Assembly (NCBI RefSeq): GCF_006175995.1
Contig: NZ_VDMB01000019.1
Coordinates: forward strand, 1 to 64,000
Direction of reading: 5' to 3'
Length of the DNA: 64,000 nt
Source of the DNA: Desulfobotulus mexicanus
GTDB lineage: Bacteria; Desulfobacterota; Desulfobacteria; Desulfobacterales; ASO4-4
The notes beneath the pieces were generated by a model, which saw only the letters and a program-made list of their open reading frames with translations, made no database searches and was not told where the DNA came from. The translations under genes and the position numbers were made by a program. This document shows, in pieces, positions 1 through 64,000 of this stretch. Position 1 is the first letter of the stretch. Every line of letters starts with the position of its first letter.

Positions 1-245
1 CCTTTAAGCTGCTTTACCAACCTGTGAATGCCATATTGGGGATCAACTTCTATCAGCAGATGCACATGATCCGGCATAATTTCCAGTTCAATGACCTCAG
101 ATTGACGCTCAGAAGCAACTTGATGTATAAGATCTTTGAGCCGTTCAGCAACGGCTCCTGTCAATACTTGTCTTCTATATTTTGGACACCATATTACATG
201 GTATTTACAGGAGTATACGACATTATTATTGTTTTTATATTTCAT
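1..245 (-). CDS. tnpA: IS200/IS605-family TnpA transposase, 3' end cut off by the window
   Basis: The minus strand reads an 81-codon open frame from an ATG at 245 to the window edge. It begins MKYKNNNNVVYSCKYHVIWC and contains MPDHVHLLIEVDP. The YHVIWCPKYR start and the HVH (HUH) metal-binding motif are hallmarks of the single-domain Y1 transposases of IS200/IS605. These enzymes cut and rejoin single-stranded DNA at hairpin-marked ends. The catalytic tyrosine lies in the C-terminal helix, outside the window, so activity cannot be judged. A conserved-type end hairpin lies just upstream at about 300-344. Whether an accessory tnpB gene is present cannot be seen. Family assignment is confident from the motifs. 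Confidence 0.9.
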   Translation of the reverse strand, partial: MKYKNNNNVVYSCKYHVIWCPKYRRQVLTGAVAERLKDLIHQVASERQSEVIELEIMPDHVHLLIEVDPQYGIHRLVKQLK

Positions 246-299
246 ACCTGATTTATATATCAAGAAGCTGTATATTTCAATACAAATCAATTCAAAACC

Positions 300-344
300 G
301 TCGCCTTATATCCCCATGGCTAAAGCCAGGGGCTTTACGGCGAC
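300..344. repeat. Imperfect hairpin at the tnpA-side end of the IS200/IS605 element
   Basis: An outer stem, GTCGCC (300-305) with GGCGAC (339-344), encloses an inner stem CCCC-A-TGGCT / AGCCA-GGGG (312-332) that has one bulged A. Bulged subterminal hairpins of this type are what TnpA recognises in this family. The following bases to 610 are A+T-rich and hold no recognisable feature. Confidence 0.7.
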
Positions 345-610
345 TTTTGGTAATCATATTCAGAAAATTTTGGTGGATTCATAATCTTTAAAACCTAAAT
401 GGAACCGGTAAAAACATCAACTGCGTAACTCCTACAATTAAAAAAAATTAATATAAAATTCAAAAAATGACCAAATGCCACACCGTTCAGAATATAAAAA
501 ACAGGATAACCTTCCCCCAAAAAAATTTCAGGTGACTTGATAATAACTTTTGATGCATAGTATTTTCAAAGTGATTCTGTTTTTAAACTCAAATGTTATA
601 TGGGGTGATC

Positions 611-769
611 ATGTCATGTCTTTCGGAATTTAAAGTTGTTGCTATTATAGATAAAACTGAAGATTTCATCACTGAAAATCTGTCAGAACAAAAACCTTCT
701 TTTCTGAAAAATTTTTTTAATAAAATAAAAAGAAAAATTTATAATTATTTTCTTGGTGGTATTTTATGA
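611..769 (+). CDS. Possible small protein of 52 residues, unknown function
   Basis: An open frame runs from ATG at 611, with GGGGTG a few bases before it. It ends in a TGA that overlaps the ATG of the next gene in an ATGA arrangement, which suggests translational coupling. The product is Lys- and Phe-rich towards its end (PSFLKNFFNKIKRKIYNYF), giving an amphipathic, basic C-terminal half. I recognise no family. It could be a true leader or partner peptide of the AAA-ATPase/nuclease gene, or a chance frame in A+T-rich DNA. The coupling and the ribosome-binding-like sequence are the only support. Confidence 0.3.
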   Translation: MSCLSEFKVVAIIDKTEDFITENLSEQKPSFLKNFFNKIKRKIYNYFLGGIL

Positions 770-2481
770 GCAGAAAAATTCCCTATGCCGTGGCAAGCTA
801 TGAGAAAATCGTTCAGGAAAATTACCATTTTGTGGACAAGACCCGCTTTATCCACGAGCTGGAAAGATACGAGGTTCCGGTTTTTCTCAGGCCCCGGCGT
901 TTCGGTAAAAGCCTCTGGTGTTCCATTCTGGAATGCTATTACGATATCAACGCCAAAGATCAGTTCGAAACCCTTTTCGGGCATACGGACATTGGCCGCA
1001 CCCCTTCTCCCCTTAAAAACAGCCACCTTGTTCTGCGCTTTGATTTTTCAAAGATCAAGGTCAGTAACCGTCTGGAAGAAATCGAAATTTCCTTTAAGGA
1101 AGAATGCCTGAACAGTTTCGGGCTTTTTCTGAATCAATACAAGATTTTTTTACCGGATTTTATCCAGCCGGAAAGCCGTGACGCCAGCACCATGCTGGCC
1201 CGAATTCTGCAAACTGTCCGCATGAATAATGCCCCACCGGTTCACATCATCATTGATGAATACGACAACTTCACCAACCAGCTCCTTACCACCCGTCAGG
1301 ACAGGCTGTACAATGCCCTGACCACGGGGGATTCCTTCCTGCGCTCCTTTTATAAGGTGATCAAGGCCGGTGTGGGAGAAGGCTCTGTGGCGCGGGTTTT
1401 CATCACAGGTGTATTGCCCGTGACCATGGATGATCTCACCAGCGATTTTAATATCGGGCAGGTTATTACCCTCAAAGAGCATGTTCTGGAGATGCTTGGT
1501 TTCACGCAGGATGAGGTGGAAAGCTATGTGGATGCCATTTTTCAAGAGCAGGCTTTTCCCGAAAGCCTGAAAGCCCGTGTGCTGGAAGATCTGAAAACCC
1601 ACTACAACGGCTACCGCCTCCTGCCCGATGCGGAAAATCCCCTTTACAACTCCACCATCTGCAATTTTTACCTCAATGATCTTGTGCTGGGGAAGGGGAA
1701 AATCCCCGTTGAAACCATGGACGATAACCTTCGGGTCAGCGTGGACTGGCTGCGACGACTGGCAGGGGGCGATCATCCGGCAAGGGAGCTTCTGGAGCAT
1801 CTCATGCTGGAAGGCACCATGAGGGCAGACCTTTCCATGCTGAGGAGCCGGTTCAGCATGAACCGTTTCTTTTCTCCGGAGTTTCTGCCCATCAGCCTCT
1901 ATTATCTGGGCATGGTGACCTTTAAGGCGGAATTTCGGATGGGATTCCCCAACCTAAGCACCAAGCGGATTTTTGCGGAATACTTCAACGAGCTTGAAAA
2001 AATTGATGTATCCAGCGGATACGCCGAAATCTTCGAGGCCTTTCTGGAGAATGGGGATATGGCCGAACTCTTTGCCGGATACTGGAAAACCTATGTAGGC
2101 CAGATACCTGCCCAGGCCTTTGACAAGGCCAATGAGAATTTTTTCCGCACCACCTTTTTTGAGCTTTGCGCCCGTTTTCTGACTCGTCATCTTTTCATTG
2201 CCATAGAAGTGAAACGACCTTCGGGCCGCAGTGATTTTGAGGCCATAGGCAGACCCGGAAGCCGCTTTGACGGAAAAGCCCATGTGCTGGAATTCAAGCA
2301 CCTTTCCCGCCAGAAAGCAGCGGAACTGAACTTTGAAAAGATGGAAGGCCCAAGGCCGGATGAAATGGAACAGGTGGGCCGCTATGCCCGTGATCTCAAA
2401 GCCCAGTGGCCGGAACTCACGGTATTCTCCCATGTGGTGTATACTGTGGCAGGATCGGGGTTCAGGTTTTTCAGTCTGTAA
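766..2481 (+). CDS. AAA-ATPase-like protein with C-terminal PD-(D/E)XK nuclease-like domain
   Basis: This 571-residue protein has the layout of the AAA-ATPase_like/PDDEXK_9 (DUF1703) family. The N-terminal segment PYAVASYEKIVQENYHFVDK is followed by a degenerate nucleotide-binding region (FLRPRRFGKSLW, residues about 40-52) and a Walker B-like IIIDEYDNF (about residue 163). Near residues 480-530 there is a PD-(D/E)XK-like core, with GRSDFEAIG and then HVLEFKH. The family is abundant, often multi-copy, and of unsettled function; a role in mobile-element biology or defence has been suggested from its domains. Length is normal and no disruption is visible. It sits alone between the IS fragment and the signalling island, and a 52-codon frame overlaps its start. 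Confidence 0.85.
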   Translation: MSRKIPYAVASYEKIVQENYHFVDKTRFIHELERYEVPVFLRPRRFGKSLWCSILECYYDINAKDQFETLFGHTDIGRTPSPLKNSHLVLRFDFSKIKVSNRLEEIEISFKEECLNSFGLFLNQYKIFLPDFIQPESRDASTMLARILQTVRMNNAPPVHIIIDEYDNFTNQLLTTRQDRLYNALTTGDSFLRSFYKVIKAGVGEGSVARVFITGVLPVTMDDLTSDFNIGQVITLKEHVLEMLGFTQDEVESYVDAIFQEQAFPESLKARVLEDLKTHYNGYRLLPDAENPLYNSTICNFYLNDLVLGKGKIPVETMDDNLRVSVDWLRRLAGGDHPARELLEHLMLEGTMRADLSMLRSRFSMNRFFSPEFLPISLYYLGMVTFKAEFRMGFPNLSTKRIFAEYFNELEKIDVSSGYAEIFEAFLENGDMAELFAGYWKTYVGQIPAQAFDKANENFFRTTFFELCARFLTRHLFIAIEVKRPSGRSDFEAIGRPGSRFDGKAHVLEFKHLSRQKAAELNFEKMEGPRPDEMEQVGRYARDLKAQWPELTVFSHVVYTVAGSGFRFFSL

Positions 2482-2891
2482 ATGCCACAATGGGGATTCC
2501 CTGCATCACACCGGGCAGTTTGAAAGGCAACACAAAATGCACAAGAATGCCTTGAATCCCCTGTCTTTTTTTGCCCCTCCCCCCCATATCCTCATCTGTC
2601 ACATTTTCTGCGTATCCTGACTTAGCGAAGCTTTCCGGCCATAGAAAACACATTATTGCAGATCAGGGCAAGGCATAGGAAAAAGCAAAAAAAAAATTAT
2701 AACATCCGCGCTGTCTTATGCAAAAGGCTCTGCCACATATCTTTGATATTTGCAAAAACGCAATTTTTTCTGTATTCTCATTGGCATCCAACAATTTTTA
2801 ACTTAACATACCGTCAAGATTTTTCTTTAAAGCTCCATATGTTTCCCATTCAAAACAAGCCAGATTCCATCCAGATCAACGGGGTACCGCC
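2482..2891. other. 410-base intergenic region without a recognised gene
   Basis: This stretch separates the AAA-ATPase gene from the first kinase. It is A+T-rich near the kinase and must hold that gene's promoter. I see no convincing terminator hairpin, RNA gene or repeat. Short frames in it have no supporting ribosome-binding site or family likeness. Confidence 0.5.
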
Positions 2892-5800
2892 ATGACGAAA
2901 ATACCCGAAGAACCAGAAAATGAGGACCGCCATCCCCCACCTGAAACGCAAACATCGAAAGCCCATCCCTTGATGGACATTGATGAGGGCCATATGGATC
3001 AGCGCTATAAAAATGCTGCCCGCCGTATCCCAAAGGTAAATCCTGAAGATGTGAAAAACCTCTCCCAGGAAGAAGTGCTGCGACTGCTTCAGGAAGTGCT
3101 AATATATCAGACAGAACTTGAGATGCAGAACGAAGAACTCCTTGCCGCTCAGGAAGAAATAGAAAAAAACCGACAACGCTACTTCAGCCTTTACGATCTT
3201 GCCCCGGTAGGCTACTGCACCCTCACTGGCAAGGGCCTCATTTCCGAAGCCAACATCACCCTCTGCCAGATGCTGGGTGTCAGCAGGACTGCGCTGCTGC
3301 AAAAACCACTGATCCGTTTTCTTCCGGAAAAAGACTATCCCGTCTTTTATCATATGCTGAAAAAAATGCAGGGGGGACAGAGTCATCAGGAATGCGAGCT
3401 TCGCATGGCAAGGCCTGATGGCTCATGGTTTCAGGCAAGGATGGAAAGCAGCCATGCACCTGAAAATAAGGAAAAAGACAGTCTCCGCATTACCATCAGT
3501 GATATTTCCGAATCCAGGGAGCTTGAATTCAGAATCCGGGAAAGGGAGGAAATTTTCCGCAGCAGCTTTGAAGAGAGCTCTGCCATCAAGCTGCACATAG
3601 ACCCGAAAACAGGCAGTATCATCAATGCCAACAGAGCAGCCGCCGACTTTTACGGCTGGTCCCGAAGCACCCTGCAGACAATGCGTATTCAGGATATCAC
3701 CTTACTGGATCAACCCTTTGCCCGTGATGGCCTGAACCAGGCAAAGAATCAGCCAAAGGCAAGGCTTTTTTTTCGTCACCGCCTCAACGACGGCTCCATC
3801 CGGGACATGGAGATTTTCAGCAGCCCCATTACCGTCAATGGTAAAGAAATCATCCACACCATTCTCCATGACATCACGGATCAGAAAGAGGCGGAAGAGA
3901 AACTCCGCCGGAGCGAGGAACTCTACAGAAATCTTTTTGAAACCATGGGTCAGGGTGTTGTATATCAGGATGCCTCCGGCTACATCACCAGTTGCAATCC
4001 TGCTGCCATGGATATCCTGGGTCTCAGCCTCGAACAGATGCAGGGCCGCAGCTCCCTTGACCCCCGCTGGTGCGCCACAAAGGAAGACGGATCGGATTTT
4101 CCCGGAGAAGAACATCCCGCCATGATTGCCCTGAAAACGGGAAAGCCGATACGCAGTGTGCTCATGGGTGTCTTTCATCCGAAAAAAAATGAGAAAAGAT
4201 GGATTCTCATTGATGCAATTCCCAAATTTCATGAAAACAATACTAAGCCCTATGGTGCCTTCACAACTTTCACGGACATAACGGAAAATATCCGGTCAAA
4301 GGAAAAAATCGAAGAATATGCGAAACAGATGGCTGAAAAAAACAGAGAGCTGGACGAAGCCCTGAACAGGGCGGAACAGGCCACCCGTGCAAAGGGGGAA
4401 TTTCTGGCAAACATGAGCCATGAAATCCGAACCCCCATAAACGGAGTCATGGGAATGACAGATCTGCTTCTGGATACGGAACTCAGCCCTGAACAGCGGC
4501 GTTTTGCCGACACCATTAAGAGCAGCAGCCGGATCCTCCTCTACCTGATCAATGATATTCTGGATTTTTCCAAAATCGAAGCCGGAGAACTCCGCATACA
4601 TCCCCTTGCCTTTAACTTCCACCAGCAGATGAGAGATTTTGCAGCAACCATGGAAATACAGGCCCGTCAGAAAGGCCTTGAATTCAGCTGTCACATGGAT
4701 GAAAACATTCCCGAAAAACTCCATGGTGATCCTGACAGACTGCGCCAGATCCTCAACAACCTTACGGGCAATGCCCTCAAGTTCACAGAGGAGGGTTCCG
4801 TTGACATCAGGGTAAGTCTTCTTAATAATTCAGCTTGCAGTAATTTCTGCAAAAAAAACGATCCATGCTGTGAAGGGAACACGGAGGTCTGCCTGCTTTT
4901 TTCAATCTCTGATACTGGTATCGGTATCCCCGAAGACAGAGCCCATCTTCTTTTTAAAAGATTCTCCCAGATGGACACAGCCACCAACCGGCGCTTCGGC
5001 GGCACCGGCCTCGGCCTTGCCATCTCAAGCCAGCTCGTTGGTCTTCTTGGCGGGAAAATCGATGTCAATACCAAAAGGCAAAAAGGCACGGAATTCTGGT
5101 TTACCATCAATTTTTCAAAGCTGGTTCCGGATGCTGCAACAGGCATGGTTCAACAGGAAAATGATAATCAGATACTGGCAGGGCTTCCCCGTTTTTCAGG
5201 CCATATTCTCCTTGCGGAAGACAATCTCACCAATCAGGCCGTGGCTGTGGGGATTCTTAAAAAAATGGGCCTTTATGTTGATGTAGCAAACAACGGGCTT
5301 GAAACTCTGCATCTTTTGCAGCACACAGCCTATGACCTGATCATCATGGATGTAAACATGCCGGATATGGATGGCATAGAAGCCACCATTAAAATACGCC
5401 AGATGGAAACGGGAGGCTCACTGGGAAGAGCCGGAAAAAGCCATACCCGGATTCCCATTATAGCCATGACCGCAGCCGCCATGGAAAAGGACAGAAAACG
5501 CTGCTTGGAAGCAGGTATGAACGATTACCTCAGCAAACCCTTCAATCCTTATGAACTGGCCGTCATCCTAGAGAAATGGCTGGACCTTCAGGCTTCTTCC
5601 CGACAAGGGGCAGTGCGAATACTGAGGGATGAACAAACAATCCTTCCGGCCTTTAACAGGGAAGAGCTCCTTGGCAGGGCAATGGACGATGAAGAACTGG
5701 TAAAAAAGATACTGAAGGCGGTGCAGGAAAATCTTCCCATAAGAATAAAGCGCATCAGAGAAGCCCTTATGGCTGGAGATTATCCGGCCATCCTTACGGA

Positions 5801-5975
5801 AGCCCATGCCCTCCATGGCATGGCCCTGAATGCCTCCTGTCCGGGTATTGCAAAGATTGCCAGCAGAATGGAAAACGGTGCTGACAATCATCTTAACCTT
5901 AAAGAACTGAAAAAAATGATGACCCGTCTGGATGATGAAGTCAGACGCTTTAAGGAGACAATCCATGCGCCCTGA
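2892..5975 (+). CDS. Hybrid sensor histidine kinase (3 PAS, HisKA, HATPase, receiver, Hpt)
   Basis: This 1027-residue soluble kinase has no membrane segment. Domain order is: a charged N-terminus with a coiled coil (about 55-95), PAS domains at about 96-208, 218-338 and 342-468, then a coiled coil. HisKA follows with NMSHEIRTP (phospho-acceptor His510), and an HATPase domain with FGGTGLGLAIS. The receiver has MDVNMPDMDG (Asp820) and SKPF, and the protein ends in an Hpt domain with EAHALHGMALN (His972). All phosphorelay residues are present, so it can pass phosphate His-Asp-His internally and then to a separate receiver. In the Hpt motif the usual Lys after HxL is His. Its stop overlaps the next gene by 11 bases, making the receiver-EAL protein its likely partner. 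The PAS ligand is unknown. Confidence 0.93.
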   Translation: MTKIPEEPENEDRHPPPETQTSKAHPLMDIDEGHMDQRYKNAARRIPKVNPEDVKNLSQEEVLRLLQEVLIYQTELEMQNEELLAAQEEIEKNRQRYFSLYDLAPVGYCTLTGKGLISEANITLCQMLGVSRTALLQKPLIRFLPEKDYPVFYHMLKKMQGGQSHQECELRMARPDGSWFQARMESSHAPENKEKDSLRITISDISESRELEFRIREREEIFRSSFEESSAIKLHIDPKTGSIINANRAAADFYGWSRSTLQTMRIQDITLLDQPFARDGLNQAKNQPKARLFFRHRLNDGSIRDMEIFSSPITVNGKEIIHTILHDITDQKEAEEKLRRSEELYRNLFETMGQGVVYQDASGYITSCNPAAMDILGLSLEQMQGRSSLDPRWCATKEDGSDFPGEEHPAMIALKTGKPIRSVLMGVFHPKKNEKRWILIDAIPKFHENNTKPYGAFTTFTDITENIRSKEKIEEYAKQMAEKNRELDEALNRAEQATRAKGEFLANMSHEIRTPINGVMGMTDLLLDTELSPEQRRFADTIKSSSRILLYLINDILDFSKIEAGELRIHPLAFNFHQQMRDFAATMEIQARQKGLEFSCHMDENIPEKLHGDPDRLRQILNNLTGNALKFTEEGSVDIRVSLLNNSACSNFCKKNDPCCEGNTEVCLLFSISDTGIGIPEDRAHLLFKRFSQMDTATNRRFGGTGLGLAISSQLVGLLGGKIDVNTKRQKGTEFWFTINFSKLVPDAATGMVQQENDNQILAGLPRFSGHILLAEDNLTNQAVAVGILKKMGLYVDVANNGLETLHLLQHTAYDLIIMDVNMPDMDGIEATIKIRQMETGGSLGRAGKSHTRIPIIAMTAAAMEKDRKRCLEAGMNDYLSKPFNPYELAVILEKWLDLQASSRQGAVRILRDEQTILPAFNREELLGRAMDDEELVKKILKAVQENLPIRIKRIREALMAGDYPAILTEAHALHGMALNASCPGIAKIASRMENGADNHLNLKELKKMMTRLDDEVRRFKETIHAP

Positions 5976-8286
5976 AAATACTATGGAAAAACCAGATATG
6001 GATGAAGCTCTTGCCCCGAAAATTCTCATTGTGGATGATGAGGAAGTAAACCGGGTGATCCTTGAAATTCTTTTGAGCAAAAAGAATTTCATCACCCTTT
6101 CCGCCGCATCCGGTGAAGAGTGCATACAGAAGGCTGAAAGAGAAGCTCCCGACCTCATTCTTCTGGATATCATGATGCCTTTTATGGACGGCTTTAAAAC
6201 CTGCGAAAAACTTAAAGCCAATCCCAGCACAAGGGATATCCCCGTTATTTTCCTTTCCACACTTACGGACAGCAAAAATAAAGCCATGGGTATTGAAATC
6301 GGCGGGGTGGATTATCTGAACAAACCCTTTGACGGAGCTGAGCTTATGGCAAGGCTCCGCCTTCACCTGACCCTGCGCAGCCAGAAAAAACAGCTCCGGC
6401 GCCATGCAGAAATTCTGGAAGAAACCGTAACAAAAAGGACCCTTGAACTGAGCCGGGCGGAAAGGGCTTTACACCATAGCTACGAGCAACAGAACATTCT
6501 TAATCATCTGCTCCAGCTTTCCCTTAAAGAGCAATCCCTTGAAGAAATTCTACAGCAATGCCTTGAAAGTATACTTAAGATATCCTGGCTGAGGCTCCAG
6601 CAGCGGGGCTGTATTTTTATGTCTGATTTGAAAAATGGCACCCTCCAGCGGGTGGCCCACAACCCCTGTTCCGATGCCATCCGGGCGACCTTTTCCGAAA
6701 AAAGGGGCGTGGGAATCTCCCTCTGCCCCCAGAAGGCATGCATTGCAGATATCCACACAGCCAACCCCTTCCCACAAAACCTGATGCAGCACAGCATGCA
6801 TATTTTTGCTCCCATCTGGTCAAGATCCCAGCCCCTGGCCCTGCTCTGTCTGCACCTTGAAAATTCTGAACCCCTTTCCAAAAACAAAAAAATCTTTCTT
6901 GCATCCATTGCCAGCACCCTTATGCAGATTATTCTGCACAGACAGGCAGAACAGCAGGCCCGCCACAATCTGATGCACGACCCCCTCACGGGACTACCCA
7001 ACCGAACCTTTCTCATCCAAAGGCTCAAAACAGAAAGCCTTGCAGCAAAGGACACTCCGGATTCATGCTTTGCCCTTGCCCTGCTGAGCCTGGACCACTT
7101 CAGAAACTTCAACGAAAGCTTTGGTTTCGGGCTGGGTGACAGCCTTATCCACGCCACGGCGGAAAGACTTCTGGAGGAAAAAGGGACGGAAGAAAATGGG
7201 CTGGGATATGAAGTATGGCACCTTGGAGCAGACACCTTCGCCCTTTTGTTCACAAGGCTTAAAAACCGGGAAAGCGTAATCCGAAGCACAGAAAAAATAC
7301 TGGACAGGATACGACAGCCTGTTTCCATCAAAGGCCACCTCCTCCATGTGACAGCCAGTGCTGGCATTGCCTTTTCAGATTTTTCCTATAAAAAAAGCTC
7401 CGAAATTCTGCGGGATGCGGATACAGCCATTCATCAGGCAAGGATTCTGGGCAGGGACAGACTGTTGGTCTTTACGCCAAAAATGCATGAAAAAGCCAGA
7501 GGTGCCATGGAAACCCTGATGGATCTGCGTCAGGCCATGGAAAAGGATGAGCTAATACTTTTCTATCAGCCCATCATCCAGATTCCCGACGAAAAAATTA
7601 CAGGCGTTGAAGCCCTGATCCGCTGGAAACATCCCCACAGGGGTATGGTAAGCCCTGCTGAATTCATCCCCATTGCCGAAGAAACAGGACTGATTCTGTC
7701 CATGGGAAAATGGATACTGAAAAAAGCCTGTACGGATATAAAGGCATTGAATGACCTTCATCCGAAAAAACCCATTACCTTAAGTGTCAATCTCTCTTCA
7801 AAAGAATTTGCCAATACAGAACTTTTTGAACAGATCCGCCAGACCCTGGCAGAAACCGGTTTTCAGCCCGAACTTCTGAAGCTTGAAATAACGGAAAGTG
7901 TGGTCATGGGCAATGCCGAAGCAGCTGTCATAACCCTTAATAAACTAAAGGAAATTAAAGTCCGTATCTCCATTGACGACTTTGGCACGGGCTATTCCTC
8001 CCTTTCCTACCTGCACCGTTTCCCGGCAGACAGTCTCAAAATCGACCGTTCCTTTATCCGGCGCATGCATCTGGGGGGAGAAAATCTGGAAATTGTCCGC
8101 ACCATTGTAACCTTAGGCAAAGCACTGAAAATGGAAATCACCGCCGAAGGCGTGGAAACCGCCGAAGAGCTTGCCATGGTGCAGGAACTGGACTGCCCCT
8201 GCGTGCAGGGATATTATTTTGCCAGACCCATGCCCCTGAAAGAGCTGAATACTTCACACTTTTTTCATCCCTTGATATCAGGATAG
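5965..8286 (+). CDS. Response regulator with degenerate GGDEF and intact EAL domain (c-di-GMP phosphodiesterase)
   Basis: I place the start at ATG 5965 because AAGGAG lies seven bases upstream; an in-frame ATG at 5932 has no such site. The 773-residue product has a receiver (MPFMDG, Asp68), a coiled coil, a GAF-like region (about 190-340), a GGDEF domain (about 345-505) and an EAL domain (about 515-765). The GGDEF signature reads LGADTF, so cyclase activity is unlikely. The EAL domain keeps EALIRW (Glu549), KLEITES, DDFGTGYSSL and AEGVET, as expected of an active phosphodiesterase that hydrolyses c-di-GMP to pGpG. It is co-translated with the preceding Hpt-ended hybrid kinase, which probably controls it. 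A PilZ-motAB cluster 17 kb away could respond to the resulting c-di-GMP level. Confidence 0.93.
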   Translation: MRPENTMEKPDMDEALAPKILIVDDEEVNRVILEILLSKKNFITLSAASGEECIQKAEREAPDLILLDIMMPFMDGFKTCEKLKANPSTRDIPVIFLSTLTDSKNKAMGIEIGGVDYLNKPFDGAELMARLRLHLTLRSQKKQLRRHAEILEETVTKRTLELSRAERALHHSYEQQNILNHLLQLSLKEQSLEEILQQCLESILKISWLRLQQRGCIFMSDLKNGTLQRVAHNPCSDAIRATFSEKRGVGISLCPQKACIADIHTANPFPQNLMQHSMHIFAPIWSRSQPLALLCLHLENSEPLSKNKKIFLASIASTLMQIILHRQAEQQARHNLMHDPLTGLPNRTFLIQRLKTESLAAKDTPDSCFALALLSLDHFRNFNESFGFGLGDSLIHATAERLLEEKGTEENGLGYEVWHLGADTFALLFTRLKNRESVIRSTEKILDRIRQPVSIKGHLLHVTASAGIAFSDFSYKKSSEILRDADTAIHQARILGRDRLLVFTPKMHEKARGAMETLMDLRQAMEKDELILFYQPIIQIPDEKITGVEALIRWKHPHRGMVSPAEFIPIAEETGLILSMGKWILKKACTDIKALNDLHPKKPITLSVNLSSKEFANTELFEQIRQTLAETGFQPELLKLEITESVVMGNAEAAVITLNKLKEIKVRISIDDFGTGYSSLSYLHRFPADSLKIDRSFIRRMHLGGENLEIVRTIVTLGKALKMEITAEGVETAEELAMVQELDCPCVQGYYFARPMPLKELNTSHFFHPLISG

Positions 8287-8387
8287 TTATTGAAAGAAGC
8301 ACTCGGGAATGATGATTTTACTAAAAAAAGTTTTTCCGGGTACAAATCCATGAAAAAACTTATCCGTCCTTCACCGGGAGAAGTCTA

Positions 8388-10427
8388 ATGAATTTTAAAA
8401 ATAAAAATCCCGAAAAAAACCATATCGAGCCGCAGATTACAGAACTGAAAAAGGAAATAGACCTTCTCAGGGAAGAGCTGGAATACCGGAAAAGGAAAAT
8501 GGAAGACATGTGTCAGGACAAAGCCCACCTCATTGCCCTGATCGAACATGCACCGGATATAATCATGCGCTTTGATGAAAACTGCCGGCATCTGTTTGTC
8601 AACCGGGCCATTGAAAAGGTGGTTCCCATGGCTGCAGCGGATTACATCGGCAAAAGCCACAGGGAACTTGGCTTTCCCGAAAAAACCTGTTCTTTCTGGG
8701 AATACAACTTAAAAAAAATCTTTCTTACGGGTGAGCTGCAGGAAAGGGAAACCCCCTATGCGGGTATCCACGGCACAAGGATTTTCAACTGGCGTCTCAT
8801 TCCAGAATATGAACATTCCGGCAAAATCAGCAGTATTCTCTGCATGGCAAGGGATGTTACGGAGCAACGCCTTGCAGAACAAAGCTATGCAAGGCTTTTT
8901 GACACCATGCCCTATGGCTTTGCCCTCCATGAAATGGTTTATGATGAGAAAGGAAAGGCCCTTGATTATCGTTTTTTAAGCGTCAATCCGGCCTTTGAAA
9001 ACCTGACTGGCCTGAAAGCTGATGATATTCTTGGCAGGCGCGTGCTGGATGTACTACCCGATACCGAAAAAGAATGGATAGACCGCTACGCTAAAGTTGC
9101 TGCCGGAGCACCGCCCATATACTTTGAATCCTTTTCAAAGGCCTTAAATAAATATTTTGAGGTCACAGCATACGGCTCCGGAAAAAAACGCTTTGCCACC
9201 CTTTTCCATGATGTTACAGAGCGAAAGAATACTGAAAAGGAGCGGGAAAAACTTAAAAGCCTGCTGGCCCAGTCCGATAAGCTCAATGCCGTGGGCCGCC
9301 TTGCAGGAGGTGTGGCCCATGACTTCAATAACAAGCTCAGTGTAATAACAGGATACACGGAATTTGCCCTGGACAGAACAGATCCTTCCGATGAAATCTA
9401 TGCTGATCTGGAAGAAATCATCAAAGCTACCCGAAGTGCCACGGAACTGACCCGACAGCTCCTTACCTTTGCACGCAGGGAAAAGGCCAACCCGCCTAAA
9501 ATCATTGATGTCAACGATGTCATCACATCCATGCTGAACATGCTCAGGAGGCTTATAGGTGAAAACATTGAGCTTCTATGGCAACCGGAAAAAGATATAT
9601 GGGCTTTACACATGGACCCTTCCCAGCTGGATCAGATTCTGATTAACCTCTGCGTCAATGCAAGGGACGCCATAGGAAAAAAGAATGGCCGCATAACCAT
9701 TGAAACCAGTAATACAAACCTGCAATATCCCTCAGAAGCAGCAGAATCCGATATCTTCCCCGGAGACTATGTCAGTATAAACATAACGGACAACGGCTGC
9801 GGTATGGGCAAAGAAACCATGGAACAGATCTTTGAACCCTTTTTCACCACAAAAAAAGATGGGGAAGGAACTGGTCTGGGCCTTGCTACGGTTTATGGTA
9901 TTGTGCGACAGAATCAGGGCATCATAAGGGTTTACAGTGAAGTAGACATGGGAACAGCTTTCGGTATTTTTCTTCCAAGTTACAAAAACCATGAACCAGA
10001 ACCGGAATTAATACCCACTGCCCAAACCGAAGAAAGGGGAATGGAAACCCTGCTTCTGGTGGAAGACGATCCGGGTCTTCTGGCCCTGAATCAGACCATG
10101 CTGGAACGCCTTGGATATCAGGTACTGCCTGCCGCACTACCCGAAGAAGCCCTGAACATTGCCGATTCCTTTGAAGGAGAAATAGCCATGATGCTCACGG
10201 ATGTGGTCATGCCGGGAATGAACGGTCCTGAACTCTCAAAAATACTTACGGAACGCTTCCCAAAAATAAAAAGCCTTTTCATGTCCGGTTATTCCCAGAA
10301 CATGATCCTTCAGCAGGGCTTTGCCAACGGGAATATCGGTCATTTTATCCAGAAGCCCTTTTCTTTTAAGGATCTAAGCCTTAAAGTCAGACAGATTCTG
10401 GATACAGAAAGGTCTTTGGATGAATAA
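8388..10427 (+). CDS. Hybrid histidine kinase (2 PAS, HisKA, HATPase, receiver)
   Basis: This is a 679-residue soluble kinase preceded by GGGAGAAG at good spacing. A short coiled coil is followed by PAS domains at about 45-165 and 170-285. The kinase core has [14 protein letters not shown] (His311), the form typical of NtrB-like and deltaproteobacterial kinases, an ATPase domain with DNGCGMG and GTGLGLATV, and a C-terminal receiver with [11 protein letters not shown] (Asp605) and IQKPF. The first PAS domain closely resembles the single PAS of the kinase at 13519 (shared GKSHREL, RLIPEY and surrounding residues), so the two probably arose by duplication and may sense the same cue. It overlaps the following Hpt gene by eight bases. 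That pair plus the response regulator at 10797 can form a complete kinase-receiver-Hpt-receiver relay. Confidence 0.92.
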
Positions 10428-10800
10428 AAAAATAATTAACACGGATTTCCATCCTGTTTTTGCCAAGGAAGCCATGCTGAACCGCTTTATGAATGATGCG
10501 GAGATAGCCTGCAGCGTAGCAGTAGTTTTTCTTACGGATATGCCAAGGCAGATTTCCCTGCTTCAAAGGGCAGTGGAAACCAAAGACCTTGAAACGGCCA
10601 CAAGACTTGCCCACAGCATGAAGGGGGCTGCCATGAATGTGGGCGGATTGGGTTTCGCAAAACTTGCAGCGACAATGGAAAAAGATGGCCGGGAAAAAAG
10701 AATCACTGCCATGGAAGAAAGGCTGACGCAGATGAAAAATGATTTCCATGACCTCAAAAAAAACCTGATAGAAACCTTTAATATTAAGGATATTCCATGA
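10420..10800 (+). CDS. Stand-alone histidine phosphotransfer (Hpt) protein
   Basis: This 126-residue all-helical protein carries the Hpt motif LAHSMKGAAMNVGG, with phospho-acceptor His65. It also has the usual trailing helix ending in MEKDGRE. Hpt proteins shuttle phosphate between the receiver of a hybrid kinase and a second receiver. It begins inside the last codons of the upstream hybrid kinase (8-base overlap) and its TGA overlaps the ATG of the downstream response regulator. All three are therefore likely translated together and act in one relay. Nothing looks damaged. Confidence 0.88.
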   Translation: MNKKIINTDFHPVFAKEAMLNRFMNDAEIACSVAVVFLTDMPRQISLLQRAVETKDLETATRLAHSMKGAAMNVGGLGFAKLAATMEKDGREKRITAMEERLTQMKNDFHDLKKNLIETFNIKDIP

Positions 10801-11423
10801 AGATACAGGACCGCTGCATCCTTGTGGCTGAAGATGACCTTACCTCCCGCACGGCTCTGCAGCTCACCCTTCAGAAATGGGGATATGTCCCCCTTATTGC
10901 CGAAGACGGAGAAGCCGCCTGGGAGATTCTACAGGGCAAAGAAGCTCCCCGTCTGCTTATTCTGGACTGGATGATGCCAAAGCTCCATGGTATTGATCTT
11001 CTGCGCCGCATACGTTCCATGAAACAGGAATCCTCTTTTTACATTATCATGCTGACCACAAGGGACAGCACCGAAGATATAATAGAGGGTCTGGATGCAG
11101 GAGCCGATGATTACCTCACCAAGCCCTTCAACCCCGGAGAACTACGGGCACGGGTCAATGTGGGCTTCAGGGTACTGGATCTCCAGGAAAGTCTGGAAAA
11201 AAGAATTCTGGAATTACAAAAGGCCGTTGAACACATTCAGACCCTGCAGGATATTCTTCCCATCTGCTCCTTTTGCAAAAAAATACGCAACGACACAGGC
11301 TACTGGGATCAGGTGGAATCCTATATCGCAAAACACTCAAAAACCCGGTTCAGCCACGGCATATGCCCGGACTGCCTTCAGCAGCATTACCCTGAGTTTT
11401 CCGATGAGGTGCTGAAAAAATAA
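10797..11423 (+). CDS. Response regulator with Cys-rich (zinc-finger-like) C-terminal tail
   Basis: This 208-residue protein has a full receiver at residues 1-120 (EDDLTSR, LDWMMPKLHG with Asp57, LTKPFNPGEL). A coiled-coil linker leads to a tail with CSFCKKIRNDTGYW and, about 33 residues on, HGICPDC. The two CxxC pairs suggest a small metal-binding knuckle. The same tail is familiar at the C-terminus of regulators and PAS proteins in related anaerobes, but its function is not known to me. It has no DNA-binding domain, so output is probably by protein contact. Its start overlaps the stop of the Hpt gene, the likely phosphate donor. The aldehyde oxidoreductase gene follows after 13 bases and may be on the same transcript. 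Confidence 0.88.
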   Translation: MKIQDRCILVAEDDLTSRTALQLTLQKWGYVPLIAEDGEAAWEILQGKEAPRLLILDWMMPKLHGIDLLRRIRSMKQESSFYIIMLTTRDSTEDIIEGLDAGADDYLTKPFNPGELRARVNVGFRVLDLQESLEKRILELQKAVEHIQTLQDILPICSFCKKIRNDTGYWDQVESYIAKHSKTRFSHGICPDCLQQHYPEFSDEVLKK

Positions 11424-11436
11424 AAAAGGCCTGTTC

Positions 11437-13296
11437 ATGAAAAAAATTCGCATCCTGGATATCAATCTTGGCAACCTTAAATTTAAGGAAACAGAACTCT
11501 CTTTCGAGGAAAGCCTTATGGCTCTGGGCGGCATGGGCCTGAACGCCCGTATCCTAACCAGAGAACTTTCCCCGGAAACAGACCCCCTTGGTCCGGACAA
11601 TATCCTGATCTTTTCTCCGGGACTTCTTGCGGGTTCCGGCTTTCCAACGGCCTCCCGCACGGAAGCCTCCGCCCTTTCCCCGGCCACCTCAGGCTTTGGC
11701 ACCTCCAATTCAGGGCTTTTTTTCGGTGGGGATCTGAAAAGAACAGGCTATGACAGTCTTATCTTCCGGAGCCGGGCCGAAAGCCCCGTCTACCTCAGCC
11801 TGATGGATGGCAAAGTTCTTCTACTGCCAGCCTCTGAAATATGGGGAAAAGATGCCTGGGAAAGCATTGACTGGCTGGATGCCCGTTACCCTGAATCTTC
11901 CATCGCCCTCATCGGCCCTGCCGGAGAAAAGGGTGTCCGTTTTGCATCCATACAGAACCGCCGCCACGATGCCTGGGGCCGAACCGGGCTTGGTGCTGTC
12001 ATGGGTTCCAAAAACCTCAAAGCCATTGTCATCCAAAGCCGGGAGAAAATCAGGGCTGCCGAGACGGAAAATTTCAGAGAAATCCGCAGAAAAGCCACCC
12101 GGATCATCAAGGCTTCCCGCTATTATGAACCCTTTAAAAAATCCGGAACCCTGGGGGCTTCCCCTGTGTACGGAAAATTTGACGCCCTGCCCACAAAGAA
12201 TTTTTCAGGAGAAGGCATAGCCAGCTGGCCTTCAGACTATGGACACAAACTGCACCAAAAGCATGTCACAGGACGCATGGCCTGTGAAAGCTGCTGGATT
12301 GCCTGCGGCCACATGGTTTCCATAGCCGGAGGAAACTATGCAGGCCAGAAGCTTAAAGCCCTTGAGATCAGCCCCACCATCACCTTCTGTGCCCAGGCCG
12401 GCCTTTCTGTCGAAGACAGTTTCAGGGCCACGGAAATCTGTCAGCGATACGGCATGGACATGCTAAGCGCAGGTGCCACAGCGGCCATGGCTTTTCAGCT
12501 CTTTGAAGAAGGAAAAATCCATACCAGTGATACGGGTTTTCCCCTGATTTGGGGGGACGGGGATGCCTTCTGCCGCCTCCTTGAAGACATGGCCCTGAAA
12601 CGGGGACTGGGCAGTCTGCTGGCAGAGGGTACGGCAAGGGCTGCGGAAAAACTGGGGCATCCCGAAGCAGCCGTACACATAAGGGGCCTTGAAATGCCCA
12701 TGATAGACCCCAGGGGCCGCTGGTCCAGCTACAGCTTCGGTATGCTGACCAATATCCGCGGCGGCGATCACCTGCGCTGCCGAAATCCCTTTGAAAATTT
12801 GCGGGAAAACCTGAAAAGCGAAGATCTCTTCTGGGAAGCTTTCAGGCTGCCCGAAGAAGAATACCTCAAAGCGGACATTTTCCCTGAATCATTGAAAAAA
12901 AAGATTTTTGACTTAGAAAAAAGCAGGGTCTTCCTTCCACTTATGGCCCTATGGTCCGAAGACCTCATAACCCTTTTCAATACCTTTGGTATCTGTATCC
13001 GGCCTCCCATCCTCAATACCATAGGTCCCACCCTTTTATCCGAAACATGCAGATCTTTTACAGGAACTAAAATTTCTCCCGAGGAACTCATGGAATCGGC
13101 CGCCACAAGCTGGAACCTGATCCGGTCCTTCAACCTTGCCTGCGGTGAAAAACCCGGTGCCGCCAACTTTCCAAAACGGTTTTTTTTGCCAGCCCATGGA
13201 AAAAAAGAACTTAGCGAAGAAAAGCTTAAAGAGGTCCTGAAGGCCTATTATACCGCAAGAGGCTGGGATGATGAGGGCAGACCTGAGGTGAAATGA
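11437..13296 (+). CDS. Aldehyde:ferredoxin oxidoreductase (tungsten-pterin enzyme family)
   Basis: The 619-residue product matches the AOR family over its whole length. Visible are the N-terminal LGGMGLNARILTRELSPETD, a pterin-binding-region RTGLGAVMGSKNLKAI (about residue 185), the Cys cluster CESCWIACGH (about 285) for the 4Fe-4S cluster, and GGDHLRCR (about 445), which supplies the distal Cys. Such enzymes oxidise aldehydes to acids in the cytoplasm, reducing ferredoxin, with a tungsten bis-pterin cofactor. The AAGG site 11 bases upstream fits the start. Its position is odd: it follows a response regulator by 13 bases and is flanked by kinases, with no ferredoxin or cofactor genes nearby. 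The substrate cannot be read from the sequence. Confidence 0.9.
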   Translation: MKKIRILDINLGNLKFKETELSFEESLMALGGMGLNARILTRELSPETDPLGPDNILIFSPGLLAGSGFPTASRTEASALSPATSGFGTSNSGLFFGGDLKRTGYDSLIFRSRAESPVYLSLMDGKVLLLPASEIWGKDAWESIDWLDARYPESSIALIGPAGEKGVRFASIQNRRHDAWGRTGLGAVMGSKNLKAIVIQSREKIRAAETENFREIRRKATRIIKASRYYEPFKKSGTLGASPVYGKFDALPTKNFSGEGIASWPSDYGHKLHQKHVTGRMACESCWIACGHMVSIAGGNYAGQKLKALEISPTITFCAQAGLSVEDSFRATEICQRYGMDMLSAGATAAMAFQLFEEGKIHTSDTGFPLIWGDGDAFCRLLEDMALKRGLGSLLAEGTARAAEKLGHPEAAVHIRGLEMPMIDPRGRWSSYSFGMLTNIRGGDHLRCRNPFENLRENLKSEDLFWEAFRLPEEEYLKADIFPESLKKKIFDLEKSRVFLPLMALWSEDLITLFNTFGICIRPPILNTIGPTLLSETCRSFTGTKISPEELMESAATSWNLIRSFNLACGEKPGAANFPKRFFLPAHGKKELSEEKLKEVLKAYYTARGWDDEGRPEVK

Positions 13297-13518
13297 TAAA
13301 ACACTTTCAGCTTGTTTGTCCAAGGCCAGATATGGTATAGGTAAAAAATATACATAAAGACCTAAAGACCACAATATAAAATGACCGCACACAAAAAACT
13401 TTCTGCATCCTTTTCTTCTTATTGATTCTCATAAACCCTGTTTCTTACTGAACGTCCCGTTAGCTGGCTTACAGGGTGGCCCATATACCACATGCAGATT
13501 CCATTCCGGAGAATTACA

Positions 13519-15024
13519 ATGTCCATATTTTCAGCCCATCCAAAGATTATGATAGTGGATGATACCCCAGCCAACCTCAATCTTCTTCAGGAGATCCTTC
13601 AGGAAGAAGACTATCATATCATGGCCTTTCCAAGGGGCTCCATGGCACTGGCCGCTGCTGCTAAAAACCCTCCGGACATGATACTTCTGGACATCCGCAT
13701 GCCGGAAATGGACGGCTTTGAAGTCTGTCGCCGCCTTAAGGAAATACCCTCACTGAAGGATGTTCCCGTTATTTTCATCAGTGCCCTCAGTGACACCCAA
13801 GACAAGCTGAAAGCCTTTTCCACAGGGGGAGTGGATTATGTCACCAAACCCTTTCAGCCCGAAGAAATCCATGCCCGCATCAAAACCCACCTGCACCTTC
13901 AGAAACTTTTACGCGAAAGTGAGAAGAGACAGGAGGTGCTCATAGGAGAACTGCCAGATATTGTCATACGCTTTGACGAAAACGCCCGCCATCTTTTCAC
14001 CTCGAAAAACATCCATGAACTCTACGGACGGAGTGCGAAAGAATACAGGGGCAAATCCCACAGGGAACTGCTTTTTCCGGAAGACATCTGCGATTTCTGG
14101 GAGGACGCCGTAAAAACAGTATTTAATACAACTAAAACACTGGAAATGGAAAAAACCTTTACGGGTAAAGGAAAGCCTGCCATCCACAACCTGAGGCTGA
14201 TTCCCGAATATAACATTTACGGCAAAACACAGTCAGTCCTTGCCATAAGCAGGGACATAACTCTCTGGAAAATAGCGGAAAAAACTCTGCTTCAGGCCAA
14301 AGAGGCCGCAGAAGCGGCAAACCTTGTCAAGTCTGAATTTCTGGCCAATATGAGCCATGAACTAAGAACACCCTTAAACGGCATTCTCGGAGTCATGAAC
14401 CTGCTACAGGGCACAAACCTTGAACAGGACGATGCGGAAATTCTAAAGCTTGGCATAAATTCAGCACAGAGGCTGACCAATCTCCTCACTGATATCATGG
14501 ACTTTTCAACCTTGGATGCAAAGAGAGTAAGGCCCTCAAAGGAAAGTTTTGATCCGTTACAGGTTTTCAAAACCCTCGAAGGACTTTTCAGCCTTACGGC
14601 CATGGAGAAAAAAATCCAACTGGAAATACAAACAGATCCAGCCACACCTTCCTTTCTGGTGGGAGACGGTCCCCGCCTCCGCCAGATTCTCTTCCATCTT
14701 ATGGGCAATGCCTTTAAGTTCACAAAATCCGGAACCATCCGGCTGGAAGTGCTTCACCTGTCTCCTTTAAAAAATGAGAAAATCCATCTTCTGTTTATCC
14801 TTTCCGATACAGGCATAGGCATCAACCAGGATCTTCTGGAACAGATCTGGGAACCTTTCAGACAGGCGGATGGTTCTTCCACACGGAGCTATGAAGGGGC
14901 AGGACTGGGCCTTGCCCTTATCCGAAGGCTTGTTCTGATGCTGAACGGCACCCTGTGTATGGACAGTATTCCCGGAAAGGGTACGGAAATTTTTATGCTT
15001 CTGCCCTTTGACCGCAGTCACTAA
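13519..15024 (+). CDS. Receiver-PAS-histidine kinase (receiver-first kinase)
   Basis: I choose ATG 13519 because GGAGAA lies just before it; an earlier in-frame ATG at 13492 lacks a site. The 501-residue protein starts with a receiver (VDDTPANLNLLQEIL, LDIRMPEMDG with Asp58, VTKPFQPEE). It continues with one PAS domain (about 135-250), HisKA with NMSHELRTP (His280) and HATPase with GAGLGLALIRR. With the receiver in front of the kinase, it probably receives phosphate or a conformational signal from another kinase before acting. The PAS domain is a close relative of the first PAS of the kinase at 8388. No membrane segment is seen. The next gene, a periplasmic binding protein, begins 51 bases later. 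Confidence 0.9.
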   Translation: MSIFSAHPKIMIVDDTPANLNLLQEILQEEDYHIMAFPRGSMALAAAAKNPPDMILLDIRMPEMDGFEVCRRLKEIPSLKDVPVIFISALSDTQDKLKAFSTGGVDYVTKPFQPEEIHARIKTHLHLQKLLRESEKRQEVLIGELPDIVIRFDENARHLFTSKNIHELYGRSAKEYRGKSHRELLFPEDICDFWEDAVKTVFNTTKTLEMEKTFTGKGKPAIHNLRLIPEYNIYGKTQSVLAISRDITLWKIAEKTLLQAKEAAEAANLVKSEFLANMSHELRTPLNGILGVMNLLQGTNLEQDDAEILKLGINSAQRLTNLLTDIMDFSTLDAKRVRPSKESFDPLQVFKTLEGLFSLTAMEKKIQLEIQTDPATPSFLVGDGPRLRQILFHLMGNAFKFTKSGTIRLEVLHLSPLKNEKIHLLFILSDTGIGINQDLLEQIWEPFRQADGSSTRSYEGAGLGLALIRRLVLMLNGTLCMDSIPGKGTEIFMLLPFDRSH

Positions 15025-15074
15025 AAAAGCCTGAAATCACGACACGGGCACAAAGAGCATTTGCGGAGGGATGT

Positions 15075-16265
15075 ATGAAAAAAATCCCATGGTTTGCATT
15101 TATTCTGGCATTCTGCTTTTTTACCGGCAGCCTTAAAGCACAAACCCCTTCCCTCATAATTGGTATAGATGCGGATATGAGTGCAGCATCGTCCATGGCG
15201 GGACAAAGCATTTACAGGGGTGCCATGCTGGCCGTATCGGAAATCAATGAGGAGGGCGGGTTGCTGGGAAAGCCCCTTCGCCTTGATGTTCTGGACCACA
15301 GGGGAAATCCGGCCCGCAGCATCAACAATATAACTAAATTCTCCGAAACTTCAGGTCTGCTGGCAGTGATCGGTGGTAAACACACCCCTGTAATTCAGGA
15401 AGTTTTGCCCCTTATCCACAGGGAAAAAATTATTTTTCTCATTCCATGGGCAGCAGGTACCCATCTGGTGGATAACGGATATGAACCCAATTATGTATTC
15501 CGTGTTTCTGTCCGTGATGAATACGCAGCCAAATTTCTTGTCAGCAACCTGCTTCAGGCCGGGTACAAAAAACCGGGAATTCTGTTGGAAAGAACAGCCT
15601 GGGGAAAATCCAACGAAGCCTCCATCCTGAAAACCCTGTCTGGAAAAGACATCCATCCGGCAGGTATATACTGGTTTCACTGGGGCGTTTCCGACTTGGA
15701 AAACCAGCTGCGTCACCTGCAAAAAAAGGGGGCAGACAGCCTGATTCTCGTATCCCAGCCCAGAGAAGGAAAAACCCTTCTTCTATCTATGGCAGAGCTG
15801 CCTGAAAACCAGCGTCCCCCCATCCTTTCCCACTGGGGAATTGCAAGTGCGGATTTTCCCGGCATGACCGGTGATCTGATTTTGGAATCTGAACTTTTTT
15901 TTCTCCAGACCTTCTCCTTTCTAGACCCGCCTTTCCCTGACCGGGCTGACCACCTTTTCCGTTCATACAAAAAAGCATTCCCGGAAATTCAAAAACCCGA
16001 AGATATACCCGCACCCGCAGGCCTTGCCCATAGCTATGACCTTGTGCATCTACTGGCAAAGGCCGTGACAAAAGCAGGAACTGACGAAAGGGAAAAGATC
16101 CGGGATGCGCTGGAAAACCTCGAATTCCATGAAGGCATCATGAAAAATTACAGTCCTCCATTTACTCCAAAACGCCACGATGCCCTTGGACCGGAAGATT
16201 TCCGCATTGCCTGCTTTACCGAAAAAGGCAGCATCATTCCCTGCACCATGACCAAAAAGCCCTGA
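15075..16265 (+). CDS. Periplasmic ligand-binding protein, branched-chain amino acid (LivJ/K) type
   Basis: This 396-residue protein has a signal peptide (MKKIPWFAFILAFCFFTGSL, cleavage likely after KAQ). It is followed by a type 1 periplasmic-binding fold: IGIDADMSAASSMAGQSIYRG, GGLLGKPLRL and AVIGGKHTPV. A strong GGAGGG precedes the ATG. Homologues deliver amino acids, amides or aromatic acids to ABC permeases, but no permease or ATPase gene is nearby. The next gene, 55 bases on, is a membrane-bound hybrid kinase with an extracytoplasmic loop. This suggests the protein serves as a ligand receptor for that kinase, in the manner of LuxP with LuxQ, rather than in uptake. That link is inference from gene order. 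Confidence 0.88.
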   Translation: MKKIPWFAFILAFCFFTGSLKAQTPSLIIGIDADMSAASSMAGQSIYRGAMLAVSEINEEGGLLGKPLRLDVLDHRGNPARSINNITKFSETSGLLAVIGGKHTPVIQEVLPLIHREKIIFLIPWAAGTHLVDNGYEPNYVFRVSVRDEYAAKFLVSNLLQAGYKKPGILLERTAWGKSNEASILKTLSGKDIHPAGIYWFHWGVSDLENQLRHLQKKGADSLILVSQPREGKTLLLSMAELPENQRPPILSHWGIASADFPGMTGDLILESELFFLQTFSFLDPPFPDRADHLFRSYKKAFPEIQKPEDIPAPAGLAHSYDLVHLLAKAVTKAGTDEREKIRDALENLEFHEGIMKNYSPPFTPKRHDALGPEDFRIACFTEKGSIIPCTMTKKP

Positions 16266-16320
16266 TCTTTATCCGGCGTATTTTATAACCATCCTTTGCC
16301 AATTTAACAGGAGGACAGCC

Positions 16321-19206
16321 TTGAAAACCTGCCAAAAACTCGGGCCCAGTCCCGGCTTTGCTTATTATATCCTCTGGCGGGTCATTCCCCCTACCCTCAT
16401 CATCATGATCCTTGTCAGCCTGACAGGGCTCTGGATGGCAAGATCTGCCATCCTTTCTTCGGTGCATACCCGCCTTGAGGCAACGGCAGATACCCAGCAG
16501 ATGCAGATAGAAGACAGAATCCACTCCCTGAAAAACCAGCTCATCCATCTGGCAGCCAATGACCTCATCATCAACGGCCTGATCCACAACATAGACAGGG
16601 AAATCTATCTGCCCCTCTTCTTTCAGTCCCTGAGCCTTACCGGTTCTTCATCGGAACGCATCGCACTGCTGGATTTCATGGGAGAAGAAATCATAGCCAG
16701 CCAGCCCCGGACCTCTGTCCTGCCTGCCCCATCCATGATTCAGGAACTTGAAGGCAAAAAACCCCTTCTCCAACTCTCTTCCGAAGGCCTGTATATGGCC
16801 GCTCCCATACTGGTGCATGGGTTTCAGGAAGGGACCCTTACCCTCTTCCTGCCCCTTGATGACATCCCAAGACTCAAGGAAATGGACAGATCCGATATGG
16901 ATATGGCCTTTTTAAACGGAGACAGTGAAGTCATCATAGCCAATGCCAGCTATCGCCAGCGTTTTGGCCTTCATATACCCCAGGATACCGGAGACTGGAT
17001 TTCCATGAGGCGTGAGATTGAAGGCCTTCCCGGAGTCACCCTTGTTCTGGGAATGGATTCCGCCATTGTTCTCAGTCCCGTTAAAAAAATGGCCTTTTAT
17101 ATGATGCTCACCACAGGAGTAGCCATTCTCGCCCTGATTATCTCCGTGATCACAGGGGCCCGTGTTGCCGTCCAAAGTGTAAAAATGCTGAGCAGAGCAA
17201 TAAGAAGTGTTGTCAGCCACAAGGATCTGAACCACCGCATCCGTCTGGATCTCCCGCTGGAACTGCAGGAGCTTGCCCATGCCTTCAATCAGACCCTGGA
17301 AACCCTGCAGCAAACCACCGCATCCAAGGAAGCTCTGGAGCAGAGCAGGGAACGCTTTTATCTTGCCGTCAAAGGCTCCAATGACGGAATCTGGGACTGG
17401 GACTTAAAAAAAGACACCCTGTTTCTTTCCCAGAGATGGAAAGAACAACTGGGATACAAAGACGAAGAACTGAATAATCATATTCAGACCTTCAGAGACC
17501 TTCTCCACCCCGAAGACAGTGAATGGGTCCTTGAACGTACGGAACTGTTCATAACAGGCGTTATTTTGCACCATGAACTGGAATTCCGCATGCTGCATAA
17601 AAACGGCTCCCACCGCTGGATTCTTGCCAGAGGCGCGGCCCTGCGGGATGAGTCGGGTATACCATACAGACTGGCCGGCTCCCATACGGATGTCACCCTG
17701 CGCAAAGAAACGGAAATCAGCCTCACCGAATCCAGAGATTCCCTGAAAGAAAGCAACCAGTCCCAGGAAGAAGCCCTTGCCATTGCCGAAGAAATGGCCC
17801 AGAAAGCCCGGCAGGCCAACATTGCCAAAAGCCGTTTCCTTGCCAACATGAGTCATGAAATCCGCACACCCATGAATGCCATTCTGGGATTTTCCCATGT
17901 TCTGGCACGGGATGCCATGCTCTCCCCACGCCAGATGGAACATGTTAATACCATCATCAGGAGCGGCAGGCACCTGCTCCAGCTCATCAACGATATTCTT
18001 GACATGTCCAAAATCGAAGCAGGTCAAAGCTCACTGACACCATCGGACTTTTCTCCTGATGATCTCATCAGTGATCTCGAAATTATTTTCCGAAATCGTG
18101 CCGTGGAAAAGGGGCTGCAGTTTCTCCTTGAAAAAAGCACAGACCTTCCCGCCTACCTCCATGGTGATGAAACCAAACTGCGTCAGATTCTTGTTAATCT
18201 TCTGGGCAACGCAGTAAAATTTACACAAACAGGCGGGGTGACCCTTAGGGTTCGTGCGGACCAAAGTCCTGAAAAATCAGAAGAAGAACTCTTTCTTCTG
18301 ATTTTTGAAGTGGCAGATTCAGGTCCGGGGATTCCTGAAAATGAAAAAGACCATATTTTTGAAGCATTTCAGCAGGCAGGGGAAGGTATCAGGTTCGGTG
18401 GTACAGGGCTTGGCCTTGCCATCAGCCGTAATTTTGCTGAAATAATGGGCGGCAGACTTACCTTCACCAGCCAGCATTGCCATGGCAGCTGCTTTCGTCT
18501 TGAGATTCCCATGCCTGCCAAAGAACACCCTGCCCCTGTAAAAAGCCCTGCCCTGTCGCCGGTAATGCGCCTTTCACCGGGCAGTAACCCCGTGCGCATT
18601 CTTGTGGCAGATGATGCAAAGGACAACCGAACCCTGATCAATGCCCTGCTCCAGCCCATGGGCTTTGATATCCGTGAAGCTAAAAACGGTATGCAGGCCA
18701 TTGATATTTTTGAATCATGGTCACCCCATGCCATACTCATGGACATGCGCATGCCCGTCATGGACGGCTATGAAGCCACACGCCGTATAAAAACATCGGG
18801 AAAACCCTCTTTTATAATAGCCCTGACAGCCACAGCCTTTGAAGATGAACGAAAAACCGTTATGGATTCTGGGGTGGATGCCTACCTCAGAAAACCATTC
18901 CAACCCCATGAACTTTTTAATATACTGGCCATTAATCTCGAGCTTGAGTATACTTTTCAAAAAGAACATCCGATAGAATCCGAAGAATCTCTGCCCATTT
19001 CAAAGGGTCTGCCGCCCTGCCACAGCGTCCTTTCTCAGGATGAACAGAAACATATGCATGAGGCCGTCACAGAGGGAGACATAAAAAACATTTATGAAAT
19101 AATTGAAAAAATCAAACAGAAAAATTCTGCTGCCGCAGAAAAACTACACAAAATGGCCAATAATTATGATTATGAAAAAATACTGGCATGGCTGATGGAA
19201 CAATAA
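16321..19206 (+). CDS. Membrane-bound hybrid histidine kinase (periplasmic sensor, PAS, HisKA, HATPase, receiver)
   Basis: The start is TTG at 16321 with AGGAGG six bases upstream. The 961-residue product has membrane helix 1 (about 22-42), a periplasmic sensing region of Cache-like size (about 43-258), helix 2 (about 260-282) and a HAMP-like linker. A PAS domain with GSNDGIWDWDL (about 343-465) and a coiled coil follow, then HisKA NMSHEIRTPMN (His512), HATPase FGGTGLGLAIS and a receiver with MDMRMPVMDG (Asp808) and LRKPFQP. The last 60 residues are helical but lack an Hpt histidine. The preceding gene encodes a secreted binding protein, a plausible partner for the periplasmic domain. The FIST gene begins 13 bases after its stop, so the two are probably co-transcribed. 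Confidence 0.92.
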   Translation: MKTCQKLGPSPGFAYYILWRVIPPTLIIMILVSLTGLWMARSAILSSVHTRLEATADTQQMQIEDRIHSLKNQLIHLAANDLIINGLIHNIDREIYLPLFFQSLSLTGSSSERIALLDFMGEEIIASQPRTSVLPAPSMIQELEGKKPLLQLSSEGLYMAAPILVHGFQEGTLTLFLPLDDIPRLKEMDRSDMDMAFLNGDSEVIIANASYRQRFGLHIPQDTGDWISMRREIEGLPGVTLVLGMDSAIVLSPVKKMAFYMMLTTGVAILALIISVITGARVAVQSVKMLSRAIRSVVSHKDLNHRIRLDLPLELQELAHAFNQTLETLQQTTASKEALEQSRERFYLAVKGSNDGIWDWDLKKDTLFLSQRWKEQLGYKDEELNNHIQTFRDLLHPEDSEWVLERTELFITGVILHHELEFRMLHKNGSHRWILARGAALRDESGIPYRLAGSHTDVTLRKETEISLTESRDSLKESNQSQEEALAIAEEMAQKARQANIAKSRFLANMSHEIRTPMNAILGFSHVLARDAMLSPRQMEHVNTIIRSGRHLLQLINDILDMSKIEAGQSSLTPSDFSPDDLISDLEIIFRNRAVEKGLQFLLEKSTDLPAYLHGDETKLRQILVNLLGNAVKFTQTGGVTLRVRADQSPEKSEEELFLLIFEVADSGPGIPENEKDHIFEAFQQAGEGIRFGGTGLGLAISRNFAEIMGGRLTFTSQHCHGSCFRLEIPMPAKEHPAPVKSPALSPVMRLSPGSNPVRILVADDAKDNRTLINALLQPMGFDIREAKNGMQAIDIFESWSPHAILMDMRMPVMDGYEATRRIKTSGKPSFIIALTATAFEDERKTVMDSGVDAYLRKPFQPHELFNILAINLELEYTFQKEHPIESEESLPISKGLPPCHSVLSQDEQKHMHEAVTEGDIKNIYEIIEKIKQKNSAAAEKLHKMANNYDYEKILAWLMEQ

Positions 19207-19219
19207 GGAGAAAAACCCA

Positions 19220-20350
19220 ATGATCGTTAAACTCTGCAGGGAAGGAAAATCCCTTACAGCTGAAAAAACAGCCAAAACCATGGCTTCCGATCCAAGGGTA
19301 AAGGCCCTTCTCATACTTGCCTGCGATGCCAACGGATGGAAAAAGGAAGAGGTAGACCCCTGGCTAAAGGATCTTGGAAAACCTGTTTTCGGCGGAATTT
19401 TTCCCCAGATCATTGCAGAGGGCAAAAACCTTGAAACAGGAACCCTTGTCATTGGGCTTTCCCACCCGGTACAGCCCTTTGTACTAAAGGGCATCAGCCG
19501 GCCCGGAACAGAGCTTGAAAGGGAACTGGAAGCCCTCCTGAAAGGAAGAGACTTTTCAGACAGCACCATCTTTGTCTTTGTGGACGGCATGGCCCGCCGC
19601 ATTGGTGAACTCATTGAAGGGCTGTTCAACACCCTGGGCCTGACACCCAGCTACATTGGCGGCGGTGCAGGCTCCCTGAATTTCACCCGTAAACCCTGTA
19701 TCATAAGCCCGGAAGGCCTGCTCACGGATGCCGTGATTCTGGCCCATTCAAAGGTTGCAAGCGGTATAGGCGTGGCCCACGGGTGGCATGCCATATCCGA
19801 AGCCATCAAGGTGACAGAGGCCTCCCAGAACCGAATTCTCTCATTGAACTGGCAGCCCGCCCTTCAGGTATACCGGAGTATCATTGAAAAATATGAAGAT
19901 GTATCCTTTGATAAGAGGGATTTTTTTGATATTGCAAAGGCCTATCCTCTGGGCATTGCCCGCATGGATGCGGAAATGGTGGTACGGGACCCCATACTAA
20001 CGGAATATGATGCCCTCATATGCGTGGGGGAAGTTCCGGAGGGCAGCTACATTCATATCCTGAACGGTAACATGGATTCCCTCATTAGTGGTGCCCTTGA
20101 AGCAAGAAAGACAGCCATGGAAAATTACAGGGGCCGGGAGAAAAATCCCGTCCTTTTTTTCATGGACTGCATCTCACGGGTTCTTTTCATGGGTTCTGAT
20201 TTTAAAAATGAAATTGCAGCCGTAGAGCAGAACTCCTTTACCTTCGGAGCCTTAAGTCTTGGAGAAATTGCCAACACTGGGGAGGCTTTTCTGGAGTTCT
20301 ACAACAAAACCGCAGTGGCAGGTTTTCTCGGAGACGCCTATGAACCTTGA
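19220..20350 (+). CDS. FIST-domain sensory protein (FIST_N plus FIST_C), NosP-like in context
   Basis: This is a 376-residue cytoplasmic protein with a FIST_N region (about 20-215, with GGIFPQII and GGGAGSLNF) and a FIST_C region (about 220-355, with SLNWQPALQVY and GEVPEGSYIHILNG). FIST domains are ligand-binding sensors. One subgroup, NosP, binds haem, senses nitric oxide and is encoded beside hybrid kinases or c-di-GMP enzymes. Here AAGGAG precedes the ATG, and the stop overlaps the next kinase gene by 11 bases, so the pair is translationally coupled. His residues occur in GVAHGWHAIS near position 190, but without an alignment I cannot say whether one matches the haem ligand. Ligand therefore open. 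Confidence 0.85.
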   Translation: MIVKLCREGKSLTAEKTAKTMASDPRVKALLILACDANGWKKEEVDPWLKDLGKPVFGGIFPQIIAEGKNLETGTLVIGLSHPVQPFVLKGISRPGTELERELEALLKGRDFSDSTIFVFVDGMARRIGELIEGLFNTLGLTPSYIGGGAGSLNFTRKPCIISPEGLLTDAVILAHSKVASGIGVAHGWHAISEAIKVTEASQNRILSLNWQPALQVYRSIIEKYEDVSFDKRDFFDIAKAYPLGIARMDAEMVVRDPILTEYDALICVGEVPEGSYIHILNGNMDSLISGALEARKTAMENYRGREKNPVLFFMDCISRVLFMGSDFKNEIAAVEQNSFTFGALSLGEIANTGEAFLEFYNKTAVAGFLGDAYEP

Positions 20351-23192
20351 CATGTACAAGGACGCCTTGCTGGAAATTGCCTTTTCCATCAGTGGTGAAT
20401 TCAATTTAAAAAAAATGCTGCAAAACACCCTGCCCATTTTTCTGCGTAAACTCAACTGCACACTGGCTGCGGTAATACAAAAAAACAACGGCAATCTTCA
20501 TACCGAATATATTCTTCCCAAAACCATGGCAGAGCATACTGATTACCTTGGCCCCATGGAAGAACTCAGCCTTGCTCTGGAGACGGATGCCGGACTTTCA
20601 TGGTATCCCATGGATCATGGCAGCTATCATTATTATGCCTTTCCTCTGGAAGACTTCGGTTTTCTTCTTCTGGCCAGAGCCAGACCCTTTAACATCTATT
20701 TTCTAAAAGAAATGTCCCCCCTGACCCGTATGCTGACCAGAACCTGCCTTGCCTGCACAGCCCTTGAAAAAAGAAAAGTGAGTGAAGCCCAGCTTCTGGC
20801 ACAAAAGGCCCACTTTGAATCTATTTTCACCAACACCAACGATGCCATGGTCTACTTTGACACAGAGCACAGACTCTTCAATGTAAATGAGCGTTTCACG
20901 CAGATGTTCGGCTATACCCTTGATGAAGTTTGGGGCAGAAACGTCAATACCATTGTAGACCCCCTGAAAAGAGAAAAAGAATATGGTTCTCCAAGAATCC
21001 TTGCCGGAGAAACCATAGAAATGGAAGCCATACGATATGCAAAAAACGGCAATGGCATTGAGGTTCTCCTCAAGGGTGGCCCTGTTCTTATCAATGGTGT
21101 CATTGCCGGGGGATATGCAATTTACTCAGATATCTCCGAAAGAAAAAAAAATGAGCGAAAGCTTCTGGAATCCAATCTGCTGTTGGAAAAATCCATTGAC
21201 AGAGCTAATAAGCTTGCCAGACAGGCGGAAATGGCCAACATTGCCAAAAGTGCCTTTCTTGCCAACATGAGCCACGAAATCAGGACTCCCATGAACGCCA
21301 TCATGGGTCTTACGGAACTCTGCATGGCAGAGCCACTGACGGAAAAACAGCAGGACTATCTTTTAAAAGTCTCCCAGGCCAGCCGCTCCCTGCTGGGCAT
21401 CATCAATGACATACTGGATTTTTCAAAAATTGAGGCCGGCAAACTCAGTATGGAAAAGATCCCCTTTATTGTCGATGATGTGCTGCATCAGAGCTGGAAT
21501 ATGGTGGCACACAGGGCAAGGCAGAAAAAACTGGAACTTATCTGTTACAGAGATCCTGCCATACCGGAACAGCTTCTGGGAGACCCCTTACGGCTGGGGC
21601 AGGTACTGACCAACCTTGTGGGCAATGCCATCAAGTTCACCGAATCCGGCAGTGTGATGGTGACCGTGACCCTGATCCGTCAGGAAAAAAAATCCTTTAT
21701 CCTTGAATTCTGCGTCAAAGATACGGGAATGGGCATCAGTGATGATGAGAAAAAACAACTTTTCCAGCCCTTCTCCCAGGCAGACAACTCCACCACCCGA
21801 AAATTTGGCGGCACGGGTCTTGGGCTGACCATTTCAAGGCAACTGGTGGAACTCATGGGCGGAGAAATCCGCCTGGAAAGCACACCCCAAAAAGGTTCTT
21901 CCTTTATTTTCACATGCAGCCTGCAGGCAGATCATCACATAAGGGAAACCGGCCATAAGCTACCGGAAGAAATAATGGGCATGCGTGTGCTGGTGCTGGG
22001 AGGTCACAGGGATACAGGAAAAATTCTTAAAAGCTACCTTCAGGCCTTTTTCCTTGAAACCCGATATACTGAGAATACAGAAGAGGCAAAAAAACTGCTG
22101 GAGGATGCCATACCCTCCTATGATATCGTGTTCTGGGATAACAATACATTCGTTCCTTCAGAGACTGAAACCATAAAACAGATACTTAAAAAATCAGAAA
22201 ACCGGAAAAAGCCTGCCATAATAATTGTTTCCGATGAAGATGATGACCATGCTGCCAGCCCAAAGGACAGGGAATACGCCGCAGCATGGCTTGCCAAACC
22301 CTTCACTCCTTCCCTTGTAATGAAGGCCCTTTTGAAAAGTCTCAAAAAACCTAAAATCAGATCCCCCGTAAAACAGAGGCAGCAGCTCAGCAACGGAAGA
22401 TCCCTTAAACCCCTGCATGGCAAACGCATTCTTCTGGTGGAAGACCATGAAATCAACCGGCTTGTGGCAACAGAACTGATGAAGCAGGTGGGTATAGAAA
22501 CGGAGACGGCCTTTAACGGAAAGGAGGCCATTCGTATACTTGATCTGAATCCTTATGATTACTACGACTGTGTTCTCATGGATATTCAGATGCCTGTAAT
22601 GGACGGTTACAAAACAGCCCGTGAGATCCGTAAAAATCCCATTTTCAAGGATTTACCGATACTGGCCATGACGGCCAATGCCATGGACGAAGACAGGAAA
22701 AAAGCCATCGAAAACGGTATGCAGGGCCATGTTGCCAAACCCATCATACCTGAAGAGCTTTTTGCAAAGCTTTTGGAATTCTGCCGGAACAAAGCAGTTT
22801 CAGGGATTGAATCTGCCCGTAAATGGAGCCATGAACCCGGCCTTACCCCGGAAGAAGAAGCAGACAAAAACTATTTCAATTTCATAAAATCATCTGAGTA
22901 TACTGAAGATCAGAAAATAAAGGAGCAGAACCAGGAAAAAATCTGCCCGGAACCGCCCCCCATGGAAATGGAATCAAATCCTGAATTTATTCAACAGATC
23001 AAAAATCTCAATGACCTGCTTCTCCAGTATGACGGCAGGGCAGAAGAACATATAAACTCTCTTCTTGCCACCCGGCTGCATCCTTCAAGTACGGAGCTTT
23101 TGAATCTCATAAAGAAAAGAATCTGGACCTACGATTTCGAAGGGGCCGTCTGCCTGATGAAACCTTATATACATAACCTTGAAGAAGAATAA
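20340..23192 (+). CDS. Hybrid histidine kinase with tandem receivers, partner of the FIST protein
   Basis: I start at ATG 20340, preceded by GGAG and overlapping the FIST stop; an upstream in-frame ATG lies deep inside the FIST gene. The 950-residue product has a GAF-like N-terminus (about 1-150), a PAS domain (about 165-285), HisKA NMSHEIRTPMN (His312) and HATPase FGGTGLGLTIS. A first receiver (about 545-660) has its acidic pair replaced by GG, though it keeps Asp600 and AKPF. The second is an intact receiver, MDIQMPVMDG (Asp748). The C-terminal helical tail, ending TYDFEGAVCLMKPYI, has no Hpt histidine. No membrane helix is present, so sensing is cytoplasmic, probably through the coupled FIST protein. 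The final target is not encoded next to it. Confidence 0.92.
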   Translation: MNLDMYKDALLEIAFSISGEFNLKKMLQNTLPIFLRKLNCTLAAVIQKNNGNLHTEYILPKTMAEHTDYLGPMEELSLALETDAGLSWYPMDHGSYHYYAFPLEDFGFLLLARARPFNIYFLKEMSPLTRMLTRTCLACTALEKRKVSEAQLLAQKAHFESIFTNTNDAMVYFDTEHRLFNVNERFTQMFGYTLDEVWGRNVNTIVDPLKREKEYGSPRILAGETIEMEAIRYAKNGNGIEVLLKGGPVLINGVIAGGYAIYSDISERKKNERKLLESNLLLEKSIDRANKLARQAEMANIAKSAFLANMSHEIRTPMNAIMGLTELCMAEPLTEKQQDYLLKVSQASRSLLGIINDILDFSKIEAGKLSMEKIPFIVDDVLHQSWNMVAHRARQKKLELICYRDPAIPEQLLGDPLRLGQVLTNLVGNAIKFTESGSVMVTVTLIRQEKKSFILEFCVKDTGMGISDDEKKQLFQPFSQADNSTTRKFGGTGLGLTISRQLVELMGGEIRLESTPQKGSSFIFTCSLQADHHIRETGHKLPEEIMGMRVLVLGGHRDTGKILKSYLQAFFLETRYTENTEEAKKLLEDAIPSYDIVFWDNNTFVPSETETIKQILKKSENRKKPAIIIVSDEDDDHAASPKDREYAAAWLAKPFTPSLVMKALLKSLKKPKIRSPVKQRQQLSNGRSLKPLHGKRILLVEDHEINRLVATELMKQVGIETETAFNGKEAIRILDLNPYDYYDCVLMDIQMPVMDGYKTAREIRKNPIFKDLPILAMTANAMDEDRKKAIENGMQGHVAKPIIPEELFAKLLEFCRNKAVSGIESARKWSHEPGLTPEEEADKNYFNFIKSSEYTEDQKIKEQNQEKICPEPPPMEMESNPEFIQQIKNLNDLLLQYDGRAEEHINSLLATRLHPSSTELLNLIKKRIWTYDFEGAVCLMKPYIHNLEEE

Positions 23193-23193
23193 A

Positions 23194-23769
23194 TCAGTCA
23201 GCCTGTCTTGAAAAAACTGCCAGATAAAGCAGCTCACCCACAGACCGGGTCTCCTGAAGTGTAAAACCAAAGGGCCTGACCATTTCCGTCAGCTCTTCGG
23301 GGGAAAGACGTATTTCCTCGGGAGGGCCGGGCGGGCCTGATACCTTCTCAAATTCCACAACGGCCAGCCTGCCACCGGGTTTAAGGGTGCGGGCAAGGGC
23401 CTCCAGCATACCTTCTGCATTGCCCTCCACGGCGAGATCATGCAGTACAGTTGCGGCCAGACAGAGGTCCACACTTTCAGGAGCCAGAGTCGTTCCCTGG
23501 GAAAGATCCGCCACAAGGGCCTGAATATTGGTCAAACCGGCATCCTCAATCCGTTTTCTTAAATCAAAAACACCCTTTTCCCACAAATCAACGGCATAAA
23601 TGCGACTGTGAAGGCCTGTCCAGCGGGCCAGAGCAAGGGTATAATTACCTGAACCACATGCCGCATCCAGAATTACAAGCCCCTCAAGGGGTCCAAGGGC
23701 ATCCTTCAAACGCTGCCTGTCCAGCAGTGAAAAGCTGGATTTACCCGCAGCGATGGGTTCTTCATTCAT
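23194..23769 (-). CDS. Class I SAM-dependent methyltransferase, substrate unknown
   Basis: AAGGAG sits six bases before ATG 23769, making this a better start than the ATG two codons earlier. The 191-residue protein has the SAM-binding motif I, VILDAACGSGNYTLALA, an acidic residue ending strand 2 (YAVDLWEKG) and the later motif DLCLAATVLHDLAVEG. It resembles small UbiE/Methyltransf_11-type enzymes, which methylate small molecules. No substrate domain or neighbouring pathway identifies the target. It converges on the kinase gene with one base between the stops. The small membrane-protein gene lies 18 bases upstream on the same strand, so the two may be co-transcribed. Confidence 0.85.
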   Translation of the reverse strand: MNEEPIAAGKSSFSLLDRQRLKDALGPLEGLVILDAACGSGNYTLALARWTGLHSRIYAVDLWEKGVFDLRKRIEDAGLTNIQALVADLSQGTTLAPESVDLCLAATVLHDLAVEGNAEGMLEALARTLKPGGRLAVVEFEKVSGPPGPPEEIRLSPEELTEMVRPFGFTLQETRSVGELLYLAVFSRQAD

Positions 23770-23787
23770 GGTCATCTCCTTTGATCC

Positions 23788-24177
23788 CTAATCCCAGGGG
23801 CCTCTTCTCTGTGTATTCACCACAATGATGCGACCGTCTTCAAAACGAAAACCCGTCAGTGCCACATTTATAAGAGAAATCACAAGGGAGGCAAAAAAGG
23901 CGGTCCAGAAGCCGGACACATCAAAGCCCCGCACCAGAGCCGCCGTGATCTGTAAAAGAAAGGCATTGATGACAAAGGCAAAAAAACCAAGAGACAAAAG
24001 GGTGACCGGCAGGGTGAGCAGCAGCAACAGGGGCCGGATAAAAGCATTGAGAATCCCAAGTATGGCTGCTGCGGCAATGGCAGTACCCACACTGGCCACT
24101 TCAATTCCCTGAAAGAGCATCCCCGCCACCAGTATGGAAACCGTCAGAATCAGCCAGCGTACTGCAATGTGTTCCAT
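23788..24177 (-). CDS. Small four-helix membrane protein, phage_holin_4_2 (YvlD-like) family
   Basis: The 129-residue product is nearly all hydrophobic helices (about 5-25, 30-55, 60-85 and 95-118), separated by short turns. It has the family pattern GILNAFIRPLLLLLTLPVTL and LGFFAFVINAFLL. Despite the Pfam holin name, these are ordinary bacterial inner-membrane proteins found outside prophages, and their function is unclear. AAAGG precedes the ATG. No phage gene is nearby, so I do not read it as a holin. Confidence 0.85.
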   Translation of the reverse strand: MEHIAVRWLILTVSILVAGMLFQGIEVASVGTAIAAAAILGILNAFIRPLLLLLTLPVTLLSLGFFAFVINAFLLQITAALVRGFDVSGFWTAFFASLVISLINVALTGFRFEDGRIIVVNTQRRGPWD

Positions 24178-24197
24178 GATTTATGCCTTTATCTTAA

Positions 24198-24587
24198 TTA
24201 CTTATAATTCATATGAGTCAAATCTGCATTGATGATCTTCAGCAGTGCCTTGTCGTGGGTCAGTACCTGAGAACCTGACACCAATGAACTGGCAGCTATA
24301 ATTGCATCCGGCAGCTTTATTCGATAACTGGAGCGTAGACGGATAGTCTCATCTTCGATCAGGGGTGTCAGCGGAATATACACAAGGCAGGAAAGTTTCT
24401 GGCTGATCAATCTCCGTTCTGACACGGATATACCTGGAAAGCCAAGTAATTCCATACGGGTAATTGCGCTGTAACCACAGCGCTGTGATTCAATCCTGCA
24501 TAAATCTGCCAGGGCCATTGTATCAGGGTTTGCCTTGAGCAATCCAAGTATAAAATTCGTATCCAGCAACCAGTCAATTCCATTCAA
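24198..24587 (-). CDS. vapC: PIN-domain ribonuclease toxin (VapC type)
   Basis: I take a TTG start at 24587, nine bases after a perfect AGGAGG. The longer open frame reaching 24785 runs through the antitoxin gene and is not credible. The 129-residue PIN domain shows the acidic residues of the active site: WLLDTNFILG (Asp near residue 8), RMELLGF, KLPDAIIAAS and LTHDKALL. Such enzymes are Mg-dependent RNases that cut specific tRNA or rRNA sites and are silenced by a partner antitoxin. The partner gene ends 14 bases inside this one. The pair is probably co-expressed and self-repressing. Local A+T content is somewhat above that of the neighbours, as for acquired toxin modules. Confidence 0.85.
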   Translation of the reverse strand: MNGIDWLLDTNFILGLLKANPDTMALADLCRIESQRCGYSAITRMELLGFPGISVSERRLISQKLSCLVYIPLTPLIEDETIRLRSSYRIKLPDAIIAASSLVSGSQVLTHDKALLKIINADLTHMNYK

Positions 24588-24795
24588 GACGCAAACCCTC
24601 CTGAATCGCAAGCGGATCTCCTGCAAAACAGGAAGAACCTTCCAACCCTCCGGCAAGATCGACCAGCCGGACATTGGCAGCGGATATTTCAAGTGAGTTT
24701 TTTTGCTGTAAAAATTCTGCAAAATCAAGCAGCTCTGCCAGTGCTGATGGCGGTAAAGTGCGTCCAAATTCATAAAGGCGTTCAACCATTGACAT
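24574..24795 (-). CDS. vapB: Antitoxin of the VapC pair, DUF2281-like
   Basis: GGAGGA eight bases before ATG 24795 fixes the start. The product has 73 residues. Its N-terminal helix VERLYEFGRTLPPSALAELL, followed by DFAEFLQQK, is the pattern of DUF2281/VapB-like proteins that dimerise on DNA. The acidic, flexible C-terminal half (residues about 35-73) would wrap around the PIN toxin. It overlaps the toxin start by 14 bases. The usual arrangement, antitoxin first and autorepression of the operon, is inferred. Confidence 0.78.
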   Translation of the reverse strand: MSMVERLYEFGRTLPPSALAELLDFAEFLQQKNSLEISAANVRLVDLAGGLEGSSCFAGDPLAIQEGLRLEWN

Positions 24796-25139
24796 AGCCT
24801 TATTCCTCCGCTGAGTGTATATAAAATTCTTTAAAACGACCGCTGCCATAGAAATAAATAGTTGTTCTGTACTTATTCTGGTTAAAACTCAGATATTTTT
24901 CTCTGGCCCAGACTATCTGGATCTTGTTTTTCAAGGTGGTATCCGTGACGGCATCTTTATATTCAAGCCTTCGTTTTTGAGATGCCAGAGGCACATGCTA
25001 ATGATCTGATTCAGATTGTAAGCAGTAATCTTTGGAAATTCAAGAAATGAAGGTTAAGGAATCTGAAAAACACCAGGATACCATTTGTGAAGTTCAAAAA
25101 AATATATTGACAACTTCCATACCCCTAACCACAAACTCC
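24796..25139. other. 344-base region upstream of the toxin-antitoxin pair
   Basis: This holds the vapBC promoter region. A 64-codon minus-strand frame (24800-24994, GTG start) ends where the antitoxin ribosome-binding site begins. It has no good site of its own and no family likeness, so I leave it uncalled; it may be the remnant of an upstream gene. No RNA gene or repeat is apparent. Confidence 0.4.
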
Positions 25140-25571
25140 TTAGATATCGAACTTTTTTTTACGCAACTCCATAATTTTCAGCTTCCTTCTGCGGCGGAAC
25201 TCATGGCGCTGGGCCGCCAGTACAAAACGGTGGAGGGCTTCTTCCTCCTTTTCCATTATATCGGGAAAGGAACAATGGCACTGCCCACTTGCGGTTCGCC
25301 CCAGCACCTCCGCCATGGGCATCAGATCCAGAGGTATTTCAGGTGCATGGCTCATCAGATGGATAATAAACCGGTCCCCCGGCCTTAAGTCAGGATGGTT
25401 AAAGCTGCACCCGCCTGCACTGATATCCTCTGCCAGACGATTCTCAGCCTCTCCTCCCACCCGGACATAAACCCTGACATTCTCTTTGGCCGTATAGCGG
25501 AAGCTTCGCCTTCTGTCCTTCAGGGTTTTCTCCAGCCAGACAAAAAAACTATCCTTTTTTTTCGAGAACAA
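25140..25571 (-). CDS. PilZ-domain protein (likely c-di-GMP receptor)
   Basis: AGGAGG seven bases before TTG 25571 marks the start; the GTG at 25595 lies upstream of that site. The 143-residue product has the PilZ c-di-GMP signature RRSFRY (about residues 20-25), and 23 residues later the second element DISAGGCSF, close to the consensus D/NxSxxG. The rest is a beta-barrel with a C-terminal basic helix (RHEFRRRRKLKI). It overlaps the end of motB by 23 bases, so it is made with the flagellar stator. A brake or stator-modulating role in the style of YcgR is likely, but the YcgR N-terminal domain is missing. Confidence 0.88.
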   Translation of the reverse strand: MFSKKKDSFFVWLEKTLKDRRRSFRYTAKENVRVYVRVGGEAENRLAEDISAGGCSFNHPDLRPGDRFIIHLMSHAPEIPLDLMPMAEVLGRTASGQCHCSFPDIMEKEEEALHRFVLAAQRHEFRRRRKLKIMELRKKKFDI

Positions 25572-26274
25572 ACTCCACCCTCCTGTTAATAGCACGGTTC
25601 TCCGGAGAATTATTCGGCCTTAAGGGTAAAAGGGAACCATATCCCGTTGCGGTTAGCCGGAAGGGAGAAACTCCCTTGTCTATAAGATATTTCAACACCG
25701 TTGTAGCCCTGAATGCGGACAGCTCCCAGTTGGATGGAAAACGTAAGGTGGAAATGGGCACATCATCGGTATGCCCTCTGATATTGATATTATATTCGGG
25801 ATAGGCTTTAAAGATATGCACAATCTGTTCAAGAATGGGATCTGCCTGAGCTGTCAGCTGTTCACTGCCGGACTCAAAAAGAATGGTTCCCCGGATACGC
25901 ACGATAATTTTATTATTGAGGATCTGTACAGTTATGTGATCCCCCACATTCCGTTCAGCAATGAAGGCGTTGATATCCTCCACCATGGCTTCTTCTCTGG
26001 AGCGATGACCGAAAATCTCCTCCACGGTCAGCTCCTTCCGGCTCAGCTCCGGTACTTCCATAACTTCAATGACACCAAGGGTGGTCATATCCTGCCCAAG
26101 GCTTATACGTATGGACTCAAAGGCCTGCTTGAACCGTTCCATATTCAGGCTGGATATGGAGTAGAGAAGAACAAAAAAAACCAGAAGGAGGGTCACAAGA
26201 TCGGCATAGGTAACAATCCAGCCCGGTCCGTCATCTTCATTGAGAAAGTCATCTTTTCCACGGCTGTCTCTCAT
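25549..26274 (-). CDS. motB: Flagellar stator protein MotB
   Basis: This 241-residue protein has one membrane helix (about 20-41) containing the ion-binding aspartate in TYADLVTLLL (Asp25). A plug/linker region and a C-terminal OmpA-like peptidoglycan-binding domain follow (about 125-238, FESGSEQL, IRGHTDDVPI, NWELSAFRA). It anchors the MotA/MotB ion channel to the cell wall and drives the rotor. Its ATG overlaps the TGA of motA. The PilZ gene begins inside its last codons. Ion type (proton or sodium) cannot be told from the sequence here. Confidence 0.93.
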   Translation of the reverse strand: MRDSRGKDDFLNEDDGPGWIVTYADLVTLLLVFFVLLYSISSLNMERFKQAFESIRISLGQDMTTLGVIEVMEVPELSRKELTVEEIFGHRSREEAMVEDINAFIAERNVGDHITVQILNNKIIVRIRGTILFESGSEQLTAQADPILEQIVHIFKAYPEYNINIRGHTDDVPISTLRFPSNWELSAFRATTVLKYLIDKGVSPFRLTATGYGSLLPLRPNNSPENRAINRRVEFVLEKKG

Positions 26275-27053
26275 GCTGCCCCCTGCCGCACATCCATTTT
26301 TTCCAGTGGGAGACGATCCCTTAAGGGGATAAAGGAAGAAAGCGCCTCATAAATCATCATGGGGTTACTGCCTTTCATGACGGCAATGGAACCTTCCAGC
26401 ATGATTTCCAGCTGCATGACTTCGGAAATTGTCCTTGTTTTGAGCTTTCCTGCAATGGGCAGAAAAATCATGGTGGACAGAAGAGAACCATAGAAGGTGG
26501 TCAGAAGGGCCACAGCCATGGCCGGTCCTATGGAAGAAGGGTCCGCCAGTTGGGACAGCATCTGTACAAGACCTATGAGGGTACCCAGCATTCCGAAGGC
26601 AGGAGCATATGCCCCCATTTTTTTAAAGACATCCTGCACTGCAAAATGACGCATTTTCAATGAATCGATTTCCGTCCTCAAAGCTGCCCGTACTTCCTCT
26701 TCCAGAGAACCATCGGCAATGAGTCCGCAGGCTTTTTTTAAAAAATCCGAATCAGGTTCAAGATTGGCCAGCTCCAGCAGACCCTTTTTGCGCCCTACAT
26801 TACATATACGGATCATGGTTTCAACGGCTGCGTTGGGATCTTCACGGTCCTTTGTAAAGGCAAAGGCAGCTGCACGGAAAGCGGCGGACACTTCACGGAA
26901 AGTAAAGGTCAGAAGGGTTGCGGCCATGGTCCCTCCCAGAACTATCATCATGCCGGGGACATTGACAAAGCTGCGGATGTCTCCAGCAAGAAAAATGGCA
27001 CTGATAATCAGGGAAATACCAGAAACAATACCGATCAGGGATGCAAAGTCCAT
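26271..27053 (-). CDS. motA: Flagellar stator protein MotA
   Basis: This 260-residue inner-membrane protein has four helices (about 5-25, 32-52, 150-172, 182-205) in the MotA/ExbB pattern. Visible are VNVPGMMIVLGGTMAATLL, the cytoplasmic charged loop with RKKGLLELA, and GMLGTLIGLVQML. It conducts ions with MotB and contacts the rotor. AAGGA precedes the ATG by six bases. It is first in a motA-motB-PilZ operon. No other flagellar gene is in the window, so the stator is encoded away from the main flagellar cluster, at least on this side. Confidence 0.93.
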   Translation of the reverse strand: MDFASLIGIVSGISLIISAIFLAGDIRSFVNVPGMMIVLGGTMAATLLTFTFREVSAAFRAAAFAFTKDREDPNAAVETMIRICNVGRKKGLLELANLEPDSDFLKKACGLIADGSLEEEVRAALRTEIDSLKMRHFAVQDVFKKMGAYAPAFGMLGTLIGLVQMLSQLADPSSIGPAMAVALLTTFYGSLLSTMIFLPIAGKLKTRTISEVMQLEIMLEGSIAVMKGSNPMMIYEALSSFIPLRDRLPLEKMDVRQGAA

Positions 27054-27421
27054 GGAGATTCCTTATGGGTGTCCGGGAAAATGTGGGAGGAAAAATTTCT
27101 GACCTTTAAACTCAAAAAAGGTCTTGAAAATAAAAAAAGATCATCTGGCTGTCTTTTATATTCTGGGTAGCACAGGCCCCTTATAAGGTCAATAAAGACC
27201 CGGAACTTCGACCACAACTCTGCCGGACACCCTATAAAAATGATCACTAATCTCCGGCCTTCAAATATTCATCAACTCACACCATAAGACACTTACTTTA
27301 AAGAAAGGCTTTCAATCATTATAAGAAGATACAAAAAATTGAAGCCTGCGGAAAAAATTTTCAACTTTTCCGGTGCCATGAAGATTGACTTGACCGGGTG
27401 GAGCTGCTAATTTTACCATTT
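27054..27421. other. 368-base divergent intergenic region between motA and the RNase II gene
   Basis: Promoters for both motA (leftward) and the RNase gene (rightward) must lie here. On the minus strand a TTGACC element sits near 27200 with A+T-rich DNA about 20 bases further, a weak sigma-70-like candidate for motA. I see no clear sigma-28 or sigma-54 box and no RNA gene. Confidence 0.35.
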
Positions 27422-29410
27422 ATGGAACTAGGGAAAATTGTCGAATATATCGACCAACAAAAAATAATCACCGCCGTTGTCACAGAAAATAAAAAACAAA
27501 GACTCCGGCTTCTCACTGAAACCAACCGGGAAGTCAATTTATCGGCCAACCGCCTATCCCATATATCCGAAAGTCAACTGGACCTTGGCACCCCAAGGGA
27601 TCATCAGGTCCGTACACTCAAGGAAACCGCAGAACGACGCAGACATATGTCCGCTTCCATGGATCTTCATGAGCTATGGGAAGTCATCCATGAGGAAGCT
27701 GACTGGCAGGATACCGAAACCATTGCCTCCCTATGCTTTTCCGATGGCAGTGATGCCGATGCCCAGTCCGCTGTCATCAGGACCATGTTTACGGACCGGC
27801 TGTATTTTAAATTCGGTACCAACCGTTTTTTCCCCCACAGCCCTGAACAGGTGGAGCAGCTCAAAAAGCAGCAGCAGGAAACGGAACGCCGCAGACGCAT
27901 CATCGAAGACGGCATTTCATGGCTGAAAAAAAATCTGGACACCCCTGCACCAGAACTCCCCGATGAACTCCGCCCCGTTGCCGCACTTCTGCAGGACTAC
28001 ATTATCTTCGGAGATGAAGCACCGGGCATGGAAACCACCCGTCAGATCCTTTCAGGCATCGGTGGTGACCCCGGAGAAAAATTGTTCACACTTTTTGTAC
28101 GCCTGGGACTCTGGGAGCAGAATGAAAACCTGCTTTTGAAAAAGTTCGATGTCCCAACGGAGTTCGATGCAAAAACCATGGATGCTGTTTCCCTTCTAAG
28201 GGAAAAACCCGTGGACTTTTCCAGTGATCCCAGACGCCGGGATCTCACAGGCCTGCGCCTGATGACCATAGACGGACCCTCCACCCTGGACTATGATGAT
28301 GCCATCAGCATAGAAGCTTCCGGAGATTACCACATTGTGGGCGTTCATATCATTGATGTGGCCCACTTTGTAACACAGGGAAGCCCTCTGGATGCCTGTG
28401 CCCTGGAAAGGGGCAGCTCCATTTACCTCCCCGATGCACGCTTTTCCATGCTGCCCCCGGCCATGTCCGAAGATCTATGCAGCCTCAAAGGCGGAGAACT
28501 CAGACCTGCCATCAGTGTTCTCATGCGCATTGCAGACTATGCGCGGGTGGTGGACTATGAAGTTGTACCCAGCATTATCTGCGTTAAGGAACAGCTGACC
28601 TACAGCGACGCCAACCGCATGATAGAAGAAGATACGGACATTGCAAACCTTGACCGTATTGCCAGAAATTTCAGAACCCAGAGAATCATGGCCGGTGCCG
28701 TCCAGATTTCCCTGCCGGAAGTCAATATCCGTGTGGATGAAGAAAGCGGAGAAATTCTGATCTCCAAAATAGACAGGGAAAGCTCCAGCCGTATGCTGGT
28801 GGCGGAAATGATGATCATGGGCAACGCCATGATGGCGGATTTTCTGAAAAAAAATGAAATGCCTGCGGTCTTCCGCTCCCAGCCTGAGCCTAAAAACCGG
28901 CTCTACAAAGGAGATGAAGGAAGCCTTTTCCAAAACCTCATGCAACGCAGACACTTAAACCGGGTGGTCCTCACCCCCGTACCCGAACCCCATTCCGGTA
29001 TCGGCTTTCCCTGTTATGTCACCGCAACTTCCCCCATACGTAAATACTGGGATCTTTCCACCCAACGCCAGTTGAAAGCGATTCTGGGCATGGAAAAAGC
29101 CGCTGGCAGGGATGAGATACAGAACATTTTTGCACGCCTTGAGCAACCCATGGCCGCCGTAGGACGGGTACAGTTTTTCAGAAAAAGATACTGGCTCTTC
29201 AAATACCTTGAAGGCCGCATCGGCCAGCGGGAAAAGGCCATGGTTCTGGAAGAACGCCGCAACCAGTATCAGGTACTGCTGATTGACTACATGCTGGAAT
29301 GGATGCTGCCCGTATCACCAGGTATTCAGCTGAAACCGGAGAGCGAAATAGAGGTGGTGATTCAGCAGGCCAGCGCCAGACGGGATCAGCTTTCTCTGTA
29401 TCTGGCCTGA
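27422..29410 (+). CDS. RNase II-family 3'-5' exoribonuclease (RNB domain)
   Basis: The open frame can begin at GTG 27398 or ATG 27422. Neither has a strong ribosome-binding site, and the ATG gives the usual family N-terminus (MELGKIVEYIDQQKI). The product is about 662 residues. The RNB domain carries the catalytic aspartates in DGPSTLDYDDAIS (about residue 285) and downstream blocks such as VHIIDVAHFV, YLPDARFSMLP and YVTATSPIRKYWDL. A short cold-shock-like N-terminus and a C-terminal barrel region flank it. Such enzymes degrade single-stranded RNA processively. The following gene starts 25 bases later on the same strand. Confidence 0.9.
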   Translation: MELGKIVEYIDQQKIITAVVTENKKQRLRLLTETNREVNLSANRLSHISESQLDLGTPRDHQVRTLKETAERRRHMSASMDLHELWEVIHEEADWQDTETIASLCFSDGSDADAQSAVIRTMFTDRLYFKFGTNRFFPHSPEQVEQLKKQQQETERRRRIIEDGISWLKKNLDTPAPELPDELRPVAALLQDYIIFGDEAPGMETTRQILSGIGGDPGEKLFTLFVRLGLWEQNENLLLKKFDVPTEFDAKTMDAVSLLREKPVDFSSDPRRRDLTGLRLMTIDGPSTLDYDDAISIEASGDYHIVGVHIIDVAHFVTQGSPLDACALERGSSIYLPDARFSMLPPAMSEDLCSLKGGELRPAISVLMRIADYARVVDYEVVPSIICVKEQLTYSDANRMIEEDTDIANLDRIARNFRTQRIMAGAVQISLPEVNIRVDEESGEILISKIDRESSSRMLVAEMMIMGNAMMADFLKKNEMPAVFRSQPEPKNRLYKGDEGSLFQNLMQRRHLNRVVLTPVPEPHSGIGFPCYVTATSPIRKYWDLSTQRQLKAILGMEKAAGRDEIQNIFARLEQPMAAVGRVQFFRKRYWLFKYLEGRIGQREKAMVLEERRNQYQVLLIDYMLEWMLPVSPGIQLKPESEIEVVIQQASARRDQLSLYLA

Positions 29411-29435
29411 AAATCTCTGTACACAAGGTAAAAAC

Positions 29436-30086
29436 ATGCTGAAAACGGAAAACTGGCGGCATCAGGCAACGGCCTTCCTTGCCCGGTGCCGGGCACAGAT
29501 GTGGGGCAGACACAAGGAAAGACCCCTAGAATGGCTTTTCAGAGCAGGTTTTTCCGTCTCCTTTGCCCAGGATCATTTTTTGGGCTGGAATTTCCGGTCC
29601 ATGTACCGCAACGCCGCCCTCTGGCTGGGTCCGGAGCGGGAGGATGAAAAATATTTTCTGCCCGAAGGCCTGCTGCTTCCATGGATTCAGAATGAAATCC
29701 TTCTCCGCCTCTCCATCCTTGATCCCGAAGGGCATATCCACATCCTTGAGGGCAGCAGTACGGAAGCCATCACCGCAGGCGAAGGCCTGCGTCTGATCAT
29801 AACAATCAATGACGGGGATGCCTTCCGTCTGATGCAGGAAAATGAAAAGGGAACGGCCATCATGGCTGCTCCCTTTCTGTTTTCCACCAGACTCCCCGAC
29901 CTTGATGCCTTTGGCAGGATTCGCCTTATTGCTCCGCCTGTCCCTGAAACCATGCAGCTTCTGGAAAATCTCAGGAAAGAGGGCCGCATGGCAGAGGTTT
30001 TCCATATTCCGGAAAAAGGCCTTGTGGCTGGCCTTCTCTGCAGCGACCTGAGTCCAGCAGATATCACTGCCATGGCCCGCTTTTAA
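29436..30086 (+). CDS. Protein of unknown function, distantly like Toprim primase-type proteins
   Basis: This is a 216-residue soluble protein. The order of motifs AGFSVSFAQDHFLGWN, FLPEGLLLPW, LRLSILDPEG and ILEGSST recalls the DNA-primase/Toprim proteins of mobile elements, where a wheel of such blocks precedes the Toprim fold. Those families then have an acidic VEGExDAL-type motif. Here the equivalent segment reads ITINDGDAF, so catalytic metal binding looks lost. The rest resembles nothing I can name. AAGG lies upstream of the ATG and it follows the RNase gene by 25 bases, suggesting one transcript. It converges with the OmpA gene, overlapping its stop by four bases. The Toprim link is my pattern-based guess. 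Confidence 0.6.
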   Translation: MLKTENWRHQATAFLARCRAQMWGRHKERPLEWLFRAGFSVSFAQDHFLGWNFRSMYRNAALWLGPEREDEKYFLPEGLLLPWIQNEILLRLSILDPEGHIHILEGSSTEAITAGEGLRLIITINDGDAFRLMQENEKGTAIMAAPFLFSTRLPDLDAFGRIRLIAPPVPETMQLLENLRKEGRMAEVFHIPEKGLVAGLLCSDLSPADITAMARF

Positions 30087-31087
30087 AAAAAGGCAGCAGA
30101 TCCTGAGGGAGGCAGAAATTCAATTTCCACCCTCCGGTTACTACGCCTGCCTTCAGGTGTTTCATTGGAGGCTACGGGCCGTGTATCCCCATACCCTGCA
30201 GCTTCCAGCCTGTAGGCTTCTATGCCCCCCTGCTGTACAAGATAGTTTCTGACACTTGCCGCCCTTTTTCTGCTTAAATTCATATTGTAGGCCGCCTGTC
30301 CAGTGGAATCCGTATGGCCTCCTATCCTGAACCGGGTACCGGCAAGGCGGGTATCCCTGAGGGCTGCGGCAAGACGATCCAGCTCCATCCTTGAAGCAGG
30401 AGTAAGTTTGTCGGAATTTATCGCAAAAAGAATTTCAAAACTTAAACGTCCTGCTTTGTTTCCTGCCTTAGTCATGGCCACCAGCAGACCCGTAAGGGCC
30501 TCCACGGAATGACCTGTACCAGTAAGGGGAGCACCCACCAGCACCCTTTCTTCCTCAAGGGATTCTTTCTTTTTTTCCCTCTGTACAAAGTGGATTTCCC
30601 GCACCTGATCCATGGGCAGATAATCCCTCTGCCACCGGCCTTCATAGGCCACATATTTTTCGATGCTCAGTTCACTGGAAGGAAACTCATCCCCCACATG
30701 ACGTATCAAAGCTGCCCTTTCCACTTCAAAGGGCTCTCCCTTTCTGGGCGTGATCCGCATGGAGAGAACGCCATAGGGAGGACCGGGAATACTTACAAAT
30801 TCCACCTCGGAAAAGATCCGTCTGGCCTCTTCCACAGGGACAAAAAAGCGTTCTCCGTTTCTGGTAAAACGAAAAGCTGCAATGTTCAGATCCCTGAGAC
30901 GCCGGGAGGCATCATGGAAGACCATGCCCTCATCTGTATATTCCGTTACGGTATCAAAAACCAGAGACCGGATACGGTTGCCATCCCGAAGAACAACAAT
31001 GGTGTTCAAAGCTTCTGCAAACACCATACTGCCCCAGAAAAAGGCCAGACACCCTGCTGCCAGTAACAGAAAATATTTTTTTCTCAT
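30083..31087 (-). CDS. OmpA-family peptidoglycan-associated outer-membrane protein
   Basis: GGAGGA before ATG 31087 sets the start, and the product is 334 residues. A signal peptide (MRKKYFLLLAAGCLAFFWGS, cleavage near VFAEA) leads into an N-terminal region that is not a recognised beta-barrel and has charged repeats. The C-terminal OmpA domain (about 215-325) has ILFAINSDKLTP, IGGHTDSTGQAAYN and GYGDTRPVASNETPEGR, the diaminopimelate-binding pattern. It probably tethers the envelope to the wall. A second OmpA-like protein is encoded at 46650. No partner gene is obvious. Confidence 0.87.
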   Translation of the reverse strand: MRKKYFLLLAAGCLAFFWGSMVFAEALNTIVVLRDGNRIRSLVFDTVTEYTDEGMVFHDASRRLRDLNIAAFRFTRNGERFFVPVEEARRIFSEVEFVSIPGPPYGVLSMRITPRKGEPFEVERAALIRHVGDEFPSSELSIEKYVAYEGRWQRDYLPMDQVREIHFVQREKKKESLEEERVLVGAPLTGTGHSVEALTGLLVAMTKAGNKAGRLSFEILFAINSDKLTPASRMELDRLAAALRDTRLAGTRFRIGGHTDSTGQAAYNMNLSRKRAASVRNYLVQQGGIEAYRLEAAGYGDTRPVASNETPEGRRSNRRVEIEFLPPSGSAAFF

Positions 31088-31200
31088 CAGATTCCTCCGC
31101 TCGCAGACCATGAAGGCCTCTCTGTTAAAAGGCTTTTTACCCTTTATCGGCAAAGGAGGCTGAACATTTAATCAAAGGCCACCTTTTTTTATATTGTTTT

Positions 31201-32568
31201 TTAAGGATACTCTGCAAAATAATGATCCACCAGAGCAGCGGCCAGCCCTGTATAATCCGCCGGAGTGAGACTGCGCATCCCATCCTTTGCCTGCTGGGGC
31301 ACCTTTTCCAAAGAATCAATCAGGCGGGTAAAATCTTCAAGACCCGTTTTTCTGCCCCTTGTCAGCTCTTTAAGCTTCTCATAGGGATTATCCTCACCAT
31401 ACACCCGCATCACAGTCTGAATCGGCTCCGCCAGCAGCTCAGGATTGGCAGCCAGATCCTCCGCCAGCCGCTTCTCATCCAGAGCCACCTTACCCAGACC
31501 TTTCAAGGTATTTCTGCAACCTATGGACATATAGCCGAAAAGCGCTCCCATATTTCTCAGTACCGTGGAATCAGTCAGATCCCGCTGGAAACGACTCTGG
31601 AGAAGCTTGAAGGCCATGTGTTCCATCAGGGCCACGGCCAGCCCAAGATTGCCTTCTCCGTTCTCAAAATCAATGGGATTTACCTTGTGGGGCATGGTGG
31701 ATGAGCCCACTTCCCCTTCCTGCAGGCGCTGACGGAAATACCCAAGGCTGATATAGCCCCACATGTCACGGTCCAGATCCATAAGAACACCGGCCATGCG
31801 CACCATACCATGGAGAGTCTGGGCAATGCTGTGATTGGGATTTATCTGGGTGGAATACATGATGGGTGTTACCCCGAGATAATCGGACAGAAAGATTTTA
31901 GAGGCAGCAATCCAGTCCACTTCAGGAAAAGCCACCATATGGGCATTGAAGTTGCCCGTGGCCCCGTTCATCTTGGCTCCGATGGATACCAAGGCAAGGC
32001 TTTCCATTTCCTGACGGAGACGCCAGGCAAAATTCACCATCTCTTTTCCCATGGTGGTGGGTGTGGCGGGCTGACCATGGGTACGACTCATCATGGCAGC
32101 ACTTCGTCCACTTCTGGCAAGGGATTCCAGGGATTCCAGCACTTCCTGTACCCTTGCCATGATAAAATCCCTGCCCTTCTGAAGCATCAGAGCATAGGCC
32201 GTGTTGTTAATGTCATCGGAAGTACAGGCAAAGTGGGTCCATTCCCGGACCTTCTCCAGACCCAGAGCATCCAGCTTTTCCTTGATGTAATATTCCACTG
32301 CCTTGACATCGTGATTGGTGGTCTTTTCTATGGCCTTCACCTTCAGGGCCTCTTCAGGCCCGAAGTCTGACGCTATGGCATCAATACGGTCAAGATCCTC
32401 AGCCGAAATATCCACCACCTTCAGATGCTCCACAAGAAAACGAAGCCAGCGCAGCTCCACAATCAGCCTGTGGCGGATCAAGCCGTATTCTGAAAAAATA
32501 TCCCGAAGATCCTCAGTAAGTCTCCGATAGCGGCCATCCAGCACACTCAAAGCACAAATCTGTTCCAT
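31201..32568 (-). CDS. purB: Adenylosuccinate lyase
   Basis: The AAGGA site is directly abutted by one ATG (32574), so I choose the ATG two codons later at 32568. The 455-residue protein has the fumarase/aspartase superfamily signature SSTMPHKVNPIDFE (about residue 285), the N-terminal LSVLDGRYRR of the PurB subfamily, and SRTHGQPATPTTMGKE (about 165) with the catalytic histidine. It cleaves SAICAR and adenylosuccinate, releasing fumarate, in purine synthesis. It is the longer, E. coli-like form of about 455 residues. It is transcribed alone or with the YkgJ-type gene 71 bases upstream. Confidence 0.95.
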   Translation of the reverse strand: MEQICALSVLDGRYRRLTEDLRDIFSEYGLIRHRLIVELRWLRFLVEHLKVVDISAEDLDRIDAIASDFGPEEALKVKAIEKTTNHDVKAVEYYIKEKLDALGLEKVREWTHFACTSDDINNTAYALMLQKGRDFIMARVQEVLESLESLARSGRSAAMMSRTHGQPATPTTMGKEMVNFAWRLRQEMESLALVSIGAKMNGATGNFNAHMVAFPEVDWIAASKIFLSDYLGVTPIMYSTQINPNHSIAQTLHGMVRMAGVLMDLDRDMWGYISLGYFRQRLQEGEVGSSTMPHKVNPIDFENGEGNLGLAVALMEHMAFKLLQSRFQRDLTDSTVLRNMGALFGYMSIGCRNTLKGLGKVALDEKRLAEDLAANPELLAEPIQTVMRVYGEDNPYEKLKELTRGRKTGLEDFTRLIDSLEKVPQQAKDGMRSLTPADYTGLAAALVDHYFAEYP

Positions 32569-32639
32569 TTTCATTCCTTATCCGTTTTTTTTAAAAAAAC
32601 CAGCATACATATCCGGCAGCCGGCACAGGTTTTCCACAC

Positions 32640-33173
32640 TTAAAAAATATCCGACAGCAAAAGAACCTCTGCAATGGTCATCCGCTCAGGCACGCCTTCC
32701 ATGCCACTTTCCTTGACAAACATACCCTGTACAGCCACAAGCATACGATTCAAAGGCTCCAGTGCTATGGACATGGGCAGGGCTTTTTCAAGGCCACCAG
32801 AGAAATTTAAGGGACAGCAATCAAGGAAAGCCTCCTCCTCTTCCTGAATCAGCAGAGGATAACCATGGGTCCGACAGATGATTGGCCTTGCTTCATACAG
32901 TCCGCAGAGGCCATCGTTCAAAAGGGGGCAAGGGTCTTCCGGACCTGCCTTTTCAGCCCGCATGCGGATTGAAGCCTTCTCATCCTCACCAAGGGCAGCC
33001 ATTGCTTTTGCCATGGCAAAGGCCTCCACGGCAAAGACAGAAATATGCCTGCAGCAGGCATCACAGCCTTTGCTGCAGACCATATGAGACCCTGCCTGCA
33101 TACGGATTTCTTCGAGTCTCTCATCCACACGCTTTACCAAGGCCCTGTAGTTCACAAACAGATCTTCCGGCAA
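32640..33173 (-). CDS. YkgJ-type zinc/iron-chelating cysteine-cluster protein
   Basis: I choose TTG 33173, five bases after GGGAGG. A longer frame from 33224 also starts with TTG but has no site. The 177-residue product has the CxxxCxxCC cluster (CSKGCDACCRH, about residue 35) and a second set CPLLNDGLCGLYEARPIICR (about 85). This is the CxxxCxxCC family pattern, which binds iron-sulfur or zinc. It has a later DCCPLNF as well. Function in this family is not established. It lies upstream of purB in the same direction. Confidence 0.75.
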   Translation of the reverse strand: MPEDLFVNYRALVKRVDERLEEIRMQAGSHMVCSKGCDACCRHISVFAVEAFAMAKAMAALGEDEKASIRMRAEKAGPEDPCPLLNDGLCGLYEARPIICRTHGYPLLIQEEEEAFLDCCPLNFSGGLEKALPMSIALEPLNRMLVAVQGMFVKESGMEGVPERMTIAEVLLLSDIF

Positions 33174-33472
33174 AAGCTCCTCCCACCCAGTTAAATCAGG
33201 CCAAAATCTACGACACCACAGCAATTACACGCTGCATAAAAAGCAAAACAGGTTGACAATAGCACAGCAATGGGGCAGCGTGAACAGTATCCTTAATTTT
33301 GATTAAAAGTCCCGGCTTTCACTGGGAGAAGCCTTTTAAAAAAATCAGACATCGGTACATTTTCCCCCATTTCATGGAAAAACTTTTTTAAATACCGGTC
33401 AGATTCTTACCATATCCACCCGACTTCAACCACAACAAGCCATAAAACCTTACATTACCAAGGAATAGATTC
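33174..33472. other. Divergent intergenic region before the flavoprotein gene
   Basis: About 300 A+T-rich bases between divergent genes must contain both promoters. TTGACA occurs at about 33252, but no good -10 element sits at the right distance. The AAGGA site just before 33473 belongs to the flavoprotein gene. I see no hairpin, repeat or RNA gene. Confidence 0.4.
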
Positions 33473-35098
33473 ATGTTTGCCCCTGCTCCCTGCTATCATT
33501 CAGACGTGCTCATAGTTGGCGGAGGCATCGCCGGACTGGTCACGGCACTTAAACTTCTGGACAGCAATCTTTCCCTGATCATTCTGGACAGGGACAGGAA
33601 AGATAAACTGGGAGGACTTGCAAAGGAATCCTTCGGCGGAATCTGTGCTGTGGGTACACCCCTTCAAAAACGCATGGGGATTCCCGACACACCGGAAATA
33701 GCATGGGAAGACTGGAAACGGGTGGCCCGTTTCCGCAGGGAAGACAAATGGCCCAAAGCCTGGGCCAAACGCTACGTAGAACATTCTGAAAAAGACATTT
33801 ATACCTTCCTTACAGAGCTGGGTATACGCTTTCTACCCGTAGTCAACTGGCCGGAACGGGGCATGCTGCAAACGGCAAATTCCCTGCCCAGATGGCACAT
33901 TGCCTGGGGAACAGGGCACCGCATCATTGAGTGTCTTCTCAAAGCCATACATGACCACCCCAATCGAAACAAACTGAGCTTCCGTTTTGGCCACTGCGTG
34001 AAAAATATCACCATACAACAGGGCAAAGTCTGCGGATGCACAGGTACCATGGAAGGCACAGGCCGCCCCTTTGAAGCCCATGCGGACAGGGTCGTACTCA
34101 GTGCCGGCGGCATCTGCGGAGGCAATCTTTCCCGTGTGCGCAGGCACTGGCCCGGCCATCTGGACAAAATCCCCTCCAGACTTCTCAACGGCAGCCACCG
34201 CTTTGCAGACGGCCTTATCCACGATGCAGCAGCAGCCATAGGCGGAAAAGTGGATCATCCGGATCGCCAGTGGCACTATGCCGCAGGCATCCCCTATCCT
34301 AAAAGTCTCATCGAAAATCAGGGGTTAAGCCTTGTTCCGCCAAGGTCTGCTCTATGGCTCAATGCAAAGGGCGAGCGCATCGGTCCCCTGCCCCTGATGG
34401 GATACACGGATACTGGCTACATCGTAGAGCGTCTTTGCCGGGAGGAAGAACCCTTTTCATGGCTGCTTTTGAACCGGAAAATTGCCCTGAGAGAAATGGC
34501 CGTATCCGGTTGTGACTACATGACAGCCTTCCGCCACAGAAAATTTTTAAAGATGATCCGGGAGCTTCTTTTCGGTAACAGGGAGCTTACCGACCGCCTG
34601 ATCCGGGAATCCGATGATATTCTTACAGCAGCCACCCTCATGGAACTTGGCCGGAAAATGCAGGAAAAGACGCCGGAAGTACCCCTCAACATGAAAGCCA
34701 TGGAAAAAGCGGTCAGGGCCTATGACCGTCAGATTGAATGGGGTCCCTCCTTTTTTACCGATGATCAGCTCAGGCGCATCGCCATCACCCGCAAATACCG
34801 GGGAGACCGGCTGCGCACCTGCAAATTTCAGCAGATTCTCGATCCTTCCGCAGGCCCCCTCATGGCCATCCGCACCTTTATCCTCACCAGAAAATCCCTT
34901 GGCGGCATACGGACAGACCTGAAAAGCCGGGTACTCAACGGACAGGACAGCCCCATCCCCGGCCTCTTTGCCGCAGGTGAAACCGCAGGCTTTGGCGGCG
35001 GCAACATGCACGGGAAAGGGGCACTGGAAGGCACCTTTCTGGGCGGTGCCATCCTGACGGCTCACCATGCGGCGGGAAGTATCTGCAAAGGCGAATAA
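33473..35098 (+). CDS. FAD-dependent dehydrogenase of the fumarate reductase/KsdD-like family
   Basis: This 541-residue flavoprotein has AAGGA eight bases before its ATG. The N-terminal Rossmann motif VLIVGGGIAGLVTALKLLD (about 12-30) binds FAD. The C-terminal GLFAAGETAGFGGGNMHGKG (about 490-510) and ALEGTFLGGAI close the FAD site. The middle, substrate-covering domain is that of COG3573-type FAD-binding dehydrogenases, relatives of 3-ketosteroid dehydrogenases and fumarate reductase flavoproteins. There is no signal peptide and no haem motif, so it is probably cytoplasmic. Substrate is unknown and neighbours do not suggest one. A hairpin-rich non-coding element begins two bases after its stop codon. 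Confidence 0.82.
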   Translation: MFAPAPCYHSDVLIVGGGIAGLVTALKLLDSNLSLIILDRDRKDKLGGLAKESFGGICAVGTPLQKRMGIPDTPEIAWEDWKRVARFRREDKWPKAWAKRYVEHSEKDIYTFLTELGIRFLPVVNWPERGMLQTANSLPRWHIAWGTGHRIIECLLKAIHDHPNRNKLSFRFGHCVKNITIQQGKVCGCTGTMEGTGRPFEAHADRVVLSAGGICGGNLSRVRRHWPGHLDKIPSRLLNGSHRFADGLIHDAAAAIGGKVDHPDRQWHYAAGIPYPKSLIENQGLSLVPPRSALWLNAKGERIGPLPLMGYTDTGYIVERLCREEEPFSWLLLNRKIALREMAVSGCDYMTAFRHRKFLKMIRELLFGNRELTDRLIRESDDILTAATLMELGRKMQEKTPEVPLNMKAMEKAVRAYDRQIEWGPSFFTDDQLRRIAITRKYRGDRLRTCKFQQILDPSAGPLMAIRTFILTRKSLGGIRTDLKSRVLNGQDSPIPGLFAAGETAGFGGGNMHGKGALEGTFLGGAILTAHHAAGSICKGE

Positions 35099-35100
35099 AC

Positions 35101-35452
35101 TGTAATTATTCAGCACAGTTTATTCTGAACTGCCAATACTGTAATAATTGCAGCAGCTTCGTACTGTTGCAAGGCTCCGTGGCTATTTGCAAGTGACATT
35201 GCAATCGTTTCGGATCAGAGCTTTGAAGGCCTGTGCGAAAGAAGCGGCAAACTGTCTGAGCCGCCACAAAGGCAGCGTGCTTAAGCCTGCCATGGTAATC
35301 AAAAAGCTTATCCTGCCTGTGGCGGGGAGTTTTTGCCGCTTCCGCACAGGCCAAGAAGCTCCCGAATAAGATTGCGTCACGGGCAAATAGCCTGGGGCCT
35401 GTGCAGCTGTCTTGCATGTATGGTACCTGGAAAACTGTGCTGAACAGTTACA
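35101..35452. repeat. MITE-like element, copy 1, with terminal inverted repeats and long inner palindrome
   Basis: This is a 352-base non-coding unit. Its ends are inverted repeats of 21 bases that differ at two positions: 35101-35121 (TGTAATTATTCAGCACAGTTT) and the complement of 35432-35452 (TGTAACTGTTCAGCACAGTTT). Inside, 35228-35252 and 35328-35352 form a second near-perfect inverted repeat, so the unit can fold into a long hairpin. It begins two bases after a stop codon and ends before the stop of the convergent gene. A related unit lies at 38901-39323 in the opposite orientation. No coding frame or transposase is inside, so movement would need an enzyme from elsewhere. Confidence 0.8.
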
Positions 35453-35479
35453 ATAAACGTTTTTAAAAAAAAATCCCTC

Positions 35480-37192
35480 TCAGATATCCAGCCTCCCCGC
35501 AAGATTCAGACGTTCATCCAAAACTGCCCTCAGGTCTGCCATACCCCCCAGCTGATTCTCCAGCTCACGGATCTTTTTATCTGTCATGGCATGGACTTCT
35601 TCATGGAGACGGGCACGCAGGGTTTCGGTTGCTTCTCTGGCGGCTCTGGTAACGGCTCCCCGCACCACCGCATCCAGACTGGATGAGAGTTTTATTTCAG
35701 GTTTTTCCAGTGTTCCGCCAAGGTCTCCCTGCACAGTAATGCGATTTATATCCCTAAGGCCCGATGCCACAGCAGCCCTTACCCTGTCTCCGGAATCCGG
35801 CATCTCAAAACTCACTCCGGTAAGATCAAGCGCCATCTTTCCCTTCAGAGCGCCGCGGCTGCTGATGAGATCCACAGAAAAATCACCCTTTTCAGCATTC
35901 AGGGCAAGATCACCACTGCCCATGGTTTCAGGGTGCCACCCGCTGACACCAGCCTTTAGATGATCGGTGGGCGCTTTGGGATTCACACGGTCAAAAACAA
36001 GCTGAAGGTCAAAGCTTTCAATATCTGAAAGACTGTCTCCTTTGAAACGGATTTCCATGGGACTTCCCACCAAAGGCTGCTGGGCCGTTGCATTGCGAAG
36101 AGTTCCCTTAAGATTTCCGACTGGAACTTCAAGGGAAAGACTGGCTCTTCGTATAAGAAAATCCGGCCGTACCGGGATTTCTGCAAACAGAATGTCCACG
36201 CCTTCACTGCGCAGAACTTTTTCAGGCTCTGGTTTCTTTTCCCTTTCACGAACCCTGTCCAGCAAAGGTTCCACCCTGCGGTAAAGCCCAAGCCCTTTAC
36301 GTAGGCGATTTTCCCATTCAGGACCAAGGAGGATACCCGTAATATTGCTCAGTCCTTCATCGGAAATCCCATACCTCTCCATTAGATTATTAACATCCTC
36401 TGAGGCCATGCTGCCAAGGGAAGCCATACGTCTGCGAAGATCAGCAATGCTCTCTTCCATTTCCCGTCGCGTATTCCGCAGGGCAAGAATATCTTTGTCC
36501 ACACTGGACTTGATCTCCCTAAGCTCCCTTGCCCCGGTAAGTACACCACTAAGTCCGCTACCCCTTTTCAGGTTTTCTATGCGCGTTCTGTAGGCTCTAA
36601 AATCATCGGCATCGGGGAGATTTTTAAGTCTTTCATCAAACCTTTCATATTCCTGCCTCAGGGCCTTTTCCAGATTTTCCGCCTCTTCCAGAGATCCCAG
36701 GGAAGCCCTCTCAAGAATGATTTGCACATCGGGAATTTCCATGGAGGGCATGGGGATACGCTCCCTCAAGGATGAAGCGGATTCCTCCCCCGTCTCTTTT
36801 CTTCCCTTATCTTTTTTATCCTTTTCAGGCAAAGCACCGGAAACCCTGCGGGGCGTTCCCAGACGGATACCCTCCACAGTCATTTCCGTCACATCTATCT
36901 TACGAAGCATCAGTGCCTTTGTATCCATCCTCATGCTGATATTTGCAATTTCCACGGCATTTGTCATGGGAGCATCCGGATCCGTAATCTCAATGCCGGA
37001 AAGCCTTAGCCCCAGCGGAAAAAGACCGGGTCTGGCACCGGCCACATCCACCTTTGCCCCCACCATCCCCGTACCTGCCACTTCAATGGCCTTGGCGATG
37101 AAGGGACCGGATAAAAACATGAAACCCGCCACAAGAAGAGCAGTTATCACAATAAAAGCCGCAAGACCCGGCCAGCGAATCCACTTTGTCAT
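35480..37192 (-). CDS. TIGR03545-family protein (AsmA-like, membrane-anchored)
   Basis: I start at ATG 37192, after a G-rich site, rather than at the longer frame that would overlap the upstream gene. The 570-residue product has one N-terminal membrane helix (about 10-30) and a long soluble part. An AsmA-like beta segment (GAKVDVAGARPGLFPLGL and GIEITDPDAPM) precedes a helical coiled-coil region (about 165-300) with ELREIKSSVDKDI and MEESIADLRRRMASL. Further beta-rich segments and a C-terminal coiled coil follow. This is the layout of TIGR03545, always found beside a TIGR03546 protein, as here, 16 bases upstream. The pair may shape the cell envelope, but no function is proven. Confidence 0.85.
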   Translation of the reverse strand: MTKWIRWPGLAAFIVITALLVAGFMFLSGPFIAKAIEVAGTGMVGAKVDVAGARPGLFPLGLRLSGIEITDPDAPMTNAVEIANISMRMDTKALMLRKIDVTEMTVEGIRLGTPRRVSGALPEKDKKDKGRKETGEESASSLRERIPMPSMEIPDVQIILERASLGSLEEAENLEKALRQEYERFDERLKNLPDADDFRAYRTRIENLKRGSGLSGVLTGARELREIKSSVDKDILALRNTRREMEESIADLRRRMASLGSMASEDVNNLMERYGISDEGLSNITGILLGPEWENRLRKGLGLYRRVEPLLDRVREREKKPEPEKVLRSEGVDILFAEIPVRPDFLIRRASLSLEVPVGNLKGTLRNATAQQPLVGSPMEIRFKGDSLSDIESFDLQLVFDRVNPKAPTDHLKAGVSGWHPETMGSGDLALNAEKGDFSVDLISSRGALKGKMALDLTGVSFEMPDSGDRVRAAVASGLRDINRITVQGDLGGTLEKPEIKLSSSLDAVVRGAVTRAAREATETLRARLHEEVHAMTDKKIRELENQLGGMADLRAVLDERLNLAGRLDI

Positions 37193-37208
37193 TATTTTTC
37201 CCCCTTTT

Positions 37209-37712
37209 TCAGCCAAGCGACTTATAGGCCATGAAGATTTTTGTTCCTTTAATAATCTGGGCAATACGGGTCTTCTGAATCCAGTCCATAAACTGGCTGC
37301 GGTATTTTTTGATAAGGAACTGGAGCATAAAAAACAGAGGAATGAAAAGAAGAAGGGAGATCACAAAGCTTCCCATGAAAACCGTATTGTTAAAACGGAT
37401 CAGGCGCAGCACAGGCATGTTGTAAAGGCTGGTCCAGAACCCTTCGATGCCCGGATGGGAAAGCAGCCAGAAGCCTGCTCCATGGAAAAGGGGATCCAGA
37501 AGAAAGGCCAGCGCCGTAAAAAGCCCCCAGCCCAGAAAAAAAGCCGAGAGGTTCACCTTGAGCACCAGCACCAGAAACAGGAGGCAGAGGGTGAGGAGGC
37601 CAAAGAAGGGCGTAAACCCGGCCACCATGGAAAAACACAGGGCAAGACTGATCTGACCCGGTGACGCTTCCGAGTTCAGGATCTTTAAAAAAGAAGCAAG
37701 GGGTTTGATCAT
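37209..37712 (-). CDS. TIGR03546-family membrane protein (DUF2062), partner of the TIGR03545 gene
   Basis: AAGGA just before ATG 37712 picks this start over an in-frame ATG at 37835. The 167-residue protein has DUF2062-type hydrophobic helices (about 18-65, 90-115). Visible segments are SPGQISLALCFSMVAGFTPF, LLTLCLLFLVLVLKVNLSAF and FNNTVFMGSFVISLLLFIP. TIGR03546 proteins are inner-membrane proteins encoded next to TIGR03545, and that arrangement is seen here with a 16-base gap. Their joint role is unknown. Confidence 0.87.
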   Translation of the reverse strand: MIKPLASFLKILNSEASPGQISLALCFSMVAGFTPFFGLLTLCLLFLVLVLKVNLSAFFLGWGLFTALAFLLDPLFHGAGFWLLSHPGIEGFWTSLYNMPVLRLIRFNNTVFMGSFVISLLLFIPLFFMLQFLIKKYRSQFMDWIQKTRIAQIIKGTKIFMAYKSLG

Positions 37713-37785
37713 GGCATCCTTTCCTTTCAAACGGGTAAACAGAAGAGAATCAGACCGCACAGGGATTCTTCCATAAACATGAAAA

Positions 37786-38880
37786 TCAGGACCGCATCCA
37801 TACATCCCTCTGGGGAAAGGGAATTTCAATTTCATGACGGTTCAGGGACTTATAAATTTCCATATACAGCTCATGGGAGACAAGGCCCCTTTGTTCCGGC
37901 TTTTCTATCCAGCATAGCAGCTCAAAATCCAGACTGGAATCCCCAAAGCCCCGAAGACGCACACGGGGCTCAGGGTCTCTGCACACGGAAAGATTCCCCT
38001 TTGCCACCTCCCCCAGCACAGCAGTCACCTGATCCACATCGGAACCATAGGCAACACCTACCTTGATACGAATACGGTATTTAACCCATCTGCCGCCGGA
38101 CTCGTTTACAATCTTTGAATTGGCCATGAGGGAGTTGGGAATAATAACTTCCACATCATCTCTGGTCAGAAGACGGGTGGACCGGATTCCCACCTTGGTG
38201 ACCTCTCCCCTTTCCTTGCCGTCCAGAACCACATAATCACCCATCTTGTAAGGTGCATCGGCGATAATGAAAAAACCGGCAAAGAGGTTGGCAAGGGTAT
38301 CTCTGGCGGCAAAACCCACGGCAATACCTATAACACCGGCAGAAGCCAGCCATGCCGTGGCATCAATATTCCAGACCTGAAGCAGGGCATAGGTGCCAAT
38401 GGCTATGATGATGACCGTCATCACAAGATCAAAAAGTGGCAGAGTGCGCTCTTCCACAATGGCAAAGCGGTCCCGCACCCTGCCCAGCATTTCCAGAAAA
38501 ATATGACTGGCCTTCAGTGCCGTACGGATCAGCTGCAGAATCAGAATACTTACAAGTATTCTGATGGTAAGAGAAGTGGCATAATCACCCAGAGGCAGGG
38601 TGTGCAGAGCTGTGACCAGACTGATGTAGGAAACAAGCAGTGCCGCAACCCCGGCCCCCATACGCACAAGCTGCCCCATGGATTCAGAATCCGCACGCTC
38701 CGTAATTTTAAGGCCCCAGAAAAGGATAAAGGTCCGCACAAGAAATGCCAGACTAAAACCAAGACTAAGGATAACAAGCCCCAGAAGAAAGGGATAGGTG
38801 GCCAGAAGATCCCAGCTGCCTTCCAGCCATGGGGGCAGCCATAAGGGTGTATCAATGGAAGCATCAGCTATGCCGTTCAT
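37786..38880 (-). CDS. MscS-family mechanosensitive channel
   Basis: This 364-residue protein has an N-terminal set of membrane helices (about 25-50, 70-95, 105-125, 150-172) and the pore helix ATAWLASAGVIGIAVGFAA (about 172-190). The MscS beta domain (ADAPYKMGDYVVLDGKERGEV, about 205-225) and the alpha-beta C-terminal domain (FGDSSLDFELLCWI) follow. It would open under membrane tension to release solutes during osmotic downshock. It lies upstream of the TIGR03546/TIGR03545 pair on the same strand with a 73-base gap. A second MscS-type gene is at 50344. Its start is 20 bases from one end of the second hairpin-rich element, which therefore sits in its promoter region. Confidence 0.92.
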   Translation of the reverse strand: MNGIADASIDTPLWLPPWLEGSWDLLATYPFLLGLVILSLGFSLAFLVRTFILFWGLKITERADSESMGQLVRMGAGVAALLVSYISLVTALHTLPLGDYATSLTIRILVSILILQLIRTALKASHIFLEMLGRVRDRFAIVEERTLPLFDLVMTVIIIAIGTYALLQVWNIDATAWLASAGVIGIAVGFAARDTLANLFAGFFIIADAPYKMGDYVVLDGKERGEVTKVGIRSTRLLTRDDVEVIIPNSLMANSKIVNESGGRWVKYRIRIKVGVAYGSDVDQVTAVLGEVAKGNLSVCRDPEPRVRLRGFGDSSLDFELLCWIEKPEQRGLVSHELYMEIYKSLNRHEIEIPFPQRDVWMRS

Positions 38881-38900
38881 CTATAGTATCCTTTCATTCC

Positions 38901-39323
38901 TGTAATTGCTCAGCACCATCTTCGCTGGCTAAGAATCATAACAGTCAGGCAGATGCACAGGCACCCAAGCTGTTTGCCAGTGACGCAATCTTATTCGGAA
39001 GCTTTTTGCCCTGTGCGGAACCGGCAAAAACTCGCCGCCACAGGCAGGATAAGCTTTTTTATTACCATAGCAGGCTTGGACACGCTGCCTTTGTGTCGGC
39101 TCAGACAGTTTGCCGCTTCTTATTAGCACTCCGGCACTCAAGCTTGAAAAAGTTTATTGTTTTTTCACAGCAGTCTCTGGGTTTTTGGCTTGAGTGCCGG
39201 ACAAAACTTTGATCCGAAACGATTGCAACGTCACCTGCAAACAGCCAGGGTGCCTTGCAATAGAGCTGAGCCCATCAAACTACATCGTTGGAATTTCAGA
39301 ATAAATTGTACTGCACAATTACT
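38901..39323. repeat. MITE-like element, copy 2, inverted relative to copy 1 and interrupted
   Basis: This unit matches the reverse complement of the 35101-35452 element over most of its length. For example, long near-identical stretches occur at about 38965-39125 and again at about 39208-39245. Its ends, TGTAATTGCTCAGCACC at 38901 and the complement of about 39303-39323, resemble the copy 1 ends but are more diverged. A stem-loop insert of about 80 bases (39121-39202) replaces part of the inner palindrome. It occupies the whole gap between the MscS and sbcC genes. No gene is inside. Confidence 0.78.
39130..39201. repeat. Nested stem-loop insert in copy 2
   Basis: A perfect 14-base inverted repeat, TCCGGCACTCAAGC (39130-39143) and GCTTGAGTGCCGGA (39188-39201), encloses 44 bases. 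It is absent from copy 1 at the corresponding place, so it is an insertion into, or replacement within, the older element. It may be a second small mobile hairpin. Confidence 0.65.
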
Positions 39324-39332
39324 CTTTTTTTA

Positions 39333-42300
39333 TCATTCAGGCTGTACACAGCCCGGTCCCTGAATCCTGCTCCTGCCGCCGGGACCGGGAATCACCTGTA
39401 TGCGGCTGGCCATGCGTTCACGGATACTGGAAACATGGGAAATAATACCAATCAGCCGCCCCTCCTTATGAAGGGAAGAGAGGGTTTCCAGGGCCATATC
39501 CAGAGCTTCTTCGTCCAGGGTTCCGAAACCCTCATCCAGAAAAAGGGAATCCACCCGCATATTTCTGCTGGACATCCCGGACAGTCCCAGAGCAAGGGCC
39601 AGACTGACAATGAACCTTTCACCACCGGAGAGATTTTTTGTGGACCGGATCTCTCCTGCCTGATAGCTGTCCACCACACAAAGCTCCAGAGGTGCTTCCA
39701 CCTTCCTTGTGAGAAGATAACGGTCCGTCATTTTTCCAAGCTGCCGGTTGGCATAGCCCAGCATGTATTCAAAGGTAAGGCCCTGGGCGAAGTTACGGAA
39801 TTTTTTACCGTCTGCGGAACCGATGAGAAGATGCAGATCACTCCAGCGGCTGCAGATTTTCTTCTGTAGCTCTTCGGCATCCTTTTCCCTCTGGAAGACC
39901 TCCTTCTGTTTTGCATGGTCTGCCAGACGCTGACCTATGGCACCGATTTCCTGCTGGAGCCGGGTAAGGTCCTCTTCCATACTGGCGATAGCTTCCTGAA
40001 GTTCCGGAGCCGGGGTATCCGTAAGGGCTTTTTTGCGCTCCGTTTCCAGAAGTTCAGTTTTTTCCCTCCTGCGTAAAAGAAGCTCCGTTTCTTCCTTCTT
40101 AAGCTTTTCCAGCTCCTGCATCAGACTTTTGCGTTCTTTTTCATCAAGGGATGCTCCCTGATAATCCTTTTCATCCTGAAAACCCGCATCCGGAAGGCCT
40201 GCTGCAAAATTTTCTTCCGCCTCTGCAAGGGGAACGGCCCTTAGCCTGCGGGACTCCTCCAGATCCAAAAGCCTCTGCCGAAGCCGGTCCAGCTGCTGAA
40301 AAGCCTCCTGCAGGGCCTTATCCTTTTCAACTTTAAGCTTTTCTGCCTTATCAATATTTTTTAAAATCAAGGACTCTTCAAGATCCGGATTCCGGTCGCC
40401 AAATAGATCCGAGCGACTTTTGGAAAGGGTTTCCATCTCTTTCTGCAAAGAGGCAATATTTTTCGAAGCCTCCTGCTTTTCTCCATCAAGTCTTCCAAGC
40501 TCTGTAACATGGTGGGCAAGCTGAACTTCAAGGGTCTGTATCTCAGCCATGAGGGTCTGCCTGCTTTTTTCCTGAGCCATCCACTCCCTTTTACGGAAAG
40601 TAAGCTCCTGGCGCAGCCCTTCGAGGGATGCCACATCCAGAGAAGAAACTCCATAAACTGAGACTACCTTTAAAAGGGCATCAAAATTTTCACTGTACCG
40701 GGTCTTTATCTCCTGAAGCTCCGCCTGCAGACGTTTGGCTTCAGATAATGCGACTTCCTTAAGATACATGGCCTCACGCAGATTATCACGGCAATCTGCA
40801 AGGGTCTTTTGAAATTTTTCAACATCTTTTTTATCTTTAAAAATTTCTTTTTCAAGGGTCTCTGCAGCACCAACCCTTTCCTGAACGGCCTGCTGAAGCG
40901 CCCTGTTTTCTTCCCCAAGAAAGGGCAGAACATTTTCCAGTTTTTCAAAAGAATCCTTCCATGCAAGATCTTCCATGGCCCTTTGGATTTTTTGCTCCGT
41001 AAGCTCCTGATCCCCAAGGTTTTTTCTTTTTTTCAAAACAAGCTGTTCTTTATCCTTGCGAAGCTCAGCTTCCTTCACACCAAGAGCCATCAGATTTTTT
41101 TCTAAAGCCTTCAGATCTTTACGCAGTTTTTTCAGCTCCTCTTCCGCTGCATCGGGCAGGGGAATGTTTTCTTTGGCATAGGGATGCTCCACTGAACCGC
41201 AAAGGGGACAGGGCTTACCGTCCTCAAGCCTTGTACGGGCTTCCTCCAGATCCTGAATTCTTCGCAGAAGAAGTACTTGGGTTTCCAGCAGACCAGCTTC
41301 CCGCTCTAAAACGACTTTTTCAGCCTCTGCCTTTTCCATGGAAAGGACAAGTTCCTTTTCAGCCTTAAAAAGCCCTTCCTCCTGCTGATTTAAATTGAGA
41401 GATTCCTTTTTCAATCCGGCGACCTCAGCAAAAGACTGACCCAAGGCATCAAAAAACGACTGCTTTTCCTTAAGCTCCCAGATCTGATTCCGCCATTCCC
41501 CAAGCTCTTTTCCCTGAAGAAGCTTTTCAAGGCCTGCCTGTTTTTCGTCGAGAACTGCCTGCAATGCCAGCGCTTTCCCTTCGGCTTTTTCCAGATCCTT
41601 ATTTTTTTTCACATGGTTTTTTTCCGCAAGATCAGCTTCTTTCTCCGCCTGATCCACAGCCTTCAAATTATAAAGGGACTTTCCATGTATATCCTGCAGG
41701 GCATCCATCCGGGCCTCAATACCCGTAAGGTCGGTGATAAGGGAAGCATCCGCTGCCTGCAACTTAAGATAAGTCTCTGCCTTATCCAAAAGCCCGGCTG
41801 CCTTGAGCCGCTTTTTTTCATCCTTTTCCTGCTCCCTGCGACAGCCTGCGATCTTTTTTTCCAGCTCTTCCAGAGCCCTAAGCGCTGTTTTGAAGGGGAC
41901 TTTTTTTTCTTCAATCCGAAAGTCCAGCTCACGGACCCTGCGAAAAACAGGCTGCTGTTCAGTGAATACTGCCCGGATCGCTACAAGGGCCTGTTCCGCC
42001 TCTGCCAGCATCTTTTCCGCATCCTGGCAGGAAGTTTCAAGTAAAGGGAGTTCCTTTAGCCATTGCGCCTGACTCTCCACATCCCTTTGTTCCTGTTTTC
42101 TAAGGGATGTGAGAGCCGCATACATTCCGGAAAGCTCCAGTGCCAGCATAGCCCGCTTCAGCTTCTCCGCATCCGGCTGAAAAGCCTGCTGCCGGACTTC
42201 GAGGGCTTCTTTTTCCTTTGCGATGCTTATCAGCTCTTTCTCAAGATCAAAAAGGCCTTTCAGCCATGCAAAAGCTTCTGTTTTAAGCCTGAATGCCCCT

Positions 42301-43007
42301 TTCAGATCCTTTTCCAAAAGAAAGTTTTCTTTCAGCTTTTCCTCTTGTTCCTGCTCTTCTTCCCGGCTCATCAGCACCAGATTTTTTAAACCGGCGGAAA
42401 GTTCTTCAAGCTTTTTTTTCTCCAGAGACAGACGCTCATGCACACGCATGGAAATCTCACCGTAAATCCCGGTTCCAGTAATCTGCTCCAGAATTCTGGA
42501 ACGATCATCGGAGTCGGCTTCCAGAAAGGCGGCAAAGGCACCCTGAGCCAACATCATGGATCGGGTAAAACGTTTAAAGTCCATGCCCGAGACCTCTTCC
42601 ACCCGGAGAGGAACCTCACTCAGACCCGTAATCACAGAATCGGGCTGATTTTCATTCACAAACTCATGCCTTGCATTCTGAAGTGCTCCTTCATACTTTC
42701 TGCGGGCACGGTGCTGACTCCAGTGACAGCGAAAAGTCCCTGCTCCGGTTTCAAAACGAACTTCGGCAGAACAGGTGCCGGTCTGACGGCTCATGATCTC
42801 ATTGGTGCTTTTATTCACTTTTTCAAGGCGGGGAGTACAGCCGTAAAGGGCCAGACAGATGGCATCCAGAATGGTACTTTTCCCGGCACCTGTCGGGCCG
42901 GTAATGGCAAAAATACCGTCTGCCACAAAGGATGGATGGCTAAAATCTATGGACCAGCGGCCCGTCAGGGAATTGAGATTTTCAAAGGAAACCGAAAGAA
43001 TTTTCAT
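39333..43007 (-). CDS. sbcC: Exonuclease SbcCD subunit C (SMC-like ATPase)
   Basis: This 1224-residue protein has a Walker A motif FAITGPTGAGKSTILDAI (about residues 33-50) and long coiled-coil arms. A zinc hook CPLCGSVEHPY lies in the middle (about 598-608). At the C-terminus are the signature LSGGERFIVSLALALGLSG (about 1120-1140) and Walker B SLFLDEGFGTLDE. With SbcD it opens and cuts hairpins, cruciforms and blocked DNA ends. The start codon overlaps the sbcD stop (TAATG). Long palindromes are its classic substrates, and two hairpin-rich elements lie next to it, but that closeness may be chance. Confidence 0.95.
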   Translation of the reverse strand: MKILSVSFENLNSLTGRWSIDFSHPSFVADGIFAITGPTGAGKSTILDAICLALYGCTPRLEKVNKSTNEIMSRQTGTCSAEVRFETGAGTFRCHWSQHRARRKYEGALQNARHEFVNENQPDSVITGLSEVPLRVEEVSGMDFKRFTRSMMLAQGAFAAFLEADSDDRSRILEQITGTGIYGEISMRVHERLSLEKKKLEELSAGLKNLVLMSREEEQEQEEKLKENFLLEKDLKGAFRLKTEAFAWLKGLFDLEKELISIAKEKEALEVRQQAFQPDAEKLKRAMLALELSGMYAALTSLRKQEQRDVESQAQWLKELPLLETSCQDAEKMLAEAEQALVAIRAVFTEQQPVFRRVRELDFRIEEKKVPFKTALRALEELEKKIAGCRREQEKDEKKRLKAAGLLDKAETYLKLQAADASLITDLTGIEARMDALQDIHGKSLYNLKAVDQAEKEADLAEKNHVKKNKDLEKAEGKALALQAVLDEKQAGLEKLLQGKELGEWRNQIWELKEKQSFFDALGQSFAEVAGLKKESLNLNQQEEGLFKAEKELVLSMEKAEAEKVVLEREAGLLETQVLLLRRIQDLEEARTRLEDGKPCPLCGSVEHPYAKENIPLPDAAEEELKKLRKDLKALEKNLMALGVKEAELRKDKEQLVLKKRKNLGDQELTEQKIQRAMEDLAWKDSFEKLENVLPFLGEENRALQQAVQERVGAAETLEKEIFKDKKDVEKFQKTLADCRDNLREAMYLKEVALSEAKRLQAELQEIKTRYSENFDALLKVVSVYGVSSLDVASLEGLRQELTFRKREWMAQEKSRQTLMAEIQTLEVQLAHHVTELGRLDGEKQEASKNIASLQKEMETLSKSRSDLFGDRNPDLEESLILKNIDKAEKLKVEKDKALQEAFQQLDRLRQRLLDLEESRRLRAVPLAEAEENFAAGLPDAGFQDEKDYQGASLDEKERKSLMQELEKLKKEETELLLRRREKTELLETERKKALTDTPAPELQEAIASMEEDLTRLQQEIGAIGQRLADHAKQKEVFQREKDAEELQKKICSRWSDLHLLIGSADGKKFRNFAQGLTFEYMLGYANRQLGKMTDRYLLTRKVEAPLELCVVDSYQAGEIRSTKNLSGGERFIVSLALALGLSGMSSRNMRVDSLFLDEGFGTLDEEALDMALETLSSLHKEGRLIGIISHVSSIRERMASRIQVIPGPGGRSRIQGPGCVQPE

Positions 43008-44281
43008 TATACGGTTCTCCCCTCTTCCGTCAGATCAAAAACAATCTCTGCAAAACTCTGCTGCAGGTCCACCCGCTGATCCTCAGGAATCCCATGGGCC
43101 TCAAGGCAGCGGTCAAAAACCTCCTTCACATTGAGATCAAAAAGGGTTTCATCCACCTCTCCCTTCTCCAGAATACGATCTGCAATCTGCCTGTTTTTCA
43201 CACATAAAATGGTCATGGCAGAACCCTTCACCGCTTCATCCAGAGCCTGTCTGAGATCTCCCATGACATCTTTACCCGTATATAAAATCTCAAGCCAGGC
43301 ATCGGAAGCATCAAGGGAGAGTTCTGCAATGCGGCCTGAAATTTCATCCCAGTTACCCTGAATTCTTTCAAGCTTCTGAAAAACAGGCACAGGAATCAAA
43401 GACAGGGCGGGGCCAGAATCTCCAAAGGTGACAAGGCTTACACTTTTTTCCCTGCGGGTTTCCCCAAAACCCATGGCCAGAGGCGAGCCGCTGTAGCGCA
43501 CAAAATCCGATCCTCCCACCTTCTGCGCCGAATGCAGATGCCCCAGAGCCACATAATCCGCAGATTCCGGGAAAATGTCTGCGGATACATGGGCAAGGCT
43601 TCCCACATAAAGATCCCGCACGCCATCCCCTTCAACGCTCTTTCCTCCGGCTGCAAAAAGATGACCCATCACAATAATGGGAAAATCAGTTTCAGGCCTA
43701 TTCGTCTCTGCTGAAAGTAAGCTGCGCTTTTTTTCAGCCATGGCAGAAACGTCAGCATAGTGTTTCCGGATGCCTTCAATCAGGCTTGCCTGTTTATCAT
43801 CGGCACTTTCTCCGGCTTCGGAAACCCTCACATCCCTGTCTTTAAGAAAGGGAACCGCACAGAGAATGGCCGTATCCGGAGAAGCTTTTTTCCCGTTCTC
43901 ATCATCCTTTTTTTCCGTATTAAGGATAAGAATTTCATCCTCAGGGTCGCCCGTTATCTCACCCAGCACATGGACCTTCAGGCTACGGAGAATCTCACGG
44001 GGAGCATTCAGAAACGAAGGAGAATCATGGTTACCACCCGTCACCACCACATGGCGGCAGGCTCCTTCTGCCATCTGGCAGAGAAAGCGGTAGTACAGGG
44101 TCTGTGCCCGGTGGCTGGGGGTTCTGGTATCAAACACATCACCACTGACAAGGAGTATATCCACGGCTTCTGCGCGAATGAGATTGCCAAGCCACAAAAG
44201 AAAAGCCTCAAACTCTTCATATCGCTGCTGATTATAAAGGGTGCGGCCAAGGTGCCAGTCTGAAGTATGTAAAAATTTCAC
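43007..44281 (-). CDS. sbcD: Exonuclease SbcCD subunit D (Mre11-like nuclease)
   Basis: This 424-residue metallophosphatase-type nuclease shows the motifs HTSDWHLGRTLY (residues 4-15), LLVSGDVFDTRTPS (about 43-56), VVTGGNHDSPSFLN (about 80-93) and VALGHLHSAQ (about 245). These supply the two-metal site. It pairs with the SbcC ATPase, whose gene it precedes and overlaps. Its own ATG overlaps the end of a decayed DUF1016 gene by four bases. The C-terminal domain is of usual length. Confidence 0.95.
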   Translation of the reverse strand: MKFLHTSDWHLGRTLYNQQRYEEFEAFLLWLGNLIRAEAVDILLVSGDVFDTRTPSHRAQTLYYRFLCQMAEGACRHVVVTGGNHDSPSFLNAPREILRSLKVHVLGEITGDPEDEILILNTEKKDDENGKKASPDTAILCAVPFLKDRDVRVSEAGESADDKQASLIEGIRKHYADVSAMAEKKRSLLSAETNRPETDFPIIVMGHLFAAGGKSVEGDGVRDLYVGSLAHVSADIFPESADYVALGHLHSAQKVGGSDFVRYSGSPLAMGFGETRREKSVSLVTFGDSGPALSLIPVPVFQKLERIQGNWDEISGRIAELSLDASDAWLEILYTGKDVMGDLRQALDEAVKGSAMTILCVKNRQIADRILEKGEVDETLFDLNVKEVFDRCLEAHGIPEDQRVDLQQSFAEIVFDLTEEGRTV

Positions 44282-44640
44282 GTATTGTCCTTTTGTGCAA
44301 ATGCAATTTCTCCAACCAGTGGTTGGAGTCTTTCACTGTCCTGATACTCCGAATAGAACTGTCGCATGTACCATAGGTTCTGAACCGAAAAACCTTTCAC
44401 ACCAGGGGATTCCTGCCGCAGGTCAGCAGACAACCGTTCCACCACCCCCTTGCCCCAGCCTTCGACATCCTGCCGCTCCACGATCATCCGGCCTATGTCC
44501 CAGTACAGACCGACCAGCTCCTTGTTGACCGCCTTAAGGCCTTGCTACTGAGCGGAGCGGATGCGCTCTTTTACCTCAATCACAAGGTCTCGATAGAAGT
44601 TTGAAGTCTGAGGGGTGAAGGGTGATTTTTTGTCAGCCAT
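44278..44640 (-). pseudogene. Decayed DUF1016/YhcG-type PD-(D/E)XK nuclease gene, N-terminal fragment
   Basis: The minus-strand frame from ATG 44640 reads MADKKSPFTPQTSNFYRDLV, then an in-frame TAG stop after residue 31 (RSAQ-stop), and continues as QGLKAVNKELVGLYWDIGRM and GVVERLSADLRQE. These are the conserved first 110 residues of DUF1016 (PDDEXK nuclease domain-containing) proteins, which are normally over 300 residues. The nuclease half is missing: the frame ends AFAQKDNT just as sbcD begins. Two defects, a nonsense codon and a large 3' deletion, make it a pseudogene. A ribosome-binding site AAGGAG survives upstream of the ATG. Confidence 0.8.
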
Positions 44641-44742
44641 TCGGTTTCTCCTTCAAGCGCTTGGCGATGCTGGTCAAAATGGCCACCAGCTCATCACATT
44701 CCGTTGTGATTTCTGAGATGAACCGCCCATCTAAAAGCAGCT
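44633..44742 (-). pseudogene. C-terminal fragment of a four-helix bundle protein gene
   Basis: This minus-strand frame has no start. It reads QLLLDGRFISEITTECDELV and then AILTSIAKRLKEKPNG before a TGA that overlaps the start of the DUF1016 fragment. The pattern is that of the last helix of the 23S rRNA-intervening/four-helix bundle family. The frame begins at the very edge of the attC-like site at 44744, so the upstream part was probably lost when the cassette region was inserted or rearranged. Confidence 0.6.
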
Positions 44743-44743
44743 G

Positions 44744-44801
44744 CGTTCACAATAAGCTCAGCGGCGCGGATTTTTGCGTCCGCTGGATTTTTTTGTTATG
44801 T
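44744..44801 (-). repeat. Integron-type attC site 1 (downstream of the RhuM cassette)
   Basis: Read on the minus strand: ACATAAC (outer box), TCCAGCGG, a short loop, CCGCTGAG, then a degenerate outer box GTGAACG. The inner boxes pair except for one extra C in the left arm, as expected of the extrahelical base that sets attC orientation. The RhuM stop codon TAA lies inside the ACATAAC box. The right box departs from GTTRRRY, so this end may be worn. Confidence 0.7.
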
Positions 44802-45779
44802 TTTTTTCTTATCTTTTAATAATTTTTTCATCTCACGGTCAAAATCAGAGATATATTTTTTATCTTCTTCTTTTCTATATTTTTCATATTCAATTTTTGC
44901 TTTTTCGACCGCTTTTTTATGGCTGACTTTTCCGGCATTGGTTAAAAGTTCTTTCTCGCTGATTCGCAGAAAATCATCAAGTTTTTGAATCCAGTCGTTC
45001 ATTTTCATTAATCTGCCGTTTGTTGCCTGGAGTTCAGCAAAATCAAGATACATGGAGACGATGAGATTGAGCTGTTTGAGTTCATCTTCTGACAGATAAT
45101 TTTTTGCGATTGAAATATCTCTTGTGGTTATATATTTGCCGTGAAAATTGGTCAGCCCTAGAAATGGTTTTTCTGCGTTAACTCTTTGGCTTATCATTTC
45201 TGCTGCTGTCTGGCCGTGGACGGCATAGTGCATTTTATTTTGAACGGTTGCAAAAAATTCCTTGGTCAGAGTAGCATCATTTTTGTAATCAATGCTGGTT
45301 GCATAGATATCAGTTACTTTCTGGTAAAAATTTCTTTCACTGCTTCTGATATCCCGAATTCTTTGGAGAAGTTCTTCAAAATATCTTGACCTTGCGCCTT
45401 CCTGTTTCAACCGGTCATCATCCATTGTAAAGCCTTTTACAATGTATTCATGAATCCGCTTTGTCGCCCACTGCCGAAACTTTGTCCCCTGTATTGATTT
45501 TACCCTGTAACCAACTGAAATTATGATATCGAGATTATAATGATTCGGAGTTTTCTGCTGAAATTCGGAAATTCCGAATTTCTTCAGGGTCTGGTTTTCT
45601 GCAAGCTCTCCTTCGGCATAAATGTTTTTAATATGTTCATTAATTGTTGACTTTGCTTTCCCGAAAAGCATTGCCATTTGGTCCTGTGTCAGCCAGACTG
45701 TTTCATTTTCCAATTGCACCTGGAGTTTTGTTGTACCGTCTGAAGCCGTATAAATGATAATTTCTGAATTCTGTTCCAT
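44796..45779 (-). CDS. RhuM-family protein carried as an integron-type cassette
   Basis: GGAGGG lies seven bases before ATG 45779. The 327-residue protein has the RhuM N-terminal pattern VWLTQDQMAMLFGKAKSTI (a helix-turn-helix-like segment), IIISVGYRVKSIQGTKFRQW and a C-terminal helical part rich in Lys. RhuM proteins, first noted in a Salmonella pathogenicity island, are widespread on mobile DNA. Their function is unresolved, with a DNA-binding or toxin-related role suspected. The base composition is clearly richer in A+T than in flanking genes. The stop codon falls inside attC site 1 and a 46-codon frame lies between this gene and attC site 2, so the cassette runs from about 45946 to 44745. 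Confidence 0.85.
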   Translation of the reverse strand: MEQNSEIIIYTASDGTTKLQVQLENETVWLTQDQMAMLFGKAKSTINEHIKNIYAEGELAENQTLKKFGISEFQQKTPNHYNLDIIISVGYRVKSIQGTKFRQWATKRIHEYIVKGFTMDDDRLKQEGARSRYFEELLQRIRDIRSSERNFYQKVTDIYATSIDYKNDATLTKEFFATVQNKMHYAVHGQTAAEMISQRVNAEKPFLGLTNFHGKYITTRDISIAKNYLSEDELKQLNLIVSMYLDFAELQATNGRLMKMNDWIQKLDDFLRISEKELLTNAGKVSHKKAVEKAKIEYEKYRKEEDKKYISDFDREMKKLLKDKKKT

Positions 45780-45802
45780 GTATCATCCCTCCAGGATCGG
45801 CT

Positions 45803-45943
45803 TTAATATTTCAGGCGATTTTTCGGAAAACTGTTCATGCGTTTGACTATTTCACAATCTGGATCGCTCCAGCGGTTATGAAGCTTGGTTATTATCTGTT
45901 CTTTCTGGGTATCGGACAGAGTTTCAAACTCCTTGCCCTGCAT
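45803..45943 (-). CDS. Possible 46-residue cassette protein starting inside an attC core site
   Basis: The minus-strand frame starts with the ATG contained in the core sequence GTTATGC of attC site 2 and reads MQGKEFETLSDTQKEQIITK and then LHNRWSDPDCEIVKRMNSF. It stops 24 bases before the RhuM ATG. The product is helical, charged and not similar to anything I know. No ribosome-binding site can fit upstream because the attC stem occupies that place, so translation would depend on read-through from the upstream cassette or on a leaderless message. It may be a partner of RhuM or a chance frame. Confidence 0.4.
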   Translation of the reverse strand: MQGKEFETLSDTQKEQIITKLHNRWSDPDCEIVKRMNSFPKNRLKY

Positions 45944-46001
45944 AACGGTATAGCTCAGCGGCGCGCGCTCATCGCGCGTCCGCTGAAGCGATTTGTTGGG
46001 C
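45940..46001 (-). repeat. Integron-type attC site 2
   Basis: This is a 62-base site. On the minus strand it reads GCCCAAC, a short spacer, CTTCAGCGG, a GC-rich loop, CCGCTGAG, a short spacer and GTTATGC. The outer boxes fit RYYYAAC and GTTRRRY with one deviation. The inner boxes pair perfectly apart from an extra T in the left arm, the extrahelical base. Orientation agrees with the minus-strand genes around it. This is the best-formed attC of the window. Confidence 0.85.
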
Positions 46002-46016
46002 TTCCATTGTTTATCC

Positions 46017-46370
46017 TCAATGGATGTCCGTACTGCCAGAAAGTAGTCTTTGAGTGACTACACCAATAAACTTCCCTAGCCAATAATAGAGAACAGAATT
46101 GGCGGCTAAAGTCGGCACGATAAAATACCAATTACGTAAGTGGAGACTTGGAGTATGTCCGGGAAACAGAAACCATGAATTGATCCAGTCTGTTAGCCAT
46201 GCAATTGGGAACCCGAGGGGAAACGCCGCAGGCAGCGCTATAAGGTCGCAGACCCAGCCTGAACATGTGAACGCTTGGTAGAACAAAATGCTGGCCACTG
46301 CAAAATAGCAAATCGAGAACAGCCAGCCGCACTTCGATCTTCCAAGCATTCTCACACGTGTATTTCCCAT
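46017..46370 (-). CDS. Small membrane protein, cassette-borne, unknown function
   Basis: This 117-residue protein has about three hydrophobic segments (about 15-35, 40-62, 85-108), including FSICYFAVASILFYQAF and YFIVPTLAANSVLYYW. It has no family I can name. It ends 15 bases before attC site 2 and begins about 55 bases after a GTTGGGC core-like sequence at 46424-46430, so it fits a cassette of roughly 480 bases. A second possible start (Met8) exists; GGGAAATGGGAA before the first ATG is acceptable. Unknown cassette genes of this size are the norm in chromosomal integrons. Confidence 0.6.
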   Translation of the reverse strand: MGNTRVRMLGRSKCGWLFSICYFAVASILFYQAFTCSGWVCDLIALPAAFPLGFPIAWLTDWINSWFLFPGHTPSLHLRNWYFIVPTLAANSVLYYWLGKFIGVVTQRLLSGSTDIH

Positions 46371-46423
46371 TTCCCAGTCTACCCCGATTGAAGCTCACGG
46401 CTAGCAACATTCAATGCTTTGTT

Positions 46424-46541
46424 GCCCAACAAGTTATTGTACTGATCCGTATAATCCCAATATTTTTATAAAATATGACCATTGAACAAGCACAAGAGCA
46501 TAAAAATCAATACGGATAACATGCTTTTTTGCCTGTTAACC
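46424..46541 (-). repeat. Doubtful third attC-like site upstream of the membrane-protein cassette
   Basis: On the minus strand the right core GTTGGGC (46430-46424) is exact, and GGTTAAC at 46541-46535 could be the left box. Between them ATCCGTAT and ATACGGAT form an eight-base inverted repeat around a 57-base loop. The length of about 118 is within the range of long attC sites, but the inner boxes are not well formed. It might also be a worn junction. Confidence 0.35.
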
Positions 46542-46649
46542 AAAAAACCATACATCACCGAATAGAGTTTCCAATGAATCAGGTTCGATGGAAAAGAACG
46601 ACCCCAAAACAAGCAAAGCCATGACTGACTTCAAAAATCTTAAAGTCGT

Positions 46650-47669
46650 CTATAAGCGAACAAACTCAACCCGCCTGTTCTTGGCTTTTCCTTCCTCGGT
46701 GGCATTGTCGGCAACAGGTTTGGAAGCACCCCACCCTTTTGCCGTCAGGCGATCCGGGCTGATCCCCATCCCGGTCAATGCACGGACGACACTTTCGGCT
46801 CGCTGCTGGGAAAGACGCTGGTTAAGCTCAAGGTCTCCATCGGAGTCCGTATGACCTTCCACCGAAAAGCGGAGATCCTTATGATCCCGCATAAGCTGAA
46901 ATATCTGGTCAATGATCCCGGCTGATTCCGGCCTGATGTCGGCCCTGTTCACATCGAACTGGATTTCCGTGGTTGAAAAACTCCCTTCCGACATGACTTG
47001 CTCATAAAGTGGCATGCCACCTTCGGCCACGACTATGTTTCTGATGAAGGCATCCGAATTGGGTCTGGCATTATTGGGTCGTCCTCCTTGGATCTGAAAA
47101 CTGCGCAGTTCCTCCTCGAAACGGGGCACGTTCAAAATACGAACACCGTTGCTGAAGGCTCGCAGTTCATGCTGATTGAACGAGAGAGACAGTCGTCTCC
47201 ATCCCGGCATAAATTCAGTTCTGGTTTCAGAAGTGCTTCCTTCTGAGACGGCGCCGCCTCGGGATGAATTCAGTATGAATCGCTCCCCTGTAATACGCAG
47301 TGAGCCGGATCTTCGTCCACTTTCATTGAAGAAGGTGACTTCGTAGGCATGTTGCCTGAGATCGTTCATCAGATAATCGAATTCAATGGTAAAGGCCTGG
47401 GGCAGATAGCTTTTTTCCCGCATCAGCGGAGCGACTTCCGTCCGGGTCACCAGAAACGAAAGGACATTTTCCCCTTCGTGTCCGGCCACTTCAGCACTCC
47501 CCCTGAGCAGTCGCCAATGTGAGGGGAACTCTCCTGCCTTTTCGTGTTTAAGGTTATCCTGAAAAATAACCCTGGAGCCACGCACAAACTCAGACTGACC
47601 ATAAAGAGATGAAGCCATCAGGGTAAGTGCTGCAAGGCTGATAAAGCATTTCAATAGAATATTCTGCAT
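46650..47669 (-). CDS. OmpA-family protein with lamin/LNS-like N-terminal region
   Basis: AAGGAG eight bases before ATG 47669 decides the start, ruling out a frame from 47702. The 339-residue product has a signal peptide (MQNILLKCFISLAALTLMAS, cleavage near LYGQ). A beta-rich region of about 180 residues follows (FDYLMNDLRQHAYEVTFFNE, WRRLSLSFNQHELRAFSNG), suggestive of a jelly-roll carbohydrate-binding-like fold. The C-terminal OmpA domain (about 225-337) has IQFDVNRADIRPES, VEGHTDSDGDLELN and GWGASKPVADN. It is probably periplasmic or outer-membrane-bound and attached to peptidoglycan. Its 3' end is about 100 bases from the cassette region, but I do not see it as a cassette. Confidence 0.85.
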   Translation of the reverse strand: MQNILLKCFISLAALTLMASSLYGQSEFVRGSRVIFQDNLKHEKAGEFPSHWRLLRGSAEVAGHEGENVLSFLVTRTEVAPLMREKSYLPQAFTIEFDYLMNDLRQHAYEVTFFNESGRRSGSLRITGERFILNSSRGGAVSEGSTSETRTEFMPGWRRLSLSFNQHELRAFSNGVRILNVPRFEEELRSFQIQGGRPNNARPNSDAFIRNIVVAEGGMPLYEQVMSEGSFSTTEIQFDVNRADIRPESAGIIDQIFQLMRDHKDLRFSVEGHTDSDGDLELNQRLSQQRAESVVRALTGMGISPDRLTAKGWGASKPVADNATEEGKAKNRRVEFVRL

Positions 47670-47741
47670 AGTGTTTTCTCCTTGATAAATGAATAAATAC
47701 ACATGCGAACGACACTGTATTCAGCTAAAGCAAGCCCGTTT

Positions 47742-48521
47742 TCAGGACATACCCCGGCTTTTTTTTATGGTTTCATAGGCTTCATGGATGGCCATGAACT
47801 TTTCTTCGGCAAGTTCCGTAAATTCTTCGGGAAGTCCCTTGGATGCTATGGCATCGGGATGGTATTCCCGCACCAGCCTGCGATACTGCTTTTTCACCTC
47901 TTCATCCGTGGCCGAAGGATCAATATCCAGAACATCATAGGCACCCTTACCCGTTTTCATGTACCGGGAACGGAGCTGTTCATAAAAAGATGCGGGCAGT
48001 CTGAATATCTGCACGGCACTGCGTATCATTCTCTCTTCCTCGGAAGAGAGCTTTCCGTCACTCACCGCCACCCGCATGAGAATATCCGCCATCAGCTCCA
48101 GAATCTGCCGCTGGTGCCTGAAGGCATCGGCAAACTGTGTGGCAAAGGACTCAAAACTTTCAGGAGACTGCACCGCTGTTCGAAAAATCTGTATGGCAAT
48201 TTTTCTGGAATCCGCATTCAGACGCAGATCCCTTTCCATGATCTCTTCTATGGTACGGATTTCCACTTCGGAAACCCTGCCATCGGCCTTGGTCAGCTTG
48301 GCCAGCATGGAAAAAGCCGCCACAAAAAAGGTCATGTGCCGGGTGTCATCACTGGCTTCTATGCGCCTGTAACCATACCCCGGACGCCCTCCCCTTCCGG
48401 CAAGGTAGGCATCATCCCTTTTATCAAAACCGTGGCCAAAGGCCGCCCCGAGAATGGCCCCCAGGGGGCCGCCTATGGCAAATCCCAGAGTACCTCCCAC
48501 CAGTTTTCCTATCCAGCCCAT
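47742..48521 (-). CDS. DjlA-like co-chaperone (TerB domain plus C-terminal J domain)
   Basis: This 259-residue protein begins with a Gly-rich hydrophobic stretch (KLVGGTLGFAIGGPLGAILG, residues 6-25), as in DjlA-type proteins. A TerB-like helical domain follows (about 60-175, KADGRVSEVEIRTIEEIM, VSDGKLSSEEERMI). The C-terminal J domain (about 190-255) has AYDVLDIDPSATDEEVKKQY and the essential REYHPD. The HPD tripeptide means it can stimulate DnaK ATPase. It may recruit DnaK to the membrane. A modest GGGGACGG precedes the ATG. Confidence 0.88.
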   Translation of the reverse strand: MGWIGKLVGGTLGFAIGGPLGAILGAAFGHGFDKRDDAYLAGRGGRPGYGYRRIEASDDTRHMTFFVAAFSMLAKLTKADGRVSEVEIRTIEEIMERDLRLNADSRKIAIQIFRTAVQSPESFESFATQFADAFRHQRQILELMADILMRVAVSDGKLSSEEERMIRSAVQIFRLPASFYEQLRSRYMKTGKGAYDVLDIDPSATDEEVKKQYRRLVREYHPDAIASKGLPEEFTELAEEKFMAIHEAYETIKKSRGMS

Positions 48522-48565
48522 ATATCCGTCCCCATTATTTCTTTTATACCCGCCACTGAAACAAT

Positions 48566-50185
48566 TTATCCGTTCTGTACCAGAAAGGACTCATAAAAAT
48601 CATTGCCTTTATCATCCACTATCACAAAGGCGGGGAAATCCCTCACCTCAATGCGGTACACTGCTTCCATACCCAGATCTTTAAAATCAATCATATCCAC
48701 CTTTGTAATACAGTCCCTTCCAAGACGAGCCGCAGGACCGCCAATGGAACCCAGATAAAAACCTCCATGTTTTTTGCAGGATTCCCGGACCTGAGATGAG
48801 CGGTTGCCCTTGGCCAGCATCACAAGGGAGGCACCTTTCTCCTGAAAACATGGCACATAGGGATCCATGCGACCCGCAGTGGTTGGCCCGAAGGAGCCGG
48901 AAGCATGACCAGCAGGTGTTTTGGCAGGGCCAGCATAATATACCATGTGATCCCTGAAATAAGCGGGAAGATCTTCTCCCCTTTCCAGCATGGCCTTCAG
49001 CCTTACATGGGCAATGTCCCTTGCCACCACCAAAGGGCCATTCAGCATAACACGGGTGGCAACCTTCAGCTTTGAAAGGGAAGTACGTATGGCATCCATG
49101 GACTGGTTTAAGTCAATGGATACGGCCTCTTCAGGTTCAAACGCAGGCTCCGGAAAAAAACGGGCAGGATCCCTGTCCAGCTCCTCCAGAAAAATACCAT
49201 CCCCGCATATCCTGCCCCGGATATTCCTGTGGGCCGAACAGCTCACACCCACTCCTATAAAACAGGAAGCACCATGTCGGGGAAGACGGATAACCCTTAC
49301 ATCATGGCAGAAATATTTTCCACCAAACTGGGCACCCAGCCCAAGACTACGGCTCATTTCAAGGATTTCAGCCTCAAGGCTTCTGTCCCTGAATCCCTGT
49401 CCGTTCATGTTTCCCCTGTCCGGCAGGGAATCCAGATATCCGGTCGAGGCCAGTTTCAGGGTTTTCAGGGTGTATTCGGCACTCATTCCCCCCACCACCA
49501 CAGCCAGATGATAGGGCGGACAGGCGGATGTACCGATCTCGCCTAAGCTTTTGCTGAGAAAAGGAAGCAGCTCCTCAGGGGCAAGAATCTGTGCCGTTTT
49601 ATTATAAAGAAAGGTTTTATTGGCAGAACCACCGCCTTTAGCCACAAAAAGAAAGTCGTAATGGTCTCCGGGCACAGAGGAAATATCAATCTGGGCTGGC
49701 AGGTTGTTCTCGGTATTCACTTCCCCATACATGGACAAAGGCGCCAGTTGAGAATATCGGAGATTTTCGCCTGTATATGCCTCAAATACTCCCTTGGAAA
49801 TCCAGAAGGAATCATCCGTACCCGTAAGCACGCCTTCGCCCTTTTTTGCCATGATTTGAGCCGTACCCGTATCCTGACACATGGGAAAAACACCACCAGC
49901 ACTGATGGCCGCATTTTTCAAAAGCTCCATGGCTACAAAGCGATCATTGGCCGAGGCTTCAGGATCACTTAAGATAAGCGCAAGCTGTTCCAGATGTCCG
50001 GTAGAGAGAAAAAAAGAGGCATCCCTGAAAGCCTCCTCTGCAAGCATGGCCAAGCCTTCTGGTTTTACCTCAAGGAAGTTCCTCGTTCCAAAGGATAAGG
50101 ACCGGACAGATTCTTTTCCTAAAAAACGCCAGCGGATCTTTTCATCGGCAGGACAAAGCACGTTCTGATATTCAAAGGTTTTCAT
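48566..50185 (-). CDS. Class I fumarate hydratase (iron-sulfur)
   Basis: The 539-residue single-chain enzyme fits the FumA/FumB type. The N-terminal lyase domain has [29 protein letters not shown] and GVSCSAHRN, which supply the cysteines of the oxygen-sensitive 4Fe-4S cluster. The C-terminal swivel domain has [19 protein letters not shown] and [10 protein letters not shown]. It interconverts fumarate and malate in the TCA cycle, and fumarate is also produced by PurB, encoded at 31201. It is transcribed alone, with no strong ribosome-binding site seen. Confidence 0.93.
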
Positions 50186-50343
50186 TTTTTCAAAACCACC
50201 AGTAAGCCCGAATGGACACAGATATAATTCATTTAATTATCCCTTACTTAAGAATCCGGCCTTCTAAAAAAACAAACTCCGGTCCGGATTTTACTTTTCT
50301 GATAAAATTCAGCACCTGCCAGTATAAAATGATTCTTATTGCT

Positions 50344-51237
50344 TCAGCTTTCCCCTTTTCCAAAAACCACCGGCACCATACCCGAAAGCCCGTGCGTTTC
50401 CCCGGCCTCATCCGGTCCGTACATGGAAGTCAGAAAAATTCTCAGAATATCCGCTTCTACCCTACCCCTTCTGCGGGCTGGCACAGGCACCCTGAGCTGA
50501 AAAGCAATTTTTTCATGGTCCGGCATCTGCAGGTTGATACGGGGTTCCACAGCAGGGGCATCCAGGGCATGTCGCCTTGAAATGTTATGCATGCGAACCC
50601 TGGCCTTTTCAAGGTAAGGAGTGCAGACCGAATTGGCCGCCTCCAGCAGCAGTGCTTCCGCATGCATCCAGTTTTCACCCGCTTTTACCGTTATGGTAAT
50701 GATATGAAAAACATACTCCTCACCCCCATGGGTTTCATTGCGCACGGCTGCGGAAAGAAAAACCGCATTGGGAATAAAAACACTGACACCCGTATACTGA
50801 TGGGTACGGATGCCGGACCCCACCTCCATGAGACGAATTCCCATAAGATTCTGATCCAGTACATCCCCATGGATACCATTGACTTCGATGCGGTCGCCAA
50901 TGGTAAAAGCATGGCAGGCAGTCCTGTAAAAATATCCGATAATATTAAGAAGAAACTCCTTAGTGGCAACCACCACAGCCGCAGCCACAAGCACAAGGCC
51001 TGCGCCTATGGACTGAAGCTGCTCGATCCATATCACCACAATCAGAAAAATGACAAAGAAAATGGCTGCATTCCGGACCGTAACCACCCAGCGTCTCCGA
51101 ACGGTACTGTCCAGATTTTCCTGGCCCAGAATGCTACGCACCGCCCCATGGCGCAGAAGCAGAATGGCACCAATCACCACAAAGCTTGTAATGGCTTTTG
51201 CAAGAAAGGTGTTATCAACAACAAAATTCCATTCCAA
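50344..51237 (-). CDS. Second MscS-family mechanosensitive channel
   Basis: The start is TTG 51237 with GGAG nine bases upstream, and the product has 297 residues. Membrane helices lie at about 10-30, 50-72 and 75-100, with LVAAAVVVATKEFLLNIIGY forming the pore-lining region. The MscS beta domain follows (FTIGDRIEVNGIHGDVLDQN) and then a shortened C-terminal domain. It is less typical than the channel at 37786: the conserved Gly/Ala pattern of the pore helix is weaker. It lies 24 bases downstream of the PilB-type gene, so they may share a transcript. Confidence 0.85.
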   Translation of the reverse strand: MEWNFVVDNTFLAKAITSFVVIGAILLLRHGAVRSILGQENLDSTVRRRWVVTVRNAAIFFVIFLIVVIWIEQLQSIGAGLVLVAAAVVVATKEFLLNIIGYFYRTACHAFTIGDRIEVNGIHGDVLDQNLMGIRLMEVGSGIRTHQYTGVSVFIPNAVFLSAAVRNETHGGEEYVFHIITITVKAGENWMHAEALLLEAANSVCTPYLEKARVRMHNISRRHALDAPAVEPRINLQMPDHEKIAFQLRVPVPARRRGRVEADILRIFLTSMYGPDEAGETHGLSGMVPVVFGKGES

Positions 51238-51261
51238 AAAAGTCAGCTCCCTGCAAAAAGA

Positions 51262-52965
51262 TCAGTCCAGAACAACGGCCTTGTCAATGACCCGGTTCAC
51301 TTCATCGATGGTGGTCATCCCCCGCAACACCTTTTTCAGCCCGTCATGGTAAATACCCCTGAAGCCCTCATTTTTAGCTGTGGCCTCTATTTCCACAAGG
51401 GAGGCATTTCTGGATACAAGATCCCTGATGTCATTGGTAATGAGAAAAACTTCATGCAGGGCCAGCCTGCCAAGATAACCTGTGAAATTACACCTCACAC
51501 AACCCTTTCCCTTATAGAAAACAACCTTCTCTCCCTCCTCACGGATGAAATACCGGTCCGCTTCCGCATCGGACAGGGTGTAGGATTCTTTGCAGCCCTC
51601 ACAGATCCTCCGGACAAGGCGCTGGGACATAACACCCAGAAGGGAAGGAGATACTATGTAGGAGGGCACACCGATATCCATCAGCCGGGTAGTGGCCTGA
51701 AGGGCAGTATTACTGTGCAGGGTGGAAAGCACCATATGCCCGGTGAGGGCCGCCTGACAGGCAATCCTTGCGGTTTCCAGATCCCTGATCTCACCCACCA
51801 GCATGACATCGGGGTCCTGACGCAGAAAGGAACGGAGCACAGCGGCAAAATCCAGCCCTATGGCCGAATTGGCCTGCACCTGATTAACACCTTCAAGCCG
51901 GTATTCTACGGGATCTTCCACCGTCATGATGTTTATTTCATCGGTGTTCAAGCGTTTAAGAACAGAAAAAAGGGTGGTGGTTTTACCGGAACCCGTAGGA
52001 CCTGTAACAAGAAAGACCCCGTTAGGAGAACTGGTAACCGCCTCAATATGGCGAAAGGTTCTATTGGAAAAGTCCAGATCTTCAATGCTTGGAATCTCCC
52101 GGACAGCCAGCTGCCCGAGAAGTCTCATGACAACTTTTTCTCCTGCTATGGCAGGGGCAGATGAAAAGCGAATGTCTATGGAGCGGTTTTTCAGTTTCAG
52201 GGAAATGCGCCCGTCCTGGGGTCTTCTTCTTTCCGTAATGTCGAGACCTGCCATGACCTTCAGCCGGGACAATACAGGAGCCAGCAGGGAAAGATCCATT
52301 TTAAGGCGGGTCTGCAGCAGGCCATCTATGCGGAAACGTATCCGCACCAGCTCTTCCGCAGGATCAATATGTATATCCGTCGCCCTTTCCTTGATTCCTA
52401 AGAGAATCACACCGTTGGTAAAATCCACAACGGCCTTGTCACCGGCTATTTTTTTAAGCTGCTCGTCGGTAATTTTGCTTGTACCTTTAAAAAGCGAGTT
52501 CTCAGAAATTTTATTGATGAACTCTTCTACGCTTTCTTTGGACTGATACTGTATCTGGATGGCATCCTCAATGTCCTCAAGAAAGGCAAATACAGGACTG
52601 ATGGGAAGACCCGCCACCTTGGACACCATCTCCAGAAGCCCGAGATCCTGAGGTTCAGCTGTCGCAACGGTGAGGGCAGAGCCCAGACGATACAGGGGAA
52701 TAATTTTCTTCTGTATGGCCAGATCCCTTTTGATCATGGCAATGGCATCGGGCTGAAAAATACTTTTTACCAGATCCACATAGGCATAGCCAATGGCATC
52801 CCCCCAGAGCTTTCCAAGAAACCCCTTGGAAGACACCCCTCCCTTGTGAAGAAAACTCAGAATCTCCAGATCATTCCCCTGAAATTTTTCCCTGAGATTC
52901 TGTGCGTCGTCTTCCGTGAGGAAACCGAATTCCACCACTTTTTTGACAAAGGCAGGATTGTTCAT
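51262..52965 (-). CDS. GspE/PilB-type secretion or pilus-assembly ATPase
   Basis: This 567-residue protein has an N-terminal GspE/MshE-like domain (about 1-150) and a RecA-like ATPase domain with Walker A VTGPTGSGKTTTLFS (about 320-335). An Asp box, a His box (STLHSNTA) and Walker B VGEIRDLETARIA follow. Near residues 450-495 two CxxC pairs (CEGCKE and CVRCNF) form the zinc site of the family. It powers type IV pilus extension or type II secretion. The partner pilin and membrane genes are not in this window. It is followed by an MscS gene on the same strand. Confidence 0.9.
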   Translation of the reverse strand: MNNPAFVKKVVEFGFLTEDDAQNLREKFQGNDLEILSFLHKGGVSSKGFLGKLWGDAIGYAYVDLVKSIFQPDAIAMIKRDLAIQKKIIPLYRLGSALTVATAEPQDLGLLEMVSKVAGLPISPVFAFLEDIEDAIQIQYQSKESVEEFINKISENSLFKGTSKITDEQLKKIAGDKAVVDFTNGVILLGIKERATDIHIDPAEELVRIRFRIDGLLQTRLKMDLSLLAPVLSRLKVMAGLDITERRRPQDGRISLKLKNRSIDIRFSSAPAIAGEKVVMRLLGQLAVREIPSIEDLDFSNRTFRHIEAVTSSPNGVFLVTGPTGSGKTTTLFSVLKRLNTDEINIMTVEDPVEYRLEGVNQVQANSAIGLDFAAVLRSFLRQDPDVMLVGEIRDLETARIACQAALTGHMVLSTLHSNTALQATTRLMDIGVPSYIVSPSLLGVMSQRLVRRICEGCKESYTLSDAEADRYFIREEGEKVVFYKGKGCVRCNFTGYLGRLALHEVFLITNDIRDLVSRNASLVEIEATAKNEGFRGIYHDGLKKVLRGMTTIDEVNRVIDKAVVLD

Positions 52966-53037
52966 GGCAAAATCCTTTTATATTTTAAAGGGTTTCCGGC
53001 ATTCATGGTATATGTGAAATCCGGCTGCGGCTTTTCA

Positions 53038-53172
53038 TTATTTTTTCTTCATTTCCTTAAGCATTTTCCTGATCTGATCCTGGGAGAGCTTTCTGTTCAT
53101 ATCCTGTTTCTTCACATCCTCATCCTTACGGATTTCATCCATCAGCTCGGAAAGACGATATTTTTCCTTCAT
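53038..53172 (-). CDS. Small charged protein of 44 residues coupled to the response regulator
   Basis: The ATG at 53172 overlaps the TGA of the upstream response regulator in an ATGA pattern. The product, MKEKYRLSELMDEIRKDEDV followed by KKQDMNRKLSQDQIRKMLKE, is strongly helical and rich in Lys and Glu. GTGGAG lies just before the start, inside the regulator gene. I know no family. Coupling and a clean charged-helix composition suggest a real small protein, perhaps binding the regulator. Confidence 0.5.
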   Translation of the reverse strand: MKEKYRLSELMDEIRKDEDVKKQDMNRKLSQDQIRKMLKEMKKK

Positions 53173-53552
53173 GGCTCCACCTCCATATCCCCTGTGATCT
53201 CTTTGATAAGTACTGTCATCTCCTGATAGGGAGTATCTTTACGGATATAATCATCAGCTCCCGCTTCTATGCAGCGGGTAATGGTCTCCGCATCTGCAAC
53301 GGAAGTGAGCATGATAATTTTTGAGCGGGGAGATTTCCCTTTCATAAGTCCTATAACCTCATCCCCTGTTTTTATGGGCATATTGATGTCCATCAGAACA
53401 AGATCCGGCTTCTCCTTTTCCACAAGGGAAAGTCCTTCATCCCCGTTGGCAGCCTCACCCACCACATCAAGACCAACCCTTTGCAATACGGCACGCATAA
53501 AAACACGAATATGCGACTCATCATCCACAACAATGCACCTGATTTTTCTCAT
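53169..53552 (-). CDS. CheY-like single-domain response regulator
   Basis: GGAGGA is followed by ATGATG. The second ATG (53552) has the better spacing, giving 127 residues. The receiver is complete: CIVVDDESHIRVFM, LVLMDINMPIKTGDEVI (phospho-Asp about residue 54), MLTSVADAE and YIRKDTPYQEM. The conserved Lys is present in RKD, but the usual Pro after it is Asp. No output domain exists, so it acts by binding a partner such as a motor or an enzyme. Its natural kinase would be the gene immediately upstream, now a wreck. A 44-residue protein is coupled to its stop. Confidence 0.87.
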   Translation of the reverse strand: MRKIRCIVVDDESHIRVFMRAVLQRVGLDVVGEAANGDEGLSLVEKEKPDLVLMDINMPIKTGDEVIGLMKGKSPRSKIIMLTSVADAETITRCIEAGADDYIRKDTPYQEMTVLIKEITGDMEVEP

Positions 53553-53763
53553 CATTCCTCCATGGGCAGGCAAAAGCCAAAAACAGCCCCCCCCTTATCA
53601 CAATTTTCAGCATAGATATGACCACCGTGGGCCAGAACAAGACGTTTGGACAGAAAAAGCCCGAGACCCGTATACCCCTTCACCAATGGGTTCATACTGA
53701 AGCATATTGTCGGTGTATTTTATTTCCACAAACTCTCTTTTGCATCCATGTCCAGGGTCACCG
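53552..53763 (-). pseudogene. Remnant of a histidine kinase ATPase domain
   Basis: The minus strand between the RimK-like gene and the response regulator still encodes pieces of an HATPase domain in shifting frames. AVTLDMDAKE, then REFVEIKYTDN, then TGLGLFLSKRLVLAHGGHIY followed by AENCDKGGAVFGFCLPMEE-stop are all present. The segment between the TDN box and the GLGL box is deleted, the frame changes at least twice, and the entire HisKA and sensor part is gone. The last frame ends by overlapping the regulator start. It is therefore a decayed partner kinase of that regulator. Confidence 0.72.
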
Positions 53764-55221
53764 CACCCCTTTTTTACGTACCACGGCATCATAAAAATAC
53801 CCCATGATGCGGTCATAAAGCGCTTCCTTTAAAACGGCATCCTCTATGCCAGCATCAATATTGGGGTTGTCATTGACCTCGATGACATAGGCTTTTTTTC
53901 CGATCAGTTTCAGATCAATTCCATAAAGACCGTTTCCCACTAATCTTGCAGCTTTCAGAGCTGTTTTCAAGACAATATCCGGCACAGCTTCCAGGGCCAG
54001 AGTTGAAGCATCTCCCATGCGGCTGTTGCCGGTCTTCTTCCAGTTCACAATCTGCCAGTGGCTTCGGGCCATGAAATACTTACAGGCAAATAAAGGCTCA
54101 CCCGCCAACACACCAATGCGCCAGTCATATTCCGTGGGGGTGAAAGCCTGAGAGATAATCAGGTCAGAACCTTCCAGGAAACGCTCCGCCTCCCGGATAA
54201 AAGACTCTTTATCATCCACCTTGATAACACCTTGGGAAAAGGCGCTGTCCGGCTGTTTGAGTATACGGGGCCAGGATCCGCTAAGTGCCGCATCCCTCAA
54301 GGTCTGGCGTGAAAGAATGCTGGTTTCGGGTGTGGCAATACCATGATGGGTCAGAAGCTCCGCAAGGTACACCTTGTTGGTACATTTAATAATGGAAAGG
54401 GGGTCGTCCATAACCACAAGGCCTTCGGCTTCCGCCCTCTGGGCAAAACGGAAGGTGTGGTGATTCACCGCTGTGGTTTCCCGTATGAAAAGGGCGTCAA
54501 AAAATCCGATGCGATGATAATCATTGCGGGTAATAAGACTGACATTAAGGCCAACCCTCTGCCCGGCCCGGATGAAACGTTTCAGGGTTGCAGGGTTTGA
54601 TGGAGGCATTTTTTCTGCCGGGTCCGTCAGGATGGCAAGATCATATCCTTTCTTTTCAGGCCTTCTGGTTTTTAATCCCCGGCCCGCAAGATAAGCTTCC
54701 GCAAAATCCACAAGATCCTTGAAATGAATATCAGGAATTTCACTGACTCCGATCATGCGCATGGTGCGGATCTGCCACCGACCATCCTTTTTCATGAAAT
54801 TCACCCTCAGAAGAGGACATTGAAAAAGGTTGAAAATTTCCATGGCAAGCCTGTCATAAAGGGGATTCAGATTCCTGCCAAAATAAATACTCAGCTCAAA
54901 TTCTTCCCTTTGCAGACTGGCGAGACTCTTCTGGATCATCCGGTCCAGATCTTCCGTTACAAGGCGCACCACGGGCATGGATTTGATATCCTGCACCGAA
55001 GCAATGGTGGGGAAAGCCTTATGGCCTCTGGCCGCAGCCAGCAGGGAAACATAATAACCCGTGGACTGGTACCGGTAAGAACGGCAGAGATTGAATACCC
55101 GTGCCCGTTTCATGGTAAGAAAACGGCCATCCATAAGGTACTCACGGGATCCCACAACTTCTGCGCCAGAGATGGAGACAGGCCATCTGGAAGGCATATC
55201 CACCACAATAATATCATTCAT
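53758..55221 (-). CDS. RimK-like ATP-grasp ligase with RLAN N-terminal domain
   Basis: I start at ATG 55221, ten bases after GAGG, which gives the usual family N-terminus (MNDIIVVDMPSRWPVSISGA). A GTG at 55296 is also possible. The 487-residue protein has an N-terminal RimK-like domain (RLAN, about 1-150) and a C-terminal ATP-grasp domain (about 260-470). The latter has VNHHTFRFAQRAEAEGLVV, ILKQPDSAFSQGV, YDWRIGVLAGEPLFACKYF and the metal-binding YVIEVNDNPNIDAG. Relatives add glutamate or other amino acids to proteins or peptides. In other genomes the RLAN type sits by an acetyltransferase/peptidase gene; no such gene is here. The target is unknown. Confidence 0.85.
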   Translation of the reverse strand: MNDIIVVDMPSRWPVSISGAEVVGSREYLMDGRFLTMKRARVFNLCRSYRYQSTGYYVSLLAAARGHKAFPTIASVQDIKSMPVVRLVTEDLDRMIQKSLASLQREEFELSIYFGRNLNPLYDRLAMEIFNLFQCPLLRVNFMKKDGRWQIRTMRMIGVSEIPDIHFKDLVDFAEAYLAGRGLKTRRPEKKGYDLAILTDPAEKMPPSNPATLKRFIRAGQRVGLNVSLITRNDYHRIGFFDALFIRETTAVNHHTFRFAQRAEAEGLVVMDDPLSIIKCTNKVYLAELLTHHGIATPETSILSRQTLRDAALSGSWPRILKQPDSAFSQGVIKVDDKESFIREAERFLEGSDLIISQAFTPTEYDWRIGVLAGEPLFACKYFMARSHWQIVNWKKTGNSRMGDASTLALEAVPDIVLKTALKAARLVGNGLYGIDLKLIGKKAYVIEVNDNPNIDAGIEDAVLKEALYDRIMGYFYDAVVRKKGVR

Positions 55222-55472
55222 GAAATAATGGCCTCGATTTCCTTTCCCGGAATCAGGATAAAAAAGTTTTACATTGTGAGGCTTCAAGACTGCCACTGCG
55301 CCATTTCACCTTTAAAAGCCTAATACGCCAAAGCTTAACAAAAAAACAGCCTGAAAAACAAAGGCAGAATTTTTTATTTTTTTTCCTTCCCATTCAAGAC
55401 TTTATGCCTTATTATAAAACAAAGTTCAGTAGTATGGCGGGTTTCACCCCCATGGCTGCAAAGGAGGTTATC

Positions 55473-55850
55473 ATGATTCAGCCCATTTCAGGTACAAACA
55501 ACCCTTATAACGTATCTCAAATCCATCAGGTGGCCCAAAGGCCCCCTCAAAGTCAGGAGCTGGAACAGGTCCAGCCCCGACCGCTGCAGGATGCAGCCAT
55601 ATTCCAACCTTCCGAAGCTGCGCAAACGGCCATGGCTTCCGGATACGGACCTGATGCCCTTGCAACCTCAGCACCGGTTGCTGAAACCCTTCAGGCTACA
55701 GCTCCTCAGCCTGCAGAAGCGCCAACAACACCTTCTGCTGCGGAAAGGGCACAGAATCTTTACCAGCAGCCGGAAAGTGTGATCCGTGAATTCACCCAGA
55801 TGGCCAGCAATTCAATTCAGCAGGGTCAGCAAGTGGATATCATGGTATAA
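55473..55850 (+). CDS. Small Gln/Pro/Ala-rich protein, unknown
   Basis: AAGGAGG five bases before ATG 55473 gives a strong start and rules out an earlier in-frame ATG at 55404. The 125-residue product is low in complexity: MIQPISGTNNPYNVSQIHQV, then stretches of Gln, Pro and Ala (PAEAPTTPSAAERAQNLYQQ), ending FTQMASNSIQQGQQVDIMV. It has no signal peptide or membrane segment and is probably disordered apart from the last helix. No family is recognised. It resembles short proteins that act with motility or secretion machines, but that is only an impression. It converges on the TIGR02757 gene, overlapping it by 11 bases. Confidence 0.6.
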   Translation: MIQPISGTNNPYNVSQIHQVAQRPPQSQELEQVQPRPLQDAAIFQPSEAAQTAMASGYGPDALATSAPVAETLQATAPQPAEAPTTPSAAERAQNLYQQPESVIREFTQMASNSIQQGQQVDIMV

Positions 55851-56625
55851 ACTCCGCCAGAAACGCTGCGGGATCCTTTTTTTCAAGGATACCCGCACGG
55901 GTCAGGGCAAAGTCGTAGCGGACCGGATCTTCAGGCGTAAAACGGGCAAAAGCCCGGGTAATTTCCCTTGTGGTTCTTATATCCCCTGATGTCCGGTCCG
56001 TCATTTTTGCAAGCAGGGCCATTCTGTGCATATGTACATCCAGAGGCACAAGCAGTCTCTTGCTCCCCACATCCTCCCACAATCCCGTATCCACAGCATC
56101 CTTTCTTACCATCCAGCGTAAAAAAAGATGAAGCCGTTTACAGGCACTTCCCTTTTCAGGCCGAGGCAAAAGATGCCTCGGATTCAGAGGCGCATGTTTT
56201 AAAATTTCATCCACAAAGCCCTGCAGACCTTCTTCAATATCCCCCCCCCTGTCTTTCAGGGCAAAAACGGCCCTCAGACTTCCATGACCTTGCAGCACAG
56301 CCTGAACCCCACAGAGAAAACCCACCATATGAGAGCCACCGGCAAAACGATGCCTGAAATTCCGAAATGCTTTTTCCAGACTGCACCTGTCCATCTCCAT
56401 CAGCCATGCCGCAGGATGGGGTCCTGCAAGGGTAAAAAAAACCTCCAGGGATTTCAGAATCTGCTCCACCCGGCCATAGGCCAGGGCTGCAGCCATGAGA
56501 GCCGCCACTTCAATGTCCTGGGGATTTTCAAAGGCGTAGATAGTTTCCAAAGGATCTGGATGCACAAAGGCTCTGTGGGTATAGCGATCATAAATGGCTT
56601 CCAGTATGTCACGGGTAAAAAGCAC
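55840..56625 (-). CDS. TIGR02757-family protein, function unknown
   Basis: I choose GTG 56625, seven bases after AGGG; the longer frame from GTG 56661 would overlap comEC and has no site. The 261-residue soluble protein has the TIGR02757 pattern YAFENPQDIEVAALMAAALA, YGRVEQILKS, GFLCGVQAVL and RLHLFLRWMVRKDAVDTGLW. Later VPLDVHMHRMA and the helix-hairpin-helix-like C-terminal DPVRYDFALTRAGI are seen. Because of the helical, glycosylase-like segments, DNA contact is possible, but no activity is known. It follows comEC on the same strand. Confidence 0.85.
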   Translation of the reverse strand: MLFTRDILEAIYDRYTHRAFVHPDPLETIYAFENPQDIEVAALMAAALAYGRVEQILKSLEVFFTLAGPHPAAWLMEMDRCSLEKAFRNFRHRFAGGSHMVGFLCGVQAVLQGHGSLRAVFALKDRGGDIEEGLQGFVDEILKHAPLNPRHLLPRPEKGSACKRLHLFLRWMVRKDAVDTGLWEDVGSKRLLVPLDVHMHRMALLAKMTDRTSGDIRTTREITRAFARFTPEDPVRYDFALTRAGILEKKDPAAFLAEFIP

Positions 56626-56654
56626 GAAACTTCCCTTCAAATAAAAATTACCTG

Positions 56655-59135
56655 TTACCACAACCTGTCCCAGCGCCCGATGGGGGTATGCCCTGCGCCA
56701 ATGCCCTCTTCTCTAAAATCAAGGGTGACAGCCCCTCCCGTATCAGTCCGAAACACCTTTATACCGGAAGCTTCCAGCCTGCGGAGAACTTCAACTGAAG
56801 GATAACGATAACGGTTTCTTATCCCGCAGGAAATAAGGGCAAGGGAAGGATTCACCACTTGCAGAAAAGAAGCCTGCGTGGATGTCCGGCTGCCATGATG
56901 CCCCACAAGCAACACATCCGATGCCAGAGCATTCCCATGGGTTTTTGCATAATGATTTTCAGCCATTCTTTCCGCATCTCCCGTAAACAGCATGCTTCCA
57001 TGGGGAGTCTGCATACGGAAAACAAGAGACTCATCATTAACTTTTGAAAAACGCAATTCTCCGGGACCAAAAAACTCAAACATCGTTCCCTTAATCTCTA
57101 TGGGATCTTTTTCCATGGAAGGGTGCCGGATAAGGGTACCACGCTCTCTGAAGGCCGCCACAAGTTCCTGCCCCATGCTTTCTTCCAGAGCAGCTTCGGC
57201 TATCCAAAGCTCCTTTACCCTATATCGCTCCGCCAGATGGAAAAACCCTTTGATATGATCCGCATGGGGGTGGGATGCCACCAGCACATCAATGGTGCGG
57301 ATCTTCTGAAAATCCAGCCATGGGGAAAGAATAATGCGCCCCGTGTCCATGGAGTCAGGCCAGGGAAAACCACCTCCGTCCACCAGCATAACCGCACCGC
57401 CGGGCAAGCGTATGCCTGCTGCCGAACCCTGCCCCACATCCAGCATGGTAACAACAGGACTGCCCGGCCCCATACGGGAGAAAGTCCAGCGCAGTATATC
57501 ACCCGTCAGAAGCAGTACCAGAAAAAGGGCCAGAATTACCCTTGACCTGTGCCACCCTTTTTTACTGTCAAAACCCAGCCAGAGAAGAATAAAACCAAAA
57601 AAAATAAAAACTTCCAGAAGAGTCAGGGCACCGGGCTGCAATACGGCAAAGGGCAGGCTGCCCGTAAATTCTGCAAGTCCGTTTCCCCATGATGTCAACA
57701 CACCTGCCATTTGCAAAATAACCTCCCCTGTCCGGAAAAAAAGGGAGAGAAAAAGGCCTGACATGGCAAGGGGAAGGGTCAGCATTCCCATGAGAGGCAC
57801 CATCACAAGGTTAACGGCAATACCAATCAAAGAAACTTCCCGGAACACGTAAAGACAGATGGGCGCCGTAAAAAGGGCTGCAAAAAAAGAGGTTTTAAAA
57901 AGTCCCTTCAGCCACAAAAAGGCCTTCACCCGAAAACCCTTTGCACCGGCAAAGGATTGGGGATAACGCTGAAAACCAAGAATCAGACCGGCAACGGCGG
58001 TGACACTGAGGAGAAAACCCACATTCACAAGGCGTTCAGGGTCCGCAGCCAGAAGAAGACCCGCCGCCAGTACCAGAAGACTCCATACATCGGTGCTGCG
58101 ATGCATCACCAGAACCCAGAGGCCGCAGGCCACCATGACCACAGCCCTTAAGGCCGAAGGGGCACCACCGGAAATCATGGCATAGGACAGGGCAATAACA
58201 AGGGCAGGAAGGGCTGCCACCCTCCGGGTAAGTCCCCGCTCCGTAAAAAAACGGAACCACCGTAAGAGGCGTTCCGTAAGCCAGAAGACAGCTCCTGCGA
58301 GCAAGCCCACATGCAGGCCGGATATGGCCATGAGATGGGCAATGCCGCTTTTTGTATAGGCTTCCCGCAGGGCAGGTGTTACATGGCCCCTGTCGCCAAT
58401 GAGCATGGCCGAAAGAACCGCTCCTGCATCCACATCCTGAACGCAAGACCGGATCTTTTCTCCCAGAAATAAACGGAAGCGATCCACCCTTGGGACAATA
58501 TTTACAGGCTCAGTATCCAGAATCTCCAAATCCCTGTCTCTGGACCAGATCCGGCCCATAATACCCCGGCCATGCTGAAATCTCCGGTAATTAAAACCAC
58601 CGGGATTTTCAAAATTGTCAAAGGGCCTTATTTTACCTTTAAAATGAACAAGACTACCGGGAAGGGGCATTTCTCCTTCACCCACAAGGGTGAACATCAG
58701 CCTTCCTTCAAGGAATATCATCTCGCCGGAATCACGGCGAATTTCAACCCTGGTAAGATGGGACTGTGTTCTGCCATGCCGGGGCCTCGGCAGGCCATGG
58801 ATACGGCCTGTAACTTCCACGGTATCATCCATGGCAAAGGCAGCAAGACGAAGGGCTTCCCTCTCCGGCCCATGAACCTGCAGGCCGGTCAGATGCCCTA
58901 CAGCAATAAAACATAAGATGGGAAGAAAACATGAAAAAAAGAAGGAGCGGGAAAGGGAGCAGCGGGAAAGAAACAGACACAAATACAGAACCAGAAGACC
59001 AAAACCGGTCAGGGCAGCAAGCAGCATCCATACAGCGGGCAAGGGCCAGAATCTGGCCCAGAAAATCCCGGCGGCAAAGGCCAGCAACAGGGGAATAGCA
59101 GGCCTTTGCCAGAATGTTATGCCATATGGGTTCAC
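56655..59135 (-). CDS. comEC: ComEC/Rec2-type DNA uptake channel
   Basis: This 826-residue membrane protein starts at a GTG. It has an N-terminal DUF4131-like region with two helices, then a Competence domain with about eight helices (about 225-500, HLMAISGLHVGLLAGAVFWL). A C-terminal metallo-beta-lactamase-like domain (about 570-820) has VTMLDVGQGSAAGIRLPGG, ASHPHADHIKGFF (metal-binding His and Asp) and VGHHGSRTSTQASFL. It moves single-stranded DNA across the inner membrane in transformation, and the lactamase-like part may degrade the other strand. The full length suggests function, but other competence genes are not in the window apart from the PilB-type ATPase. Confidence 0.92.
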   Translation of the reverse strand: MNPYGITFWQRPAIPLLLAFAAGIFWARFWPLPAVWMLLAALTGFGLLVLYLCLFLSRCSLSRSFFFSCFLPILCFIAVGHLTGLQVHGPEREALRLAAFAMDDTVEVTGRIHGLPRPRHGRTQSHLTRVEIRRDSGEMIFLEGRLMFTLVGEGEMPLPGSLVHFKGKIRPFDNFENPGGFNYRRFQHGRGIMGRIWSRDRDLEILDTEPVNIVPRVDRFRLFLGEKIRSCVQDVDAGAVLSAMLIGDRGHVTPALREAYTKSGIAHLMAISGLHVGLLAGAVFWLTERLLRWFRFFTERGLTRRVAALPALVIALSYAMISGGAPSALRAVVMVACGLWVLVMHRSTDVWSLLVLAAGLLLAADPERLVNVGFLLSVTAVAGLILGFQRYPQSFAGAKGFRVKAFLWLKGLFKTSFFAALFTAPICLYVFREVSLIGIAVNLVMVPLMGMLTLPLAMSGLFLSLFFRTGEVILQMAGVLTSWGNGLAEFTGSLPFAVLQPGALTLLEVFIFFGFILLWLGFDSKKGWHRSRVILALFLVLLLTGDILRWTFSRMGPGSPVVTMLDVGQGSAAGIRLPGGAVMLVDGGGFPWPDSMDTGRIILSPWLDFQKIRTIDVLVASHPHADHIKGFFHLAERYRVKELWIAEAALEESMGQELVAAFRERGTLIRHPSMEKDPIEIKGTMFEFFGPGELRFSKVNDESLVFRMQTPHGSMLFTGDAERMAENHYAKTHGNALASDVLLVGHHGSRTSTQASFLQVVNPSLALISCGIRNRYRYPSVEVLRRLEASGIKVFRTDTGGAVTLDFREEGIGAGHTPIGRWDRLW

Positions 59136-59163
59136 AGGCCGATGCCTAATCTTTTACAGATTT

Positions 59164-60417
59164 TTAACGGATACGGCGGATTCGGGCCCCCAGCCGGGAA
59201 AACTTCTCTTCCATGGCCTCATAGCCCCTGTCCAGATGATAAACCCTGTGCACCACCGTTGTATTCGTAGCCACAAGCCCTGCAAGGATGAGGGAGGCAC
59301 TGGCCCGCAGATCAGAAGCCATGACCGGTGCTCCGGAAAGCTCTTTCACCCCCCGAACTTTGGCCGTATTGCCTGCATGCAGGCTGATGGCTGCACCCAT
59401 GCGCTGGAGTTCACTGACATGGATAAAACGGTTTTCAAAAATATTTTCGGAAATAACACTGGTTCCCTCGGCCATGCTGAGCAGTACCATGAACTGGGCC
59501 TGCATATCCGTAGGAAAACCCGGATAGGGCTGGGTTGTGATGTCCACACTTTTCACAGGGCTGTTTCTCCGCACCCTTACCCAGTCCGATCCGGTTTCCA
59601 CATCAGCGCCCGTAGCCCGGAGCTTATCAATGACGGCCCTCAAATGATCCGGATTACAGCCACAGGCCTTCACATCTCCTCCGGTCAAAGCTCCCGCCAC
59701 AAGAAAGGTGCCCGCCTCTATGCGATCGGGGATAATTTCAACATCTACGGGTTTCAGGGATGATACTCCCTGAATGACGATTTTCGATGTCCCGGCCCCT
59801 TCCACAGAAGCTCCCATGGCATTGAGCACATCGGCCAGGGCAACAATTTCCGGCTCCCTTGCCGCATTTCTGAGAATTGTTTCCCCATCGGCAAGGGCTG
59901 CGGCCATCATGAGATTTTCCGTACCCCCCACCGTAGGCACGTCAAAACAGATATCCGCCCCCTTCAGGCGTGAGGCTTCGGCTTCCACATACCCATGCTC
60001 CAGACGGATACGGGCTCCCATGGCCTCAAGCCCTTTCAGGTGCAGATCAACGGGCCGTGCGCCAATGGCACAGCCTCCGGGAAGAGAAACCCTGGCCTTA
60101 CCCAGTCTGGCCACAAGGGGACCCAGTACCAGAATGGAAGCCCGCATCTTCCTTACCAGCTCATAGGCAGCCTCGGTACGGTTCAGACCCGCAGCATCCA
60201 CCCGAACCCTGTCATCTTCCCTTGTAACCCTGCAACCCAAATCTTCCAGTAGAAGAAGGATGGAATCAATGTCTTTAAGCCTGGGAACACGGGAAAAGCC
60301 GCAGCTTCCTTCCACCAGAAGGGCCGAAGCCAGAATGGGAAGGGCTGCATTCTTCGCACCGCTGATGGGAACATCCCCTTTAAGGCGCACACCACCCTTG
60401 ATTTCTATGGTATCCAT
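59164..60417 (-). CDS. murA: UDP-N-acetylglucosamine 1-carboxyvinyltransferase
   Basis: This 417-residue enzyme has the catalytic cysteine in [16 protein letters not shown] (about residue 116), the N-terminal [18 protein letters not shown] and the Arg-rich closing segment [19 protein letters not shown]. It transfers enolpyruvate from PEP to UDP-GlcNAc, the first committed step of peptidoglycan synthesis, and is the fosfomycin target through its Cys. AAGGG precedes the ATG. It lies between ccsB and comEC on the same strand, with 11- and 28-base gaps, likely in one operon. Confidence 0.96.
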
Positions 60418-60428
60418 GAAGTCCCTTA

Positions 60429-61265
60429 TCAGAAACCGCCGTAACTGTGCAGTCCGGGAAGAAAGTTAACACCAAAATAGGTAAACATCACCGCAGCAAA
60501 ACCCAAGATAGACAGCCAGGCAATTTTCTTACCCGTCCAGGAACGCATAAGCCGCGCATGGAGCAGCACAGCATAAATAATCCATGTGATCAGAGACCAG
60601 GTTTCCTTGGGATCCCATGACCAGTAACTGCCCCAGGCGGAGTTGGCCCAGACCGAGCCGGTAATGATACCCAGAGAAAGAAAAAGAAAACCAAACACCA
60701 CCATGCGATAGGTCAGATCATCCAGTATCTCCGGAGCCGGAAGACGACTTCGCCAGCCCTTGTTGCTGTCCTCACCCGGATGAATAAGAAACATTATACT
60801 GGTGGCAAAGGCCAGTGCAAAGCCCGCATAACCAAGAAAACAGGTAACAACATGGATTGTCAACCAGTTGCTCTTCAGGGCAGGTACCAGGGGACGGATC
60901 TGATCACTGATATTGGGAGACAGGGAGGCATAGGCGATGGCAAGAAAAATAAGAGGCCCAAAAAAAGCCCCCACTTCCCTCCGGCCCGTCTTCCACTCCA
61001 CAAAGAGATAAAGGGCAGCCATGGTAAGGGAAAAGAAGACAAGGGATTCATAGAGGTTGGATAAGGGAATACGCCCGATACCCATCTGATAACTTTCAGC
61101 CCAACGCAGACAGAACCCTGCAACATTACCAAGCAAGCCCGCCCACAGCAGAGCAGTAGCCCCCTTACCCCAGGCGGGCTTATGGAAAATCCAGGCCGAT
61201 ATATACAAAAGGGCTGCTGCACCGTACACATAAGTGACAATGGAAAGAATAAGAGAACTGTTCAT
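60429..61265 (-). CDS. ccsB: Cytochrome c biogenesis protein CcsB/CcsA (haem handling)
   Basis: This 278-residue membrane protein has about eight helices and the Trp-rich haem-binding signature [15 protein letters not shown] (about 212-226) with conserved histidines around it ([23 protein letters not shown]). It is the membrane part of the system II apparatus that moves haem out and attaches it to apocytochromes c. The gene lies 53 bases downstream of resB, which encodes its partner. AAGGA precedes the ATG. Confidence 0.93.
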
Positions 61266-61318
61266 CGCTATTCCTTATTGTTATGAAATAAAATCCGCTT
61301 CCACAGAATTCTGACGGT

Positions 61319-62695
61319 TCAGATCTTTTTCAGGTTTTCCTCAATTTTTACAAGCCGCTGCTTCAGGGCATGCTGACCCCGGTTGGCAGTTCCTCCAACC
61401 GTGTACTGTACACCACCTTCTTCCCTGCTTTCCAGAAGCACAAAAATCCTTCTGTGGGAAAGATAAAAGACAACCCAGCATCCCAGAAGCATAAGGGTAA
61501 AGCCAAGATAAACCAGAACCACACCGGGATCTTTACTTACCTGAAGGCCTGTAAAGTAAAGAGGCTCATAATCATTTATTTCTATGGCAAAGCCCCGTTC
61601 TCCCATACGCATACGGTCAAAGCCCGGATGTCTCCGGGGCAGCACCAGGGTTTCCCTTTTGCCTTCGGCGGACTCATAGAATCCCAGAAAAGTCGGTCCC
61701 AGCCTGTGACCCCTTAACTGGAAATTATCCATAAAATTCATGAGAACAATATGCCCCTCCGTAAAGGGCACAGAAAAAGGCTCCCGAACCTCACCCGTCA
61801 TGAGAATGGGTTCCCCATCTTCTGGGATCAGTTTAAGGGAAACGGAACGGGCAGCAGCAGTCCCGTAACTGGACTGATACATGCGAACCCCCTGATAGGT
61901 CAGGGGATGGTTCACACGGATATCTTCCGTAAGAATTTCCTTACCATCCCTGTCCAGAAGGGTAAGGGTGGAGCGATATTCTCTGGGCGTTCCGTCGGGA
62001 TAGAAGCCCACGTAAAAAGAATCACAGCGGATGGAAAAACCGGTATCCTTGGTTCCTCCTCCGCCCCTGAGCCTTATTTCATGGGCTGTATCACCTTCGG
62101 GAATGTTCACAAAGCCGGAAAACCCGAAAAGGGAACCCACAAGACCACCCACAAGGAGAAGAAGCACACTCAGATGAACAGCATAAACCCCAAGCCTTGT
62201 CCAGCGTCCGAATTCACCATGCACCAGCCGTGCATCGCCATCCCTTTCCACACCGGTACGGATTCCCCAGCCCCCCAGTGCATCAAGGGCTTTTTTTTCT
62301 GCTTTGTCCAGATCTTCCTTCAGAACAAAAACAGCCGCATTATCAAGCTTCCTGACCCTTTCCAAACGGGGAGGACGGGGAGTTTTCCGCACCCATCGCC
62401 ACACGGCGGGCAGACGCTCAAGGCTACAGACAATCAGATTGACTGCCAGCAGCAGAAGAAGCAGCTGGAACCACCATGAATTGTACATGTCATGCAGAAA
62501 CAGAAATGAGGATATCTGTGCCCAAAGTCCTTCCCCGACCTCTGGTCGGGCACCGGGTCTCTGGGGAATGAGGGTTCCCACCACCGAGGTTGCAGCAAGC
62601 AGCAGCAGCACAATAATGGAGAGTTTTATGGATGCAAACATCATCCAGACCTGCCGTATAACACCTTCTTCTTCTACAGCCCTGTTCTTTTCCAT
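61319..62695 (-). CDS. resB: Cytochrome c biogenesis protein ResB
   Basis: This 458-residue protein has membrane helices at about 20-42, 75-95, 165-187 and 390-412 and a large periplasmic domain between helices 3 and 4. The ResB pattern is visible in SIKLSIIVLLLLAATSVVGT, NLIVCSLERLPAVW and LTYQGVRMYQSSYGTAA. With CcsB it forms the system II haem-delivery complex. It is the first gene of the resB-ccsB-murA-comEC-TIGR02757 run. Multihaem cytochromes typical of such anaerobes would be its clients, though none is in the window. Confidence 0.93.
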   Translation of the reverse strand: MEKNRAVEEEGVIRQVWMMFASIKLSIIVLLLLAATSVVGTLIPQRPGARPEVGEGLWAQISSFLFLHDMYNSWWFQLLLLLLAVNLIVCSLERLPAVWRWVRKTPRPPRLERVRKLDNAAVFVLKEDLDKAEKKALDALGGWGIRTGVERDGDARLVHGEFGRWTRLGVYAVHLSVLLLLVGGLVGSLFGFSGFVNIPEGDTAHEIRLRGGGGTKDTGFSIRCDSFYVGFYPDGTPREYRSTLTLLDRDGKEILTEDIRVNHPLTYQGVRMYQSSYGTAAARSVSLKLIPEDGEPILMTGEVREPFSVPFTEGHIVLMNFMDNFQLRGHRLGPTFLGFYESAEGKRETLVLPRRHPGFDRMRMGERGFAIEINDYEPLYFTGLQVSKDPGVVLVYLGFTLMLLGCWVVFYLSHRRIFVLLESREEGGVQYTVGGTANRGQHALKQRLVKIEENLKKI

Positions 62696-63098
62696 CAGGC
62701 CCTTTCTTTCTAATACTCAAAAACAAAGATTTCGGGACTAAAAAACTCCGTTTGCCGAAAACAACTCCGGACATTCCAGATGAAAAGAGATGTCCGTCTG
62801 ATATTTTAAAGATAAAGAATTGTGTCCTGTCAGGGAAAGGCGGCAAAAAAACTCAGGCACGGGATAAAAAATACTGGAAGCCGGGGCAGCTCAAGGGGTT
62901 CAGGATACGGCCCCAAAAACCACTGTCTACCTAACAGAAGCCTTCTTCTTGCGCAAGTCAGTGCTTAAAATCTCCTTATCCATTTTGATTGACAGACAGA
63001 CTGCATGACCTTAGTTTCTGCGGAATACAAAGAATGACACGGCTAAAAATTTACATTATTTTACAAAACCTACCCCATCTGATCAGGAGACCTGTTTA
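62696..63098. other. 403-base divergent intergenic region between resB and the ABC gene
   Basis: This holds the promoters of resB (leftward) and of the ABC ATPase gene (rightward). A TTGACA at about 62990 is followed 17 bases later by TAGTTT, a weak sigma-70-like candidate for the ABC gene. An open frame at 62752-62934 has no ribosome-binding site or likeness. No repeat or RNA gene is evident. Confidence 0.4.
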
Positions 63099-64000
63099 AT
63101 GATTGAAGTTACAGAACTGAGCAAAGGGTTCAGTGGGAAAAAAGCAGTGGATTCCATCTCCTTCAGCGTTGACAAGGGAGAAATACTTGGTTTTCTTGGA
63201 CCCAACGGCGCAGGCAAGTCCACCACCATGCGCATGATCACAGGTTATCTGCCACCCGATTCAGGCACCGCTGTCATAGATGGTTTTGACATTCTCAGGC
63301 AACCCATAGAGGCCAGAGCCAGGCTGGGCTACCTCTCGGAAACGGCACCTGTGTATCCGGAAATGACAGTCCGGGAATTCCTGCTTTTCTGTGCGGAAGT
63401 GAGGGGCTTTTCCGGAAAAAACCGGGACAGGGCCGCCGATGTCGCCATGGACAGATGTTTTCTTGCAAGTGTGGTACACCAGCCCATCCACACCCTTTCC
63501 AAAGGATACAGACAGCGTGTCAGTTTTGCCCAGAGCATTCTCCATGATCCCGCCTATCTGATTATGGATGAACCCACAGACGGCCTCGATCCCAACCAGA
63601 AGCATGAGGTCCGGCAGATGATACAGGCCATGGGAGAAGCCAAGGCCATTCTCATTTCCACCCATATCCTAGATGAGGTGGAAGCCCTCTGTCCCAGAGC
63701 CATCATCATTGCAGAAGGACGTATTGTGGCCGATGACAGCCCGGAAAACCTCAGGCGTCAGGACCCTGACTACGGAGCCTGCAGCCTCACCCTGAAAAAC
63801 CAGCCCCCTGCCGGACTGATGGAAAAACTACAAACTATTGGTGATGTGAGAAAAGAAACTCCGGCCAAAGATACTGATAGTGTAAGGCTCCACATCCAGC
63901 CCAGACAGCATCAGCCGGACTTTTCTTCACAGATCGAAGGCATATGCCGCAGGTCCGGAGCTGACATCAGTGAGCTTTTCATTTCGCAGGGAAGGCTGGA
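63099..64000 (+). CDS. ABC transporter ATP-binding protein, GldA-like, cut by the window end
   Basis: AGGAGA nine bases before ATG 63099 gives the start. The frame runs open to the window edge, about 300 residues. It has Walker A GFLGPNGAGKSTTMRMITG (residues about 32-50), a Q-loop region LGYLSETAPVYPEMTVREFL, the signature TLSKGYRQRVSFAQ, Walker B YLIMDEPTDGLDP and the H-loop ISTHILDEVEAL. The signature motif reads LSKGY in place of LSGGQ, as in GldA and related ABC-2 exporters. A permease gene should follow outside the window. The length beyond 250 shows a C-terminal extension, also usual for that group. Confidence 0.92.
   Translation, partial: MIEVTELSKGFSGKKAVDSISFSVDKGEILGFLGPNGAGKSTTMRMITGYLPPDSGTAVIDGFDILRQPIEARARLGYLSETAPVYPEMTVREFLLFCAEVRGFSGKNRDRAADVAMDRCFLASVVHQPIHTLSKGYRQRVSFAQSILHDPAYLIMDEPTDGLDPNQKHEVRQMIQAMGEAKAILISTHILDEVEALCPRAIIIAEGRIVADDSPENLRRQDPDYGACSLTLKNQPPAGLMEKLQTIGDVRKETPAKDTDSVRLHIQPRQHQPDFSSQIEGICRRSGADISELFISQGRL

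Follow-up and report, generated by a model that had tools for sequence, protein, structure and literature searches.

An AOR/WOR-family oxidoreductase gene behind a putative phosphorelay in Desulfobotulus: a linkage that looks local and dispensable

The window analyzed here is a 64,000-nucleotide stretch of Desulfobotulus mexicanus DNA (assembly GCF_006175995.1, contig NZ_VDMB01000019.1, positions 1 to 64,000), and the features of it that are given coordinates below lie on its + strand. A hybrid histidine kinase with two PAS domains, HisKA, HATPase_c and a receiver (8388–10427; ORF listing and Pfam) overlaps by 8 bases the gene of a stand-alone Hpt phosphotransfer protein of 126 amino acids with an AHSMKG motif (10420–10800; Pfam Hpt, 1e-12). 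The Hpt gene overlaps by 4 bases the gene of a 208-amino acid response regulator consisting of a receiver, a linker and a Cys4 tail (10797–11423; Pfam Response_reg, 2.5e-27), and it is this regulator that directly follows Hpt. A gap of 13 bases (11424–11436) then separates the regulator from a gene for a 619-amino acid catalytic subunit of the aldehyde oxidoreductase (AOR/WOR) family (11437–13296; Pfam AFOR_N, 7.8e-64, and AFOR_C, 8.7e-81), with AAGG 7 bases upstream of the ATG as a possible ribosome site. An earlier sequence-only reading of this DNA had reported the 13-base spacing, the Cys-rich end of the regulator and its position next to Hpt, all of which we confirm; the range it marked, 10420–13296, takes in Hpt, regulator and AOR, with AOR proper starting at 11437. 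Downstream, an intergenic stretch (13297–13518) leads to a kinase of receiver-PAS-HisKA-HATPase_c architecture (13519–15024; ORF listing and Pfam), for which the ATG at 13519 has a better ribosome site than the listed start at ATG 13492. Further kinases, a periplasmic binding protein and a FIST-domain protein are also encoded downstream of AOR.

By Pfam, a kinase core with receiver, an Hpt domain and a receiver regulator are found in a single gene run, and the three genes would constitute a phosphorelay with putative phosphotransfer among their products. Pfam analysis of the 208-amino acid regulator returned Response_reg alone and found no DNA-binding output domain, so that, on its own, the regulator would be an unlikely switch for the operon. 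On the + strand, a promoter and terminator scan of 8200–15200, limited for promoters to the sigma-70-type consensus, detected nothing resembling a terminator and a single promoter-like site, which at 9943 is well away from the regulator-AOR gap. The predicted fold of the 13-base gap is not unusual (z-score −0.56). Given the tight linkage and the lack of a promoter or terminator match in the gap, AOR is likely to be cotranscribed with the relay.

The AOR protein is covered over its full length by AFOR_N (215.5 bits, cut-off 29.8) and AFOR_C (272.4 bits, cut-off 27), and its structural relatives include Pyrococcus furiosus AOR (1aor, E 1.7e-79) and 9mqx (E 5.1e-86). The 4Fe-4S ligands C283, C286, C290 and C520, a CxxCxxxC motif plus a distant Cys, are kept in the window protein and throughout the 11-member clade to which it belongs (11/11), and in the clade alignment they are the sole Cys columns shared by all members. 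According to a review (PMC12096430), the residues that are Thr243, Glu313, Tyr427 and His448 in P. furiosus AOR are conserved in most AORs, and its proposed mechanism employs Glu313 and Tyr427. At these positions the window protein has Thr238, Ser312, Ile423 and His445: the Thr and His are kept, and the Glu and Tyr are replaced. Ser or Thr occupies the Glu313 position throughout the 11-member clade, and Tyr427 is missing from every member; outside the clade, 27 of the 31 AOR-family proteins in the same alignment have Glu in that column. Common to the clade, too, is an extra stretch at residues about 467–487, which most other aligned members lack, and the fixed positions of the clade include P451, D480 and R522. 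Since both mechanistic second-shell residues are replaced across the clade, the label aldehyde oxidoreductase is provisional for the window protein and its clade, and aldehydes are no more than candidate substrates. The same review calls many clades of the AOR/WOR family hypothetical, and the clade may therefore be one of these published branches.

Searches with the AOR at E 1e-100 or better gave matches in four of 389 genomes of the class (G000, G002, G007 and G038) and in seven of 395 genomes of the phylum (G000 and six others), and a further member came from a Peptococcaceae contig (L005). The 11 sequences, which were picked by search matches, form one clade with FastTree support of 0.999, and the first five received IQ-TREE support of 100/99. 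None of the nine members outside the genus has a receiver or histidine kinase gene adjoining AOR, one of them (G038) being well readable on one side because its contig ends shortly upstream of AOR. A small ferredoxin-like gene adjoins AOR in eight of the nine, assigned to Fer4 by Pfam in four cases and by motif in the other four; in L005 the AOR stands alone. In three of the nine (L091–L093) a regulator and kinase are encoded on the opposite strand beyond an acyl-CoA-dehydrogenase-like gene (identified by Pfam in one of the three), and these were not counted as adjacent.

Among 38 distinct AOR-family loci (40 entries minus two partial copies, of the window and of G002; these are best matches rather than a random draw), a receiver gene lies within 300 bases of AOR only in the window and G002. 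The earlier statement that ferredoxin genes are usual neighbors of AOR genes holds for the clade outside the genus, but a neighbor with an Fe-S motif was found at just seven of the 38 loci, using a crude pattern and short flanks. No ferredoxin-like gene adjoins AOR in the window or in G002, and a search of the D. mexicanus genome with the ferredoxin-like partner from G007 returned weak general Fe-S matches only, the best at 30 bits. AOR lies apart from the regulator outside the genus, one of two observations that the sequence-only reading had named as refuting its proposal when found together; the other, a promoter or terminator between the genes, was not detected by our scan of the window.

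The genus sample comprises the window and two other genomes, G001 and G002. The order kinase-Hpt-regulator-AOR is kept in G002, with a regulator-AOR gap of 55 bases, and there a CHASE-PAS hybrid kinase starts directly after the AOR stop, so that the AOR gene is flanked on both sides by signaling genes. The window and G002 AOR proteins are 69% identical. Over 618 codons the two genes differ at 150, 118 and 331 first, second and third positions, respectively, with a dN of 0.25 and a dS of 1.78, the latter near saturation. This purifying pattern and the codon-position bias point to selection for function in an intact gene.

In G001 the kinase, Hpt and regulator genes are retained, as are the next kinase, the binding protein and a third kinase (81–84% identical to those of the window, 84% for the next kinase), and AOR is missing. 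Conservation of the regulator-AOR neighborhood, the check suggested by the sequence-only reading, therefore holds for G002 and fails for G001. Homology between the window and G001 DNA ends at window position 11412 and restarts at 13495; G001 has about 280 bases where the window has about 2080, and the G001 contig is unbroken across the junction. No AOR ortholog was found elsewhere in the G001 genome, where the best AOR-family match is a paralog of 32% identity. Immediately past its regulator, G001 has a stretch homologous to the one that follows AOR in the window (13297–13491; alignment score 53, reached by 0/200 shuffles, whose mean was 23.1), and no AOR remnant was detected in this G001 stretch (score 33 against a shuffle mean of 30.1, 49/200 shuffles).

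The relay of the window is closer to that of G001 than to that of G002. Identities between window and G001, window and G002, and G001 and G002 are, respectively, 81%, 60% and 60% for the kinase, 69%, 47% and 51% for Hpt, and 88.5%, 73% and 72% for the regulator. One loss of AOR in the G001 lineage is thus the shortest history, and by parsimony we infer a single loss. A 7-base repeat, GATGAGG, occurs at the 3' end of the regulator gene (11403–11409) and again close to the 3' end of AOR (13270–13276). These are weak features taken from reading the sequence, and that the deletion used this repeat pair is offered as a suggestion only. At the G001 junction, a stretch of 49 bases that was picked after inspection scored 27 when compared with the final 100 bases of AOR plus 20 (30/2000 shuffles), and was not significant against the whole AOR gene (187/500 shuffles). 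Because the closest relative has lost AOR and retains the relay, the pairing looks local and dispensable.

The Cys tail of the regulator (11265–11375; pattern C157xxC160 ... H187xxC190xxC193, from 13 aligned tails) was also pointed out in the sequence-only reading. C157, C160, H187, C190 and C193 are invariant in all 13 tails, and metal binding by the tail is plausible. Searching ten genomes with the regulator gave at least 27 matches to the tail only, in G003, G004, G007, G010, G016 and G055, and the tail is also carried by PAS proteins and others; in D. mexicanus itself, a PAS protein carries the only other clear copy, and a weak fragment was also found. No meaningful relative was found in Pfam or among solved structures (best E 0.041 over 21 positions). 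The distribution identifies the tail as a general, widespread signaling add-on. As it is widespread on signaling proteins and intact in the AOR-less G001, the tail does not appear to be there for AOR, and a role in sensing metal or redox state on behalf of the enzyme is not supported. In G016 and in G055 an AOR gene shares a contig with a Cys-tail gene, but distances of about 3.5 and 6 kb and intervening genes separate the two, and they were not accepted as pairs.

A search of the order (194 genomes, E-value limit 1e-45) for relatives of the regulator gave matches in 23 genomes, the three of the genus and 20 others, the latter holding 24 listed places, of which 23, from 19 genomes, were inspected. 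A tblastn search for AOR in the stretches retrieved around these 23 related regulators gave no match (0/23), and the same search recovered AOR in the G002 control; contig ends shorten some stretches, to about 320 bases after the regulator in L122 and about 900 in L134. At the regulator place in G016 (L081) no listed gene matches AOR. Several of the related regulators are preceded, like that of the window, by a kinase with receiver or Hpt (gene order at L117 and L124 is excluded from this statement). With none of the 23 regulators beside AOR, and with a G001 regulator that persists without it, a metabolic feed from AOR into signaling, as suggested from the window alone, is not supported.

We favor, with moderate confidence, the reading that AOR is operon cargo behind the relay, gained before the species of the genus diverged and since lost a single time, and that the link between them is shared expression without a catalytic or sensing partnership. 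The gene for the catalytic subunit of an uncharacterized AOR/WOR subfamily would have landed behind the kinase-Hpt-regulator relay in the genus ancestor and is probably transcribed with it. Its product is most likely a tungsten (or molybdenum) bis-pterin oxidoreductase with one 4Fe-4S cluster. The cluster ligands and the ferredoxin-like gene adjoining AOR in relatives suggest that its electrons most likely pass to a soluble ferredoxin encoded elsewhere. The relay would operate independently of AOR, as its three genes persist in G001. Three observations count against cargo. The pair survives in two species despite differences at about 27–53% of residues between their relay and AOR proteins, and AOR shows a purifying pattern. 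The AOR of G002 is enclosed by signaling genes, and a pure passenger need not hold its position. The set contains three genomes of the genus only.

In a rival explanation, the relay would sense a substrate, for instance an aldehyde or organic acid, and AOR would be one output, made together with it in the operon. The position held in the window and G002, the enclosure in G002 and the tight gap free of terminator matches agree with such regulatory coupling, but the relay persists without AOR in G001, none of the 23 related regulators stands beside AOR, and a regulator without a DNA-binding domain in Pfam is a poor candidate for switching the operon alone; we regard coupling as unlikely. A further possibility is that AOR has its own promoter and the short gap is accidental; the wider 55-base gap in G002 agrees with this, and a promoter of another type could have escaped a scan for the sigma-70-type consensus. 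The 13-base gap, the lack of + strand matches near it and the equal gene order in two species make this explanation of independent neighbors improbable. A partnership between the Cys4 tail and AOR, in which the tail senses metal or redox state or replaces the missing ferredoxin-like subunit as electron partner, was rejected as the main reading. Its invariant residues, and the fact that a Cys-tailed protein takes the place held by a small Fe-S protein gene in clade relatives, fit the idea, but the many copies of the tail in other genomes and on other proteins, and its intact state in G001, leave it very little probability. We give similarly slight credence to a scheme in which the clade, lacking the Glu and Tyr, performs other tungsten chemistry and, in this genus, the substrate or product is the relay signal, enzyme and sensor forming one unit.

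Were the coupling real, a tungsten enzyme would be tied to a phosphorelay. The evidence indicates instead that an enzyme gene can ride in a signaling operon and then vanish while the relay stays, and, on the cargo reading, the pairing has the look of a dispensable arrangement of local scope and not of a new metabolic sensor. The more lasting point is an AOR/WOR subclade in which second-shell residues are altered and whose reaction is amenable to testing. A literature search covering titles and abstract openings found no report of an AOR gene inside a phosphorelay operon.

The relay resembles other hybrid kinase-Hpt-response regulator phosphorelays in its receiver-bearing kinase, stand-alone Hpt, receiver-only regulator and overlapping genes, and differs from them in that, for two of the three genus genomes, the regulator is followed by an enzyme gene. 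The AOR shares with the tungsten oxidoreductases of the AOR/WOR family (P. furiosus AOR, 1aor; 9mqx) the full-length AFOR_N and AFOR_C domains, the four cluster Cys and the Thr243 and His448 positions, but has Ser at the Glu313 position, Ile at the Tyr427 position and the extra stretch around 467–487 that is missing from most other aligned members. Its catalytic subunit is of the type found in the multi-subunit AorABC of Aromatoleum aromaticum (PMC6365974) and in other AORs with a polyferredoxin subunit (PMC12096430), and the ferredoxin-like neighbor of most non-genus clade members (8/9) recalls both. Unlike both of these systems as described there, the AOR genes of the window and G002 stand without an adjoining gene for a ferredoxin-like or FAD subunit, next to a signaling relay.

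The window holds an approximately 20-kb stretch of consecutive signalling genes (2892-23192) that includes five kinases, a receiver-GGDEF-EAL protein, a periplasmic binding protein and a FIST protein, and within which the AOR is the sole clear metabolic enzyme. Immediately 5' of the relay kinase, both genus relatives encode a methyl-accepting chemotaxis protein (8105-10129 in locus L080 and 12889-14919 in locus L040), whereas in the window nothing but a short gap (8287-8387) occupies this position. The relay cluster therefore gains and loses genes at both of its ends. The kinase gene 3' of the AOR probably starts at ATG 13519 rather than at 13492; GGAG precedes ATG 13519.

A further AOR paralogue is found in the window's own genome (locus L044, 1679-6107, contig G000:C30), with an iron-containing alcohol dehydrogenase gene directly 5' of it and a TetR regulator close by. 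The paralogue and the dehydrogenase plausibly form an aldehyde-alcohol pair. The window AOR (11437-13296) and 10 related loci constitute an AOR/WOR subclade that has an additional stretch near residues 467-487 and is missing the second-shell residues Glu313 and Tyr427 of P. furiosus AOR (Ser312 and Ile423 in the window protein).
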